Shown piece by piece: positions 1-64,000 of a stretch of 64,000 nucleotides of DNA (positions are counted from its first letter, which is position 1; every line of letters begins with the position of its first letter). Location of the stretch: assembly GCF_025965415.1 (NCBI RefSeq), contig NZ_JAOPWY010000107.1, forward strand, positions 1 through 64,000, given 5' to 3'. The position numbers and the translations under genes are program-made. The notes below the pieces were generated by a model, which saw nothing but the letters and a program-made list of their open reading frames with translations, had not been told where the DNA came from and did no database searches. The DNA comes from Nocardioides sp. Lineage in GTDB: Bacteria > Actinomycetota > Actinomycetes > Propionibacteriales > Nocardioidaceae.

Positions 1-695
1 GAGACGCCCACGTCGAGCACCGCCGCACCGGGCTTGACCATGGCGGCGGTGATGATGCCGGGTACGCCGGCTGCGGCGACCACGATGTCGGCCTGCCGAA
101 CGTGCGCCGCCAGGTCTCGGGTGCCGGTGTGGCAGAGCGTGACGGTGGCGTTCTCGGAGCGGCGGGTCAGCAGCAGGCCGAGCGGGCGTCCGACGGTGAG
201 GCCGCGACCGACGACCACGACCTCCGCGCCGGCGATCTGCACGTCGTGGCGGCGCAGCAGCTCGATCGCGCCGACCGGGGTGCAGGGCAGCGGACCGGAC
301 TCCCCGAGGACCAGCTTGCCGAGGTTCATCGGGTGCAGGCCGTCGACGTCCTTGTCGGGGTCGACCCGCGAGAGCAGCGCGAACTCGTCGAGCCCCGTCG
401 GCTGCTGCACGAGGAAGCCGGTGCACTCGTCGTCGGCGTTCAGCTCGTCGATGACGGCCTCCACCTCGGCCTGCGTGGCCGTGGCGGGCAGGTCGCGGCG
501 GATCGAGGTGATGCCGATCTCCGCGCAGTCCTTGTGCTTGGCGCCGACGTACCACCGCGAGCCGGGGTCGTCGCCGACGAGCACCGTGCCGAGGCCCGGG
601 GTCACCCCCTGCTCCTTGAGGGCGGCGACGCGCTGCGCCAGCTCTGCCTTGATGGTCCGCAGCGTGGCTGCGCCGTCCAGGGTCTGTGCCGTCAC
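1..695 (-). CDS. folD: Bifunctional methylenetetrahydrofolate dehydrogenase/cyclohydrolase FolD (C-terminus cut by window edge)
   Basis: Minus-strand translation from GTG at 695 gives [26 protein letters not shown]...[25 protein letters not shown]...GFLVQQPT...[21 protein letters not shown]; classic FolD motifs. Open at window start. Confidence 0.92.
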
Positions 696-815
696 GGCGG
701 CCAGTCTAGGGCGGGTGCGCCTAGGCACCGACCGGCGCACCGATCGTGACCAGGTGCCGCTCGGCGGCACGGGCCGCGGGGTGCGCCACGACCGCCGCAG
801 GGACCCCGATCAACG

Positions 816-865
816 CCGGTGGTCCACCCACATTCTCGGCACGCGGAACGTGGCTGGACCACCGG
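816..865. repeat. 50-bp imperfect palindrome, copy 1 (20-nt arms, 10-nt loop)
   Basis: CCGGTGGTCCACCCACATTC-TCGGCACGCG-GAACGTGGCTGGACCACCGG; 18/20 arm complementarity; shares architecture with 898-947 and 30359-30408. Confidence 0.85.
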
Positions 866-897
866 TGTGACCGGACACGTGCGAGATCGCCTGCGTG

Positions 898-947
898 GCG
901 GTGGTCCACCCACACTCTGCGGCCCAACAATGTGGCTGGACCACCGC
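898..947. repeat. 50-bp imperfect palindrome, copy 2
   Basis: GCGGTGGTCCACCCACACTC-TGCGGCCCAA-CAATGTGGCTGGACCACCGC; 17/20 arm complementarity; 12 nt beyond the purH stop (minus sense). Confidence 0.85.
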
Positions 948-959
948 CCGAGGCGCAGA

Positions 960-2540
960 TCAGTGGAAGAAGTGCCGCGTCCCGGTGAAGTACATCGTCA
1001 CGCCGGCCGCCTCGCACGCGGCGACGACCTCGGCGTCGCGCACCGACCCGCCGGGCTGCACGATCGCCTTCACGCCGGCGTCGATGAGGATCTGCGGGCC
1101 GTCGGCGAAGGGGAAGAACGCGTCGGACGCGGCCACGGCGGACGAGGCCCGCTCCCCCGCGCGCTCGACCGCGAGCCGGCACGAGTCGACCCGGTTGACC
1201 TGGCCCATGCCGATGCCCACCGAGGCGCCGTCTGCGGCGAGCAGGATCGCGTTGGACTTCACCGAGCGACAGGCGCGCCAGGCGAAGGCGAGGTCGGACA
1301 GGACCTCGGCGGAGGCGGCCTCACCGGTGGCGAGGGTCCAGGCCGCGGGGTCGTCACCCTCGGCCGAGATCACGTCGCGCGCCTGGAGCAGGAGCCCGCC
1401 CGAGATCGACCGCACCTCCGCACCACCGCGCACCAGCGGCGGGCACTCGAGGATCCGGATGTTCTTCTTCGCCTGCAGCGCCTCGACCGCACCGTCCTCG
1501 TAGCCCGGGGCCACGATCACCTCGGTGAAGATCTCGGCCACCTGCTGGGCCATCTCGACGGACACCGGCACGTTGGTGGCGATGACGCCGCCGAAGGCAC
1601 TCACCGGGTCGCACGCGTGGGCCAGGCGGTGCGCGGCGGCCACGTCGTCGGCCACCGCGATGCCGCACGGGTTGGCGTGCTTGATGATCGCGACGGCAGG
1701 CTCGTCGAAGTCGTACGCCGCCCGGCGGGCCGCGTCGGCGTCGACGTAGTTGTTGTAGGACATCTCCTTGCCGTGGTGCTGCGTCGCCTGGGCGAGGCCG
1801 GGCCCCTCAGGCAGGAAGCCGTTGGCGTAGAGCGCGGCGCGCTGGTGCGGGTTCTCGCCATAGCGCAGCACCGCCTCCTTGTTCCAGGTGGCGCCCATCC
1901 AGGCCGGGAAGCCGGAGCCCTCGCTGGTGTCGGTCAGCACGTTGCCCATCCACGACGCCACGTGGACGTCGTACGTCGCGGTGTGGACGAAGGCCTCCGC
2001 GGCCAGGCGCTGCCGCTCGGCCAGCGTGAAGCCGCCGGCGGCCACGGCGGCCAGCACGGCGTCGTACGCCGCGGGCGAGGTCACGATGGCGACGCTCGGG
2101 TGGTTCTTGGCGGCGGCGCGCACCATCGACGGACCGCCGATGTCGATCTGCTCCACGCACTCGTCGGGGCTGGCGCCCGAGGCGACGGTCCGGGTGAAGG
2201 GGTAGAGGTTGCTCACCACGAGGTCGAACGGCTCGATGCCGAGCTCCTCGAGCTGCGCGACGTGCGACTCCAGGCGACGGTCGGCGAGGATGCCGGCGTG
2301 CACGCGCGGGTGCAGCGTCTTGACCCGGCCGTCGAGGCACTCGGGGAAGCCGGTGAGGTCCTCGACCTTGGTCACCGGCAGGCCCAGCGACTCGATCAGT
2401 GCGGCGGAGCCGCCGGTGGAGACCAGCTCGACGCCGGCCTCGTGCAGGCCGCGGACCAGGTCGTCGAGACCGGCCTTGTCGTAGACGGAGACGAGTGCTC
2501 GGCGGATCGCGATGCGGGACTCGGGCTCAACAGGTGACAC
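960..2540 (-). CDS. purH: Bifunctional AICAR formyltransferase/IMP cyclohydrolase PurH
   Basis: [78 protein letters not shown]...; probable GTG start at 2540, inside the longer ORF 960..2618. Confidence 0.95.
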
Positions 2541-2642
2541 GGGACTCCTCGGATGGTTGCGAGTCGAGGCACCCAGGCGTTCGATGCTCTCGCGCGTCAC
2601 TCCCTGGTGGTGGCCCACCTGCGCCAGTCGTGTGGCAGCAGA

Positions 2643-3260
2643 CTATCGACTGGAGGCCCCGATGCGAACCCGGCGACCCTCCACCGTGATGCCCTCGCGG
2701 GCGATCCGCCCGACGGAGTCGACCAGCATCGCGCGCTCGGCCGTCTTGATCCGCTCGTGCAGCGACGCGACGTCGTCGTCCTCGGCCACCTCGACGGGCA
2801 CCTGGGCGACGATCGGACCGTCGTCGACACCGGCGTCGACGACGAAGAGCGTCGCCCCGGTGACCTTGACGCCGTGCTCGAGCGCGTCCCGGGGGCCGTG
2901 CATCCCCGGGAAGGCCGGGCAGAGCGCCGGGTGCGTGTTGAGGGTGAGGAAGCGCTCGAGGAAGTCGGCGGAGACGAGCTTCATGAAGCCCGCCGAGACC
3001 ACCAGGTCGGGCTCGAAGGCGCCGACCTTGTCGGTCAGTGCCCGGTCCCAGTGCTCGCGGGAGGAGTAGTCGTCGACCTTCGCCACGAAGGTCGGCACCC
3101 CGGCCCGGTCCGCGCGCGCCAGGCCCTCGATGTCGTCGCGGTCGGCGCCGACGGCCACCACGCGGGCGCCGTACGACGACTCGGCGCACGCGTCGAGCAG
3201 GGCCTGCAGGTTGGTGCCGGCCCCGGACACCAGGACGACGAGACGGGCGGGTCGGTTCAC
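2643..3260 (-). CDS. purN: Phosphoribosylglycinamide formyltransferase PurN
   Basis: VNRPARLVVLVSGAGTNLQALLDAC...VVSAGFMKLVSADFLERF...NTHPALCPAFPGMHGPRDALEHGVKVTGATLFVVDAGVDDGPIVAQ; GTG start at 3260. Confidence 0.94.
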   Translation of the reverse strand: MNRPARLVVLVSGAGTNLQALLDACAESSYGARVVAVGADRDDIEGLARADRAGVPTFVAKVDDYSSREHWDRALTDKVGAFEPDLVVSAGFMKLVSADFLERFLTLNTHPALCPAFPGMHGPRDALEHGVKVTGATLFVVDAGVDDGPIVAQVPVEVAEDDDVASLHERIKTAERAMLVDSVGRIAREGITVEGRRVRIGASSR

Positions 3261-3271
3261 GACACCGGAGT

Positions 3272-4465
3272 CTAGGCGCGGTGGGAGGGAGCGGCCGCCG
3301 CCGTCCGCCGGTCGCGGACCAGCCGCCCCGCGACCAGGGCCGCGATCGCGGTCGTGAGGGGCACGGCGGCGAGGATGCCCAGGCCGCCGACCAGGCCCCG
3401 CACGACCTCCTGCGCCACCACCTCCTGGCTGACGGCGATCCCGAACGGCAGCTCGAGGGCGGAGAAGACCAGCATCAGCGGCAGGGTCGCGCCGACGTAG
3501 GCGAGGACGAGGGTGTTGACGGTGGAGGCGGCGTGCGAGCGCCCGATGCGCATGGCGCGCACGAACAGGGTGCGGGTGCTGGCGTCGGGATCGACGTCGG
3601 CCAGCTCCCACACCGCCCAGGTCTGGGTGACGGTCACGTCGTCGAGCACACCGAGGGCGCCGATGACGAGGCCGGCGAGCAGGAGCCCGCGGAGGTCGAC
3701 CTGCGCTGCGATGCCGGAGATGTACTGGCTGCCCTCGTCGACCACGCCCGTGAAGTGCCCCACGCCGGTGAAGACCCAGCCGACGACGCCGATCACCAGC
3801 AGCGAGACGAGCGTGCCGAGCATGGCCACCGTCGAGCGGACGTCGAAGCCGTGCGAGAGGTAGAGCGTGACGACCATGATCGCCGCGGCGGTCACGACCG
3901 CCACCGCGAGCGGCGACGAGCCCTCCATGATGGCCGGCAGGGTGAAGACCGCGATCAGGACGAGGGAGTACGCCAGGCTCGCGAGCGCGCCGATGCCGCG
4001 CCACCGCGACAGGGCGAGCACCCCGACCGCGAACAGGAGCGTGAGGACGAGCAGCGGCGGTCCGCGGTCGAAGTCCTGGAAGGCGTACTGCTCCCCCTCC
4101 GGGGCCTGACCTGCATAGGAGACGATGATCCGGTCGCCCGGCTCGACGACGGGCGCCTGCGAGCCGTAGGGCAGGAGTGCCTCCGCCGTCCCGGGCGCGC
4201 CCGGTCCGGTCAGCAGCTCCACCGTCGCGAGGCTGCAGCCCTCCACGTCCTGGCGGCAGGCACCGATCGACTGCACCTCGGCCGTGCCGCGCTGCACGTC
4301 GGCCCCGGGCGCGGTGATCTCCAGGTCACCGTCGGGCCACAGCAGCGCCAGCCCGACCACGGTCGCCAGCACCAGCGGACCGACCAGGAGGCCGATGAGC
4401 AGCCGCAGGTCGCGCGGGGCGGGACCGAGGGAGGGTCGCTCGCCGTGGCCGTGACCAGCGCCCAC
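3272..4465 (-). CDS. YibE/F family multi-pass membrane protein
   Basis: VGAGHGHGERPSLG...VEPGDRIIVSYAGQAPEGEQYAFQDFDRGPPLLVLTLLFAVGVLALSRWRGIGALASLAYSL...; YibE/F-like motifs and many TM segments; the ORF is longer only because the frame is open upstream. Confidence 0.8.
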   Translation of the reverse strand: MGAGHGHGERPSLGPAPRDLRLLIGLLVGPLVLATVVGLALLWPDGDLEITAPGADVQRGTAEVQSIGACRQDVEGCSLATVELLTGPGAPGTAEALLPYGSQAPVVEPGDRIIVSYAGQAPEGEQYAFQDFDRGPPLLVLTLLFAVGVLALSRWRGIGALASLAYSLVLIAVFTLPAIMEGSSPLAVAVVTAAAIMVVTLYLSHGFDVRSTVAMLGTLVSLLVIGVVGWVFTGVGHFTGVVDEGSQYISGIAAQVDLRGLLLAGLVIGALGVLDDVTVTQTWAVWELADVDPDASTRTLFVRAMRIGRSHAASTVNTLVLAYVGATLPLMLVFSALELPFGIAVSQEVVAQEVVRGLVGGLGILAAVPLTTAIAALVAGRLVRDRRTAAAAPSHRA

Positions 4466-4467
4466 GC

Positions 4468-5721
4468 TCAGTCCTCCGAGCGGTCGGCGTCGCCCCAGGC
4501 GCGGGCCGCGCGCCAGACCAGCAGCGCCACCACCCCGGCGCCGAGGAGGGCGCCGATGCCGCAGGCGGGTACGCCGTGCACGAGCACGTCGCGGGTGAAC
4601 GGGCCGACGAAGCGCATCCGGCCGGGGCCGGCAGCGCCGCCGGACAGCGAGGCGAGGAGGGCGAAGCCGACGCCCGCCACGAGGCCGCCACCGCAGCCGG
4701 CGAGCGCGACCCGGTCCCAGGTGAGCGGCCGGCGGCGCAGGCTCCGGAACGCCGCGACGGCCGCCGTCAGCGGGGGCAGCACCATCAGGCCGCCGATCCA
4801 GCCGGCGGGTGTGCCGACGGCCGGCAGGGCCGCGACCAGGGGCACGAGGGGCAGCGGTCCCAGCACGACGGCGCTCGGGGAGACGACGGTGGCCCCACCG
4901 ACGGCGAACCCGGGTCCGAGCAGGTAGGAGCCGGCGAAGAGGGCGGCGTTGGGGCCGAAGGCCGCGTTGACGAGGGCGTAGAGCACGGCCTCCCCCGGGC
5001 TGGGGTGCAGCTGTGCGGTCACGGTCGCCGCGTCGTCGAAGGAGACGGCGAACGCCACGAGGAACACGAGCGCGGACACGATCAGGAAGGTGCTGAGCAC
5101 GGCCCCGGCCACCGCGGCGCCCGCACGCACGGTCGCGGGCATGAGGGCCGTCCAGATCGCGGCGCGGCCGGACCCGACCGCGATCGCGGGGGCAGCGACG
5201 AGCGCCGTCATGGCGATCGTCCAGGCCAGCACGCGTGGCACGGACGGGTCGGCCGTGGAGCCGGCAGCGAGCGTGGCGACGACGACGGCCACCACGGCGT
5301 AGCCGGCGAAGAAGGTCGCGATCGCGATGGGCACGGTGAAGTCGCGCTCGCCGTCGGAGATCCGGTCGGCATCCGGGCCGTGGCCCGACACCGCGTCGCC
5401 GACCCGGTGGCCCAGGCGCCACATCGACCACACCGAGATCGCGGTGATGCCGAGGGGCACGATCGTGATCCGGGCGCCGAGCACGGTCAGGCCGGAGCCG
5501 TGGCCGGCGAGCCAGGCGAGCGCACCCATCCGCATGCCGTCGCGCGGTGCACCGTGCACGCCGGCGTCGGTGACGAACCACCCGATCACGCCCACCGCCA
5601 GCAGCACCACCAGCGGCCCCAGGGCGGCGAGCACGCCGCCGAGGGTCGCGACCAGCACCAGCGGCCGGGGGCGGGCAGCGTCGGTCCGGGCGCTGTCGGG
5701 TCGGGTGAGGAGCGACGTCAT
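4468..5721 (-). CDS. DUF6350-like polytopic membrane protein
   Basis: MTSLLTRPDSARTDAARPRPLVLVATLGGVLAALGPLVVLLAVGVIGWFVTDAGVHGAPRDGMRMGALAWLAGHGSGL; many TM helices; locus between sucCD and purN typical of actinobacteria. Confidence 0.7.
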   Translation of the reverse strand: MTSLLTRPDSARTDAARPRPLVLVATLGGVLAALGPLVVLLAVGVIGWFVTDAGVHGAPRDGMRMGALAWLAGHGSGLTVLGARITIVPLGITAISVWSMWRLGHRVGDAVSGHGPDADRISDGERDFTVPIAIATFFAGYAVVAVVVATLAAGSTADPSVPRVLAWTIAMTALVAAPAIAVGSGRAAIWTALMPATVRAGAAVAGAVLSTFLIVSALVFLVAFAVSFDDAATVTAQLHPSPGEAVLYALVNAAFGPNAALFAGSYLLGPGFAVGGATVVSPSAVVLGPLPLVPLVAALPAVGTPAGWIGGLMVLPPLTAAVAAFRSLRRRPLTWDRVALAGCGGGLVAGVGFALLASLSGGAAGPGRMRFVGPFTRDVLVHGVPACGIGALLGAGVVALLVWRAARAWGDADRSED

Positions 5722-5833
5722 GGCCGGGTCATCATCACCCGGCCCGCAGCGCGGATCGCGCTCCCACGCCGCCCGGCGCGGGCAGGGGGAGCGATGTGCG
5801 CCGTGTGTGTGGCTCCCGTACCGTGGAGCGGTC

Positions 5834-7729
5834 ATGAGGAGCCCGGAAACCTTCGACGCCTACTACGGCGAGACGCGCACGCGACTCCTGCACGAGGCGT
5901 ACGCCCTGACCGGCGACGCGCCGGCGTCGCGGGCCGCCGTGCGGGACGCGTTCGTCGTGGCCTGGCACCGCTGGCGCAAGATCGGCGTCCTCGACGACCG
6001 CGACGCCTACGTCCGGCCCCTCGCCTTCCGCCGCGCCCGTCGCCGGCACACCGCGCGCATCTGGCACCGGGACAAGTCCCTGGCCCCCGAGGCCCGGTCC
6101 ACGCTCGACGCCCTGTCCAAGCTCACCACGCGCCAGCGCGAGCTCCTCGTGCTCAACGGCCTCTCCGCGCTCTCGCTCAACGACATCGGCCGGATGGTCG
6201 GGCTGCCGCGCTCCGACGCCGAGCGCGAGCTGCAGACCGCCACCTCCCAGTTCTCGCTGCACCGCGACGTCCCGACGACCGAGGTCCGCCGGCTGCTCGA
6301 CGACCTGGCCGAGCCGCTGGAGTCGATCCGTTGGCCCCGCGCCACCGCGATCCGCCGCGCCGGGGCCGCCCGACGGCGTACGCACACGGTGATCGGTGCC
6401 GGCCTGGCCACCGCCGCACTCGTGGTCTCGGGGTCGCTGGTGGCGACGGGGTCGCAGGCGGAGGCCACCAGCCTCAGCGACGAGAAGGCCACCGCCGGTG
6501 TCACCGTCCACGCTCCCGCGTCGGCCACGGGCGAGGAGATCATCGACGAGGGGTCGCTGCTCTCCGCCGCGCAGCTGTCGCGCTTCGGCCCCGGGCTGGA
6601 GTGGGCAGAGACCGCCACAACCGACAACCTCGCCGGCGACGGGCTCCTGGCGCCGTGCCAGCGCGAGCGCTTCTCCGACCCCGACGGCATCACCGCCCTC
6701 GCGCGCACCTGGGAGGGCTCGGCGACCCGCACCGTGACCACGCAGGTCGGCAAGGGCGACCAGCGGCGCACCCGCAAGCGTCGGGTGACGCGCACCGAGT
6801 CGACGGCGGTCCAGATCGTCGAGATGTCCCGCGACGCTGAGCAGGCCGTGCAGAGCTTCGAGACCGCCTCGATGTGGTACGCCGGCTGCATCGACCCCCG
6901 CACCCAGCTGATGTCGACCCGCACGGTGAAGCGGGTGGGCGACGACGCCCGCGCGTTCCGGTTGCGGGCGTGGGGCAGGTCGCCGGCCACGATCAGCGTC
7001 GCCGTGGCCCGCACCGGCAACCTCGTGGTCACCAACGTCGTCCGCAGCCAGGGGCGACCGGTCAGCGACAAGGCCACCCAGACCGCCCTCGCCGCAGCCG
7101 TCAACGGCCTCTGCGGCTCCGACGGCGCCGCCACCTGCGCGGGGCGCTCCCGGTCGCGCTCCGTCGTGCCACTGGACATCGGCATGCCTCCGGGTCTGCT
7201 CTCGTCCGTGGACCTCCCGCCCGTCTCGGGAGTGCGCGGCCCGTGGGTCGGCACCGACCCCGAGCGCGCCCGCACGAACGACGCCGCGACCCGCTGCGAC
7301 CGCACGAGCTTCACGGGCCCCGGCATCCGCCGCGCGCTGACCCGGACGTTCCTCTTCCCCGAGACCCGCAACGCCCGCCAGCTCGGCCTCACGCAGACCG
7401 TCGGCGCGATGCGCCCGGGCGCGGCCCGCGACTTCGTCGAGACCGTCCGCACCCGGATCCGCCAGTGCGGCCAGGCCAACCTCGGCACCAGCGTCACCCA
7501 GCTCGCGTCCACGTCGACGCAGGCGCGCGACCTGAGCGTGTGGTCGCTGTCGATCGAGCTCAACGACACGCAGTCCTTCCCGTTCCTCATGGCGATCGCG
7601 CGCGACGGGACCGCTGTCTCCCAGCTCGGCTTCACCCCCGACCCCGGCATGACGATGTCGCGCACCGACTTCATCGCCCTGTCGCGCCGCGTCCTCGAGC
7701 GGCTCGAGGCGCTGCGCAGCAAGACCTGA
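5834..7729 (+). CDS. ECF sigma-factor-like protein with TM helix and large extracytoplasmic C-terminal domain
   Basis: N-term MRSPETFDAYYGETRTRLLHEAYALTGDAPASRAAVRDAFVVAWHRW (sigma2-like), LTTRQRELLVLNGLSALSLNDIGRMVGLPRSDAERELQTA (sigma4-like), then TM VIGAGLATAALVVSGSLVATG and a ~400-aa Cys-containing C-terminal region. Confidence 0.75.
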   Translation: MRSPETFDAYYGETRTRLLHEAYALTGDAPASRAAVRDAFVVAWHRWRKIGVLDDRDAYVRPLAFRRARRRHTARIWHRDKSLAPEARSTLDALSKLTTRQRELLVLNGLSALSLNDIGRMVGLPRSDAERELQTATSQFSLHRDVPTTEVRRLLDDLAEPLESIRWPRATAIRRAGAARRRTHTVIGAGLATAALVVSGSLVATGSQAEATSLSDEKATAGVTVHAPASATGEEIIDEGSLLSAAQLSRFGPGLEWAETATTDNLAGDGLLAPCQRERFSDPDGITALARTWEGSATRTVTTQVGKGDQRRTRKRRVTRTESTAVQIVEMSRDAEQAVQSFETASMWYAGCIDPRTQLMSTRTVKRVGDDARAFRLRAWGRSPATISVAVARTGNLVVTNVVRSQGRPVSDKATQTALAAAVNGLCGSDGAATCAGRSRSRSVVPLDIGMPPGLLSSVDLPPVSGVRGPWVGTDPERARTNDAATRCDRTSFTGPGIRRALTRTFLFPETRNARQLGLTQTVGAMRPGAARDFVETVRTRIRQCGQANLGTSVTQLASTSTQARDLSVWSLSIELNDTQSFPFLMAIARDGTAVSQLGFTPDPGMTMSRTDFIALSRRVLERLEALRSKT

Positions 7730-7765
7730 CGCAACCTTTTCGCCGCCGGCGGTGTCCTACCTGCC

Positions 7766-9091
7766 ATGAGGCTCCGCTCGACGCTCCTGACCGCCGCCCT
7801 GGCGGGCACGCTCGCCGTGGGCGCGTGCGGTGGCGGGTCGCCGGAGGACGCGACCGACAGCGCCAGTCCGACGGGCCCGTCCGGGGGGTCCGCCGCGGTG
7901 CCGGAGACGCCCGGCCCCGGCACCGAGATCCCGGACGACTTCCCGCTGTCAGCCGGCATGGGCGGTCCGCAGGACGCCATCCCCACGTCCCGGACGGGCA
8001 CGGGGCTGCGGGACCTGGCCCTCTGCGGCACGGCCCCGCTGCGCGGCCTGGGCGTCCGCGACCGGATGATCGCCGACAACAGCGGCGGCGAGTCCGCCAA
8101 CACCCGCGAGCTGGTGCTGCTGGGCAGCCCCGACGAGGCGGCGCTGGTCGCCCGGGCCTTCACCGACCTGCCGTCCGGGTGTCGGACCCCGACCGTCAAC
8201 GGCGACATGGAGACGGTCACCGAGGTCCGCCGGTCGCCGTTCGGCCCGACTCCGGCGGTCACCCTCATCCAGACCTACACGTTCGACGGCGAGCCCGGCA
8301 CGGGTGCGACGGTCATCCACGTCGTGCCCGTAGGGGCCGCGCTCCTGATCACCTCGACGTACGGCGAGTGGACCGACGCCGCCCTCGAGCAGGGTGTCAC
8401 CGACACGGTCGACGCCATCCGCGAGACCGTCGCGGGCCTCGACCTGTTCGCCGAGGGCACGCCGAGCGGCGGGGCCTCCCCCGAGCCGACCGAGTCCCCC
8501 GAGGCCACGGAGCCCACGGAGCCCACCGCACCCGCCACGGCAGCGCCGGACGGCGTCACCGAGATCCCCGCGGACTTCCCGCTGGGCGTCGGGCTGCCGG
8601 AGGGCGACGGCGAGACGCGGGTGTCGACGCCCTCCGCGGACGGCGAGGGCGTGGGCGAGGTCGAGATATGCGGCACTGTCGCCTGGCCGCGCGACGGCAC
8701 CGCCGGGGGCGTACGACGCCTCGTCACGAGGGCGCTCGGGCCGGAGTACTTCGACGGCCGCGAGCTGCTCGTCCACGCCGACGCGGAGGTGGCCGGCAAG
8801 GCGATGGCCGCCGTCCGCCAGGCGGCGGAGAGCTGCCGCAGCCTCGACAACCAGGTCTGGACCGTGCTGGACCGCGACACCGGCCACGACACGGTCACGA
8901 TGGGCCTGACCTACGACCAGGGACTCGGCAGCTCCGTCTTCCAGGTCACTCGCGTCGGTTCGGCACGGCTGATGGTCAGCACCTACGGTGAGGGCTCGCT
9001 CGCATCGCTGGACGAGCAGGCCGACCAGGTCACGGGGACCACGGGGAAGATCGTTCCGGCGATGTGTGTGTTCACGAGAACGGGGTGCTAG
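7766..9091 (+). CDS. Putative lipoprotein with two tandem homologous domains
   Basis: Signal/lipobox MRLRSTLLTAALAGTLAVGACGGGS; two repeats starting TEIPDDFPLSAGM... and TEIPADFPLGVGL..., each followed by LxxCG and a TSTYGEWT / VSTYGEGS motif. Confidence 0.75.
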   Translation: MRLRSTLLTAALAGTLAVGACGGGSPEDATDSASPTGPSGGSAAVPETPGPGTEIPDDFPLSAGMGGPQDAIPTSRTGTGLRDLALCGTAPLRGLGVRDRMIADNSGGESANTRELVLLGSPDEAALVARAFTDLPSGCRTPTVNGDMETVTEVRRSPFGPTPAVTLIQTYTFDGEPGTGATVIHVVPVGAALLITSTYGEWTDAALEQGVTDTVDAIRETVAGLDLFAEGTPSGGASPEPTESPEATEPTEPTAPATAAPDGVTEIPADFPLGVGLPEGDGETRVSTPSADGEGVGEVEICGTVAWPRDGTAGGVRRLVTRALGPEYFDGRELLVHADAEVAGKAMAAVRQAAESCRSLDNQVWTVLDRDTGHDTVTMGLTYDQGLGSSVFQVTRVGSARLMVSTYGEGSLASLDEQADQVTGTTGKIVPAMCVFTRTGC

Positions 9092-9307
9092 ACATGTCCA
9101 TTCCTTCGACGCTGGCCAGCTCGGCCTGCCCGACCCTGCCGTCGCCTCGCCGTGTCTCCGCGGTGGCGCCGGTCCGCCTCCTCGGGGCGCACGTCGTGTG
9201 GCGCGTGCTCTGGGAGGCGGGACGCCACCCGCGCCCCGAACGCCGGACGGGCCCCGCAGGTGGACCTGCGGAGCCGTCTGGAGTGAGCCGGGGGCCCACG
9301 GGGTGGT

Positions 9308-10189
9308 TCAGAGGTTCGCGAGGACCTCGCGCATCAGCTCGGCCGTCTCGGACGGCGTCTTGCCGACCTTGACCCCGGCGGCCTCGAGGGCCTCCTTCTT
9401 GGCCTGGGCGGTGCCCGAGGAGCCGGAGACGATCGCCCCGGCGTGACCCATGGTCTTGCCCTCGGGGGCGGTGAAGCCCGCGACGTAGCCGACGACCGGC
9501 TTGGTGACGTGGTCCTTGATGTAGGCCGCGGCACGCTCCTCGGCGTCTCCACCGATCTCGCCGATCATCACGATCGCCTTGGTCTCCGGGTCGTTCTCGA
9601 AGGCCTCGAGCGCGTCGATGTGCGTGGTGCCGATGATCGGGTCACCACCGATGCCGATGGCGGTCGTGAAGCCGTAGTCCTTGAGCTCGAACATCATCTG
9701 GTAGGTCAGCGTGCCCGACTTCGACACGAGGCCGACCGGGCCCTTGCCCGCGATGGTGTGCGGCGTGATGCCGGCCAGGGACTCCTCCGGCGTGATGATG
9801 CCGGGGCAGTTGGGGCCGATCATCCGGGTGGACTTGCCGTCGAGGTAGGCGACGACCTCGGCCGTGTCGAGGACCGGCACGCCCTCGGTGATCACCACGA
9901 GGAGCGGGATCTCGGCGTCGATGGCCTCGATGCACGCGTCCTTGGTGAAGGCGGGGGGCACGAAGGCCACCGACACGTTGGCGCCGGTCTCCTTCATGGC
10001 TTCCTCGACCGTCCCGTAGACGGGCAGCTCCTTGCCTCCCAGCTCGACGGTGGTGCCGGCCTTGCGCGCGTTGACGCCGCCCACGATGTTGGCGCCGGAC
10101 TCGACCATGAGGGTGGTGTGCTTGGCACCCATCCCGCCGGTCATGCCCTGGACGATGATCTTGGAGTCCTTGTTGAGGTAGATAGACAT
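9308..10189 (-). CDS. sucD: Succinyl-CoA synthetase (ADP-forming) alpha subunit
   Basis: [45 protein letters not shown]...[19 protein letters not shown]...[39 protein letters not shown]. Confidence 0.96.
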
Positions 10190-10207
10190 CGTTTCTGTTT
10201 CTCTCTC

Positions 10208-11377
10208 TCAGGCCTGGTGGGCGAGCTCGGCGGCCTTGTCGGCCGCGCCGTCCATGGTGTCGACCTGGGTGACCAGCGGGTGGTTGAGCTCGTCGAGGAT
10301 CGCGCGACCCTGCTCGACGTTGTTGCCGTCGAGGCGTACGACGAGCGGCTTGGTGGCCTCGTCGCCGAGGATCTCGAGTGCGCCCTTGATGCCGTTGGCG
10401 ACCTCGTCGCAGGCGGTGATGCCGCCGAAGACGTTGACGAAGACGCTCTTGACCTGCTCGTCGTTGAGGATCACGTCGAGGCCGTCGGCCATCACCTGGG
10501 CGTTGGCGCCGCCGCCGATGTCGAGGAAGTTGGCGGGCTTCACGTCGCCGTGCGCCTCACCGGCGTACGCGACGACGTCGAGGGTGCTCATCACGAGGCC
10601 CGCGCCGTTGCCGATGATGCCGACCTGGCCGTCGAGCTTGACGTAGTTGAGGCCCTTGTCCTTGGCCTTCGCCTCGAGCGGGTCGGCCTCCTCGCGGATC
10701 TCGAACTGGGCGTGGTCGGGGTGGCGCACCTCGGAGGCGTTCTCGTCGAGCGAGACCTTGCCGTCGAGCGCCTCGAGCTTGTCGCCCTCGAGGCGGGCCA
10801 GCGGGTTGACCTCCACCAGGGTGGCGTCCTCCTCGACGTAGACCTTCCACAGCGCCTGGACCATCTCGATGGCCTGGTCGCGCAGCTCGGCGGGGAACTT
10901 CGCCTCGTCGACGATCGCGGCGGCCTTCTCGGGGGTCACGCCCTCGAGGGCGTTGATCGGAATCTGCTTCACGGCGTCGGGGTTGGTCTTGGCGACCTCC
11001 TCGATCTCCACGCCGCCCTCGACCGATGCGATGCACAGGTGCGAGCGGTTGGAGCGGTCGAGCAGGAAGGAGAAGTAGTACTCCTCCACCGGCGGCGTCG
11101 CCGGGGTGACCAGGACGCGGTTGACCCGGAGCCCCTTGATCTCCATCCCGATGATGTCGCGGGCGTAGGACTCGGCCTCGTCGGCGGTCTTGGCGATCTT
11201 GACGCCACCCGCCTTGCCGCGTCCGCCGGCCTTCACCTGCGCCTTGATGACCGTCACGCCGCCCATCTCCTCGGCGGCGGCGCGCGCGGCCTCGGGGGTC
11301 TCGGCGATCACACCCAGGGTGGTCACGACTCCATGCTTGGCGAAGAGCTCCTTCGCCTGAAACTCCATCAGATCCAC
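10208..11377 (-). CDS. sucC: Succinyl-CoA synthetase (ADP-forming) beta subunit
   Basis: [62 protein letters not shown]...[12 protein letters not shown]...[20 protein letters not shown] start at 11377. Confidence 0.95.
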
Positions 11378-11503
11378 GACGTACCCAGTCCTTTTCGTCT
11401 GCAACAGTGCGCGGGATTTCCTCTCGGCACCCTAGACCTGTCGCTGGGCTCGCACGAGTTCGGGCCACCGTGGTGCTGGTCACCCCGGGCTACGTTGTCG
11501 GGC

Positions 11504-12826
11504 ATGTCCTCCCCGACCTCAGCGGTGATGTGGTTCCGTCGCGACCTGCGGGTGCGGGACAACCCCGCCCTGCTGGCCGCGCTCGACGACGGATCGGTCA
11601 CGGCGCTCTTCGTGGTCGATCCCGCGATCTGGGCGGGCGCCGGTCCGGCCCGGCAGGCGTGGCTCGCGGCCAACGTGCTCTCCCTCGCCGAGCGGATCCC
11701 GCTGACCATCCAGCTCGGCGACCCGGCCGACGTGGTGCCGCGCGTGGCCGCCGGCCGACGCGTCCACGTCGCGGCGGAGACCACGCCCTACGGCCGGCGC
11801 CGCGACGAGGCGGTCGGGCAGGCGGTCGAGCTGGTCGCCACCGGGTCGCCGTACGCCGTCGGGCCGGGCCTGGTGCGCAACGGCAGCGGCAACCCCTACC
11901 AGGTGTTCACCGCCTTCGCCCGCGGCTGGCGCGAGCACGGCTGGCCAGAGCCGGCCCCCACTCCCCGCTCCCCCGACGTCGAGCCGGCCGAGTCGCACCA
12001 GCGGGCTGTCAGCATGCTCGAGAAGGCCGTCGCCGACGCGCCGTTCGACCTGCCCGCCGCCGGCGAGGACGCCGCCTGGCGTCGCTGGCACGACTTCGTC
12101 CGCGACGACATCGCCGACTACCCGCGGGAGCGCGACCGCCCCGACCACGACGGCACCTCCCGCCTCTCCCCCTACCTCCACCTCGGCGTGCTGCACCCGC
12201 GCTCCCTGCTGGCCGAGATCGACACCCGATCGACGTACGCCAACGAGCTGGCCTGGCGGGAGTTCTACGCCGACGTGCTGTGGCACACCCCGGCGTCGGC
12301 CTGGTCGGACCTCAAGCCGGCACTGGAGGGGATGGCGTACGACGAGCCGGACGACGCCGTCGAGGCGTGGCGGACGGGCACCACCGGCTTCCCGATCGTC
12401 GATGCCGGGATGCGCCAGCTGCTCCACACCGGCTGGATGCACAACCGGGTCCGGATGATCACCGCGTCCTTCCTGACCAAGGACCTGCACGTGTGGTGGC
12501 CGGTCGGCGCGCGGCACTTCCTCGACCTGCTCATCGACGGCGACGTGGCCTCCAACAACCACGGCTGGCAGTGGGTCGCCGGCACCGGCACCGACGCCTC
12601 GCCCTACTTCCGGGTCTTCAACCCGATCACGCAGGGCCTCAAGTTCGACCCGCAGGGCGACTACGTACGCCGCTGGGTGCCCGAGCTCGACCACCTCCCG
12701 GGCAAGGCGGCGCACGAGCCCTGGATGTCGGACGTGGGCTACGAGAAGGACTACCCGCAGCGGATCGTGGACCATGCCGACGAGCGGCGCGAGGCGCTCG
12801 ATCGCTACCAGGCCGCCCGCGGCTGA
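11504..12826 (+). CDS. phrB: Deoxyribodipyrimidine photolyase (DNA photolyase/cryptochrome family)
   Basis: MSSPTSAVMWFRRDLRVRDNPALLAALDDGSVTALFVVDPAIW...RLSPYLHLGVLHPRSLL...ELAWREFYADVLWH...GMRQLLHTGWMHNRVRMITASFLTKDLHVWW...NNHGWQWVAGTGTDASPYFRVFNP. The supplied 1127-aa ORF is an open-frame extension. Confidence 0.93.
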   Translation: MSSPTSAVMWFRRDLRVRDNPALLAALDDGSVTALFVVDPAIWAGAGPARQAWLAANVLSLAERIPLTIQLGDPADVVPRVAAGRRVHVAAETTPYGRRRDEAVGQAVELVATGSPYAVGPGLVRNGSGNPYQVFTAFARGWREHGWPEPAPTPRSPDVEPAESHQRAVSMLEKAVADAPFDLPAAGEDAAWRRWHDFVRDDIADYPRERDRPDHDGTSRLSPYLHLGVLHPRSLLAEIDTRSTYANELAWREFYADVLWHTPASAWSDLKPALEGMAYDEPDDAVEAWRTGTTGFPIVDAGMRQLLHTGWMHNRVRMITASFLTKDLHVWWPVGARHFLDLLIDGDVASNNHGWQWVAGTGTDASPYFRVFNPITQGLKFDPQGDYVRRWVPELDHLPGKAAHEPWMSDVGYEKDYPQRIVDHADERREALDRYQAARG

Positions 12827-12985
12827 GCACGGCCCGCGTGGTCGTCCCTCGTCCGGATATCGACCACCCGGCGGGGTGAGGTGAACAAATTGGTCGCTGG
12901 TTGCACTATCTCGTGATCTTTCCGTTACAGTCGTGCGCGGTCTGGCCGACCACCCCCCTGAACCGGCAGATTGGTAATCACCCCT

Positions 12986-13813
12986 ATGGGCAACCACCGA
13001 GCGGAGCGCGCTCCCCAGCGTCGCACCTCGGCACCGGCAGCTCCCGTGACCGGAAAGCGCCGTGCCACCACGCCGCCCCGCCGCTCGCTGGTCAGCAGCC
13101 TGCCGTCCCTCCCGCTCGTGGCGGGCGTCGCCGTGCTGGCGATCTCCGCCGGCGGCGCGGTCACCGCGTCCGGGGTCGGTGCCACCGCCCTCACCTCCGG
13201 CTCCTCGCTGGACGCCTCCGGCTCCGTCGGCTCCGCCGCCGGGCAGGCGCTCTCGCGCCGCGGCGCCGTCGTCAGCCGTGACTACACCCGCGACACCGAC
13301 GTCGAGGCCACCGACCCCGAGCTCGTCGCGCTGGCCGAGAAGCAGATGGCCGAGCGCACCGCCAAGCTCGACCAGATGCGCCAGGCAGCCGAGAAGCAGG
13401 CGGCGAAGATCAAGGAGAACAAGTGGGTTCTCCCCCTCGCCAGCTATCAGATCACCGCGACCTTCGGGCAGTACGGCCTCTGGGCCAGCTATCACACCGG
13501 CCTCGACTTCAACGGCAACACCGGTGACCCGATCATGGCCATCGCCAACGGCACCGTCACCTCCACGGGCTACGACGGCGCCTACGGCAACAAGACCGTG
13601 GTCACCCTCGACGACGGCACCGAGATCTGGTTCTGCCACCAGACCTCGATCTACGTCTCGGTCGGCGACAACGTCACCGGCGGCGAGGTCATCGGCACCG
13701 TCGGTGCGACCGGCAACGTGACCGGCTCCCACCTGCACGTCGAGGTCCGCCCCGGTGGCGGCGGCCCGGTCGACCCGTTCCAGGCCTTCGTCGAGCACGG
13801 CATCGTTCCCTGA
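12986..13813 (+). CDS. M23 family metallopeptidase (LytM-like), membrane/secreted
   Basis: MGNHRAERAPQRRTSAP... TM segment LPLVAGVAVLAISAGGAV; C-term YHTGLDFNGNTGDPIMAIANGTVTSTGYDGAYGNKTVVTLDDGTEIWFCHQ...GATGNVTGSHLHVEVRPGGGGPVDP. Confidence 0.9.
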   Translation: MGNHRAERAPQRRTSAPAAPVTGKRRATTPPRRSLVSSLPSLPLVAGVAVLAISAGGAVTASGVGATALTSGSSLDASGSVGSAAGQALSRRGAVVSRDYTRDTDVEATDPELVALAEKQMAERTAKLDQMRQAAEKQAAKIKENKWVLPLASYQITATFGQYGLWASYHTGLDFNGNTGDPIMAIANGTVTSTGYDGAYGNKTVVTLDDGTEIWFCHQTSIYVSVGDNVTGGEVIGTVGATGNVTGSHLHVEVRPGGGGPVDPFQAFVEHGIVP

Positions 13814-13834
13814 CCGACTCGCGGAGCGAGTCGG
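13814..13834 (+). terminator. Perfect 9-bp hairpin directly after the M23 stop codon (terminator-like, no obvious U-tract)
   Basis: CCGACTCGC-GGA-GCGAGTCGG begins the nucleotide after TGA 13811-13813. Confidence 0.5.
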
Positions 13835-13997
13835 AAGTCAAGGGAGATTGAGCAAGCCGCGGCTGAGGAACGAAGTAGCCACGGCGCACGTCGAGATCTT
13901 CGACCAGTCGGCGTCACCGCCCGAGTCACGGCGATCAGCGGCTGAGGAACGAAGCCGCGGAGGGCGTGACGCTCGAAGCCTCGGTTTCGACACGCTC

Positions 13998-14165
13998 GCT
14001 GCGCTCGCTGCTCAACCAGCGGCAGGCTGCGCTCGCTGCTCAACCAGCGGCAGGCTGCGCTCGCTGCTCAACCAGCGGCGGGCTGCGCTCGCTGCTCAAC
14101 CCGCGGCGGGCTGCGCTCGCTGCTCACCCAGCGGCAGGCTGCGCTCGCTGCTCAACCAGCGGCAG
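13998..14165. repeat. Tandem array: six 28-bp units (GCTGCGCTCGCTGCTCAACCAGCGGCAG)
   Basis: Units 13998-14025, 14026-14053, 14054-14081, 14082-14109, 14110-14137, 14138-14165; units differ by at most a few bases; flanked by divergent inverted arms GGTTTCGACACG (left) and CGAGTCGAAACC (right). Confidence 0.9.
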
Positions 14166-14238
14166 TCCGCACCCAGCCGCCGGTTGAGCCGGGCGAGGAA
14201 CGAGCCCGAGTCGAAACCAAGGCCCCCCGCCCGATGAC

Positions 14239-16635
14239 CTACAGCTTCTCCACCGGCGCATACCTGAGCAGCAGCCGCTTCACGCCGTCGGACCCGAAGT
14301 CGATCGACGCCACGGACTTCTCCGCGACCCCGTCGACGGCGACGACCGTGCCCATCCCGAACGAGTCGTGCACCACCCGGTCACCCGGTGACAGGCTCGG
14401 GATCTCGCGCGCCGGCTTGGACTTGGCGGCGACGTCGGCCCGCATCGCGGCCGAGGAGAAGTTGCGCCGACCGGCGTCGGTGGGGGTGCCGAGGCGGGTA
14501 GAGCCGCCGGTGTGGTCGGGCCGCCCCCACCGCGTCTGCTCCGCCGCCGTACGACGCCAGTCGACGAGGTCGACGGGCAGCTCGTCGAGGAACCGGCTGG
14601 CGGGGTTGTGGCTCGGCGCCCCCCACGCGGACCGGACCAGGGCCCGGGAGATGTAGAGGCGCTGCTCGGCACGGGTGAGCCCGACGTAGGCGAGGCGGCG
14701 CTCCTCCTCCAGCTCGGTCTGGTCGCCCAGCGAGCGCTGGTGCGGGAAGACCCCGTCCTCGAGGCCGGTGAGGAAGACGACCGGGAACTCCAGGCCCTTG
14801 GCGGTGTGGAGGGTCATGAGGGTGACCACGCCGGAGTCGTCGCCGTCGGGCGCGTCGGGGATCTGGTCGGCGTCGGCGACCAGGGCCACCCGCTCGAGGA
14901 AGTCGCCCAGGCCGACCGCGACGGTGCCGGCCTCGACCTCCGCGGGATCGGCACTGGGACCGGGCTGCGGGTCCTCGGCGAACTCGCGAGCCACCGCGAC
15001 CAGCTCGGCGAGGTTCTCCACGCGGGTGCCGTCCTGCGGGTCCTCGCTGGCCTCGAGCTCGGTGAGGTAGCCCGAGCGCTCGAGCACCGACTCCAGGATC
15101 ACGTCGGGGCGCTCGTCGGCCGCCACCATCGACTGCAGCTCCTGCACCATCGCGACGAAGGCCTCGATGTTCTTGAGGCTGCGGGTGGCCAGGCCGGGGG
15201 CCTCCGCCGCTCGCGTCAGCGCCTCCCAGAACGTGATCCGGTCGCGGTCGGCCAGGGCGGCGATGCAGGCCTCGGCGCGCTCGCCGATGCCGCGCTTGGG
15301 GGTGTTGAGCACGCGGCGCAGCGAGATCTCGTCGGCGGTGTTGACCAGCATCCGGAGGTAGGCCAGCGCGTCGCGGACCTCCTTGCGCTCGTAGAAGCGC
15401 ACCCCGCCCACGACCTTGTAGGGCTGGCCGGTGCGGATGAACACCTCCTCGAAGACGCGCGACTGCGCGTTGGTGCGGTAGAAGACGGCGACGTCGGCCG
15501 GGCGGATGGCGCTGTCGTCGACGAGCCGGTCGATCTCCTGGCTGACGAAGCGGGCCTCGTCGTGCTCGTCGTCGGAGACGTAGCCGACGATGCGCTCCCC
15601 CTCCCCCGCGTCGGTCCACAGCCGCTTGGCCTTGCGGCCCCGGTTGTTGGCGATCACGGAGTTGGCCGCGGTGAGGATGGTCTGCGTGGAGCGATAGTTC
15701 TGCTCGAGCAGGATCGTCGTGGCGTCGGGGAAGTCCTGCTCGAAGTCGAGGATGTTGCGGATGTCCGCACCACGGAACGCGTAGATCGACTGGTCGGCGT
15801 CACCGACGACCATCAGCTCGCTCGGCTCGACACGCTCCGCGGCCTCGTGCCCGTCCTCCTCGAACGCTGTGTCCATCTCGAAGGACGCGCCGCACAGCTG
15901 CTGGATGAGGCTGTACTGCGCGTGGTTGGTGTCCTGGTACTCGTCGACCAGCACGTGGCGGAACCGGCGGCGGTAGTTCTCGCGCACGTCGGGGAAGGCC
16001 TGCAGCAGGTGGACCGTCGTCATGATCAGGTCGTCGAAGTCGAGCGCGTTGGCGTCGCGGAGGCGGCGTTGGTAGTGGGTGTAGGCCGAGGCGTAGGCCT
16101 CCTCGAAGCTGTTGCGGGCCTCCTTGGTGGCGTCCTCGGGGTCGCGCAGCTCGTTCTTCTGGTCGGAGACCCAGTGCAGGACGGCGTTGGGCTGGTAGCG
16201 CTTGGGGTCGAGCTCGAGGTCGCGCAGCACCAGCGTCATCAGGCGCTTGGAGTCGGCGGCGTCGTAGATGGAGAAGTTCGACTTGAAGCCGACCCGGTCG
16301 ATCTCCTTGCGCAGGATGCGCACGCACGAGGAGTGGAAGGTCGAGACCCACATGATCTTCGCCCGGTTGCCGACCAGGTGCTGCACGCGCTCCTTCATCT
16401 CGGCCGCGGCCTTGTTGGTGAAGGTGATCGCCAGGATCGAGCCGGGGTGCGCCTTGCGCTCCGAGATCAGCCACGCGATGCGGCGGGTCAGCACGCGGGT
16501 CTTGCCCGACCCTGCGCCGGCGACCACCAGCAGCGGGGCGCCCGCGTGCGTCACGGCCGCCCGCTGGGGGTCGTTGAGACCCTCGAGGAGGGGGTGGTCG
16601 ATCAGGGCTGCGTCGGGGGCGTCGGTGGGGCTCAT
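14239..16635 (-). CDS. pcrA: ATP-dependent DNA helicase PcrA/UvrD
   Basis: LLEGLNDPQRAAVTHAGAPLLVVAGAGSGKTRVLTRRIAWLI...ILAITFTNKAAAEMKERV...VDEYQDTNHAQY...MVVGDADQSIYAFRGAD...LLEQNYRST...TLHTAKGLEFPVVFLTGLEDGVFPH; C-term GDRVVHDSFGMGTVVAV. Confidence 0.95.
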   Translation of the reverse strand: MSPTDAPDAALIDHPLLEGLNDPQRAAVTHAGAPLLVVAGAGSGKTRVLTRRIAWLISERKAHPGSILAITFTNKAAAEMKERVQHLVGNRAKIMWVSTFHSSCVRILRKEIDRVGFKSNFSIYDAADSKRLMTLVLRDLELDPKRYQPNAVLHWVSDQKNELRDPEDATKEARNSFEEAYASAYTHYQRRLRDANALDFDDLIMTTVHLLQAFPDVRENYRRRFRHVLVDEYQDTNHAQYSLIQQLCGASFEMDTAFEEDGHEAAERVEPSELMVVGDADQSIYAFRGADIRNILDFEQDFPDATTILLEQNYRSTQTILTAANSVIANNRGRKAKRLWTDAGEGERIVGYVSDDEHDEARFVSQEIDRLVDDSAIRPADVAVFYRTNAQSRVFEEVFIRTGQPYKVVGGVRFYERKEVRDALAYLRMLVNTADEISLRRVLNTPKRGIGERAEACIAALADRDRITFWEALTRAAEAPGLATRSLKNIEAFVAMVQELQSMVAADERPDVILESVLERSGYLTELEASEDPQDGTRVENLAELVAVAREFAEDPQPGPSADPAEVEAGTVAVGLGDFLERVALVADADQIPDAPDGDDSGVVTLMTLHTAKGLEFPVVFLTGLEDGVFPHQRSLGDQTELEEERRLAYVGLTRAEQRLYISRALVRSAWGAPSHNPASRFLDELPVDLVDWRRTAAEQTRWGRPDHTGGSTRLGTPTDAGRRNFSSAAMRADVAAKSKPAREIPSLSPGDRVVHDSFGMGTVVAVDGVAEKSVASIDFGSDGVKRLLLRYAPVEKL

Positions 16636-16694
16636 GTCGAGCCAACCCTATGCGGCGGGTGGGACACCCGCGTGCCCGCGCCCGGCGCTGCGGA

Positions 16695-17048
16695 TCAGGC
16701 GTGCACGGGCGACCAGAACACGGCCACCGCGATGTTGGCGATCGTCAGCGCGAGGAGTCCGAAGTAGAGGCCCTTCGGGATGCTCGGCTTGCGCATGTTG
16801 ACCATCACGAGCACCAGGATGACGAGCCCGACGGCGAACTTCACGCCGATCTTGGCGTGGTCGGGCGTGCCCAGGCTCTCGAGCACCCCCACCAGCAGCA
16901 GGCCGGCCAGGAACGCCGTACCGATGCCGTCGCGCATCAGCGAGTTGACCACCTTGGTCTCGTCGCGGACCTGCACCAGGAGGCCGCCGAGCAGCGCGGC
17001 GTAGCCGAGGATGTGGACGAAGAGCAGCACCAGCCGCAGGGTCTCCAT
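16695..17048 (-). CDS. Small four-TM membrane protein, function unknown
   Basis: METLRLVLLFVHILGYAALLGGLLVQVRDETKVVNSLMRDGIGTAFLAGLLLVG...; hydrophobic pattern. Confidence 0.7.
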   Translation of the reverse strand: METLRLVLLFVHILGYAALLGGLLVQVRDETKVVNSLMRDGIGTAFLAGLLLVGVLESLGTPDHAKIGVKFAVGLVILVLVMVNMRKPSIPKGLYFGLLALTIANIAVAVFWSPVHA

Positions 17049-17073
17049 GCGGACACCCTAGCCAGCCGGCGGG

Positions 17074-17529
17074 TCAGCCCTTGCGCTTCGTGCGCGGCGC
17101 GGGACGTACGACGAGCACCGGGCACGGCGCGTAGTGCTGCACCCGCTGGGCGGTGCTGCCCACCAGGACGCTGTCGCTCAGGCCACGGCCACCGGCGGCC
17201 ACGACGACGAGGCCGGCGTCGTACTGCTGGGCGGCCTTGATGATCTCGTTGGCCGCCGACCCGCTGCGGATCCGCTTGTGGACCTTCGGGCCCCAGCCGT
17301 CGTAGACCTTGGCGATCGCGTCGACCGCGCTCTGCGCGGCCTCGCGGAACGACCCCGCGGCCGGCCACTTGCCCTCGGAGAGGTCGTCGGCGAAGGCGAC
17401 CGAGGCCAGGGGCCGGATCACCGCGACCACGGAGATGTCCGTGATCTTGGCGGGGTCGGCGAACGCCTTGAGCTGCTTGGCGGCGGCCAGCGACTGCCGC
17501 GAGCCGTCCGTGGCGACGATGACGTGCAT
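17074..17529 (-). CDS. Universal stress protein (UspA family)
   Basis: MHVIVATDGSRQSLAAAKQLKAFADPAKITDISVVAVI...ANEIIKAAQQYDAGLVVVAAGGRGLSDSVLVGSTAQRVQHYAPCPVLVVRP. Confidence 0.9.
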   Translation of the reverse strand: MHVIVATDGSRQSLAAAKQLKAFADPAKITDISVVAVIRPLASVAFADDLSEGKWPAAGSFREAAQSAVDAIAKVYDGWGPKVHKRIRSGSAANEIIKAAQQYDAGLVVVAAGGRGLSDSVLVGSTAQRVQHYAPCPVLVVRPAPRTKRKG

Positions 17530-17530
17530 G

Positions 17531-18952
17531 TCAGGCCTCCTCGAGGTCGGGCGTGCGGGACCCGGTGCCCCGGCTGCCGAAGAAGTACTCAGCGAGGAAG
17601 AGCACGCCACCCACGCCGAGCAGGCCCGCGCACCAGATCAGCGAGTGCGGGTCGTCGTAGACGGTGAAGCCCAGGATCGCGAGGTTGCCGACCAGGCCGA
17701 CCATCAGCAGCGGCGCGCTGGCGTGGAAGATCTCGTCGTGCTCGTCCTGCCCGCGGAGCTTGAGGCAGGAGACGATCACCAGGGCGTAGATGGCGAGCAG
17801 CAGCACGACGGTGACCGTGGCCAGTCGGCCGACCAGGTCGATGCCGCCGCCGGACGCGGTGACCAGGGTGCCGATGACGAGCAGCAGGCCGACCACCAGG
17901 CCGCTGAAGAGCAGCCCCACCCACGGGCTGCGCCGGACCGGGTGGATCTTGGCGAAGACACCGGGTACGACGTCCTCGCGGGCCATGCCGTAGAGGATGC
18001 GCGGCTGCGTGACGATCGTGACCAGCGTGGTGTTGGTGATCGCGATCAGGGCGATGACCGAGAAGACGGTGGTCATCAGGTCGGTCGAGAAGGGCAGGAT
18101 GCCCGCCTTCACGACCTCGAGGAGCGCGGCGTCCGAGTTGGCCAGCGTCTCGACCGGCACGGTCAGCGCGGCGGCGATCGAGACCAGCACGTAGACGAGC
18201 CCCGCGACGAGCATGCCGCCGACCAGCGAGCGCGGGAACGCCTTGTAGGGCTCGATGGTCTCCTCGGCCACGTTGACGGTGTTCTCGAAGCCGGTCATGG
18301 CGAAGAAGGAGAAGGAGATGCCGGCCAGGACCGCGAGCGCGGGGCTGCCGTAGTCGCCGGAGGCGTCGATGTGCGTCAGCACGCCGAAGTCGGCGTTGCC
18401 CTGGGCGACGTAGACGATGCCGATGACCAGCACGACCACCAGTCCGAAGACCTCGACGAAGGTCATCAGCATGTTGATGACGACCGACTCGGTGATGCCG
18501 ATGTAGTTGACGACCACGAGCAGGGCCACGAAGACCAGCGAGACCAGCAGCGCGGGCGGACCGGCCCACAGCTCGGCGAAGTAGGACGCGAAGCCGGTCG
18601 CCAGCGAGCCGGACGCCGCCATGCTCGCGGCGAGGAAGGACACCGTGATCAAGAAGGTGAGCGCACGGTTGCCGAAGGCCTTGTTGACGTAGAGCGAGGC
18701 ACCGGCGGCCTGGGGGTACTTCGTCACCAGCTCGGCGTACGCCGCCCCGGTGATCGCCGCGACCGCGACGCCGAGGGCGAAGGCGACCCAGAAGGCACCT
18801 CCGACCGCCGCCGCGACCAGTCCGATGAGGACGTAGATGCCCGACCCGAGCACGTCGCCGAGGGTGTAGAAGAACAGCAGGCGGCCGGTGATGGAGCGCT
18901 TGAGCTCGCTCTCGTGCTCGTCCGGACGGGGGACGGTGGCGGTGTCTGACAT
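17531..18952 (-). CDS. APC-family amino acid permease
   Basis: LKRSITGRLLFFYTLGDVLGSGIYVLIGLVAAAVGGAFWVAFALGVAVAAITGAAYAELVTKYPQAAGASLYVNKAFG...; 12-TM APC pattern. Confidence 0.88.
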   Translation of the reverse strand: MSDTATVPRPDEHESELKRSITGRLLFFYTLGDVLGSGIYVLIGLVAAAVGGAFWVAFALGVAVAAITGAAYAELVTKYPQAAGASLYVNKAFGNRALTFLITVSFLAASMAASGSLATGFASYFAELWAGPPALLVSLVFVALLVVVNYIGITESVVINMLMTFVEVFGLVVVLVIGIVYVAQGNADFGVLTHIDASGDYGSPALAVLAGISFSFFAMTGFENTVNVAEETIEPYKAFPRSLVGGMLVAGLVYVLVSIAAALTVPVETLANSDAALLEVVKAGILPFSTDLMTTVFSVIALIAITNTTLVTIVTQPRILYGMAREDVVPGVFAKIHPVRRSPWVGLLFSGLVVGLLLVIGTLVTASGGGIDLVGRLATVTVVLLLAIYALVIVSCLKLRGQDEHDEIFHASAPLLMVGLVGNLAILGFTVYDDPHSLIWCAGLLGVGGVLFLAEYFFGSRGTGSRTPDLEEA

Positions 18953-19018
18953 CCCCCGACCCCACCGTTCGGGGCGGGAGTTGTCAAACGTCGCCCACCC
19001 CGTTGGAGGGCATCCCGC

Positions 19019-19696
19019 CTAGAGCAGTCGACGGTCCGAGGCCCACTTCGTCAGCTCGTGACGACTCGAGAGCTGGAGCTTGCGCAGCACCGACGACATG
19101 TGGGTCTCCACGGTCTTCACCGAGATGAAGAGCTCCTTGGCGACCTCCTTGTAGGCGTAGCCGCGGGCGATCAGGCGCATCACCTCGCGCTCGCGCTCGG
19201 TCAGCCGGTCGAGGTCCTCGTCGACGGCCGCGACGTCGATGGAGCCGGCGAAGGCGTCGAGCACGAAGCCGGCCAGGCGCGGCGAGAAGACCGCGTCTCC
19301 CCCGGCGACCCGGGTGATCGCGTCGACCAGCTCGGGGCCGGTGATCGTCTTGGTGACGTAGCCGCGCGCGCCGCCGCGGATGGTGCCGATGACGTCCTCG
19401 GCCGCGTCGGACACCGACAGCGCGAGGTAAAGGGTGTCGGGCGACGGCTGGCGGCGCATCACCTCCACGCCACCCCCGCCGGGCAGGTGCACGTCGAGCA
19501 GCACCACCTGGGGCTGGAGGTCGCGGACCACCGCGATCGCGGCGTCGGCGTCGGCCGCCTCGCCGACCACCTCGACCAAGCCGGCGCCGGTCGCGGCCAG
19601 CTCGGAGCGGACCCCTGCCCGGAACATCGCGTGGTCGTCCACCAGGACGACGCGCACGGGTCCCCGGGCCGAAGCGGTGGGCTGGCTCAGGCTCAT
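19019..19696 (-). CDS. NarL/LuxR-family response regulator
   Basis: VRVVLVDDHAMFRAGVRSELAATGAGLVEVVGEAADADAAIAVV...VVLLDVHLPGGGGVEVMRR...LTEREREVMRLIARGYAYKEVAKELFISVKTVETHMSSVLRKLQLSSRHEL. Confidence 0.93.
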   Translation of the reverse strand: MSLSQPTASARGPVRVVLVDDHAMFRAGVRSELAATGAGLVEVVGEAADADAAIAVVRDLQPQVVLLDVHLPGGGGVEVMRRQPSPDTLYLALSVSDAAEDVIGTIRGGARGYVTKTITGPELVDAITRVAGGDAVFSPRLAGFVLDAFAGSIDVAAVDEDLDRLTEREREVMRLIARGYAYKEVAKELFISVKTVETHMSSVLRKLQLSSRHELTKWASDRRLL

Positions 19697-20985
19697 CGGT
19701 TCTCCTCGTCGTGTGCACCGGAGCTGGTGCGGGGCATGTGCAGCCGGACCTCGGTGCCCTCGCCGGGAGCCGAGCGTACGTCGGCCCGGCCGCCGTGGCG
19801 CGCCATCCGGTCCACGATGCTGTTGCGGACGCCCTGGCGGTCGGTCGCGACCGCGTCGACGTCGAAGCCCGCGCCGCGGTCGCGGACGAAGACGTCCACC
19901 GCGCCGCCCGAGGTCTCGGCGAACACGTCGGCGCGCTGCGTGCCGGCGTGCTTGGCGACGTTGACCACGGCCTCGCGGGTGGCGTGCACGAGCGGACGCA
20001 GCGACTCGTCCAGCGGGCAGTCGCCGACGGTCACCACGTCGACGACCACGTTGTGCTGGGACTCGACGTCGGCGGCCATCTCCTTGAGGGCACCGGCCAG
20101 CGTGGTCGCGTCGCTGGACTCGGCCTCGAAGAGCCACTGGCGCAGGTCGCGCTCCTGCGAGCGGGCCAGCCGGGCGACGGTCGTCGCGTCGTGGGCGTTC
20201 TTCTGGATCAGGGCGAGGGTCTGGAGCACGGAGTCGTGGAGGTGGGCGGCCATGGCGGCGCGCTCCTGGGTGCGGACCCGCTCGGCGCGCTCGGCGCCGA
20301 GGTCGTTGATCAGCCGCACGGCCCACGGGCCGACCACGATCGCCAGTCCGAGCAGGCCCAGCAGCCCGGCGACCAGGACCGGCACCGCGAAGGTCGCCTG
20401 GCCGGCCGCCACCGCGAAGACGATGAGGGCGGTGACGATCAGGCCGAGCCCGGCCGCGATCCGGCCGTAGGCCGCCCACCCGCCGTTGCCGAAGACCGCG
20501 CGGAACGGGTCGATCCGTCCCGAGGAGTCGATCCAGCGCTCGCGCTGCGCCTCGTCGGCCTGGCGCCACAGCAGGGCGATGCCCGCGATGCCGAGGACGA
20601 CCGGCCAGAAGAGGACGCCCTGGCCGAAGATGCCCTCGAAGCCCAGCACCACGCCGAAGAACAGGGCACCGAGCGCGATCGCGGGGCCGGCGTCGCGCAG
20701 TCGCGACCGACGGCCGGGGCGCTTGCCGGTGCGGGTGGCGCTCTCGAGGCCGGGGGCGCTGACCTCGAAGCCCTGGTCGGCCGGCAGGAACACCCACAGG
20801 CCGGCGTAGAGCATGAGGCCGAAACCGCCGAGGAACGCCGTCGCGACGAAGAAGCACCGCACCCAGAGCACCGGCACCGCCAGGTGCGCGGCCAGGCCTG
20901 CCGCGACACCCCCCACGATCGGTGAGTGGGTGTCGCGGTAGGCGCGGCGGGCCTGGCCGGCCCGGGGCGAATGTGTCTGCGTCAT
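19693..20985 (-). CDS. PspC-domain sensor histidine kinase (NarL-type HisKA_3)
   Basis: N-term PspC SPIVGGVAAGLAAHLAVPVLWVRCFFVATAFLGGFGLMLYAGLWVFLP; kinase QERAAMAAHLHDSVLQTLALIQKNAHD and HATPase HATREAVVNVAKHAGTQRADV...DRGAGFDVDAV; overlaps the regulator start by 4 nt. Confidence 0.9.
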   Translation of the reverse strand: MTQTHSPRAGQARRAYRDTHSPIVGGVAAGLAAHLAVPVLWVRCFFVATAFLGGFGLMLYAGLWVFLPADQGFEVSAPGLESATRTGKRPGRRSRLRDAGPAIALGALFFGVVLGFEGIFGQGVLFWPVVLGIAGIALLWRQADEAQRERWIDSSGRIDPFRAVFGNGGWAAYGRIAAGLGLIVTALIVFAVAAGQATFAVPVLVAGLLGLLGLAIVVGPWAVRLINDLGAERAERVRTQERAAMAAHLHDSVLQTLALIQKNAHDATTVARLARSQERDLRQWLFEAESSDATTLAGALKEMAADVESQHNVVVDVVTVGDCPLDESLRPLVHATREAVVNVAKHAGTQRADVFAETSGGAVDVFVRDRGAGFDVDAVATDRQGVRNSIVDRMARHGGRADVRSAPGEGTEVRLHMPRTSSGAHDEENR

Positions 20986-21128
20986 CGTGTCTCCATCGTC
21001 GCAGGCGCGCACGTGCGCGACCATGAGGACTGACCCCGAGCCGACCCTGAGTCCGTCCGGGGTGGAGGCAGCCGCAATCAGGGCTGTCCCCGATGGTGCG
21101 GCCGGCCGCCGCGGACGAGAGTTGAGCC

Positions 21129-22406
21129 ATGGACAACGCCAGCACCGAACCCACCACCGGCACCGCCACCGGCGCGAGCGAGCAGCCCACGCCGCCGCCC
21201 ACCGGTCCCCGCGTCGACCGGGACCAGATGAGGGACCTCGGCCGACTGCGCCGCAGCGTCACCGACCGGCACATCGCCGGTGTCTCCGGCGGCATCGCCC
21301 GGCACCTCGACGTGGACCCGATCATCGTCCGGGTCGCCCTGGTGGTGGCGGCCTTCTTCGGCGGTGCCGGCCTGCTCGCCTACGTCGGCGCATGGATCCT
21401 GGTCCCCGAGGAGGGCACCGACGACCAGCCGCTGGGCCTCGACGAGCGCAGCCGCTCGCTCGCCCTCGCCGGGGTCGGCGTCCTCGCGCTGCTCTGCGCG
21501 GTCGGCGACTGGGCCGGCGCCTTCTGGTTCCCGTGGCCGCTGGCGATCGTCGCGGCCCTCGCCGTGTGGTTCCTGCACCGCAAGGACCGCTCGTCGCCCG
21601 GCCGCAGCCCCCGCCAGGGCTACGACTACGGCCACGGCTACGGCTACGGCTACGACCAGCCCGTGCCTCCCGGCGGGACCGCCGCGAGCGAGACGTCGTA
21701 CGCAGCTGCGACCGACGACCCGACGGCTCCCCCGACCTACGGTCCGGTCGTCGAGCCGGCGCAGTGGGGCGAGTACACCCGCGAGCCGCGCCGGCCGCGC
21801 AACCCGCGTCGCCGCGGACCGATCCTCTTCTTCTTCACGCTCGCGCTGGTCGCGCTGGCCGAGGGCGTCCTCGGTGTGGTCGACCTGGCCGGCGCGTCCG
21901 TCGCCGACAGCGCCTACCCCGCGCTGGCCCTCGGCCTCATCGCGACGATGCTGCTGGTCGGCTCCTTCTGGGGCCGTGCCGGGGGCCTGATCGCCCTGGG
22001 CGTCGTCGCCGCGGTGGCGACCGCCGGTGCCACCCTCGGCAACGACTTCCCCGACGACCGCTTCGACTACGCCCCGACGAGCGCCGCGCAGGTCGAGGAC
22101 AGCTACGACTTCGGTGGTGGCGTGCTCACGCTGGACCTGTCCGACGTCTCCGACGTGGACGCCCTCGACGGCCGCGACATCGCCATCGACGGCGTCGGGG
22201 GTCGGGTCGAGGTGATCGTCCCCGACGGGATGGACATCTCCGTCACGACCCAGGTCGTGGCCGGCGACAGCCGGGTCTTCGACCGCCAGCAGGACGGCTT
22301 CGACGTCGCCCTCGACAACATCCGGGACGGTGGGGACCAGGTCCCCGACATGTCCATCGCCATCGACCTGGTCGCCGGCGAGATCATCGTCCGCGAAGCC
22401 GCCTGA
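21129..22406 (+). CDS. PspC domain-containing membrane protein
   Basis: RQLRRSVTDRHIAGVSGGIARHLDVDPIIVRVALVVAAFFGGAGLLAYVGAWILVPEEG-type PspC, further TM helices and a C-terminal cell-surface-like domain; divergent from the kinase. Confidence 0.85.
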   Translation: MDNASTEPTTGTATGASEQPTPPPTGPRVDRDQMRDLGRLRRSVTDRHIAGVSGGIARHLDVDPIIVRVALVVAAFFGGAGLLAYVGAWILVPEEGTDDQPLGLDERSRSLALAGVGVLALLCAVGDWAGAFWFPWPLAIVAALAVWFLHRKDRSSPGRSPRQGYDYGHGYGYGYDQPVPPGGTAASETSYAAATDDPTAPPTYGPVVEPAQWGEYTREPRRPRNPRRRGPILFFFTLALVALAEGVLGVVDLAGASVADSAYPALALGLIATMLLVGSFWGRAGGLIALGVVAAVATAGATLGNDFPDDRFDYAPTSAAQVEDSYDFGGGVLTLDLSDVSDVDALDGRDIAIDGVGGRVEVIVPDGMDISVTTQVVAGDSRVFDRQQDGFDVALDNIRDGGDQVPDMSIAIDLVAGEIIVREAA

Positions 22407-22416
22407 GGAGCACACC

Positions 22417-22689
22417 ATGACCGACAACAGCTATGACACCGACCTCTACGGCTACGACGAGCCGATGACCGGCCCGCTCGACGCCCCCTCGAAGCCCTCC
22501 GGACGGCACCCGGTCAACATCACCCAGCTCGTCATGGGCGTCGCCTTCGCCGGCATGGTGCTGGTCTGGGCGCTCGTGCAGGGCGACGTGGTCGACACCA
22601 GCGAGCTGCGCTGGCTCCTGCCGATCCCGTGGCTCGCCGCCGGCGCGGCCGGGCTCGCCGCCACGGTGTGGCCCTCGCGCTCGCGCTGA
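22417..22689 (+). CDS. Small two-TM membrane protein downstream of PspC gene
   Basis: MTDNSYDTDLYGYDEPMTGPLDAPSKPSGRHPVNITQLVMGVAFAGMVLVWALV...; short intergenic gap, RBS-like GAGGAG. Confidence 0.75.
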   Translation: MTDNSYDTDLYGYDEPMTGPLDAPSKPSGRHPVNITQLVMGVAFAGMVLVWALVQGDVVDTSELRWLLPIPWLAAGAAGLAATVWPSRSR

Positions 22690-22693
22690 GCTC

Positions 22694-24412
22694 CTACCCG
22701 TCGACCTTCGTCGGGATGGGGGTGGTCTCGAGCGAGCAGGCGGGCAGGGCGAACCACCTGAGGTCGTCGAAGTCGGCGCCGAGGTGCGCCGGGTCCGACC
22801 AGTCCGGAGCCGATGCGGCAGCCATGATCGCGCGGCCCTCGTCGAGGTGCTCCCTGAGCACCGAGACGGGGGCCGTCGTCGTGTGCGAGGGCCACGTCAT
22901 CGTGCCGTCGGCGGCGTACGACACGTCGGCCAGGCGCAGCGGCGGCTCGACGGCGCCGGTGCGGTGGTGCCACAGGCCGGTCAGCGGGTCGAAGCGGTAG
23001 TCGCCCAGCAGCCGCCAGCCCTCGCGCGCCACGAGGCGGACGGCCTCCACGACGTAGGTGAAGACCTCCTCGTCGACGAAGTAGTTGAAGTTGACCCGCA
23101 CCCAGCCGGGCTTGATGCCCTCGCAGCCGCCGGCGATCTGGGCCTCGAACTGGTGGCTGGTGGCCAGGTCGATGTCGAGCAGCCGGTGGCCGTAGGGGCC
23201 GGCGCAGGAGCAGCCGCCGCGGGTCTGGATGCCGAAGAGGTCGTTGAGCAGCGCGACGACGTAGTTGTGGTGGAGGTAGGACCCGTCGGGCGCCTTGAGC
23301 ACGAAGGACACGATGGAGAGGCGCTGCGACTCGAGGTTGCCGAGGATCTGGATGGTCGGCTCGGCCACCCACGCCGCGACGGCGCGGCGCAGCATCTCCT
23401 CCTCGTGTGCCTGGATCGTCTCGACCCCGACGGCCTCCTTGAGCTGGAAGACCAGCCCGGCGCGGATCGACTCGACGATCGCCGGGGTGCCGCCCTCCTC
23501 GCGGTGCGCCTTGTCGTCGAGGTAGCGGTGCTCGGTCGGGTTGACGTACATGACGGTGCCGCCGCCGGGCACCACGGGCACGCGGTTGGTCATCAGCTCG
23601 CGGCGCACGACGAGCACACCGGGCGTGCCGGGTCCGCCGATGAACTTGTGCGGGCTGAGGAAGATCGCGTCCTTGCGCGAGCGGCCGGGGCCGTACATCT
23701 CGATGTCGACGTAGGGCGCGCAGGCGGCGAAGTCCCAGAAGCTCAAGGCCCCGTGCTCGTGCAGCAGGTCGGCCACGCCCTCCGTGTCGGTGACGATGCC
23801 GGTGACGTTGGAGGCGGCCGAGAAGGAGCCGATCTTGAGCGGCCGGTCGGCGTGCCGCTCGAGCTCCTCGCGCAGGTGGTCGAGCGAGACCCGGCCGTCG
23901 GCGTCCTCGTGGATGGTCACCACGTCGGCGATGGTCTCGCGCCACGGGATCTCGTTGGAGTGGTGCTCGAAGGGCCCGATGAAGACGACCGGGCGCTGGT
24001 CGGCGGGGATCTGGGCGCTCAGGTCGTAGGCGTCGTCGAGCGCCGCCGGGATGCGCAGGCCGAGGATGCCGATCAGCTTGTCGATCGCGGCGGTGCTGCC
24101 CGACCCGCAGAAGACGACGACCGTCTCGTCGTCGCCGCCGACCCCGTCGCGCACGAGCCGCCGCGCGTCCTCGCGCAGCCGCGTCGTCTGCAGGCCGGTG
24201 CCGCTCGCCTCGGTGTGGGTGTTGGCGTAGGCCGGCAGCACCTCGTGGCGGATGAAGTCCTCGATGAAGCTCAGGCTGCGGCCCGACGCGGTGTAGTCGG
24301 CGTACGTCACCCGGCGGGGGCCGTAGGGGCCCTGCATCACCTGGTCGTCGCCGATGACGGACGCGCGGATGCGCTCGAGGAGGGCGGACGCGGCAGCCGA
24401 GTCGTGCTTCAC
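22694..24412 (-). CDS. Aminotransferase class V-fold PLP-dependent enzyme (cysteine desulfurase-like)
   Basis: GPYGPRRVTYADYTASGRSLSFIEDFIRHEVLPAYANTHTEASGTGLQTTRLREDARRLVRDGVGG...SFWDFAACAPYVDIEMYGPGRSRKDAIFLSPHKFIGGPGTPGVLVVRREL; conserved PLP Lys context. Confidence 0.85.
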   Translation of the reverse strand: MKHDSAAASALLERIRASVIGDDQVMQGPYGPRRVTYADYTASGRSLSFIEDFIRHEVLPAYANTHTEASGTGLQTTRLREDARRLVRDGVGGDDETVVVFCGSGSTAAIDKLIGILGLRIPAALDDAYDLSAQIPADQRPVVFIGPFEHHSNEIPWRETIADVVTIHEDADGRVSLDHLREELERHADRPLKIGSFSAASNVTGIVTDTEGVADLLHEHGALSFWDFAACAPYVDIEMYGPGRSRKDAIFLSPHKFIGGPGTPGVLVVRRELMTNRVPVVPGGGTVMYVNPTEHRYLDDKAHREEGGTPAIVESIRAGLVFQLKEAVGVETIQAHEEEMLRRAVAAWVAEPTIQILGNLESQRLSIVSFVLKAPDGSYLHHNYVVALLNDLFGIQTRGGCSCAGPYGHRLLDIDLATSHQFEAQIAGGCEGIKPGWVRVNFNYFVDEEVFTYVVEAVRLVAREGWRLLGDYRFDPLTGLWHHRTGAVEPPLRLADVSYAADGTMTWPSHTTTAPVSVLREHLDEGRAIMAAASAPDWSDPAHLGADFDDLRWFALPACSLETTPIPTKVDG

Positions 24413-24449
24413 GGTCCGAGGGTACGCCGGTGCGAGGGGGCGCCTTCCA

Positions 24450-25457
24450 TCAACGGAAGCCGGCGCCGCGCACCTCCGCCAGCGCCGCCTCGGGGTGGTC
24501 GGTGATGACCCCGTCGACGCCGGCGGCGAGCAGCGCCCGCACCTCCGCGGCCATGTCGCCCAGCGCGTCCGGGGCGTCCCCGTGGCGGAGATTGCTCGGC
24601 AGGAAGCGGTTCTCGCCCCTCACCGTCCACACGTGGACGGTCAGCCCGCGGCGGTGGGCGTCGCGGACCAGGCTCGAGGGCTCGCCGATCGCCCCGGTGC
24701 GGTCACGCGGCAGGACCAGCGAGGTGTGCGGCCCGATGCCGTCGGCGTACTCGTCGATCCCGTCCAACGCCTCCGGGGTCAGCTCGTCCCCGACCTCGAT
24801 CAGCTGGATCAGCGGCAGCCGGGTCCGGCCGGCGAGCCGGCGGAGGATGGCGGACTCGAACGACAGGAGTCCGACCCGCGCCCAGGGATGGTCGAGGCCC
24901 TGGCGCGCCAGCCCGCGCAGCAGGGGGACGTCGAGCGGCAACCCGATCGCGTCGTGGTGGGCGGCGTGCTTGAGCTCGAGGAGCACCCCGACCGGACGGC
25001 CGCGACGGATCGACTCCGCGCCGACCATGGCCAGCACCTCGGTGAGCGTCGGGATGCCCTCGGCACCGTCGTACGCCGTGTTGCCGGGGCGCGTCGACGG
25101 CATCCGCTCGCGGGTGGCGAGCGTCTTGAGCTGCGGAAGGGTGAGGTCCTGCACGAACCAGCCGTGCTGCTCCTCCCCGTCGACGGTGAGGGTGCGGCGC
25201 AGGTCGGCGAGCTCGGTGCGACCCGCGACGTCGGTGGTCGCGCTGAGCTCGAGGTCGTGCCGGGCGACCAGCACCCCGTCACGCGTGGCGACGAGGTCCA
25301 GCTCGATGTCGTCGACGCCCATCCGGATGGCCGTCCGGTAGGCGTCGAGGGTGTGCTCGGGACGGTGCCCGCTCGCACCGCGGTGCGCGACCACGGCAGG
25401 CGTGAGGACCAACGACGGGGCCGACTCGAGCGCCTCGCGGGTCACCGTCATGCCCAC
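24450..25457 (-). CDS. Glycerophosphodiester phosphodiesterase (GDPD)
   Basis: VVAHRGASGHRPEHTLDAYRTAIRMGVDDIELDLVATRDGVLVARHDLELSATTDVAGRTELADLRR...; HRG...PE(H/N)T and DxE motifs. Confidence 0.9.
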   Translation of the reverse strand: MGMTVTREALESAPSLVLTPAVVAHRGASGHRPEHTLDAYRTAIRMGVDDIELDLVATRDGVLVARHDLELSATTDVAGRTELADLRRTLTVDGEEQHGWFVQDLTLPQLKTLATRERMPSTRPGNTAYDGAEGIPTLTEVLAMVGAESIRRGRPVGVLLELKHAAHHDAIGLPLDVPLLRGLARQGLDHPWARVGLLSFESAILRRLAGRTRLPLIQLIEVGDELTPEALDGIDEYADGIGPHTSLVLPRDRTGAIGEPSSLVRDAHRRGLTVHVWTVRGENRFLPSNLRHGDAPDALGDMAAEVRALLAAGVDGVITDHPEAALAEVRGAGFR

Positions 25458-25499
25458 AGGCTGCCGGGCCCCGGAGGCCGTCCGGCGACCTCAGGGTGA

Positions 25500-26060
25500 A
25501 TGGCGCATGATGAGCGCGTGACGCTCCCGAGCTTCCCGGCCCTGACCTCCCTCCCCGCCGTCGACCACCCCGACCTGGTGGCCCCACCCGTCGCCGCGGC
25601 GCTCGCCGCCTGGCCGGGTGCGGCCGGGATCGCCGTCGTGGACATCGACCCGGACCTCGCCGACACCGCGGCGATGAGTGAGGCGTACGACATCTCGATG
25701 ACCGCGGGCGGCAACTGCGTCGTCGTCTCGGGGGCGCGGGCCGGTGACGAGCGGATCGCGGCGTGCGTGGTCCGCGCCGACACCCGCGCCGACGTCAACA
25801 CGCTCGTGCGCAAGATGCTCGACGTCCGCAAGGCGTCGTTCCTGCCGATGGAGCGGGCGGTCGCCGAGACCGGGATGGAGTACGGCGGCATCACCCCGCT
25901 CGGGCTGCCCGACGGCTGGCGGGTCCTGGTCCACGACGCGCTCCTCGAGGAGCCGGTCGTCGTCATCGGCAGTGGCGTACGCCGCTCCAAGCTCCTGGTG
26001 CCGGGGCGGCTGCTGGCCGACCTGCCGGGCGCCGAGGTGGTGCCGGACCTCGGCCGGTGA
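25500..26060 (+). CDS. YbaK/EbsC-family putative aminoacyl-tRNA deacylase
   Basis: AEAYDISM/CVVVSGARAGDERIAACVVRADTRADVNTLVRKMLDVRKASFLPMERAVAETGMEYGGITPLGLPDGWRVLVHDALLEEPVVVIGSGVRRSKLLVPGRLLADL; exact start uncertain. Confidence 0.82.
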   Translation: MAHDERVTLPSFPALTSLPAVDHPDLVAPPVAAALAAWPGAAGIAVVDIDPDLADTAAMSEAYDISMTAGGNCVVVSGARAGDERIAACVVRADTRADVNTLVRKMLDVRKASFLPMERAVAETGMEYGGITPLGLPDGWRVLVHDALLEEPVVVIGSGVRRSKLLVPGRLLADLPGAEVVPDLGR

Positions 26061-26131
26061 GCTGCTGCCGGGCATGACGCACGTCGGCTCGGGTACTGCC
26101 GGGACCCACCACCTCGACCACTGGAGACTCC

Positions 26132-26836
26132 TTGTCCGACCGCCCGGATCCCCGGCCCTCCCGGAGGGGCGGACCCCGCCTGCTCTCCGTCCGGTCGGCC
26201 CCCGACCCGGAGGGCATCGTCCTCGTGCTGCACGGCGGCGCGCACCGCGGGGAGCAGGCGATGGTGAGCCCGACCCAGCTGTCGGTGCTGCGGATGGTGC
26301 CGGTCGCGCACCGCATCGCCCGCGCAGGACGGTCGCGCCTGGCGGTCCACCGGCTGCTCAACTCCCACCGCGGGTGGGACTCGGGCACGACGCCGGTCAT
26401 GGACGTCGCGTGGGCGCTCGACCGGGTCACCGAGCAGCACGGCGACGTGCCGGTGGCCCTCGTCGGCCACTCGCTCGGCGGCCGGGCCGCGCTGCTGGGC
26501 GGTGACGCTCCGCAGGTGCGCACCGTGGTGGCCCTCAACCCCTGGGTGCTCCCGAGCGACCGGGTCGACCTGAGCGGTCGCCGGGTCCTGGTCGTGCACG
26601 GCAGCGAGGACCGCATCGCCCTCCCCGCACGGTCCGCGGAGATGGCACGTCGGCTCTCGGGGGACGCCTCGGTCGGCTACGTCTCCGTGCCCGGTGCCCG
26701 CCACGCGATGCTGCGTCAGGGCCGCACCTTCGAGACGCTCGCCGCCGACTTCGTCACCGCGACCCTGCTCGGGGCAGAGCCGCGCACCCGCGCCGTGGCG
26801 GCGGTCCTCGACGGCGACACGTTCGTGGACGCCTGA
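26132..26836 (+). CDS. Alpha/beta hydrolase
   Basis: GIVLVLHGGAHRGEQ...VALVGHSLGGRAALLGGD...VLVVHGSEDRIALPARSAEMARRL...VPGARHAMLRQG; nucleophile GHSLG; TTG start. Confidence 0.85.
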   Translation: MSDRPDPRPSRRGGPRLLSVRSAPDPEGIVLVLHGGAHRGEQAMVSPTQLSVLRMVPVAHRIARAGRSRLAVHRLLNSHRGWDSGTTPVMDVAWALDRVTEQHGDVPVALVGHSLGGRAALLGGDAPQVRTVVALNPWVLPSDRVDLSGRRVLVVHGSEDRIALPARSAEMARRLSGDASVGYVSVPGARHAMLRQGRTFETLAADFVTATLLGAEPRTRAVAAVLDGDTFVDA

Positions 26837-26887
26837 CGCTCGATAACCATTCGTTGACCGGGCCCTCCCGAACCTAGGATCGGGCCA

Positions 26888-28600
26888 GTGAGAACACTGC
26901 CTGTCGCCGACCCCGGAACACCGGACCACCGCACCCCCGGCAGGTTCCTGTGGTGGCTGGCCCGGCAGCAGGTGCCCACCCTGCTCGGCGGGATGGCGTT
27001 CGGGATCGTGTGGATGTCGTGCCAGGCCGTGATGCCTGCCGTGCTGGGGCGCGCGATCGACCGCGGCGTGGCCGACAAGGACCAGGGACAGCTCGTGCTC
27101 TGGGCCGGCGTGATGCTCACGATCGGGCTGCTCCAGGCGGTCACCGGGATCATGCGGCACCGGTTCGCGGTGACCAACTGGCTCACCGCCTCCTACCGGA
27201 TCGTGCAGCTCACCACCCGGCAGTCGGTGCGGCTGGGCGGCTCGCTGCCGCGCAAGGTCAGCACCGGCGAGGTGATCGCGATCGGCACGACCGACCTCGA
27301 CCACATCGGCAACGTGATGGACGTGACCGCCCGTTTCGCCGGTGCGATCGTCTCGTTCTTCCTCGTGTCGGCGATCCTGCTCAGCACGTCGGTCCAGCTC
27401 GGCCTGCTCGTGCTGCTCGGCGTGCCGCTGCTGCTCCTGGTCATGGGACCGATCCTCAAGCCGCTCCAGGCACGCAGCGCCACCGAGCGCCAGATGCGGT
27501 CCGACCTCTCCAACACCGGCACCGACATCGTCGGCGGCCTCCGCGTCCTGCGCGGGATCGGCGGTGAGGGCGTCTTCCTCGACCGCTACCGCCGCGAGTC
27601 GCAGGCAACCCGGACGGCCGCCGTCAACGTCGCCAAGCTGCAGTCCGTCCTCGACGCCCTGCAGGTCTTCCTGCCGGGCATCTTCGTGGTGCTCGTGGTC
27701 TGGCTGGGCGCCCGCTCGGCCGTGACGGGCGCGATCTCCGCCGGCGAGCTGGTCGCGTTCTACGGCTACTCCGCGTTCCTGATGCTGCCTCTGCGCACCG
27801 CGACCGAGTTCGCCAACAAGCTGATCCGCGGCCGCGTCGCCGCCTCGCGCGTGTGCCGCGTGATGGCGCTGGAGCCCGACGTCGTCGAGCCGGTCTCCCC
27901 GGCCGCCGTCCCCGCGCCCGGCTCCGAGCTGTACGACGCCCGCTCGGGCCTCCGGGTCCGACCGGGCCTGCTCACCGCGATCGTCTCGGACCAGCCCGAC
28001 GACTCCGCGCTGCTGGCCGACCGGCTCGGGCTCTGCTCGGCCCAGCAGGACGACGAGGTGTCCCTGGGCGGGACGCCGCTGACCTCGCTGCGCCACGCCG
28101 ACGTCCGCGAGCGGATCATGGTGTCCGACACCGGCGCGGCCCTCTTCGCCGGCCGGCTGGCCGACCGGATCGACGAGCGTGGCAACGGCGACGTCGAGAA
28201 GGCGCTGTTCACCGCGTCGGCCGAGGACATCCTCGAGGCGCTGCCCGAGGGCCTCGACTCCGTCGTCACCGAGAAGGGGCGCTCCTTCTCCGGCGGCCAG
28301 CGCCAGCGCCTCGTCCTGGCCCGGGCGCTCGCGGCCGACCCGGAGATCCTCGTGCTGGTCGAGCCCACCAGCGCGGTCGACGCCCACACGGAGGCGCGGA
28401 TCGCCGCCCGCCTGCGGGCGCACCGCGCGGGTCGGACGACGGTCGTCACGACGGTGAGCCCGCTGCTGCTCGACGCCGTCGACGAGGTGGCCTTCCTGGT
28501 CGACGGCCGGGTCGTCGCGGTCGGCACCCACGCGGACCTCCTGTCCGAGGTCGCGGCCTACCGCCGGGTCGTCGTACGCGATGTGGAGGCAGTCGTATGA
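26888..28600 (+). CDS. ABC exporter half-transporter (TMD-NBD), NBD apparently degenerate
   Basis: TMD plus NBD with intact signature FSGGQRQRLVLARAL and D-loop TSAVD, but Walker A position reads LLTAIVSDQPDDSALLADRL, Walker B LVLVEPTSAVD, H-loop position VVTTVSPLL. Confidence 0.88.
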   Translation: MRTLPVADPGTPDHRTPGRFLWWLARQQVPTLLGGMAFGIVWMSCQAVMPAVLGRAIDRGVADKDQGQLVLWAGVMLTIGLLQAVTGIMRHRFAVTNWLTASYRIVQLTTRQSVRLGGSLPRKVSTGEVIAIGTTDLDHIGNVMDVTARFAGAIVSFFLVSAILLSTSVQLGLLVLLGVPLLLLVMGPILKPLQARSATERQMRSDLSNTGTDIVGGLRVLRGIGGEGVFLDRYRRESQATRTAAVNVAKLQSVLDALQVFLPGIFVVLVVWLGARSAVTGAISAGELVAFYGYSAFLMLPLRTATEFANKLIRGRVAASRVCRVMALEPDVVEPVSPAAVPAPGSELYDARSGLRVRPGLLTAIVSDQPDDSALLADRLGLCSAQQDDEVSLGGTPLTSLRHADVRERIMVSDTGAALFAGRLADRIDERGNGDVEKALFTASAEDILEALPEGLDSVVTEKGRSFSGGQRQRLVLARALAADPEILVLVEPTSAVDAHTEARIAARLRAHRAGRTTVVTTVSPLLLDAVDEVAFLVDGRVVAVGTHADLLSEVAAYRRVVVRDVEAVV

Positions 28601-30345
28601 GTGTCACCACCAGACTTCCCATCGCCGACGGCAAGGCCGTACGCCGTTACGTCGGCCGGGTCGCGCACCGGCACCCCCGCCTCCTGTGGACCGCGCTGGG
28701 CCTGCACGTGCTGGCCGCGCTGAGCGCACTGGCCGCGCCGCGCCTGCTCGGCGGGCTGGTGGAGGCGGTCGAGAAGGGGACGACCCGCGCCCACGTCGAC
28801 CAGATCGTCCTCTGGCTGGCGATCTTCCTCGTGCTGCAGTCGGTGCTGACCCGCTACGCGCGCTACCGCTCGCAGGTGATGGGCGAGCTGGTGCTGGCCG
28901 AGCTCCGCGAGGACTTCGTCGCCAACACGCTCGCGCTCCCGGTGGGCACCGTCGAGGCCGCCGGCTCCGGCGACCTGCTCACCCGCACGGGCTCGGACAT
29001 CGACCGGCTGGGCTGGTCGGTGCGCTGGGCGCTGCCCGAGTGGACGATCGCGGTCGTCTCCGCCGTCCTGACCTTCGGCGCGGCGCTGAGCGTCGGCTGG
29101 TGGGTGGCGCTGCCCTGCCTGCTCGCGCTGCCGCCGCTGGTGATCGGGCTGCGGTGGTACCTCGCGCGAGCCAAGGACGGCTACCTCGCCGAGACCGCGT
29201 CGTACTCCCAGATCACCACGACGCTGTCGGAGACCGTCGAGGGCGCCCGCACCGTCGAGGCGCTCGGGCTCGGCGAGAAGCGCGTGGAGCTGGGCGATGA
29301 CGACTGCGCGAAGTCCTTCACCGCGGAGAAGTACACACTGCACCTGCGCACCGTCTTCTTCCCCAGCATGGAGCTGAGCTACCTGCTGCCCGTGGTGGGC
29401 ACCCTGCTCTTCGGCGGCTGGCTCTACACGCGCGGCGACGTCTCGCTGGCCGAGGTCACCACGGCGACGCTCTACGTGCAGATGCTCATCGACCCGGTCG
29501 ACCGCATCGTGTCCATCCTCGACGAGCTGCAGCTCGGTGCCGCCGCCCTGGCCCGGCTCCTCGGCGTGGCCCAGGTGCCCGACGACCGGACCGTCTCCGG
29601 GCGCGTGCCGGGCTCGGAGAAGCTCGACGCGGAGGACGTCCGCTTCTCCTACGTCGAGGGGCGCGACGTGCTGCACGGCATCGACCTCGACGTCGGCGTC
29701 GGCGAGCGAATCGCGATGGTCGGCCCCTCCGGCGCGGGCAAGTCGACGCTGGGCCGGCTGCTCGCCGGCATCCACCCGCCGCGCACCGGTGCGGTGACCG
29801 TCGGCGACGTCGGGCTGGTCGAGCTGCCGCTCGGCGACCTGCGCGGACATGTCGCGCTCGTCACCCAGGAGCACCACGTCTTCGTGGGCACGCTGCGGGA
29901 GAACGTCGTCCTGGCCCGGCCGGGCGCCCCCGACGACGCGGTCCGGGCCGCCCTCGGTGCCGTCGACGCGCTCGAGTGGGTGGACGCCCTGCCGGCAGGG
30001 CTCGACACCGTGGTCGGCTCCGGCGGCCGGGCGGTGACGGCCGCGCAGGCCCAGCAGATCGCCCTGGCCCGGCTGGTGCTCGCCGACCCGCACACGCTCG
30101 TGCTCGACGAGGCCACCTCGCTCATCGACCCGCGCGCGGCCCGGCACCTCGAGCGCTCGCTCGCGGCGGTGCTCGAGGGGCGGACGGTCATCGCGATCGC
30201 GCACCGCCTCTTCTCCGCCCACGACGCCGACCGGGTCGCGGTGGTGGAGGACGGAGTCATCTCCGAGTTCGGCTCGCACGACGACCTCGTCGCCGCGGGT
30301 GGGTCGTACGCCGCGCTCTGGGAGTCGTGGCACGGGACGAGCTGA
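28597..30345 (+). CDS. ABC exporter half-transporter (TMD-NBD), partner of preceding gene
   Basis: ATGA overlap with upstream gene; Walker A GPSGAGKSTLGRLLAGI, Q-loop VTQEHHVF, Walker B LVLDEATS, H-loop IAIAHRLF intact; signature position reads VTAAQAQQIALARL. Confidence 0.9.
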   Translation: MSVTTRLPIADGKAVRRYVGRVAHRHPRLLWTALGLHVLAALSALAAPRLLGGLVEAVEKGTTRAHVDQIVLWLAIFLVLQSVLTRYARYRSQVMGELVLAELREDFVANTLALPVGTVEAAGSGDLLTRTGSDIDRLGWSVRWALPEWTIAVVSAVLTFGAALSVGWWVALPCLLALPPLVIGLRWYLARAKDGYLAETASYSQITTTLSETVEGARTVEALGLGEKRVELGDDDCAKSFTAEKYTLHLRTVFFPSMELSYLLPVVGTLLFGGWLYTRGDVSLAEVTTATLYVQMLIDPVDRIVSILDELQLGAAALARLLGVAQVPDDRTVSGRVPGSEKLDAEDVRFSYVEGRDVLHGIDLDVGVGERIAMVGPSGAGKSTLGRLLAGIHPPRTGAVTVGDVGLVELPLGDLRGHVALVTQEHHVFVGTLRENVVLARPGAPDDAVRAALGAVDALEWVDALPAGLDTVVGSGGRAVTAAQAQQIALARLVLADPHTLVLDEATSLIDPRAARHLERSLAAVLEGRTVIAIAHRLFSAHDADRVAVVEDGVISEFGSHDDLVAAGGSYAALWESWHGTS

Positions 30346-30358
30346 CCCGCCGTCCGGG

Positions 30359-30408
30359 GCGGTGCTCCAGCCACATTTCCCGGGTCCCGAGTGTGGCTGG
30401 ACCACCGC
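30359..30408. repeat. 50-bp imperfect palindrome, copy 3
   Basis: GCGGTGCTCCAGCCACATTT-CCCGGGTCCC-GAGTGTGGCTGGACCACCGC; starts 13 nt after the ABC stop codon, in the same sense as copy 2 has after purH. Confidence 0.85.
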
Positions 30409-30467
30409 TGCAGGGCGTGTCGTACGACGACGCGCGCACCAGAGGCGATCCGGGCGACGGTTGCACC

Positions 30468-30488
30468 GTGACAGTTCCACTGTCACGA
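30468..30488. promoter_or_regulatory. Perfect inverted repeat CGTGACAG-TTCCA-CTGTCACG upstream of the LLM oxidoreductase gene (candidate operator)
   Basis: 8-bp perfect arms, 5-bp spacer, ending 7 bp before ATG 30496. Confidence 0.5.
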
Positions 30489-30495
30489 TTGATCC

Positions 30496-31536
30496 ATGCG
30501 CCTCGCCACCCTCCTGATGTACGACGGCAACCCCCGCAGCGCGGCCGACCAGGTGGTCGCCCTGGAGAGGGCGGGCCTCGACAGCGTGTGGGTCGCGGAG
30601 GCCTACGGCTTCGACTCCCCCACGCTGATGGGCTACCTCGCCGCCAAGACCGAGACGGTGCAGATCGGCTCGGGCATCCTCAACATCTACTCCCGCACCC
30701 CCGGTGCCCTGCTGCAGACCGCTGCCGGCCTCGACAACGTCAGCCAGGGTCGCGCGATCCTCGGCCTCGGCGTGAGCGGCCCGCAGGTGATCGAGGGCTT
30801 CCACGGGGTCCCCTACAAGAGGCCGATGGCGCGGACGGCGGAGGTCATCGAGATCATCCGCAGCGGCCTCATGCGCGAGCCGTTGAGCGCCGACGGCGAG
30901 TTCCACCTCCCGCTCACCAAGGAGGACGGCGCCGTCACCGGGCTCGGCAAGCCGCTCAAGCTGCTGACGAAGCCCGAGCGCGACACCATCCCGATCTGGA
31001 TCGCCTCGCTCGGCCCCAAGAACGTCGAGCAGACCGCCGAGATCGCCGACGGCTGGATCCCCCACCTCTTCCATCCCGAGAAGGCCCACCTGGTCTGGGG
31101 TGACGCGCTCGCCGCGGGCAACGCGAAGCGCCAGGCGGGGCTCGCTCCCCTGCAGGTGATGGCCGGCGGCATGCTCGCGATCGGGGAGGGCCAGGAGACC
31201 AAGGCGCTGCTCGACTTCGCGCGGCCGATCTTCGCTCTCTACGTCGGCGGCATGGGCGCGAAGGGCAAGAACTTCTACAACGACGTCGCCCGCTCCTACG
31301 GCTACGAGAAGGAGGCCGAGGAGATCCAGGACCTCTACCTCTCGGGCAAGAAGAAGGAGGCCGAGGCGCTCGTCCCCACCGAGTGGCTCGAGGCCGCCAA
31401 CCTCGTCGGCCCCGAGTCCTACATCAAGGAGCGCATCGCGGCCTTCGAGGAGGCCGGCGTCACCGACCTCAACATCACTCCCGTCTCCGACGACCCGGCG
31501 GCCACCCTCGCCCAGGTCAAGGAATGGGTGTCCTGA
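30496..31536 (+). CDS. LLM-class (F420-dependent-like) oxidoreductase
   Basis: MRLATLLMYDGNPRSAADQVVALERAGLDSVWVAEAYGFDSPTLMGYLAAKTETVQIGSGILNIYSRTPGALLQTAAGLDNVSQGRAILGLGVSGPQVIEGFHGVPY. Confidence 0.92.
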   Translation: MRLATLLMYDGNPRSAADQVVALERAGLDSVWVAEAYGFDSPTLMGYLAAKTETVQIGSGILNIYSRTPGALLQTAAGLDNVSQGRAILGLGVSGPQVIEGFHGVPYKRPMARTAEVIEIIRSGLMREPLSADGEFHLPLTKEDGAVTGLGKPLKLLTKPERDTIPIWIASLGPKNVEQTAEIADGWIPHLFHPEKAHLVWGDALAAGNAKRQAGLAPLQVMAGGMLAIGEGQETKALLDFARPIFALYVGGMGAKGKNFYNDVARSYGYEKEAEEIQDLYLSGKKKEAEALVPTEWLEAANLVGPESYIKERIAAFEEAGVTDLNITPVSDDPAATLAQVKEWVS

Positions 31537-31540
31537 GCTC

Positions 31541-32420
31541 GTGCACGCCCCGGGTCGCTACGCCAACCTGCGCCGGATCCAGTCCCTGGACCCGGAGGTC
31601 GACCACGACGAGATCCTCCGGCTGACGGCCCGCCACGAGTTCCCGTGGGACTACGTCCAGGGCACCGGCATCGCCTTCATGCGCGACTACGGCATCCCCT
31701 CGATCGCGGCGCTGCTCGACCGGACCCGCGAGTTCGAGGACCACGGGGTCAAGCGCTACGACGACACGATCCTGATCGGAGACGAGGCGACCCTCGACGG
31801 CATCGACTCCCCGCGCTCGCACGCCGCGCTCCGTCGGCTGAACCGGATCCACGGCCACTACGACATCCCGCAGGACGAGCTCGCCTACGTCCTCGCCACC
31901 ACGATCGTCGGCCCGGGGCGGTGGATCTCCGCCTACGGCTGGCGCCCGCTCGACCCCCACGAGCTCGCCGCCATCGCCAAGGTCACGACGCGCTTCGGCG
32001 AGCTGATGGGCATCAAGGACCTTCCGACGACGTACGACGGCTACCTCACGCTGCTCGTCGACTACGAGCGACAGCACTTCGCGCACACCCCCGCGAGCAC
32101 CCGCCTCGCGGAGGCGTCGATCCGGATCGCCCGCGAGGTCGCCCCGCCGCCGCTGCGACCACTGCTGCGCCGGGCGACGATCGCGATGATGGACGAACCC
32201 CTGCGCGAGGCGCTCGGCCTGCCGCGCCAGCCCCGGTGGTTCGTCCGTGCGGTGCACGGCGCCCTCCGGCTGCGAGCCCGCGTGCTGCGCCTCGCGCCCC
32301 CGCGCCGTACGCCGTACGTGCACCGCCCCACGACCTATCCCGGCGGCCACCGGCTCGAAGACCTGGGCCCGACCGCGATGCTCGACGCCCTCGACGCCCC
32401 CGCCCACGGAAAGAGATCAC

Positions 32421-32428
<8 letters not shown>
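31541..32428 (+). CDS. Oxygenase MpaB family protein (DUF2236-like)
   Basis: RYANLRRIQSLDPEVDHDEILRLTARHEFPWDYVQGTGIAFMRDYGIPSIAALLDRTREFEDHGVKRYDDT...ALRRLNRIHGHYDIPQDELAYVLATTIVGPGRWISAYGWRPL; start codon uncertain. Confidence 0.82.
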
Positions 32429-33569
<1,141 letters not shown>

Positions 33570-33572
33570 GGC

Positions 33573-36500
33573 TCAGCGCAACCGGACGTCGACCTCGCGC
33601 CGGAGCACCTGGGTTCCGTCGGCTGTCCGGACCTTCAGCACGACCCGCACGACCGACCCGCGGGCTAGCCCGCGGGCGTCGAGCACCGCCACGAGCCGGT
33701 CGGCCTTCCGGTCGTAGCGGAAGCACGTCGGGTCGGCGTCGCCGACACTCATCGTCACGCGGCACTCGCGGCCCATCTCTGCGCTGATGTTGCGCGGCAC
33801 GACGGCCTGCGCGGCGTCGCGGAGGTGGAGGCTGACGGGCGTGCGGGAGCCCTTCTCGACGACGCCCTTGCCGGCATCAGCGGCGAGCGCCCAGGTGAGT
33901 CCACGGAGGCCGTAGCGGACCCGGAGCTGCCCGTCGGTCGTGGTCACGGAGTAGTTCGGTGAGGTCGCCCCGGCGCACGCGACGGCGTACGTCCCGGCCG
34001 GGCTGTCGACACCCGCGGAGCTGGCGCAGGTGGCCGGCGTGGTCAGGTCCTGCGCGTCGTCACCGTTGGCGAAGCCGCGGTAGGACGGCACGAGCGCGGG
34101 CTCCGCAGCGCCGTAACGTCGTACGGCCGAGGGGGCCATGACGGTCAGTGCCGCGCGCGCGATGGTGAAGGTGCGAGTCACGGAGCCAGCAGGGTCGAGG
34201 CCCTCGCCACCCGCCGCCTGGGCGGCGGTCACCGTGCAGGTGCCGGCGCGCAGGAGCGTGAGCCGGGTGCCGGCGACGGTGCAGGCGCCGGTCGCCGTGA
34301 AGGTGACCGCGCGTCCGGAGGCACCGCCCGAGCCCTGCAGCAGGACGTCCGGGTCGCCGTACGTCTTGTCGGTGAGGGCGTCGAACGCGATCGTCTGGGA
34401 CGCCTTGGTGATGTGGACGGAGCGCGTGACGGTCGCCGGGAGGTGGTTGGCGTCGGCGGCCTTGGTGACGGTGAGCTCGCAGTCACCGGCAGCGCTCGGC
34501 GTCACGGTGCGACCGTCGACGGAGCACGGGCCGCTGGCCGTCACGGTGACGGCCCCCGGACCCTGGTCCGTCACGACGAGGTCGAACGGACCCTGCGCAG
34601 AGGTGCGGTCCGCGATCGGGGCGACGACCAGCTGCTGCGGGGCCCGCGCCACCGTGAGCGTCCGCGACGCGGTCGCCGTCGTGTGGCGGCCGGGGTCGGC
34701 CGGGGTGAAGGCCACGCCCAGCTGTCGGTCCTGGCCCGCACCGGGCACGGTCGTCGCATCGACGACGTCCCCGTCGAGACGGTAGGTCCAGCTCCCCCGG
34801 GCGTCGGTCGACGCGTCCAGCAGGTCAGCGAGGGTGTCGCCGTAGGTGAGGGAGGCCGCGGAGCCCCAGGTGATGACCGGGGTGCGGTGGTGGGCGGTGA
34901 CCGAGCGCTGCACGACGGGCGAGGCGGTGCGGGACGGGGTCTCCGCCTGGCCTGCCTCGAGGACGCAGGAGCCGCTGCCGGTGACGGTCACGGTGGCCGC
35001 GCCGGCCGTTCCGGCGCTGTGGTCCACCACCGTGCAGGAGCTGTGTGTGGCGGCCGAGATGGTGACCGCGCCACCACCCTGGGTGCCGTCCGCGGTGACC
35101 TCGAACGGCGCGTCGTCCGCAGTGACGTCGGTCGGGACGTCACCGAAGGAGACCTCCTGCGGCGCCTTGGCGACGTCGATGATGACGGTCCGCCACGCGG
35201 GGAGGTAGTGACTCCGGGCTGCCGCGTCGGGCTCGTAGTGTGCGACGAGCAGCTGGCCGGTCCCGACGCCGAGCACCTCACCGCGGGCCGGCGTCACGCC
35301 GTCGGCGAGGTAGTAGTCGATCGTGCCCGTGGCACCCTCGGGGCTGGTCGTGGCGTCGAGCTGGTCGTCCCCCAGCGGGGTGCCGAAGACGATCGTCGCC
35401 GGAGGGTCCCACGAGATCGCGGGCAGGACCGGGGCGACCGTCACAGTGACGGAGCGGGTCTCGGACGTCCAGCGGTCGGCGCTGGCGCCGGTGGGCATCC
35501 ACCGGACGTCGATCACGTGGTCACCGGGCTCGAGGACGGCTCCGTCGGCCGGCGACCCGTCAGCGAGCGTGTAGGTCAGCTCGCCCTCGGGCGCGACCGC
35601 GGAGTCGTCGACCTCGGCGGACACGGTGGCATCGAGCTCCTCAGCGCCCAGCGCGTCGCCGTACGACAGCCCCTCGGGCTGCTGCCAGTCGAGGGTCGGC
35701 TCGCCCTTGGCGACGTGCAGGGTGCGTACGACGCTCGCCGGGACGTGGTCGGCGTCGCCCGCCTTCGAGACGGTGACCTCGCAGTCGCCGGCGGCGGACG
35801 GCGTGACGGTGCGACCAGTGGCCGAGCACGGCCCGGTCACGTCGACGGAGACGGCGCCCGGTCCGTCGTCCGTGACGTCGACCTCGAACGGGGCCTGGCC
35901 GTAGGTCCGGTCGGCGAGCGGGGAGACGGAGAGCTGCTGGGCGGCGCGGTGCACGTCGATGGCGCGGGTGGCCGCGGCGGTGGTGTAGCGGTCCGGGTCG
36001 GCGGGGCTGAAGACCACCTCGAAGACGCGATCGTCGCCCGCCCCGGGGATGGTGGAACCGTCCACCTCGACTCCGTCGAGGCGGTAGGTCCAAGTGCCTG
36101 CAGCGTCGGTGGCCGCGTCGAGCTGGTCCGCCAGGGGCGTGCCATAGGTGATCTCGGTGTCGGGGTCCCAGGTGATGACCGGCGTGCGGCGCGCGACGGT
36201 GACCGACCTCTCCACGACGGGTGAGGCCGTGTGGCTCGCGGTCTGGGCCTGGCGCGCCTCGAGCACGCACGCGCCGTTGCGGATGACCGTCACGGTGGCT
36301 GCACCTGTCGTGCCAGTGCTGTGGTCGGCGACGGTGCAGGCGCTGCCGGCGACGCGGGAGACGGTGACGTCGCCACCGCCGGACGTCCCGGACGCGGTGA
36401 CCTCGAAGGGAGCATCGTCGACGGTCGCGGTGGCGGGGACCGTCCCGAAGGTGACGGCCTGAGCCAGGCGTACGACGTCGACCGTGCGCGTCGTGCTGAC

Positions 36501-37421
36501 GGGCGTGAAGGCCGGGGCGGACGGACCGGTGGGCACGAACGTGGCGGTCAGGACCTGCCCGTCCCCCGCCGTCAGGATCGAGCTCGGGGTCAGCACGTTG
36601 TTCGCGGCATCGGTGTAGGTGAGGGACCCGGTGAGGTTGGCGGGCGAGACCGTCGCGTCCAGCACCGAGCCCAGCGGCCTGCCCGCGACCACCTGGCCGG
36701 GCGTCCAGGCCAGGGTCGGGGTCGCCCTGTCCACGCTCACGGTGAGGGTGCCGGTGCCCGTCTTGCCGCCGTTGTTGGTGGCCGAGCAGCTCACCGTCGT
36801 GGTGCCGGGCGCGAAAATGCTGCCCGACGCCGGGGTGCAGGTGGCGCCGTAGGTGCCGTAGTAGTTGTCGGACCCGTAGGCAGAGAAGGTGACCGGGGCG
36901 CCCTGCTCGCTCGTCGCCGTCGTCACCACGTTGCCCGACGTGACGACCGTCGGCGTGGGGGCGACCACGGAGACATTCCCCGTCATGCTCATCGTGCCGC
37001 CGGTGCTGAGGGTGAACCCAACGACGATCGCGTAGGTGCCGGGCGAGGGCATCTGTCGGTTCGCGTACTGACAGCTGCCGGTCTGGAAGTTGCCCCCGAA
37101 GCTGTTCGTGAGGTTGTTGCCGTCCGGGAACGTGGCGAAGCAGCCGGTGATCCTCGCGCCGAGGAACGTGTTCGCGGTCCCGGTCCACGCGAAGCTGACG
37201 GACTGGCCGGCCTGGGCGGTCGCGGGCGGGGCTGCGGTCCACGCGATGGTCTGGATCGCGGACGCGGGCGAGCTCGGGACGACGACCAGCGCGGCGGTCG
37301 CCAACAGGGAGGCGAGGGCGCCCAGGGCGACGCGTGCGAGGGACGAGCGGGGGGTACGGGAAGTGGCGGGCACGAGCGCAACCGTAGGGGTGGACGCCGA
37401 TCCCACGTGGGCGAAAGGCAC
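33573..37421 (-). CDS. Large secreted Ig-like/MBG-repeat protein
   Basis: Signal peptide-like N-term ...SLARVALGALASLLATAALVVVPSSPASA; HYR-like region; repeated units PxxTWxxxxxxxYGTPLxxQLDAxT and FGTVPxxxTVDDAPFEVTAxGTxGGGxVTxS. Confidence 0.85.
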   Translation of the reverse strand: MPFAHVGSASTPTVALVPATSRTPRSSLARVALGALASLLATAALVVVPSSPASAIQTIAWTAAPPATAQAGQSVSFAWTGTANTFLGARITGCFATFPDGNNLTNSFGGNFQTGSCQYANRQMPSPGTYAIVVGFTLSTGGTMSMTGNVSVVAPTPTVVTSGNVVTTATSEQGAPVTFSAYGSDNYYGTYGATCTPASGSIFAPGTTTVSCSATNNGGKTGTGTLTVSVDRATPTLAWTPGQVVAGRPLGSVLDATVSPANLTGSLTYTDAANNVLTPSSILTAGDGQVLTATFVPTGPSAPAFTPVSTTRTVDVVRLAQAVTFGTVPATATVDDAPFEVTASGTSGGGDVTVSRVAGSACTVADHSTGTTGAATVTVIRNGACVLEARQAQTASHTASPVVERSVTVARRTPVITWDPDTEITYGTPLADQLDAATDAAGTWTYRLDGVEVDGSTIPGAGDDRVFEVVFSPADPDRYTTAAATRAIDVHRAAQQLSVSPLADRTYGQAPFEVDVTDDGPGAVSVDVTGPCSATGRTVTPSAAGDCEVTVSKAGDADHVPASVVRTLHVAKGEPTLDWQQPEGLSYGDALGAEELDATVSAEVDDSAVAPEGELTYTLADGSPADGAVLEPGDHVIDVRWMPTGASADRWTSETRSVTVTVAPVLPAISWDPPATIVFGTPLGDDQLDATTSPEGATGTIDYYLADGVTPARGEVLGVGTGQLLVAHYEPDAAARSHYLPAWRTVIIDVAKAPQEVSFGDVPTDVTADDAPFEVTADGTQGGGAVTISAATHSSCTVVDHSAGTAGAATVTVTGSGSCVLEAGQAETPSRTASPVVQRSVTAHHRTPVITWGSAASLTYGDTLADLLDASTDARGSWTYRLDGDVVDATTVPGAGQDRQLGVAFTPADPGRHTTATASRTLTVARAPQQLVVAPIADRTSAQGPFDLVVTDQGPGAVTVTASGPCSVDGRTVTPSAAGDCELTVTKAADANHLPATVTRSVHITKASQTIAFDALTDKTYGDPDVLLQGSGGASGRAVTFTATGACTVAGTRLTLLRAGTCTVTAAQAAGGEGLDPAGSVTRTFTIARAALTVMAPSAVRRYGAAEPALVPSYRGFANGDDAQDLTTPATCASSAGVDSPAGTYAVACAGATSPNYSVTTTDGQLRVRYGLRGLTWALAADAGKGVVEKGSRTPVSLHLRDAAQAVVPRNISAEMGRECRVTMSVGDADPTCFRYDRKADRLVAVLDARGLARGSVVRVVLKVRTADGTQVLRREVDVRLR

Positions 37422-37576
37422 TTCTGTGGCTCTCTGTGGCTCTGTTGTGGATGATCACCCCCCAAGGGGGTGTGCTCGGCGCGGTAGCGGGCCAGCAGGC
37501 GGTCGAGCAGCGCCTCCTCCTCGCGGCGAGCGCAGTACTCGCCGGCGGTGCCCACCCGCTCGCTACGGTCGGGGCC

Positions 37577-37792
37577 ATGGACCTCTTCGAGATGGACGAG
37601 ACCCGCACGATGACTCGCGAGGAGGCCGCGACCAAGCTGCGCGCCCTCGCCGACTCCCTGGCCAAGCACAACTCCGTCGAGTTCGAGCGCGACGGCGGCC
37701 GGATCACCGTCGCCGTCCCCGATCGGGTGAACCTGAAGGTCGAGGTCGAGCTGGGCGAGTCCAACGAGGTGGAGATCGAGCTCACCTGGTGA
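37577..37792 (+). CDS. Amphi-Trp domain-containing protein
   Basis: MDLFEMDETRTMTREEAATKLRALADSLAKHNSVEFERDGGRITVAVPDRVNLKVEVELGESNEVEIELTW; small amphi-Trp-type pattern. Confidence 0.8.
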   Translation: MDLFEMDETRTMTREEAATKLRALADSLAKHNSVEFERDGGRITVAVPDRVNLKVEVELGESNEVEIELTW

Positions 37793-37848
37793 GCCGGTGC
37801 GGGCCGAACCGGTCGCCGATCGTCCTCAACTGCTTCTAGCCTGCCGTC

Positions 37849-38643
37849 ATGACCGACTTCACCGAGCAGGACCTGGCCGGCGCGACCTTCCGCCGGGTGA
37901 ACCTCGCCGGCGCGACCTTCCGAGAGGCCCGCCTCAACGATGCCGTCCTCCAGGACGTCGACCTGAGCGGCACCCGCATCCGGGCGGCCTACCTCGACGG
38001 CGTCCGGATGACCGGCGTCGAGGTGCCGGACCTCGAGATCTACGGCGAGCTCGGCCGGCTGCTGGTCAACGGGGTGGACGTCGTCCCGCTGGTCGAGGCC
38101 GAGCTGGACCGTCGTACGCCCGAGCGTGCGCTGATGCGCCCGACCGACGCCGACGGGTTCCGCGAGGCCTTCGGCGTGCTGGACCGGCTCTGGGACGGCA
38201 CCGTCGAGCGCGCTCGCGCGCTCCCGCCGGAGTCGCTGCACGAGCAGGTCGCCGGCGAGTGGTCCTTCACCGAGACGTTGCGCCACCTCGGCTTCGCGCA
38301 CGCCTGCTGGGTCGGCGGCGTCGTCCTCGCCGATCCCTCGCCGTGGCACCCGCTCGACCTGCCGTGGGACGAGGCACCGACGGTGGAGGGGGTGCCGTGG
38401 GACCGCGACGTACGCCCGACGCTCGACGAGGTGCTCGCCGTGCGGGCGGCCCGGCGGGCGACCGTGGCCGCGGTGCTCGACGCTCTCGACGACGAGGGCC
38501 TCGCCCGGCCGGTCACCTCCGCGACGCCGTTCATGGCCGACGCCGACTCGCTGACCGTCGCCCAGTGCCTGCGGGTGGTCCTCAACGAGGAGTGGGAGCA
38601 CCGGCTGTACGCCGAGCGCGACCTGGCGGTGCTGTCCGGCTGA
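37849..38643 (+). CDS. Pentapeptide-repeat / DinB-like domain fusion protein
   Basis: N-term DLAGATFRRVNLAGATFREARLNDAVLQDVDLSGTRIRAAYLDGV (pentapeptide-like) followed by WSFTETLRHLGFAHACWVGG...LRVVLNEEWEHRLYAERDL (DinB_2-like). Confidence 0.8.
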   Translation: MTDFTEQDLAGATFRRVNLAGATFREARLNDAVLQDVDLSGTRIRAAYLDGVRMTGVEVPDLEIYGELGRLLVNGVDVVPLVEAELDRRTPERALMRPTDADGFREAFGVLDRLWDGTVERARALPPESLHEQVAGEWSFTETLRHLGFAHACWVGGVVLADPSPWHPLDLPWDEAPTVEGVPWDRDVRPTLDEVLAVRAARRATVAAVLDALDDEGLARPVTSATPFMADADSLTVAQCLRVVLNEEWEHRLYAERDLAVLSG

Positions 38644-38673
38644 CCATGCGCGACGGCTGTGACAATCAGTCGC

Positions 38674-38934
38674 ATGGCCGTCTACCTCGCTTGGACCGCA
38701 GCCGCACCGGACACCCTCGAGGGGCCGTGGGCGGAGGCACGGCAGATCGCTCCCGGACTGGTGCTGCTGGACAGCACCGAGCCGCTCTCGGTCGTCTACC
38801 ACGCCGTCAAGTGGTCGCTCCCCGATGACGCCGCGCTGATCGTCACGCCCGTGCCGACGACGCCCAAGTCGCGCGGCATGGCGCCGGGCACCACCAGGTG
38901 GTTGCGCGACCGGACGGACCGACCGCGGGGATAG
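38674..38934 (+). CDS. Small hypothetical protein
   Basis: MAVYLAWTAAAPDTLEGPWAEARQIAPGLVLLDSTEPLSVVYHAVKWSLPDDAALIVTPVPTTPKSRGMAPGTTRWLRDRTDRPRG; compact ORF between same-strand genes. Confidence 0.6.
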   Translation: MAVYLAWTAAAPDTLEGPWAEARQIAPGLVLLDSTEPLSVVYHAVKWSLPDDAALIVTPVPTTPKSRGMAPGTTRWLRDRTDRPRG

Positions 38935-38966
38935 CGTCCACGCCCGTGCGGGTGGACACTTGCGCG

Positions 38967-39332
38967 ATGACCGCCAGCCTGGGCAGCCGCCTGGCCCACG
39001 CCATCGCCACGAAGGACGAGACCGCGCTGCGCGGACTGCTCGCCGCCGACGTCGACTTCAAGGGCCTGACACCCGGCCGCGTGTGGGAGGGCACCGGGCC
39101 CGACGACGTCGTGCGCACCGTGCTCGGCGCGTGGTTCGAGGAGTCCGACGAGATCGTCGCGGTCCTCGACGTGACCGACGGGGAGACCGTCGCCGACACC
39201 GCACGGGTCAGCTACCGCTTCGACCTGGCCAACGCAGACGGCACCTTCGTGGCCGAGCAGCAGGCCTACTACCGCGGCGCCGAGGTCATCGACCACCTCC
39301 GGGTGCTCTGCTCGGGCTTCAGACCGCGCTGA
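38967..39332 (+). CDS. SnoaL/NTF2-like domain protein
   Basis: MTASLGSRLAHAIATKDETALRGLLAADVDFKGLTPGRVWEGTGPDDVVRTVLGAWF...HLRVLCSGFRPR. Confidence 0.75.
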   Translation: MTASLGSRLAHAIATKDETALRGLLAADVDFKGLTPGRVWEGTGPDDVVRTVLGAWFEESDEIVAVLDVTDGETVADTARVSYRFDLANADGTFVAEQQAYYRGAEVIDHLRVLCSGFRPR

Positions 39333-40269
39333 GGCGCCGGGCGAGCTCGCGACCGAGCCGCGCCCCCGAGAGCCACGCCGTCTCCACCTTGGGCTTCGGA
39401 CCCCACCCGTCCCCGCACGCACCGACCAGCCCGCGGGGACCGTCGACCAGGACGTACGGCTCCTCCCGCTCGCCGGTCGGCCGGGCGAAGGTCCAGCGGT
39501 GCACGTGCACGTCCGCCGGCTCGTCGAGGTCCATCAGCCGACGCAGCGCAGCGACGATCCCCGGGCCCGCCCCGGCCGGATCCGCGAGGTGCCGGGCTGC
39601 CAGCTCGGGGGTGGAGTGCACCACCAGCACTGGTGCGTCGTCGCCGCGGCGCCGGCCGTCGTCGGCCACCCACCCGACGGCTGCGTCACCGTTGACGAAG
39701 GCGCCGTCGAAGCGGCCCGCCGGGCCGAGGTGGTCCCAGGTGCGCTCCGGCCAGCGCGCGGCCAGCGCGATCACCGGCTCCCACGCGCGGGTCAGGACCT
39801 CGGTGACGGGGTGGTCCCCACCAAGGCGGCGGGCCTGCGGGTCGGGCATCGCCAGCACGATCGCCGACGCCGTCACGTCGGCCAGGGAGGTCAGGTCAGC
39901 CTGCTCCACGTCGAGGTCGGCCGCGAGGTCCTCGACGAGCGAGCGCAGGCCGCTCGGGGCACCCCAGCGCATCGGACCCGTCGTCGTCCTCGGCTCCTCC
40001 CCCAGCACGCTGAAGGTGTCGGTCCACGGCGTGGCCAGGCCGCGGGCCGCCCAGTCGTCCACGACGGCTCCGAACCCCGGGTCCGACACGGTGAGGTAGG
40101 ACGCCCCGAGGTCGGTCGGGCGCTCCCACAGCCGGCGCGAGGCCATCCGTCCGCCGACGCGATGGCCGCGGTCTAGCAGGCGTACGCCGACGCCAGCGGC
40201 ACGCAGCTCTCGTGCGCAGGCGACGCCCGCGAGACCGGCGCCGACCACCACGACGTCCGACGGCATCAC
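39319..40269 (-). CDS. FAD-dependent oxidoreductase (renalase/amine oxidase-like)
   Basis: MPSDVVVVGAGLAGVACARELRAAGVGVRLLDRGHRVGGRMASRRLWERPTDLGASYLTVSDPGF...; start either GTG 40269 or ATG 40266. Confidence 0.87.
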   Translation of the reverse strand: MMPSDVVVVGAGLAGVACARELRAAGVGVRLLDRGHRVGGRMASRRLWERPTDLGASYLTVSDPGFGAVVDDWAARGLATPWTDTFSVLGEEPRTTTGPMRWGAPSGLRSLVEDLAADLDVEQADLTSLADVTASAIVLAMPDPQARRLGGDHPVTEVLTRAWEPVIALAARWPERTWDHLGPAGRFDGAFVNGDAAVGWVADDGRRRGDDAPVLVVHSTPELAARHLADPAGAGPGIVAALRRLMDLDEPADVHVHRWTFARPTGEREEPYVLVDGPRGLVGACGDGWGPKPKVETAWLSGARLGRELARRLSAV

Positions 40270-40349
40270 AGGATCGCCTCGGCACGCAAAGTCTGCGCGC
40301 AGCGCAGCCCGGCGAGCCCCGCTCCCACGACCACCACGCCTGCGTCCAC
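40266..40349 (-). pseudogene. Vestigial flavoprotein N-terminus (27-aa mini-ORF) overlapping the start of the intact flavoprotein
   Basis: VDAGVVVVGAGLAGLRCAQTLRAEAIL*; nearly identical to VVVVGAGLAGVACARELRAAGV at the start of the adjacent gene; TGATG stop/start overlap. Confidence 0.65.
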
Positions 40350-40372
40350 GCGACGACCCTAGTGAGCCGGTC

Positions 40373-41065
40373 CTAGGTCGTCGGGACGGTCCGGGTGGTG
40401 ACGATCTGCTCGGCCAGCACGCGGAGCTTGAGGTTCTTCTGCTGCGACATCCGGCTGAGCACGGAGAAGGCCCGGTCGGGGGTGAGGTCGAAGCGCTCCA
40501 TCAGGATGCCCGTGGCCTGGCCGATCACCGTGCGGCCGCCGAGCGCCTTCTCCAGCTGCTCGACCTCCTGCGCCGCAGCCAGCGCCACGCCGACGTGGGC
40601 GGCGAGGGCCAGGCCGTCGTGGATGTCGTCGGCGGTGAAGGCCGACGCCTCCCTGCCGTAGAGGTTGAGCGCGCCCAGGTCCTTGTCGTTGGAGTACAAC
40701 CGATAGCTCACGCTGCTGTGCATCCCCAGCCGCTCGACGACCTCGGGGCCCCAGGTCGGCCACCGGTCGTCGGTCGAGAGGTCGTTGCTCACGACCGTCT
40801 GGTCCTTGCGCAGCGCGTCCAGGCACGGGCCCTCGTCGAGCTCGTGCTGGAGTGCGTCGACCTGCCGCAGATCGTCGGTGCTCGTGGCGTGCGTGTCGAT
40901 CCGGTCGCCGCGGTAGACGATGCACACCCCGGCTGCGTCGCACCCGGGGATGATCCTCGTCGCGACCACGACCGCTCGCTCCATCGCCTCCTGCGGACTG
41001 TCGTCGTCCTGCATCTCACGGGCAGCAGCGGCCAGCTCGTCGCGGAAGTCGTCGTGGGGAGGCAC
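40373..41065 (-). CDS. GAF and ANTAR domain-containing protein (putative antiterminator)
   Basis: GAF-like MERAVVVATRIIPGCDAAGVCIVYRGDRIDTHATSTDDLRQVDALQHELDEGPCLDALR...; ANTAR LEKALGGRTVIGQATGILMERFDLTPDRAFSVLSRMSQQKNLKLRVLAEQIV. Confidence 0.9.
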   Translation of the reverse strand: MPPHDDFRDELAAAAREMQDDDSPQEAMERAVVVATRIIPGCDAAGVCIVYRGDRIDTHATSTDDLRQVDALQHELDEGPCLDALRKDQTVVSNDLSTDDRWPTWGPEVVERLGMHSSVSYRLYSNDKDLGALNLYGREASAFTADDIHDGLALAAHVGVALAAAQEVEQLEKALGGRTVIGQATGILMERFDLTPDRAFSVLSRMSQQKNLKLRVLAEQIVTTRTVPTT

Positions 41066-41126
41066 GGGTGAATCATGACCGACGAGCGCAACCCTGCCGA
41101 GGCACTGTCCGGCTAACGTGCAGGGC

Positions 41127-41564
41127 ATGGCCATCAAGCTGGAGAACGTCGCCATCGCGGTGCGCGACCTCGACGAGACCATCGCCTTCTTCACCGACCT
41201 CGGACTCTCGGTGCTCGGTCGCGACACGGTGAGCGGCGAGTGGACCGACACCGCCGTCGGCCTCGACGGCAACCACGCCAAGATCGCCATGCTGCAGACG
41301 CCCGACGGGCACGGCCGGCTCGAGCTCTTCGAGTACATCCATCCCGACGCGATCGAGACCGAGCCGACCCTGCCCAACGAGATCGGCATGCACCGCGTGG
41401 CCTTCTCGGTCGACGATCTCGACGCGGCACTGGAGGTCGCCGCGCGCCACGGGTGCCACCCGCTGCGGGGCGTGGCGACCTACGAGGACGTCTACAGGCT
41501 CACCTACGTCCGTGGGCCCAGCGGCATCATCGTCATGCTCGCCGAGGAGCTGAGGAAGGCCTGA
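41127..41564 (+). CDS. VOC family (glyoxalase-like) protein
   Basis: MAIKLENVAIAVRDLDETIAFFTDLGLSVLGRDTVSGEWTDTAVGLDGNHAKIAMLQTPDGHGRLELFEYIHP...GIIVMLAEEL. Confidence 0.88.
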   Translation: MAIKLENVAIAVRDLDETIAFFTDLGLSVLGRDTVSGEWTDTAVGLDGNHAKIAMLQTPDGHGRLELFEYIHPDAIETEPTLPNEIGMHRVAFSVDDLDAALEVAARHGCHPLRGVATYEDVYRLTYVRGPSGIIVMLAEELRKA

Positions 41565-41602
41565 CGCACGCGCTGTCCACCCCCAACGGGTAGACATGAG
41601 CC

Positions 41603-41785
41603 ATGGCTTCCTCGCTGGTGCGTCCCCGTCAGGGCAAGATCATCGCCGGCGTGTGCGCCGGCCTCGCCGACCGGTTCGGCATCTCCCGCGGCCTGGTGCG
41701 CCTGGGCTTCGTCGTCTTCGGCATCGTCGGCGCGGGCGAGATCGCCTACATCATCGCGTGGATCGTCATGCCGAAGGGCGACTGA
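41603..41785 (+). CDS. Small PspC domain protein
   Basis: MASSLVRPRQGKIIAGVCAGLADRFGISRGLVRLGFVVFGIVGAGEIAYIIAWIVMPKGD. Confidence 0.88.
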   Translation: MASSLVRPRQGKIIAGVCAGLADRFGISRGLVRLGFVVFGIVGAGEIAYIIAWIVMPKGD

Positions 41786-41794
41786 CCGCGGCCC

Positions 41795-42238
41795 TCACCC
41801 AGCCGCCTGCAGTGCCTTGACCTCGTCGCGTGCGGCGACCACGGACGCCCGCTGGCGCTCGACCACGGCCCGGAAGCCGGCGCTCAGGTCCATCTCGAGG
41901 GCGTCGTCGTACTCCGACACCGCGTGGTCCTCGCCCGTCGACGCGGCGGCGAGGACGCTGCTCGCGTCGTCACCCGTCAGCGCGTCCTTGAGCGAGATCC
42001 AGCCACGGTGGACGGCCGCGGCGACCGTCCCGCTCTCGTCGACGTCGTCGCCGTACTCGTGCCCGAGGTCGACGATCTCCCGCCGGAACCCGGCGCGCTG
42101 CTCGGACAGGCGCTGCAGGGTCGTCGCCCACTCCGCGTGGTCGCTGTCGCGCAGCTTCTCCGCAGCGGCGGCGAAGCCTCGCTCGCCGTCCTTCAGTGTC
42201 TCGACCAGCTCCTTGGCGGCCTTCGCGTCGTCCGACAT
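41795..42238 (-). CDS. PA2169-family four-helix-bundle protein (DUF2383-like)
   Basis: AKELVETLKDGERGFAAAAEKLRDSDHAEWATTLQRLSEQRAGFRREIVDLGHEYGDDVDESGTVAAAVHRGWISLKDALTGDDASSVLAAASTGEDHAVSEY. Confidence 0.85.
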   Translation of the reverse strand: MSDDAKAAKELVETLKDGERGFAAAAEKLRDSDHAEWATTLQRLSEQRAGFRREIVDLGHEYGDDVDESGTVAAAVHRGWISLKDALTGDDASSVLAAASTGEDHAVSEYDDALEMDLSAGFRAVVERQRASVVAARDEVKALQAAG

Positions 42239-42365
42239 GTTCGCTCCTTCGTGAGGGGTGTGCCTCCACCCTCACCGAAGCGGCGTCGCGAGTGACCACC
42301 CTTGGGGATGACGCTTTCGTGCCGCGGACGTCGCGCCCCAGTCGTGCCTGCGACGGGGACCGTCC

Positions 42366-42677
42366 TCACCCGGACGCGTCGCCCTCGCGCCGCTCGTGCA
42401 GCCGCTGCTGCGCGGCGGCGAGGAAGGCCAGACAGGGCGCGTCCTCCCCCGGGTGCTTCTCCACGAGGTGGAACGTCCAGCGGTCCATGGCGGCCATGAA
42501 GCCGTTGTCGCCGCCGGCCCGGTGCGTCGACCAGGCCCGGTGGCCGCGGGCGACGCACGTCGAGCAGCTGATCCGGTAGAGGAACTGCTGCTCGCCGTCG
42601 AGGTCGATCGTGACCTTTGCGAGCGGCCCCGCCTGCGCAGCAGCCTTCCTCTCGCGGGCCGAGCGGCTCGCGACCAT
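42366..42677 (-). CDS. Hypothetical protein with CxxC motif
   Basis: MVASRSARERKAAAQAGPLAKVTIDLDGEQQFLYRISCSTCVARGHRAWSTHRAGGDNGFMAAMDRWTFHLVEKHPGEDAP. Confidence 0.6.
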   Translation of the reverse strand: MVASRSARERKAAAQAGPLAKVTIDLDGEQQFLYRISCSTCVARGHRAWSTHRAGGDNGFMAAMDRWTFHLVEKHPGEDAPCLAFLAAAQQRLHERREGDASG

Positions 42678-42722
42678 GTCGTCTCCAGGGGTGTCGTGGT
42701 GGAAGGGGAAAGCGAGCGACGC

Positions 42723-43004
42723 CTAGAGCGCCACGTCCTCCGGGATCACCCGGAGCACGGAGACCGTGCCGGCCTCGCGACCCACGACGACCTTGACGCC
42801 GTCGAGCCGACCCAGCGCCGAGCGCACGTCGTCCACCTCGAGGTGGGTGTCGACGGCGATGTCCGCGTCGCGCACGGGCACCGTCTCGCCCGGCCACAGG
42901 TCTGAGGGAACCTCGAAGGGGTCGAAGTCGGTCTGGGCGGCCGCCCAGAGCTGGAGGGCGGACTCGGCGACGATGTCGTCGGTGGTGGCGTCGTCAGCAT
43001 GCAT
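42723..43004 (-). CDS. Small hypothetical protein
   Basis: MHADDATTDDIVAESALQLWAAAQTDFDPFEVPSDLWPGETVPVRDADIAVDTHLEVDDVRSALGRLDGVKVVVGREAGTVSVLRVIPEDVAL. Confidence 0.6.
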   Translation of the reverse strand: MHADDATTDDIVAESALQLWAAAQTDFDPFEVPSDLWPGETVPVRDADIAVDTHLEVDDVRSALGRLDGVKVVVGREAGTVSVLRVIPEDVAL

Positions 43005-43043
43005 GGGGTCGACGGTACTTCCCCCCACCGGTTGACTGTCGCC

Positions 43044-43553
43044 ATGCCCACCCGACTCCTCATGGTCGCCGACACCCACGTCCCGCAGCGGGCCCGTCAC
43101 CTGCCCGACCAGGTGTGGCAGGCGGTGGACGAGGCGGACGTCGTGGTGCACGCGGGCGACTGGGTCGACGTGCGCCTCCTGGACGCGCTCGAGGCACGGT
43201 CCCGCCGGCTCGTTGCGGTCTTCGGCAACAACGACCACGGCGAGCTGCGGGAGCGCCTGTCGGAGGTGGCGCGCGCCGAGATCGAGGGCGTCCGGCTCGG
43301 CGTGGTGCACGAGACCGGGCAGGCCGCGGGCCGCGAGGAGCGGATGAGCGCCCTCCACCCAGACCTCGACGTCCTCGTCTTCGGTCACAGCCACATCCCA
43401 TGGGACACGACGACGGCCACTGGCCTGCGCCTGCTCAACCCCGGCTCCCCCACCGACCGCCGCCGCCAGCCCCACTGCACCTACCTGACGGCCACCGCCG
43501 AGGGCGGCGACCTGCGCGACGTCACCCTCCATCGGCTTCCACCGAGGAGGTAG
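43044..43553 (+). CDS. Metallophosphoesterase (YfcE/MJ0936-like)
   Basis: MPTRLLMVADTHVPQRARHLPDQVWQAVDEADVVVHAGDWVDVRLLDALEARSRRLVAVFGNNDHGELRERL...VLVFGHSHIPWDTTTATGLRLLNPGSPTDRRRQP. Confidence 0.9.
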   Translation: MPTRLLMVADTHVPQRARHLPDQVWQAVDEADVVVHAGDWVDVRLLDALEARSRRLVAVFGNNDHGELRERLSEVARAEIEGVRLGVVHETGQAAGREERMSALHPDLDVLVFGHSHIPWDTTTATGLRLLNPGSPTDRRRQPHCTYLTATAEGGDLRDVTLHRLPPRR

Positions 43554-43579
43554 GCGCCCACGCGCGGAGGTGCGCCGCC

Positions 43580-43780
43580 TCAGGCTCCGGGTCCTCCCGG
43601 GCGCAGCGAGGGACAGTCGGGGTTGGTGCACTCGCGCACGTCCACGGTGGGGTCACCGCCGCCCACGACACCGTCCTCCGGGCCCGCCGGGCCGTCAGGC
43701 ACCTCGTCGGGGACGCCCGGATGGGGCAGGAGCCGGACCGCAGCGCCGCAGACGGCGCACTTCTCATAGTCGGAGTACAC
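43580..43780 (-). CDS. Small zinc-ribbon-like protein
   Basis: MYSDYEKCAVCGAAVRLLPHPGVPDEVPDG...VRECTNPDCPSLRPGGPGA; CxxC...CxxxxC pairs. Confidence 0.6.
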   Translation of the reverse strand: MYSDYEKCAVCGAAVRLLPHPGVPDEVPDGPAGPEDGVVGGGDPTVDVRECTNPDCPSLRPGGPGA

Positions 43781-43859
43781 GTCCAGACCCTAGCCAGCCC
43801 AGCCCACGGCCCACCATGATGTGACCCCCGCCACTCTCGGATCACCCCAGGAGAGCCCG

Positions 43860-45713
43860 ATGCCCGACGAGATCCCTGCCGAGGTCGCGGCAGTCCGTGA
43901 GCAGTACGAGGCCCGCATCCTCGGGCTGCACATGCCGGCGACGGTGCGCCAGGCGGCGGAGAGGTACGGCGACCAGCCGGCGTTCTCCGACAGGTTCGAC
44001 GTGCCCGAGGGCGAGACCTGGTCGACCCTGACCTGGGCCGGGACATGGGAGCAGACCGAGCGGGTGGCGGCGGCGCTGATCGACCTCGGCGTCGAGACCG
44101 GCGACCCGGTCGCCATCATGGCCAACAACCGCACGGCCCACACGCTCGTCGACTACGGCGCGATGACCGCGGCCGCGGTGCCGATGTCGGTCTACAACAC
44201 CCTCGCCCAGGACCAGGTCGCCTTCATCGCCGCGGAGGCGCGGCCGGTCGTCGTCGTCCTCGAGGACCACGACCGCTACCAGCGCTGGGAGAGGGCGCTC
44301 ACCGAGGTCGACTCGATCCGCCACGTCGTGATGTTCGGCGACGCCGAGCGCGTCGACGACGAGCGGGTGATGACGTGGACCGACTTCCTCGCCCGCGGTG
44401 GGGACGCGAGCGGCGTCGAGGCGCGGATGGACCGGATCACTCCCGACCTGCCCGCCACCTTCCTCTACACCTCGGGCACGACGGGCAACCCCAAGGGCGT
44501 CGTGCTCACCCACCACAACGTGATGTACGAGGCGGTCTCCACCCTCGACGCCGCCGGCCTGGTGGGCCAGCAGCGCACGATCAGCTACCTCCCGCTGGCG
44601 CACATCGCCGAGCGGGTGCTGGCGACCTACGGTCCCCCGTTCCTCGGCAGCCACGTGCACGCGATCCCGGACCCGGCCGGACTCCTCGGTGCCCTCGGCG
44701 AGGTCCACCCGACGGCGTTCTTCGGCGTCCCGCGGGTGTGGGAGAAGATCAAGACCGGCATCTCGGCCAAGCTCGCCGAGGACCCCGACCCCGACAACCA
44801 GACCATGGTCACCAACGCCATGGCGGCCGGCCTGGCCTGGACGCAGGCCCACGAGTACGGCAGCTCGATGACGCCGGAGGTCGAGGCGGCGTACGCCCGG
44901 GCCGACGAGGGGATCCTGGCCTTCCTCCGCCTGCTGCTCGGCCTCGACCAGGTGCAGTGGGCCGCCAGCGCCGCGGCGCCCATGCCGCTGGAGGTCGCCA
45001 AGTTCATGGGCGGCCTCGGCCTCAAGGTGTACGACGTCTACGGCATGACCGAGACGACCGGCGCCTTCACCTCCAACGGCCCCGACCACTTCAAGCTCGG
45101 CACCGTCGGGGTGCCCAATCCCGGCATCGAGGTGCGACTCGGCGAGGACGGCGAGATCCTGTGCCGCGGGCCGGTCAACACCCCCGGCTACTACCGCCAG
45201 GAGGCCGCGACCCGGGCGCTGATCGACGACGACGGCTGGATCCACACCGGCGACATCGGCACGGTCGACGAGGACGGCTTCTACTCGATCATCGACCGCA
45301 AGAAGGAGCTGATCATCACCTCGGCGGGCAAGAACATCGCGCCCTCCAACATCGAGAACTACCTCAAGGAGTCGCCCATCGTCGGCCACGCGATGGCGCT
45401 GGGCGACAACCGCTCCTACGTCGTCGCGATCCTGACGCTCGACGGCGAGATCGCTCCCCTGGTGGCGGCCAAGCTCGGTGTCGAGTTCACCGACCTGGCC
45501 GACCTGTCGACCAAGCCGGAGATCCGCGCGATGGCGCAAGCGGCCGTCGACAAGGCCAACGAGCGGCTCTCGCGGCCCGAGCAGGTCAAGGCCTGGGAGC
45601 TGCTGCCCCACGAGTGGACGGCCGAGTCCGAGGAGCTCACCCCGACGCTCAAGCTCAAGCGCCGGGTCGTCAACACCAAGTACGCCGACGTGGTGGAGAA
45701 GCTGTACGAGTGA
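43860..45713 (+). CDS. Long-chain fatty acid--CoA ligase / AMP-binding protein
   Basis: ATFLYTSGTTGNPKGVVLTHHNVMYEA...VYDVYGMTETTGAFTSNGPDHFKLGTVGVPNPGIEVRLGEDGEILCRGP...GWIHTGDIGTVDEDGFYSIIDRKKELIITSAGKNIAPSNIENYLKE. Confidence 0.95.
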   Translation: MPDEIPAEVAAVREQYEARILGLHMPATVRQAAERYGDQPAFSDRFDVPEGETWSTLTWAGTWEQTERVAAALIDLGVETGDPVAIMANNRTAHTLVDYGAMTAAAVPMSVYNTLAQDQVAFIAAEARPVVVVLEDHDRYQRWERALTEVDSIRHVVMFGDAERVDDERVMTWTDFLARGGDASGVEARMDRITPDLPATFLYTSGTTGNPKGVVLTHHNVMYEAVSTLDAAGLVGQQRTISYLPLAHIAERVLATYGPPFLGSHVHAIPDPAGLLGALGEVHPTAFFGVPRVWEKIKTGISAKLAEDPDPDNQTMVTNAMAAGLAWTQAHEYGSSMTPEVEAAYARADEGILAFLRLLLGLDQVQWAASAAAPMPLEVAKFMGGLGLKVYDVYGMTETTGAFTSNGPDHFKLGTVGVPNPGIEVRLGEDGEILCRGPVNTPGYYRQEAATRALIDDDGWIHTGDIGTVDEDGFYSIIDRKKELIITSAGKNIAPSNIENYLKESPIVGHAMALGDNRSYVVAILTLDGEIAPLVAAKLGVEFTDLADLSTKPEIRAMAQAAVDKANERLSRPEQVKAWELLPHEWTAESEELTPTLKLKRRVVNTKYADVVEKLYE

Positions 45714-46552
45714 GCCGGGACCACGCGTTCGACCTGCAGGCGCACCGCGGCGGTGCGGGGCTCTGGCCGGAGAACACGCTCGAGGCCTTCGGCCGCGCCC
45801 TCGCGCTCGGCGTCTCGACGCTGGAGCTCGACGTCCACCTGACGGCCCAGGACGACGTCGTGGTCGCCCACGACCCGGCCCTCGCGGACGCCCGGCGGAT
45901 CCGCCGACTCACCCGCGCCGACCTGCCCCCGACGATGCCGCTGCTCCGCGACGTCGCGGCGCTGCTCGAGGAGCGCGGCGCCGATCCGGTGCGGATCAAC
46001 CTGGAGATCAAGTACGACGCCCTCGACGCCGCGGGGCTCACCAGCCGGGAGGCCTTCGTGGGCAAGGTCGTCGACGCGCTGCACATCGACGGCCTCGTCG
46101 GGCGCGCCAGCATCCAGTGCTTCGACTGGGGCGTGCTCGACCGGGTGGGCGACGCCGAGCCGGCCCTGGCGCGCAACCTCCTGGTCTCGCCGAAGTACCT
46201 CCGGGCGACCGCCGAGGCCCCCTCCCCCTGGTTCGACGGGCTCGCCGTCGACGCCGACTACGTGCGTACGGCGGCGGCCGAGGGCTTCACCGCGATCTCC
46301 CCCATCCACGGCTCCCCCTTCGCGTCCGGCGTGACCGACCCGGCGTACCGGCCCTTCGCGACGGAGTCCCTGATCGCCGAGGCCCACGGCGCCGGCCTGG
46401 CCGTCATCCCCTACGTCGTCGACGACGAGGCCACGATGCGCCACCTGGTCCGGATCGGGGCCGACGGGCTGATCACCAACCGCCCCGACCGGCTGCGCGA
46501 GATGCTGGCCGACGAGGGGCTCGACGTCCCGCCGAGCTTCGGCCACCCTTGA
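45710..46552 (+). CDS. Glycerophosphodiester phosphodiesterase (second paralog)
   Basis: GTG start overlapping upstream stop; DLQAHRGGAGLWPENTLEAFGRALALGVSTLELDVHLTAQDDVVVAHDPALADARRI...RINLEIKY. Confidence 0.9.
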   Translation: MSRDHAFDLQAHRGGAGLWPENTLEAFGRALALGVSTLELDVHLTAQDDVVVAHDPALADARRIRRLTRADLPPTMPLLRDVAALLEERGADPVRINLEIKYDALDAAGLTSREAFVGKVVDALHIDGLVGRASIQCFDWGVLDRVGDAEPALARNLLVSPKYLRATAEAPSPWFDGLAVDADYVRTAAAEGFTAISPIHGSPFASGVTDPAYRPFATESLIAEAHGAGLAVIPYVVDDEATMRHLVRIGADGLITNRPDRLREMLADEGLDVPPSFGHP

Positions 46553-46572
46553 GGCAACCGACGGAGGACTTG

Positions 46573-47640
46573 ATGCGTCTCCCCATCATGAGGACCCTGT
46601 CCCGCACCACGCTCCTGGCCGCGACCGCGCTCACGCTCGCCGCCTCCCTCGCCCCCGCCACGCAGGCGCTGCCGGGCACGACGGGCCGGGCGACGCCTCG
46701 CACCGTGCTCGACGTACGCAACCTCGAGCAGGGGGCGCCCCCCGCCCTCGCGTGGAGCGAGCGGCGCTCCGGTCGGACCGTCGTCCACGGTGTCGGCGGC
46801 ACGTCGACCCCCGTCCCTAACGACCTCACCGAGCTCGCCCCGATGGGCTCCGGCTACGTCATCCAGACGGCCGGCAACCGGCCCACGACCACCCGGTGGG
46901 TCGCCGCCGACGGCACGCCCGGCCGACGCGAGTGGCGCACGGGCAACGGGCTCGCCGTGTCCGCACAGGGCAGGGCGGTCGCCTTCTCGGGCAGGCGCGG
47001 CAAGGTCTGGACCATCGACAGCGAGGGCGACCGGGTCCTGAGGTTCACCCCCGTGCCGATCACCGGCAAGGGGCAGGCCGTCGCACTCTTCGGTGAGGAC
47101 TGCAAGGAGAGTGGGACCAGCACCGGCTGCACGATCTTCGTCAACGGCGCGCGTGGCTGGCTCACCTCCTCGCACGGGATCGTCGACCGGGCACCGCACG
47201 TCCGGCTGACCTCGACCGGCCGCGGGCGCTGGCTCGGCGGCATCACCTCGGTCAGCGACACCGGCACGTGCAGCGCGATGCTGCGCAACGCCCGGGTGGC
47301 GTGGCGCACCTGCGACAACCGGTTCGCCGACATCTCCCCGGACAACCGCCACGTCCTCGGCCTCCCGGCGTACGGCGACGGGTTCGGCCCGCAGACGCTC
47401 GACCTGCTGGCCACGGCCGACGGCTCGGTGGTCCGGTCCTTCACCGCCGCGCGCAACGGTCGCTCGGCGACGTACTTCGAGGAGGTCTGGGAGGACGCGG
47501 GGCACGTGCTCGTCGTGACGTTCCAGGACGGTGAGTGGGCGGTCGTGCGGCTCGGCGTCGACGGGTCCATGGAGTACGCCGTGGCGCCGCGGGCCGGATC
47601 GTCCGACGTCCGGTCGCCCTTCCAGCTCCAGACCCGATGA
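46573..47640 (+). CDS. Secreted hypothetical protein (possible beta-propeller-like)
   Basis: Signal peptide MRLPIMRTLSRTTLLAATALTLAASLAPATQALPG; repeated VAFSGRRGKVWTIDSEGDRVLRF-like strands. Confidence 0.7.
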   Translation: MRLPIMRTLSRTTLLAATALTLAASLAPATQALPGTTGRATPRTVLDVRNLEQGAPPALAWSERRSGRTVVHGVGGTSTPVPNDLTELAPMGSGYVIQTAGNRPTTTRWVAADGTPGRREWRTGNGLAVSAQGRAVAFSGRRGKVWTIDSEGDRVLRFTPVPITGKGQAVALFGEDCKESGTSTGCTIFVNGARGWLTSSHGIVDRAPHVRLTSTGRGRWLGGITSVSDTGTCSAMLRNARVAWRTCDNRFADISPDNRHVLGLPAYGDGFGPQTLDLLATADGSVVRSFTAARNGRSATYFEEVWEDAGHVLVVTFQDGEWAVVRLGVDGSMEYAVAPRAGSSDVRSPFQLQTR

Positions 47641-47711
47641 GGCGTTGCCCGGTCTAGACCTCAGGGGAATCACCGATGCACGATGTCGGTCCCTCCTGCT
47701 CGACTGGACCC

Positions 47712-49862
47712 ATGCATCGACAGATCGCGGGATCCCTGACCGGGCGGGTCACCAAGTGGGTCGTCCTCGTCTTCGTGCTCGTCCTCACCGGCTTCATGGC
47801 CTTCTTCTCGTCCAAGCTGACGTCCGTGCAGGACAACCAGGCCTCCTCCTGGCTGCCCGGGTCTGCGGAGTCGACCAAGGTGCTCGACGAGCTGTCGCAG
47901 TCCGTCGACCCCAACGACATCCCCACCCTCGTGGTCTACCACCGCGACGGCGGGCTGACCGACGACGACCTCGCCACCATGGAGGCCGACGGCCCGGAGA
48001 TCGCCGCGCTCGACGGCGTCACCGACCAGGGCGTGCTGACCCCCGCTGCCGCTGAGGCGGCGGCGGCGCAGGGTGCCCCGGTCCCGACCCTGGTCTCCGA
48101 GGACGGTGAGGTCGCCTACCTCTACTTCGTGCTCAACTTCGGCGCGGACGGCTGGAACGCCATTCCCGACGCGGCCGCCGAGATCCGCGACATCAGCACG
48201 CTCGACGGGGGCGAGGTCCACCTCGCCGGCTACGGCGGGCAGGCCGCCGACTCCGCGGCGGCGTTCGAGGGCATCGACACCAACCTGATCCTGGCCACCC
48301 TCGGCGTGGTCATCGTGATCCTCCTCTTCACCTACCGCAGCCCCATCCTGTGGCTGCTGCCGATCCTGTGCGCGGTGTCCGCCAACTTCATCGCCACCGG
48401 GCTGGTCTACCTCCTCGCGAAGTACGCCGGGCTCACCGTCAACGGACAGAGCCAGGCGATCCTGAGCATCCTGGTGATCGGCGCAGGCACCGACTACGCC
48501 CTCCTGCTGGTGGCGCGCTACCGAGAGGAGCTCCGTCGTCACGAGGACCGCCACGAGGCGATGGCCTTCGCTCTGCACCGCGCCGCCCCCGCCATCCTGG
48601 CGAGCGCCGCGACCGTCGCCATCGGCATGCTGTGCCTGTCCTTCGCCGAGCTCAACTCCACCGCCGGCCTCGGTCCGGTCCTCGCCATCGGCGTCGCCGT
48701 GACCATGCTCGTGATGGTCACCCTGCTGCCCGCGCTGCTCGTGATCTGCGGCCGGTGGGTCTTCTGGCCCAAGCGGCCGTCGTTCCGGAGTGCCGAGCCG
48801 ACTGCCGACGGCCTGTGGGCGCGGGCCGGCCGGTCGATCAGCCACCGCCCGCGACGGGTCTGGATGACGACCGCAGGGCTGCTGCTGCTCGCCTGCCTCG
48901 GCCTCTTCCGCCTCGACACCTCGGGGCTGTCGACCGAGGACACCTACACCAAGGAGTTCGACTCCATCAAGGGTCAGCGCCTGCTCACCGACCACGGCCT
49001 GTCCGACAACTCCAACACCGTCCAGGTCGTCGCCGACACCGAGCAGGCCGCCGACGTGGCGAGCTCGCTGGCCGGGATCGACGGGCTCGGCGAGCCCGGC
49101 GAGGTCCAGCCGCTGGCCGACGGACGCTCCTGGTTCGAGGCGACGATCAACGCCGACATCTCCTCCAGCACGGCCGCCGACATCGTCGAGGCCTCCCGCG
49201 ACGCCGCCCACGGCGTCGACGGCGCCGACGCCCTCGTCGGGGGCGGCTCGGCGTTCTACCTCGACACCAAGATCGCCTCCGAGCGCGACAGCCTGGTCAT
49301 CATGCCGCTCGTCCTGGTGGTGGTGCTGCTGATCCTCATCGGGCTGCTGCGGGCGATCCTCGCCCCGGTGATCCTGATGGCGACCGTGGTGCTGTCCTTC
49401 GGGGCGGCGCTGGGCATCTCGGCGCTGCTCTTCGAGTACGTCTTCGGCTTCGCCGGGTCCGATCCGGGGTTCCCGCTGTTCGCCTTCGTGTTCCTCGTCG
49501 CGCTGGGCATCGACTACAACATCTTCCTGATGACCCGCGTGCGGGAGGAGACCCTGACCCACGGGACCCGCAAGGGCTCGCTCATCGCGCTGGCCTCGAC
49601 CGGTGGTGTGATCACGTCCGCCGGCGTCGTGCTGGCCGCGACCTTCCTGGTGCTCGGCTCACTGCCCCTGGTGTTCCTCGCCGAGCTCGGGGTGGCGGTG
49701 GCGCTCGGCGTCATGCTCGACACCCTGATCGTGCGGTCGGTCCTGGTCACGGCGCTCAACCTCGATCTGGGCGGGAAGATCTGGTGGCCCAGCACGCTCG
49801 ACTCCTCCGACGCGCCGCTCACCCCCGCGGAGGCCGAGGCCCCGCTGGAGACGGTGCACTAG
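47712..49862 (+). CDS. MMPL/RND-family transporter
   Basis: MHRQIAGSLTGRVTKWVVLVFVLVLTGFMAFFSSKLTSVQDNQASSWLPGSAESTKVLDEL...VIGAGTDYALLLVARYREELRRHEDRHEAMAFALHRAAPAILASAATVAIGMLCLSFAELNSTAGLGPVLAIGVAVTM...VALGIDYNIFLMTRVREE. Confidence 0.93.
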   Translation: MHRQIAGSLTGRVTKWVVLVFVLVLTGFMAFFSSKLTSVQDNQASSWLPGSAESTKVLDELSQSVDPNDIPTLVVYHRDGGLTDDDLATMEADGPEIAALDGVTDQGVLTPAAAEAAAAQGAPVPTLVSEDGEVAYLYFVLNFGADGWNAIPDAAAEIRDISTLDGGEVHLAGYGGQAADSAAAFEGIDTNLILATLGVVIVILLFTYRSPILWLLPILCAVSANFIATGLVYLLAKYAGLTVNGQSQAILSILVIGAGTDYALLLVARYREELRRHEDRHEAMAFALHRAAPAILASAATVAIGMLCLSFAELNSTAGLGPVLAIGVAVTMLVMVTLLPALLVICGRWVFWPKRPSFRSAEPTADGLWARAGRSISHRPRRVWMTTAGLLLLACLGLFRLDTSGLSTEDTYTKEFDSIKGQRLLTDHGLSDNSNTVQVVADTEQAADVASSLAGIDGLGEPGEVQPLADGRSWFEATINADISSSTAADIVEASRDAAHGVDGADALVGGGSAFYLDTKIASERDSLVIMPLVLVVVLLILIGLLRAILAPVILMATVVLSFGAALGISALLFEYVFGFAGSDPGFPLFAFVFLVALGIDYNIFLMTRVREETLTHGTRKGSLIALASTGGVITSAGVVLAATFLVLGSLPLVFLAELGVAVALGVMLDTLIVRSVLVTALNLDLGGKIWWPSTLDSSDAPLTPAEAEAPLETVH

Positions 49863-50647
49863 GCAGGCGCGGCCACGGACGTCGGAAGCGTCAGGATCTC
49901 CGCGCCGTCCTCGGTGATGGCGATCGTGTGCTCGCTGTGGGCGGTGAGGCATCCGGTCGCGCTGCGCAGCGTCCATCCGTCGTCGTCGGTGACGAGCTCG
50001 TCGGTGTCGACCATGATCCACGGCTCGAGCGCCAGCAGCAGGCCCGGTCGGAGCCGGTAGCCCCGGCCGGGGCGGCCGTCGTTGGAGACGTGCGGGTCCT
50101 GGTGCATCGTCGTACCGATCCCGTGGCCGCCGAACTGCATGTTGATCGGGTAGCCCGCGGCTCGGAGCACGGTCCCGATGGCGTGCGACAGGTCGCCGAT
50201 CTTCGCCCCGGGGACGGCGGCGGCGATGCCGGCGGCCAGCGCCCGCTCGGTCGTCTCGATCATCTCGACGCTGCCGGCCGGCCGGCTGTCGCCCACGACG
50301 AAGCTGATCGCGGAGTCGGCGGCGACACCGTCGAGGCGTACGGCGAGGTCGAGGGTCAGCAGGTCACCGTCGGCGAGGCGCTGGTCACGCGGCCGGCCGT
50401 GGAGCACCGCGTCGTTGACCGACGTGCAGACGTAGTGGCCGAACGGACCCTCGCCGAACGACGGGGCGTAGTCGACGTAGCAGGACTCCGCGCCGGCCTC
50501 GCGGATCAGCTCCGCGGTCCAGTGGTCGAGGTCGAGCAGGTTGGTGCCGACCCGGCTGCGGGTGCGCAGCGACTGGAGGATGTCGGCGACGAGGGCGCCG
50601 GTGGCGCGTGCCTTGTCCACCTGGGCAGGAGTGAGGATCTCGATCAT
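49859..50647 (-). CDS. map: Type I methionyl aminopeptidase
   Basis: MIEILTPAQVDKARATGALVADILQSLRTRSRVGTNLLDLDHWTAELIREAGAESCYVDYAPSFGEGPFGHYVCTSVNDAVLHGRP...LTLDLAVRLDGVAADSAISFVVG...GHGIGTTMHQDPHVSND. Confidence 0.93.
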   Translation of the reverse strand: MIEILTPAQVDKARATGALVADILQSLRTRSRVGTNLLDLDHWTAELIREAGAESCYVDYAPSFGEGPFGHYVCTSVNDAVLHGRPRDQRLADGDLLTLDLAVRLDGVAADSAISFVVGDSRPAGSVEMIETTERALAAGIAAAVPGAKIGDLSHAIGTVLRAAGYPINMQFGGHGIGTTMHQDPHVSNDGRPGRGYRLRPGLLLALEPWIMVDTDELVTDDDGWTLRSATGCLTAHSEHTIAITEDGAEILTLPTSVAAPA

Positions 50648-51336
50648 CGCAGGCCCAGCCTTGCACAGCGCTTCCCCGTGGCACCGCTGCAGAGGTCGTC
50701 GAGGGTGACGACGCCCTGGGCCACGAGCACCGAGGTGAGCGTGTCGATCGTGACGTCCCGGTCCCGGTAGAGCCAGGACTCGACGCCGTCGACCTCTTGG
50801 CCGTCGTCGACCGGCACGTCGGCGAGGAAGGCCACGGAGACGTCGGCGGCCCGCTCGCTCATCGCACGCGTCGGCACGTAGGTCATCGAGGTCTCGTCGC
50901 CGAGCAGGACCTCACGGGCCGCCTCGAGGTCGGTGCCGGTCTGGCGCGGGACCTCGCCGTGCTCCAGGCCGACGAACCTGTCGGAGCCCGGGACGACGGT
51001 GCCGAGCGAGACGACGGGGAGGTCGCGACCCGTCATGGTCGCGAGGTCGTCGGGATCGACGGGCACCACGACGATGACGTCGGCCGAGGTCGCCTCGGCC
51101 TGGCGGGCCTGGCTCTTCTGCGTCTCGGCGCTGCCCTCGGCGTCGTAGACCGTGACCACGCACTCGTCGCAGGTGGCCTCGACCCGGTCGGTGAAGGCCT
51201 CGACGTCGACGGCCCGGGAGGTGGAGTCCGCGCCGTCGGCGACCAGCAGGGCAACGGTCGGCTCGGCGCCGGCGCACCCGGAGAGCAGGGGTGCGACGGC
51301 GAGGACCGTGAGCAGGGCGAGGCGGGCGCGGAGCAT
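50644..51336 (-). CDS. Periplasmic-binding-protein-like lipoprotein
   Basis: MLRARLALLTVLAVAPLLSGCAGAEPTVALLVADGADSTSRAVDVEAFTDRVEATCDECVVTVYDAEGSAETQKSQARQAEATSADVIVVVPVDPDDL; sugar-BP-like. Confidence 0.75.
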   Translation of the reverse strand: MLRARLALLTVLAVAPLLSGCAGAEPTVALLVADGADSTSRAVDVEAFTDRVEATCDECVVTVYDAEGSAETQKSQARQAEATSADVIVVVPVDPDDLATMTGRDLPVVSLGTVVPGSDRFVGLEHGEVPRQTGTDLEAAREVLLGDETSMTYVPTRAMSERAADVSVAFLADVPVDDGQEVDGVESWLYRDRDVTIDTLTSVLVAQGVVTLDDLCSGATGKRCARLGLR

Positions 51337-51364
51337 CCCGAGGAGGTTATCCGGCGCGGGCGAC

Positions 51365-51682
51365 TCAGTGCGCCGGTGGGCGCTTGCGCTGCGGCCCCGG
51401 GCGGGTCGGGTCGTCGTCGGGGCGGTGGACCTCGCTCGGCACGACGATCGGCTTGAGCCGCGCCCATCCGATGAAGAACGCGCCCACCACGAGCAGCGCC
51501 AGACCCGTCCAGAGGTTGGCGTTGACGCCGCCCGTCTTCTCGGGCTCGTGCTCGCCGAGCAGCCCGGCGAGCGTGAGGATCACGCCGTAGGTGCCGAGCA
51601 GCGCGCCGATGATGTTGCGGATGTCGAAGACACCCGCCTTGTGGGGCGCGGTGCCGGACGTGGTGTCGGAGTCTTCGGACAT
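51365..51682 (-). CDS. Small membrane protein
   Basis: MSEDSDTTSGTAPHKAGVFDIRNIIGALLGTYGVILTLAGLLGEHEPEKTGGVNANLWTGLALLVVGAFFIGWARLKPIVVPSE. Confidence 0.75.
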   Translation of the reverse strand: MSEDSDTTSGTAPHKAGVFDIRNIIGALLGTYGVILTLAGLLGEHEPEKTGGVNANLWTGLALLVVGAFFIGWARLKPIVVPSEVHRPDDDPTRPGPQRKRPPAH

Positions 51683-51694
51683 GGTGCCCCTCTC

Positions 51695-53446
51695 TCAGAA
51701 GGCGGCGTTGAGGACGATGACCATCGCTAGCGCGATGCCGGCCAGGGGGACCGTACGACGCCACCACGGCATCGAGGCCTCGTCGGGATCGGTGCGGTCC
51801 TCGCGTGGTGTCTCGGAGTAGACCAGCCCCCGGAGCTCGGAGGCGGGCTTCGGCTTGGTCACCAGCGACACCACGATGCTCAGGACGATGTCGACGACGA
51901 ACGCCGTCGAGGCGGCGAGGAAGGCCGCCCCCTGGCCGGGCAGGTCGATGACGCCGGCCGCGGCCAGCCGGTCGACCGCGACGGCCGACAGGGTGCCGGC
52001 CACCAGGCCGACCCATCCGGCGGTGGGCGTCATCCGCTTCCAGAACATGCCGAGGATGAACGTGGCGAAGAGCGGCGCGTTGAAGAACCCGAACAGCGTC
52101 TGGAGGTAGTTCATGACGTTGTCGTAGCCCATCGCGATCTGGGCGGTGAAGATCGCGATGACGGTGGCGCCGACGGTGGCGAGCCGGCCGATGCGCAGGT
52201 AGTAGTCGTCGGTGTGGTCCTTGCGGATGTAGCGCTGCCACAGGTCGTAGGAGAAGACCGTGTTGAAGGCCGAGATGTTGGCGGCCATGCCGGCCATGAA
52301 GGCCGCGAGCAGGCCCGCGATCGCCAGCCCGAGCAGTCCGTTGGGCAGCACGTCACGCATCAGCAGCAGGAGGGCGTCGTTGTAGGCGACGCCGTCGCCG
52401 GAGGCCCCTCCGGTCGGCGACCCGCCGTTCTTGAGGTCGATCATCTCCTGGACGAGCACGGCCGAGACCATGCCGGGGATGATCACGATGAAGGGGATGA
52501 ACATCTTGGGGAACGCGCCGATGATCGGCGTCTTGCGAGCGGCGGAGATCGAGTCCGACGCCATCGCGCGCTGCACCTCGACGAAGTTCGTCGTCCAGTA
52601 GCCGAAGGACAGCACGAAGCCGAGGCCGAAGACGATGCCGATCACCGAGAACAGCGGGGAGTCGAAGCCGGACAGGGCCTGGCCGGGCCACGACTCGAGC
52701 TGCTGGGCCGCGGACGCGACGCCCGCATCGGCGGGCGCGCTCTCGGCCGCGGCGGTGATCTTGTCGTTGAGCCCGTCCCAGCCACCGACGCGGTGGAGGC
52801 CGATGAGGGTCAGCGGCAGCAGCGAGGCCACGATGACGAAGAACTGCAGCACCTCGTTGTAGATCGCCGCGCTCAGTCCGCCGAGCGTGATGTACGACAG
52901 CACGATGGCGCCGGCCACGACCAGGGCGATCCAGATCGGCCAGCCGAGCAGGGCGTGCACGATGCCCGCGAGCAGCGCGAGGTTGACGCCCGCGATGAGG
53001 AGCTGGGCGACCGCGAAGCTGATGGCGTTGACCAGGTGGGCGCCGGTGCCGAACCGCCTGAACATGAACTCCGGCACCGAGCGGACCTTGGAGCCGTAGT
53101 AGAACGGCATCATCACGACGCCGAGGAACAGCATCGCCGGGACCGCGCCGACCCAGAAGTAGTGCACGGTCGGCAGGCCGATCTCCGCACCGTTGGCCGA
53201 CATGCCCATGATCTCGACCGCGCCGAGGTTGGCGGAGATGAAGGCGAGGCCCGTCACCCAGGCCGGAAGCGAGCGACCGGAGAGGAAGAAGTCGATCGAG
53301 TCGGACACCGATCGTCTCGCCATCACACCGATGCCGATGACGAATCCGAAGTAGATCGCGACCAGCAGGTAGTCCAGCCAGGTCGCGTCGATCAAGGTCT
53401 CTGAGCTCACGGGTGCCTCCGAGGTGCTGTTTGGGCCACCGGACAA
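51695..53446 (-). CDS. Sodium:solute symporter family (SSS/SLC5) transporter
   Basis: WLDYLLVAIYFGFVIGIGVMARRSVSDSIDFFLSGRSLPAWVTGLAFISANLGAVEIMGMSANGAEIGLPTVHYFWVGAVPAMLFLGVVMMPFYYGSKVRSVPEF; start may be internal. Confidence 0.92.
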   Translation of the reverse strand: MSGGPNSTSEAPVSSETLIDATWLDYLLVAIYFGFVIGIGVMARRSVSDSIDFFLSGRSLPAWVTGLAFISANLGAVEIMGMSANGAEIGLPTVHYFWVGAVPAMLFLGVVMMPFYYGSKVRSVPEFMFRRFGTGAHLVNAISFAVAQLLIAGVNLALLAGIVHALLGWPIWIALVVAGAIVLSYITLGGLSAAIYNEVLQFFVIVASLLPLTLIGLHRVGGWDGLNDKITAAAESAPADAGVASAAQQLESWPGQALSGFDSPLFSVIGIVFGLGFVLSFGYWTTNFVEVQRAMASDSISAARKTPIIGAFPKMFIPFIVIIPGMVSAVLVQEMIDLKNGGSPTGGASGDGVAYNDALLLLMRDVLPNGLLGLAIAGLLAAFMAGMAANISAFNTVFSYDLWQRYIRKDHTDDYYLRIGRLATVGATVIAIFTAQIAMGYDNVMNYLQTLFGFFNAPLFATFILGMFWKRMTPTAGWVGLVAGTLSAVAVDRLAAAGVIDLPGQGAAFLAASTAFVVDIVLSIVVSLVTKPKPASELRGLVYSETPREDRTDPDEASMPWWRRTVPLAGIALAMVIVLNAAF

Positions 53447-53486
53447 CCTAGACCGGCTGGCAGCGCAGCGCGACCACCCCAGGGGG

Positions 53487-54111
53487 TCACCCGGGCATGA
53501 TGAACTGGCTCAGGGTGAGCTCACGTGCCAGTGCGGCTGCTCGTCGCCCTCCAGTCCGGTGGCACCGCCGATCGCGTCGGCGAAGCCCTCGGGCGCACCC
53601 GCCTGACGGGTGCGGATGTCCGGGTCGACGGTGGACTCGAGGTGGTCGCCGTAGCCCGGCACCGTGATCATCGCGCCGGCGTCGGGGCCCATGTCCTCCA
53701 CCTCCCACCCGAACACCGTGCGGTAGAAGTCGAGATCGCGCTCGACGTCGGGCGTGTGGAGGTCGCTGAAGTTCCAGGAGCCGGGTGCGTTGTTGACCTG
53801 CGAGCCGAGCCGCTTGCGCGCCTGCCACAGGCGGAACACCGCCCCCTGCGGGTCGCGCAGCTCCGCCCAGCGACCGCCCGGCCCGGCGTCGTGGGGACCG
53901 TCGACCAGGTCGATCGCGGCCGCGTCCAACCCGTCCAGCGTGGCGATCAGGTAGCTCGCAGGCACGTCGGGAGGCAGCGCGTCCTGGGTCTCCCAGCCCA
54001 AGAGCTCGCCGTAGAAGGCGGCTGCGGCAGGCGCGTCCGGCACCTGCGCGTCGATCCAGCAGGTGACGCCCTGCGGGTAGGTGTGCGGGTTGTCCATGGT
54101 TCCCGAGGCCA
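53487..54111 (-). pseudogene. VOC-family two-domain protein with apparent internal deletion and frame change near C-terminus
   Basis: MASGTMDNPHTYPQGVTCWIDAQVPD...GDEQPHWHV then SSP* in frame; the -1/+1 frame immediately continues ELTLSQFIMPG*, the usual C-terminus of such proteins. Confidence 0.65.
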
Positions 54112-54153
54112 TGTCTCGCACCCTACGCCGGGCCACTGACACCGGTCGCCGGC

Positions 54154-54546
54154 TCAGTCGCCGACGACGACCTCCACCTCGAAGCCCTCCGAGCTCTCCA
54201 GGTAGAGCGCGACGTGCTCGTCGCCGCCCGCGTGCGGGTAGCGGTCGGCGTACATCTCGTGCCACCCGTGCTCGGTCGACTCCGCGCGCATCCGGTCGAG
54301 CTCGTCGCGGGTCTCGACGACCATCGCGAGGTGGTTGATCCCGGGGCGCAGGCGGTCGTGCTCACCGTGCTGGTCCGACGAGTGCTCCATGAAGATGTAG
54401 GTGCCGTCGGCGTGCAGCCACGACAGCATCCCCTCCTCGCGCTGCCAGCCGCACCAGGCGAGCAGCCAGCCCCACTCCCCCTCGGCCGTCGCGACGTCGT
54501 CGACCCACAGGTCGAGGTGGTGGAGGGCGCGGGTCATGGGGGTCAA
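54154..54546 (-). CDS. VOC family protein
   Basis: MTRALHHLDLWVDDVATAEGEWGWLLAWCGWQREEGMLSWLHADGTYIFMEHSSDQHGEHDRLRPGINHLAMVVETRDELDRMRAES. Confidence 0.85.
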   Translation of the reverse strand: MTPMTRALHHLDLWVDDVATAEGEWGWLLAWCGWQREEGMLSWLHADGTYIFMEHSSDQHGEHDRLRPGINHLAMVVETRDELDRMRAESTEHGWHEMYADRYPHAGGDEHVALYLESSEGFEVEVVVGD

Positions 54547-54744
54547 CCTAGCCCGGAGGGCTCGCGGAGGTGGGCGGCCACATCGGGTCGGCGAGCTGCT
54601 GGAGACGCGGTGGGTCGAGGGCGAGCAGATCTGGCTGCGGCGCTACGCGGTGCTGGCAACATGACCATGGAGCTCTGGTGTCGGATATCGGCCCAGGAGC
54701 TCCACGATCCCGGAGCGACCTGCGTGCCTGTGGTCTGATCACGG

Positions 54745-55273
54745 ATCGAAGAGCCCGACCCCAGGTGGCCGCACCGCTACGCCGAGCTCGAGGGCCTGAT
54801 CTCGGCGGTCCTCGGTGAGCGGATGCTCGCCATCCAGCACATCGGCTCCACCTCGGTGCCCGGGCTGCCGGCCAAGCCCATCATCGACATCGACGTGGCC
54901 GTGGCGGACCCCGTCGACGAGGCGGCGTACGTGCCCGCGCTCGAGTCGCTCGGCCTCGTCCACTGGCTCACCGAGCCCGACTGGCACCAGCACCGGCTGT
55001 TCAAGATGCTGACCGAGCCTCGGGCCCACGTGCACGTCTTCGGGTCCGGGTGTCCCGAGATGGTCAGGCACCGGATGTTCCGCGACTGGCTCATCGACAA
55101 ACCCCGGGGACCGCGAGCTCTATGCACAGGTGAAGCGCTCAGCGCTCGCCCAGCTCGACGCTGTCGGCGACGACCACGGCGCGTTGGGCTTCTGGATGCG
55201 CTACAACGCTGTCAAGCAGCCCGTCGTGCGCGAGATCTACGAGCGCATGTTCCGGGCCGCCGGACTGGCGTGA
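54745..55273 (+). pseudogene. GrpB/UPF0157 family protein, frameshifted (and lacking a clear start)
   Basis: RIEEPDPRWPHRYAELEGLISAVLGERMLAIQHIGSTSVPGLPAKPIIDIDVAVADPVDEAAYVPALESLG...HRMFRDWLID then +1 shift at GACAAACCCC, continuing NPGDRELYAQVKRSALAQLDAVGDDHGALGFWMRYNAVKQPVVREIYERMFRAAGLA*. Confidence 0.75.
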
Positions 55274-55282
55274 CGTCGCCGC

Positions 55283-56860
55283 CTACTCCCACTCGATGGT
55301 GCCCGGCGGCTTGGACGTGATGTCGAGGGTGACCCGGTTGACCTCGGCGACCTCGTTGGTGATCCGGGTCGAGATCCGCTCCATCACCTCGTAGGGCAGG
55401 CGCGCCCAGTCGGCGGTCATCGCGTCCTCGGAGGTGACCGGGCGGATGACGACGGGGTGGCCGTAGGTCCGCCCGTCACCCTGGACGCCGACGGAGCGGA
55501 CGTCGGCGAGCAGCACGACCGGCATCTGCCAGATGTCGCGGTCGAGGCCCGCGCGGGTCAGCTCCTGGCGGGCGATCGCGTCGGCGCGGCGCAGGATGTC
55601 GAGCCGGTCGGCGGTCACCTCGCCGATGATCCGGATGCCGAGGCCCGGACCGGGGAACGGCTGGCGCCACACCATCTCGGCGGGCAGGCCCAGCTGCTCG
55701 CCGACGAGGCGGACCTCGTCCTTGAAGAGGGTGCGCAGCGGCTCGACGAGGGCGAACTCGAGGTCGTCGGGCAGGCCGCCGACGTTGTGGTGGGACTTGA
55801 TGTTGGAGGTGCCCGCCCCGCCACCGGACTCGACGACGTCGGGGTAGAGCGTGCCCTGCACCAGGAAGCCGACCTTCTCGCCGTGCTCGGCGGCCTCGCC
55901 CAGCACCGCGGCCTCGGCCGCCTCGAAGGCGCGGATGAACTCACGCCCGATGATCTTGCGCTTCTCCTCGGGGTCGGTGACGCCGGCGAGCGCCTCGAGG
56001 AAGACCTGCTGGGCGTCGTAGACGTGGAGGTTGACCCCGGTCGCGGCGACGAAGTCGCGCTCGACCTGCTCGGCCTCGCCCTCGCGGAGCAGTCCGTGGT
56101 CGACGAAGACGCAGTGGAGCCGCTCGCCGATCGCGCGCTGCACGATGGCCGCGGCCACCGCGGAGTCGACGCCGCCGGAGAGGCCGCAGATGGCCAGGCC
56201 GGTGTCGCCGATCTGCTCGCGGACCCGCTCGATCTGCTCCTCGGCGATGTTGAGCATCGTCCAGGTCTGGCGGCAGCCGGCGATGTGGTGGAGGAAGTGC
56301 TCGAGCACCTTCTGGCCGTGCTCGGAGTGCAGCACCTCGGGGTGCCACTGCACGCCGGCGAGGCCGCGACCCACGTCCTCGAACGCGGCCACGGGGGTGT
56401 CGGCGGTCGAGGCGAGGACGGTGAAGCCCTCGGGGGCCTGCGCGACGGAGTCGCCGTGGGACATCCAGACCCTGTGCTCGGCGGGGATGCCCTCGAGGAG
56501 GGTGCCCGGCTCGGAGACCGTGACCGGCGTACGTCCGTACTCCCGGGCGCCGGTGTGCGCGACCTCGCCACCGAGGCCCTTCGCCATCAGCTGGAAGCCG
56601 TAGCACATGCCGAAGACCGGCACCCCGGCCGTGAACACGCCGGTGTCGATGCCGGGAGCGCCGTCGGCGTACACGCTGGACGGGCCGCCGGACAGGATGA
56701 TCGCCTTGGGCTTGCGCGCGAGCATGTCGGCCACCGGCATCGTGTGCGGCACGATCTCGGAGTAGACCCGCGCCTCGCGCACGCGTCGCGCGATGAGCTG
56801 GGCGTACTGGGCACCGAAGTCGACGACGAGGACCAGGTCGTGCTCTGCAGGCTGCGTCAC
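55283..56860 (-). CDS. guaA: GMP synthase (glutamine-hydrolysing)
   Basis: [33 protein letters not shown]...[20 protein letters not shown]...[17 protein letters not shown]...[34 protein letters not shown]...[14 protein letters not shown]...[18 protein letters not shown]. Confidence 0.97.
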
Positions 56861-56900
56861 GCGGAGAGTCTATCGGCGGGCACTCCGCGATCGATCAGGG

Positions 56901-56952
56901 GATTTCGACACGGCCGTCGGCCCCGCTCCGCGGTGCCGGGCCTGCTCAATCC
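56901..56952. repeat. Divergent member of the GGTTTCGACACG...GCTCAACC dispersed repeat family
   Basis: GATTTCGACACGGCCGTCGG...GCCTGCTCAAT(C); compare GGTTTCGACACGCTCGCTGCGCTCGCTGCTCAACC at 13983. Confidence 0.5.
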
Positions 56953-56999
56953 GATTTGCCCACGCCGACGACGGCTCCGCCGTCGTCGGCTGCAAATCG
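56952..56999. terminator. Long interrupted hairpin (8 bp + 11 bp) between choD-like gene and guaA
   Basis: CGATTTGC-CCAC-GCCGACGACGG-CTCCG-CCGTCGTCGGC-T-GCAAATCG. Confidence 0.5.
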
Positions 57000-57000
57000 C

Positions 57001-57041
57001 ACCAGGGCCCGATCGGGGAGGGATGGTGATCGGGCCCTGGT
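57001..57041. terminator. Perfect 14-bp inverted repeat (hairpin), likely terminator
   Basis: ACCAGGGCCCGATC-GGGGAGGGATGGT-GATCGGGCCCTGGT. Confidence 0.55.
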
Positions 57042-57173
57042 ACTTGCTCCCAGCTGCTGCAGGACAGCGCCGAGATCGAGGATTCCGGCCCTTGGGAGGG
57101 AGCATGACTGCCGGAGCCCTCACTCGACCCAACGACCCCTCCGGGGGGTGGTTACGGCCCCGATCGGCCCAAT

Positions 57174-58883
57174 TCAGCTGACGCCGACGATCGGCAGCCG
57201 CAGCGCGCCCGGCGCGGCCTCCGGGACGACGGGGTTCTTCGGCTCGACCGGGGCCAGCTGGCGGTAGGTCGCGCCGAGCTCGGGGCGGGGGTCGGCCTCG
57301 CCCTTGTTGGGCCAGAACGCCATCGCCCGCTCGGCCTGCGCGGTGATGGTGAGCGACGGGTTGACCCCGAGGTTGGCCGACACCGTGGAGCCGTCGACGA
57401 CGTGCAGGCCGTCGTAGCCGTAGACGCGCTGGTAGGGGTCGACCACGCCCGTCGCGGCCGAGTCGCCGATCGCGCAGCCGCCGATGAAGTGCGCGGTCAG
57501 CGGCATCCCGAGCGGCTCGCCGACGGCGCCGTAGGCCTGCCGGGCGCCCATGATCCGCGCGAGCCGGCGGACGGCGTCGTAGGCCGAGGCGATGTAGGTC
57601 GGGTTGGGGGCGCCGTGGCCCTGCGTCGACGACATGTAGCCGACCGTGCCGCGCGTCTTCCACACGGTGGTGATCGAGTTGTCGAGCGTCTGCATGACGA
57701 GCGCGACGACGGTGCGCCGCGACCAGGTGTTCAGCGAGTAGAGGTCGCGCAGGCCGTTGCGCTGGCGCCACAGCTCCTTGCCCCACGTGCGCCACCGCTT
57801 CTCGCCCAGCACCTCGTCGACCAGCACCGTCGCCATCAGCGGCATCACGTTGCGGCCGCGGCCGTAGCGGACGGGCTCGACGTGGGTGTGCTCGTCGGGG
57901 TGGAAGCTGGAGGTGATCGCCACGCCCTCCGTCCAGTCGACGGAGTCGTCGTTGGCGGTGGCCCAGAGGATCGCCTCGGAGTTGGTGCGGGTCAGCACGC
58001 CCAGCCGGTCGGAGATCCGCGGCAGCGACCCCTGGGCCTTGAGCCGGTGGAGCAGCCGCTGCGTGCCGATCGCGGCGGCGGAGAAGACCACCTGGTCGGC
58101 GGTGAACGTCCTGACGGCGCTCCGGCGCGACAACTTGGCCTTGGTCCAGCGGGCGGTGACCTCGTAGCCGCCACCGTCGCGCGGGCGCACGTCGGTGACG
58201 GTCGTCAGGGGGTGCACGACCGCGCCGCCCCGCTCGGCGAGGTGGAGGTAGTTCTTCACCAAGGTGTTCTTGGCGTTGTGGCGGCAGCCGGTCATGCAGG
58301 AGCCGCAGTTGATGCAGGTGGTCCGGTCGGGTCCGGCACCGCCGAAGTACGGGTCCGCCACCGTCTCACCCTCGGGCTGCCCCGGCTCCCCGAAGAAGAC
58401 GCCGACCGGGGTCGGGTGGAACGTGTCGCCCACGCCCATCTCCTCGGCGACCTTCTTCATCGCCACGTCGGCGGGCGTCGTCCGGGCGTACTCCGTCACG
58501 CCGAGCATCCGCCGTGCCTGGTCGTAGTAGGGCGCGAGCTCGGACTTCCAGTCGGTGATGTGGGCCCACTGCGGGTCCTTGTAGAAGGGCTCCGGCGGCT
58601 CGTAGAGGGTGTTGGCGTAGTTGAGCGACCCGCCCCCCACCCCGGCTCCGGCGAGGATGAAGCAGTCGTGCACCAGGTCGATGCGCTGGATGCCGTAGAG
58701 GCCCACCTCGGGACGGAAGATGAAGTTCTTCACGTCGCCGCCGTCGGCGGGCAGCTCGTCGTCGGCGAAGCGCGCCCCCGCCTCGAGCACGCCGACCGTG
58801 TAGCCCTTCTCGGTCAGCCGCAGCGCGCTGACCGAGCCGCCGAATCCGGAGCCGATGACGAGGACGTCGTAGTGCGTCGTCAC
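57174..58883 (-). CDS. choD: GMC-family oxidoreductase, ChoD-like (putative cholesterol oxidase)
   Basis: VTTHYDVLVIGSGFGGSVSALRLTEKGYTVGVLEAGARF...GIQRIDLVHDCFILAGAGVGGGSLNYANTLYEPPEPFYKDPQWAHITDW...MTGCRHNAKNTLVKNYL...RLGVLTRTNSEAI...GVNPSLTITAQAERAMAFWPNKGE; strongly resembles mycobacterial ChoD; substrate not inferable. Confidence 0.85.
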   Translation of the reverse strand: MTTHYDVLVIGSGFGGSVSALRLTEKGYTVGVLEAGARFADDELPADGGDVKNFIFRPEVGLYGIQRIDLVHDCFILAGAGVGGGSLNYANTLYEPPEPFYKDPQWAHITDWKSELAPYYDQARRMLGVTEYARTTPADVAMKKVAEEMGVGDTFHPTPVGVFFGEPGQPEGETVADPYFGGAGPDRTTCINCGSCMTGCRHNAKNTLVKNYLHLAERGGAVVHPLTTVTDVRPRDGGGYEVTARWTKAKLSRRSAVRTFTADQVVFSAAAIGTQRLLHRLKAQGSLPRISDRLGVLTRTNSEAILWATANDDSVDWTEGVAITSSFHPDEHTHVEPVRYGRGRNVMPLMATVLVDEVLGEKRWRTWGKELWRQRNGLRDLYSLNTWSRRTVVALVMQTLDNSITTVWKTRGTVGYMSSTQGHGAPNPTYIASAYDAVRRLARIMGARQAYGAVGEPLGMPLTAHFIGGCAIGDSAATGVVDPYQRVYGYDGLHVVDGSTVSANLGVNPSLTITAQAERAMAFWPNKGEADPRPELGATYRQLAPVEPKNPVVPEAAPGALRLPIVGVS

Positions 58884-60496
58884 GGGCGGCCCAGCTTGTT
58901 GAGGAGGCGCAGAGAGGCCGTCAGCACCTTGGCGTTGGTCTCCTCCGACATGCCGAACATCGGCGCGATCGGCACCAGCCGCTGCGTGGCGACGGACTGC
59001 GCCTCGGTGTAGCGGTGGACGCCCTCGCTCCCCTGGCGCCGGCCCATGCCCGACTCGCGCATGCCGCCCATGGGCGCACCGAGCGAGCCGAACGTCGCGC
59101 CGTAGGCCTCGTTGACGTTGACCGTGCCGCACTTCACCCGGCGCGCGAGCGCCCGTCCACGCGCACCGTCGCGCGTGTAGATGGAGGCGTTGAGGCCGTA
59201 CGCCCCGTCGTTGGCGCGCTCGATCGCCTCGTCCTCGCTGTGGAAGCGGTAGAGCGAGACGACCGGGCCGAAGGTCTCGTGGCCGAAGCACTGCATGTCG
59301 GCGGAGACGCCCTCGAGGATCGTCGGCTCGTAGACGTAGGGCCCGAGGTCGGGACGGGCCCGGCCGCCGGTGAGCACGCGGGCTCCCTTCGCGACGGCGT
59401 CCTCGACGTGGGCGGTCACGGTGTCGAGCTGCGCCTGGGAGATCAGCGACCCCATGTCGACGCTCCAGTCGTGGCTGGCACCGAGCGTCATGGCCTGCGT
59501 CCGCGAGACGAAGGCATCGACGAACCGGTCGTAGACCTGGTCGGCGACGAAGAGCCGCTCCATCGAGACGCACAGCTGTCCGGCGTTGGAGAACACTCCG
59601 CGTACGGCGCCCTCCGCCGCGCGGTGCACGTCGGCGTCGCGCAGCACGAGCATGGGGTTCTTGCCGCCGAGCTCCAAGGAGCAGCCGATGAGCCGGTCGG
59701 CGCACTGGCGCGCGATCAGCCTCCCGGTCGCGGTCGAGCCGGTGAAGCAGATGTAGTCGGCCGCCGCGATCATCGCGCCGCCGATCTCGGGTCCCGGCCC
59801 CGCCACGACCTGCCAGAGCTCCGACGGGAAGCCGGCCTCGTCGAGGAGCTGCGCGGCCAGCAGGGCCGTCAGCATGGTCTGCGCGTCGGGCTTGGCGACC
59901 ACGGCGTTGCCGGCGAGCAGCGCGGGGATGCCGTCGCACAGCGCCATCGTGAGCGGGTAGTTCCAGGGCGAGATGATCCCGACGACGCCCTTGGGGACGC
60001 GGTGGACCTCGGCCCTCGTGAGGACCGGGAACATGCCCCCGACGCGGCGCGGGTCGAGGTGATCGTGCGCGGTGCGCGCGTAGTAGCGCGCGGTCAGTGC
60101 GAGGTGGGCGACCTCGAGGTAGGCGTCCTTGCGGGCCTTGCCCGACTCCCACACGACGAGGTCGATGAGGTCGTCCTGGCGGTCGAGGAGCAGGTCGTGC
60201 AGGCGCAGCAGGGCGGCGGCGCGCTGGTCGATCGTCGTGGCCGCCCACGACACCTGCGCCCTGCGCGCCCGTGCGAACGCCTCGGCCACGTCGGCCGGGC
60301 TCGACTGCGGGATGTGCGCCAGCGGCGTGCGGCCGATCGGCGAGGCCACAGCGTGCGTCTCCCCACTGGTGCTGACCAGTCGCCGCGTCAGGCCGGCGAC
60401 GTACGAGCGGTCGAGGCCGTAGGCCGCGGTGCTGTCGTGCTCGGGGTCTGCGGGGCCGTCGGTGATCGGGCCTGAGGTGGGGCTCTGCTCACTCAT
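58880..60496 (-). CDS. Succinate-semialdehyde dehydrogenase-like aldehyde dehydrogenase
   Basis: KGVVGIISPWNYPLTMALCDGIPALLAGNAVVAKPDAQTML...YICFTGSTATGRLIARQCADRLIGCSLELGGKNPMLVLRDADVHRAAEGAVRGVFSNAGQLCVSMERLFV. Confidence 0.92.
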   Translation of the reverse strand: MSEQSPTSGPITDGPADPEHDSTAAYGLDRSYVAGLTRRLVSTSGETHAVASPIGRTPLAHIPQSSPADVAEAFARARRAQVSWAATTIDQRAAALLRLHDLLLDRQDDLIDLVVWESGKARKDAYLEVAHLALTARYYARTAHDHLDPRRVGGMFPVLTRAEVHRVPKGVVGIISPWNYPLTMALCDGIPALLAGNAVVAKPDAQTMLTALLAAQLLDEAGFPSELWQVVAGPGPEIGGAMIAAADYICFTGSTATGRLIARQCADRLIGCSLELGGKNPMLVLRDADVHRAAEGAVRGVFSNAGQLCVSMERLFVADQVYDRFVDAFVSRTQAMTLGASHDWSVDMGSLISQAQLDTVTAHVEDAVAKGARVLTGGRARPDLGPYVYEPTILEGVSADMQCFGHETFGPVVSLYRFHSEDEAIERANDGAYGLNASIYTRDGARGRALARRVKCGTVNVNEAYGATFGSLGAPMGGMRESGMGRRQGSEGVHRYTEAQSVATQRLVPIAPMFGMSEETNAKVLTASLRLLNKLGRP

Positions 60497-60622
60497 CCGA
60501 GCAGCGTAGGTCGGGCCCGTCGACGTTTGCTACTGGTTGGTCACTTCGTCCCAACATTTGACACTTTGGGGGCATTTGTCCAACCCGGTTCGCGCGGGCC
60601 GTCCAGCAGCCGACCCGTCTGC

Positions 60623-62374
60623 TCAGACGATGTCGGGCGCCTTGACCCGCGCCTCGTCGGCCTCCTGGTCGGTCGGCATCAGCTGGCTCTGCCGCTCCGC
60701 CTCGACCCGTCGCAGGTAGTGGTCGACCTCGTCCTCGAGCTGCGCGTCGTCCCAGCCCAGCGCCTCCGCCATCAGCTCCGCGGCCGGGCGGGCGGCGGTG
60801 ATGCCGCGGTCGAAGGTCTCGATCGACACGCGGGTGCGGCGCGCCAGCACGTCGTCGAGGTGCCGCGCCCCCTCGTGCGTGACGGCGTACAGCACCTCGG
60901 CACGCAGGTAGTGCTCGGCGCCAGGGAGCGGCTCCCCGAGCTCGGGACGCTCAGCGATGAGGGCCAGGACCTCGTCGACCAGGCCGCCGTAGCGACCCAG
61001 CAGGTGGTCGACCACGCCGATGTCGAGGCCCGACGAGCGGCTGATCGAGACCCGCTGGTTGGTGCGCGCCTCGAAGCCCCACGCGCCCATCAGCGGCACC
61101 CGGTCGGTGATCGAGGCGGGCGTGGCGGCGAAGTCGCGGATGGCGTGGTCGACGGCGTCCCTGGCCATGACGCGGTACGTCGTCAGCTTGCCGCCGGCGA
61201 CGAGCACGAGGCCCGGCACCGGGTTGGCGACGGTGTGCTCGCGGGAGAGCTTGGTGGTCTCGCCCATCTCCCCCTCCTTGCGCATCGGCTTGAGCAGCGG
61301 CCGCAGCCCCGCCCAGACACCGATCACGTCGCGGTGGTCGAGCGGGTCCTTGAGGAGCCGGTTGACGTGGCCGAGGAGGTAGTCGATGTCGGTCTTGCTG
61401 GCCGCGGGGTGGGCGAGGTCGAAGTCCCAGGCGGTGTCGGTCGTGCCGATGATCCAGAACTGGTCCCACGGGATCACGAAGAGCACGGACTTCTCGGTCT
61501 TGGTGATGAAGCCGCACTCGGAGCGGATCCGGTCCTTCGGCACCACGAGGTGGATGCCCTTGCTGGCGTCGACGTCGAGCTGCGCCTGACCGCCGATGAG
61601 CTGCTGGACCTCGTCGGTCCACACGCCGGCGGCGTTGATGACGACCTTCGCGCGGATCTCGAGGTCGCGCTGCCCCTCGAGGTCGCGGGCCGTCACGCCG
61701 ACCACACGCCCCTGTTGTCCCGAGCCTGTCGAAGGGTCGCGCAGGAAGCCGGTGACCTTGGTGCGGGTGGCGACGTGCGCGCCGTTGTTGGCCGCGGTGC
61801 GCGCGATCGTCATGACCAGCCGCGCGTCGTCGACCCGGCAGTCGTAGTAGCGGATCGCCCCGTGCAGCGTGTCGGTCCTGATGTCCGGGGCCATCCGCGC
61901 GAGCTGCTTGCGGAAGATGTGCTTGTGCCTGGGCACGCCCATGTCGTACTTGCCGGTCATCGCCATGCCGTCGTAGAGCGCGACGCCGGCGCCGACGTAG
62001 GGGCGCTCCCACGCGTGCTCCAGCGGGTAGAGGAACGGCACCGGACGTACGAGGTGGGGCGCGAGGCGCGTCAGCAGCAGGCCGCGCTCCTCCAGCGCCT
62101 CCTTGACCAGCGCGAAGTCGAACATCTCGAGGTAGCGCAGGCCGCCGTGGACGAGCTTGGACGAGCGCGAGGAGGTGCCGGAGGCGAGGTCGCGCTGCTC
62201 GACCAGGCCGACCTTGAGGCCGCGGGTCACCGCGTCCAGCGCCGCGCCCACCCCGACGATGCCGCCGCCGACGACGAGGACGTCGAGCTCGCCCTCGGCG
62301 AGGTGCTGGAGCGCATCGGCGCGCTGGTCGGCGTCGAGGGCCCTGGCCAGCGTCATGCGGGGCCCCTGCGGCAT
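60623..62374 (-). CDS. glpD: Glycerol-3-phosphate dehydrogenase (FAD)
   Basis: LDVLVVGGGIVGVGAALDAVTRGLKVGLVEQRDLASGTSSRSSKLVHGGLRYLEMFDFALVKEALEERGLLLTRLAPHLV...GIHLVVPKDRI...WIIGTTDTAWDF; start maybe 62356. Confidence 0.95.
   Translation of the reverse strand: MPQGPRMTLARALDADQRADALQHLAEGELDVLVVGGGIVGVGAALDAVTRGLKVGLVEQRDLASGTSSRSSKLVHGGLRYLEMFDFALVKEALEERGLLLTRLAPHLVRPVPFLYPLEHAWERPYVGAGVALYDGMAMTGKYDMGVPRHKHIFRKQLARMAPDIRTDTLHGAIRYYDCRVDDARLVMTIARTAANNGAHVATRTKVTGFLRDPSTGSGQQGRVVGVTARDLEGQRDLEIRAKVVINAAGVWTDEVQQLIGGQAQLDVDASKGIHLVVPKDRIRSECGFITKTEKSVLFVIPWDQFWIIGTTDTAWDFDLAHPAASKTDIDYLLGHVNRLLKDPLDHRDVIGVWAGLRPLLKPMRKEGEMGETTKLSREHTVANPVPGLVLVAGGKLTTYRVMARDAVDHAIRDFAATPASITDRVPLMGAWGFEARTNQRVSISRSSGLDIGVVDHLLGRYGGLVDEVLALIAERPELGEPLPGAEHYLRAEVLYAVTHEGARHLDDVLARRTRVSIETFDRGITAARPAAELMAEALGWDDAQLEDEVDHYLRRVEAERQSQLMPTDQEADEARVKAPDIV
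61709..61736. repeat. 'CCTGTCGAAGGG' dispersed-repeat-like motif inside glpD
   Basis: Minus strand CCCTTCGACAGGCTCGGGACAACAGGGG encodes PSTGSGQQG; resembles the widespread TTCGACAGGCTCAGGA intergenic repeat. Confidence 0.55.
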
Positions 62375-62417
62375 TGCTCGGAGGAGCGGAACGGAGGAGA
62401 AGAACGTCGTGGGGTGC

Positions 62418-63527
62418 TCATGCCTGGACCACGACCTCGATGCGCTGGAACTCCTTGAGCTCGGTGTAGCCCGTGGTCGCCATCGCGCGGCGCAGGGCGC
62501 CGACGAGGTTCATGGTGCCGTCGGCGGTGCGCGAGGGACCGAACATGATCTCCTCCAGCGAGCCGACGGAGGAGAACTCCACGCGCTGGCCGCGTGGCAG
62601 GTCGGCGTGCGTGGCCTCGCTCCCCCAGTGGAAGCCCCGACCGGGGGCCTCGGTCGCCCGGGCGAGCGGGGAGCCGATCATGACGGCGTCCGCGCCGCAG
62701 GCGATGGCCTTGGCGATGTCACCGGAGCTGCCGATCGAGCCGTCCGCGATCACGTGGACGTAGCGGCCTCCCGACTCGTCGAGGTAGTCGCGGCGGGCCG
62801 CGGCCACGTCGGCCACGGCGCTGGCCATCGGCACCGCGACCCCGAGCACGGTCCGGGTGGTGTGGGCGGCACCCCCGCCGAAGCCGACGAGGACGCCGGC
62901 CGCCCCGGTGCGCATCAGGTGCAGCGCGGCCTGGTAGGTCGCACAGCCGCCGACGATCACCGGGACGTCGAGCTCGTAGATGAACTCCTTGAGGTTCAGC
63001 GGCTCGGAGGTGCTGCTCACGTGCTCCGCGCTGACGGTCGTGCCGCGGATGACGAACATGTCGACGCCCGCGTCGACGACGGCCTTGACGTGCTCCTTGG
63101 TGCGCTGCGGCGACAGCGAGCCGGCGACCGTGACGCCGGCGGCACGCACCTCCTTGAGGCGCGCGGTGATCAGCTCGGGCTTGATCGGCTCGGTGTAGAT
63201 CTCCTGCATCCGCCGGGTGGCGTCGGCGCCCTGGAGCCCGGCGACCTCCTCGAGCAGGCCGGTCGGGTCGTCGTACCGGGTCCAGAGGCCCTCGAGGTTG
63301 AGCACCCCCAGCCCGCCCATCTGGCCCAGCGCGATCGCCGTCGAGGGCGACATCACCGAGTCCATGGGGGCGGCCAGGACCGGGATGTCGAAGCGGTAGG
63401 CGTCGATCTGCCAGGCCGTGCTGACCTCCTCGGGGTCGCGGGTGCGCCGCGAGGGCACGATCGCGATGTCGTCGAAGGAGTAGGCGCGGCGACCGCGCTT
63501 GGCACGGCCGATCTCGATCTCGGTCAC
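62418..63527 (-). CDS. guaB3: GuaB3 family IMP dehydrogenase-related protein
   Basis: VTEIEIGRAKRGRRAYSFDDIAIVPSRRTRDPEEVSTAWQIDAYRFDIPVLAAPMDSVMSPSTAIALGQMGGLGVLNLEGLWTRYDDP; GTG start at 63527; lacks CBS insertion. Confidence 0.93.
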   Translation of the reverse strand: MTEIEIGRAKRGRRAYSFDDIAIVPSRRTRDPEEVSTAWQIDAYRFDIPVLAAPMDSVMSPSTAIALGQMGGLGVLNLEGLWTRYDDPTGLLEEVAGLQGADATRRMQEIYTEPIKPELITARLKEVRAAGVTVAGSLSPQRTKEHVKAVVDAGVDMFVIRGTTVSAEHVSSTSEPLNLKEFIYELDVPVIVGGCATYQAALHLMRTGAAGVLVGFGGGAAHTTRTVLGVAVPMASAVADVAAARRDYLDESGGRYVHVIADGSIGSSGDIAKAIACGADAVMIGSPLARATEAPGRGFHWGSEATHADLPRGQRVEFSSVGSLEEIMFGPSRTADGTMNLVGALRRAMATTGYTELKEFQRIEVVVQA

Positions 63528-63655
63528 GCGGGGCAGCCTATCGGCCGGGTCGTGGGCGCCGGCGCGCGCTCGGATCGGGTGCCTGTGGTCCACGTCTCGG
63601 GAACAGGTTTGCCAAAGCCCGGACGCGGGCCGTGCACCGTCCCTACGGTCATGGC

Positions 63656-64000
63656 GTGGGGAACACGGGGGGTCGCGTCATCGCGCGCGCACTGGCAGCC
63701 GTCTGCATCGCAGGCGGCCTGGTCGGCGTGGGCGCGGCGTCCGCGCAGGCCTCGGACGACTACCCGTGGGCCTGGCAGGGGCAGTGCCCGATCGAGCCGC
63801 AGGAGCCGATCGAGGAGCCCACCCCCACTCCCACCCCCACTCCGACCCCCTCGGCCCCGACCAAGCCCGGCGAGACCCCCGCTCCCGTCGAGCCGCCGCC
63901 CCCGCCGCCGCCGGTCCTCGACCCGGTCTCGGGCCACCTCTACGACCCGCGCGGCCCGAAGCCGGTGTGCACGAGCCGGGTGTGGTCGATCGACGGCTCC
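63656..64000 (+). CDS. Secreted Pro/Thr-rich protein, 5' end only (cut by window end; absent from supplied ORF track)
   Basis: GTG start; VGNTGGRVIARALAAVCIAGGLVGVGAASAQASDDYPWAWQGQCPIEPQEPIEEPTPTPTPTPTPSAPTKPGETPAPVEPPPPPPPVLDPVSGHLYDPRGPKPVCTSRVWSIDGS, open to 64000. Confidence 0.75.
   Translation, partial: MGNTGGRVIARALAAVCIAGGLVGVGAASAQASDDYPWAWQGQCPIEPQEPIEEPTPTPTPTPTPSAPTKPGETPAPVEPPPPPPPVLDPVSGHLYDPRGPKPVCTSRVWSIDGS

Follow-up and report, generated by a model that had tools for sequence, protein, structure and literature searches.

Gene 3′ ends in Nocardioides sp. carry a family of fixed-length palindromic elements, three of which lie in the window, the 64,000-nucleotide stretch of DNA analyzed here. 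Each element is a dyad with conserved hexamers and inner boxes, and neighboring elements form arrays whose gaps are quantized by the turn of the DNA helix, with a marked preference for convergent gene pairs. The mechanism best supported by these features is a helically phased array of duplex-DNA binding sites at gene 3′ ends, a reading that we hold to be evenly balanced. An RNA hairpin ranks second and is judged unlikely, and a mobile element ranks third, less probable again. For REP-like palindromes in general, termination, mRNA stability, gyrase targets and selfish DNA have been competing explanations for decades.

Elements 1 and 2 occupy the gap between the co-directional genes purH and folD, and element 3 is followed by a spacer-like remnant, GGGCGTGTCGTACGACGACGCGC (Table 1). 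The preliminary description of this DNA had reported a tandem pair of identical geometry (20-nt arm, 10-nt loop, 20-nt arm) lying 32 bp apart, with 12 nt between the second copy and the purH stop codon, and had implied a third copy; direct reading of the coordinates bears out the pair and its position, and the third copy was found. Allowing up to two mismatches, we counted 8 half-site matches in the window where 1.27 were expected, a number reached in 0 of 100 shuffles, which excludes the dyads as products of chance. No T-tract follows the elements of the window and no terminator-like site was found, so that the earlier statement that they are not canonical intrinsic terminators stands; we rejected that candidate on the same ground, the missing U-tract after the hairpin. 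The palindromes match no Rfam family, the sole Rfam match in the window being the riboswitch upstream of purH.

Table 1. Palindromic elements and neighboring features in the window
Feature	Position	Strand	Description
folD	1..695	-	Pfam-confirmed; start codon near 695, runs past the window edge
Element 1	816..865	.	Imperfect dyad of 50 bp; 10-nt loop 836-845 between half-sites 816-835 and 846-865
Gap between elements 1 and 2	866..897	.	32 bp; belongs to the commonest quantized gap class (31-33)
Element 2	898..947	.	Imperfect dyad of 50 bp, 12 nt from the stop codon of purH; half-sites at 898-917 and 928-947
purH	960..2618	-	Pfam-confirmed; stop codon 960-962 faces element 2
ZMP/ZTP riboswitch	2564-2641	-	RF01750, 45.4 bits; upstream of purH
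Element 3	30359..30408	.	Single 50-bp dyad behind an ABC-transporter gene, right after its stop codon

A covariance model trained on 56 copies returned 130 two-strand matches, or about 65 elements, in the organism's own 4.2-Mb genome. This genome-wide search, together with the tabulated placement described below, excludes both a repeat of only three copies and one placed at random, and it upholds the preliminary suggestion of a REP/BIME-like family, non-randomly located at gene 3′ ends. A pattern scan of a public genome collection found at least 112 stretches; among the matches listed, all come from Nocardioides records, with N. currus, N. pini, N. zhouii, N. glacieisoli and N. cavernae among the carriers. 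Matches occur in 19 of 61 Nocardioides genomes, the organism's own included, and on a PurH tree most of the strongly positive species share one clade, outside which lie a few diverged carriers. A second genus of the Nocardioidaceae (g19) also carries the element, and single or few matches were seen in two further genera. Across a class-wide sample of 297 genomes from 114 genera, matches at E ≤ 1e-4 were restricted to two genera, both Nocardioidaceae; in the remaining 285 sampled genomes there were none. The family is thus found in two or so genera of one bacterial family. Open-licence papers contain no account that we could find of such repeats in the Nocardioidaceae, and the element has apparently not been described before. 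As a separate observation on the assembly that contains the window, contigs C158 and C195 are both 86006 bp long, and C53 and C116 both 27079 bp, possibly by coincidence or as an assembly artefact.

The element has the outline GCGGTG-N4-inner box (ASCCAC)-18 nt-inverse box-N4-CACCGC, and the half-site logo reads R-GCGGTG-N4-A(G/C)CCAC-ATTC before a variable center. The core GTGGCTGGACCACCG, at first taken to be invariant, is so in the right arms of the window only; genome-wide, its inner TGGAC part (the N4) varies, unlike GCGGTG and ASCCAC, and only 49% of half-sites have a G directly after GGTG. Other inner-box types (AGGCAG, AGGAGG, AGCAACC, TTCCACC and GTCAACC) follow this outline too, with matching boxes in the two halves. 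Element length is 50 or 51 bp (60 or 61 bp in two species) and almost never anything else: pairs of GCGGTG and CACCGC number 293 at 50 bp and 19 at 51 bp, and no other length between 24 and 99 bp has more than 6. In a scan whose center could vary from 8 to 38 nt, all 54 elements of genome G012 measured 50 bp, all 12 of G044 measured 59-61 bp and those of G010 and G013 measured 51 bp, while in G129 61-bp elements of the AGCCACCG type and 51-bp elements of the GGCGACCG type stand side by side.

The same regularity extends to the arrays, which hold 1-7 units. In many species of both genera, neighboring units are separated by 11-13, 20-22, 31-33 or 42-43 bp, with a best period of 10.4 bp, or 10.5 bp when centers are compared. 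With each gap value counted once per species, 0 of 5000 random sets were as periodic, and P = 0.002 when the dominant 29-36 class is left out. A fixed and quantized loop length would be needless for an RNA loop, and the gaps track the helical repeat of DNA; the fixed center length and the helical gaps favor duplex DNA over a hairpin. Loops are near-identical among the units of one array and rarely shared between loci, which indicates that arrays grow by local duplication and leaves little sign of recent dispersal in Nocardioides. The constancy of length and gap, though loops have diverged, is partly due to descent and local duplication, a point that weighs against a protein-based reading. Arrays in N. 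zhouii with identical loops lie at contig ends (the end of L125 and the start of L147). Tandem arrays probably break short-read assemblies, and array sizes are therefore underestimates.

Conservation at orthologous positions separates the parts of the element. In 46 pairs of same-site arrays whose flanks are 82% identical, the outer hexamers are 99% and the inner boxes 95% identical, whereas identity drops to 51% in the N4 and 48% in the loop, nearing the level of unrelated elements (37%); the half-sites are therefore held constant as the rest randomizes.

Placement relative to genes is non-random. By gene calls from a codon-usage script rather than curated annotation, the 140 arrays with usable context comprise 97 in convergent, 37 in tandem and 2 in divergent junctions, with 4 overlapping a predicted gene; the other junctions of the same stretches comprise 99 convergent, 634 tandem and 159 divergent. 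Arrays thus lie between convergent genes in 71% of cases, against 11% of other junctions, and when gaps of at least 60 bp are compared the bias persists (convergent versus tandem, 97/26 against 37/182; odds ratio about 18). From stop codon to element edge the median distance is 24 bp, most often 11-12 bp, and the neighboring genes are ordinary housekeeping genes with no common theme. On contig C137 of the organism's own genome, one locus (L063, 1044-1296) has two diverged copies, separated by 201 bp, within a predicted ORF; these are either in-gene copies or the sign of a miscalled gene.

Presence at individual sites is labile. A comparison of orthologues fetched by the motif (158 present, 3 absent) is biased, as both sides were chosen by the motif, and protein-anchored tests were used; these reveal only partial conservation of orthologous sites, with gain and loss. 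At the purH-folD site the element occurs in 2 of 31 genomes, so that no single site is essential, which weighs against the binding-site reading. The organism's own genome carries an array at the rplQ-side junction, where 5 of 10 other clade members carry one, 1 has a degenerate copy and 4 have none, and at a polyprenyl-synthase junction the array is shared with 3 of 11 clade members. Some congeners without the 50-bp element have a different interspersed repeat (GGTCGAGTAGCGCCGCGACCGAGG...GTATCGAGACCCGGTGA) in the purH-folD gap (L219, L222, L223 and L227).

We suggest that a putative sequence-specific protein dimer most likely recognizes the two inverted half-sites (RGCGGTG-N4-ASCCAC-ATTC) of each element in double-stranded form. 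Neighboring elements would lie on one face of the helix, so that an array could be bound co-operatively. Once occupied, an array behind stop codons, chiefly between convergent genes, would probably constitute a two-sided boundary, which may block or slow RNA polymerase entering the opposite gene or may constrain the supercoils built up there. The fuller proposal, that phased dyad arrays and a dedicated putative DNA-binding protein insulate convergent Nocardioidaceae genes, with a roadblock or a topological clamp taking the place of an RNA hairpin, is put forward tentatively, and we think it more apt to be wrong than right; within it, the several matched site types per genome would imply paralogous binding proteins. 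Protein binding, the identity of the protein and a boundary function or effect on transcription are what we infer from these patterns. A family that lacks a RAYT, has half-site and unit spacing quantized at 10.4-10.5 bp, and combines unpaired, constrained interiors with a convergent preference points to a DNA-bound protein. Confirmation would make it a bacterial boundary of the roadblock type; otherwise there would still be a large REP family that can be dated, in a group for which we found none described in the open-licence literature. One array-flanked gene, recurrent in several species (the L038 group), was considered as a partner and rejected: its product has no Pfam match, its neighbors are SdhB-like and BrkB-like, and the flanking is probably incidental.

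The elements might instead act as RNA, forming two-sided hairpins at mRNA 3′ ends that either terminate transcription without a U-tract or protect against 3′ exonucleases, their symmetry serving both convergent genes. We regard this as improbable, even though it would suit a location just behind stop codons and between convergent genes, and the predicted RNA folding energies of -35 to -42 kcal/mol per element denote a very stable hairpin. Intrinsic terminators without a U-tract are known from actinobacteria as GC-rich hairpins that directly follow stop codons and are symmetric with respect to convergent genes. The Nocardioides elements resemble them in GC-rich hairpin potential past stop codons and in symmetry, but differ in hexamers and boxes conserved in their letters across the family, in an unpaired N4 and in fixed length. 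Conservation of letters, and not only of pairing, argues against the RNA reading, as does the absence of a U-tract. At the rplQ junction, moreover, a canonical GC hairpin terminator stands separately in species with and without the array; the array is therefore not the terminator there.

Pairing tests bear on both the RNA and the duplex-DNA readings. No pairing measure exceeded shuffles in the first alignment, and with shuffles made within species no N4 position had excess pairing; the innermost N4 position has a pairing deficit in Nocardioides (57 observed versus 81 expected, z -4.5), which also counts against RNA. At position 11 (G or C), the homo/hetero/homo counts of 177/99/14 are as predicted for independent halves. 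The inner boxes, by comparison, change together on both sides by type in both genera, as the RNA reading would have it (the g19 result was computed without a pairing filter), and position 13 of genome G154 is paired in 15 of 15 elements against 6.9 expected. A pairing constraint over the full stem is accordingly rejected for the N4 and kept for the inner boxes; the dyad is thus matched as a whole, but its stem is broken by an N4 that is free or deliberately unpaired. The preliminary view that structure is conserved is borne out in part: the inner boxes match, but the N4 is unpaired or anti-paired and the length of the loop is fixed. Such a pattern is compatible with either a homodimer bound to duplex DNA or a hairpin that contains an internal loop, and the hairpin explains the matched inner boxes as simply as the homodimer does, a point against the protein reading.

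Least probable of the three is REPIN- or MITE-like non-autonomous DNA, in which the dyad would be the recognition hairpin of a putative trans-acting mobilizer and its position would reflect tolerated insertions. Patchy gain and loss at orthologous sites would fit, as would genus- and species-specific variants that are uniform across a genome, as in REPINs. In two g19 genomes, furthermore, the palindrome lies inside dispersed repeats of about 600-700 bp with near-identical copies, and may there have a mobile past or a hitch-hiking role. Against this, the Y1/IS200-type transposase (PF01797) was found neither in the organism's own genome nor in 12 element-bearing congeners, while 5-8 of 14 control genomes were positive, so the RAYT/Y1 link proposed at first is not borne out. 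Searches of phage, viral-contig and plasmid collections returned no element matches. The loops, near-identical within arrays and different between loci, speak against recent dispersal in Nocardioides and give little support to the earlier idea of an active miniature mobile element, and tolerance alone would leave the convergent-over-tandem bias unexplained. An integron attC array was rejected, as the 11-43 bp gaps hold no genes, and so was a CRISPR array, because the 50-bp repeats vary in their interior and the spacers of any one array are similar.

The comparison with known repeat families follows the same lines. REPs and BIMEs of enterobacteria, and the GTAG/CGTC-tagged REPs found elsewhere, are short extragenic palindromes in ordered clusters (PMC3733652). 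The Nocardioides element is likewise palindromic, interspersed and extragenic, lies downstream of genes, following stop codons at convergent or co-directional junctions, and is often clustered in ordered arrays. It differs in its fixed dyad of 50/51 or 60/61 bp, in other conserved letters with no GTAG/CGTC tag seen, in helically quantized gaps and in a much stronger convergent preference, and its phylum goes unnamed in the text of that survey (PMC3733652). REPINs share with it two inverted repeats of about 20-25 nt around a variable spacer, a genome-wide spread, species-specific variants and some ordered tandem arrays (PMC3116915). In contrast to REPINs, which are random in extragenic space (PMC3116915), its position is tied to convergent genes, its loop length is invariant, its repeat end lacks the GTAG/GTRG tag (the logo reads R-GCGGTG-N), and neither a RAYT/Y1 transposase nor a sign of recent dispersal in Nocardioides was found. 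By its nature and its location the element counts as REP/BIME-like; with no RAYT gene found in 13 carrier genomes, it does not qualify as a RAYT-REPIN.

Two minor observations concern individual genomes. In the g19 genomes G143 and G078 (L280, L283, L284, L289 and L294), the larger repeats are internally palindromic mosaics with GGTCTCCGAAAGGGCCTCGACCGG arms, together with a second, AT-richer palindrome (GAAGGATTCTTCCTTCTCGTGGA...). On the 4.47-Mb contig C1 of G012, arrays are unevenly distributed, absent from 0.40-1.35 Mb and dense at 3.18-3.87 Mb.
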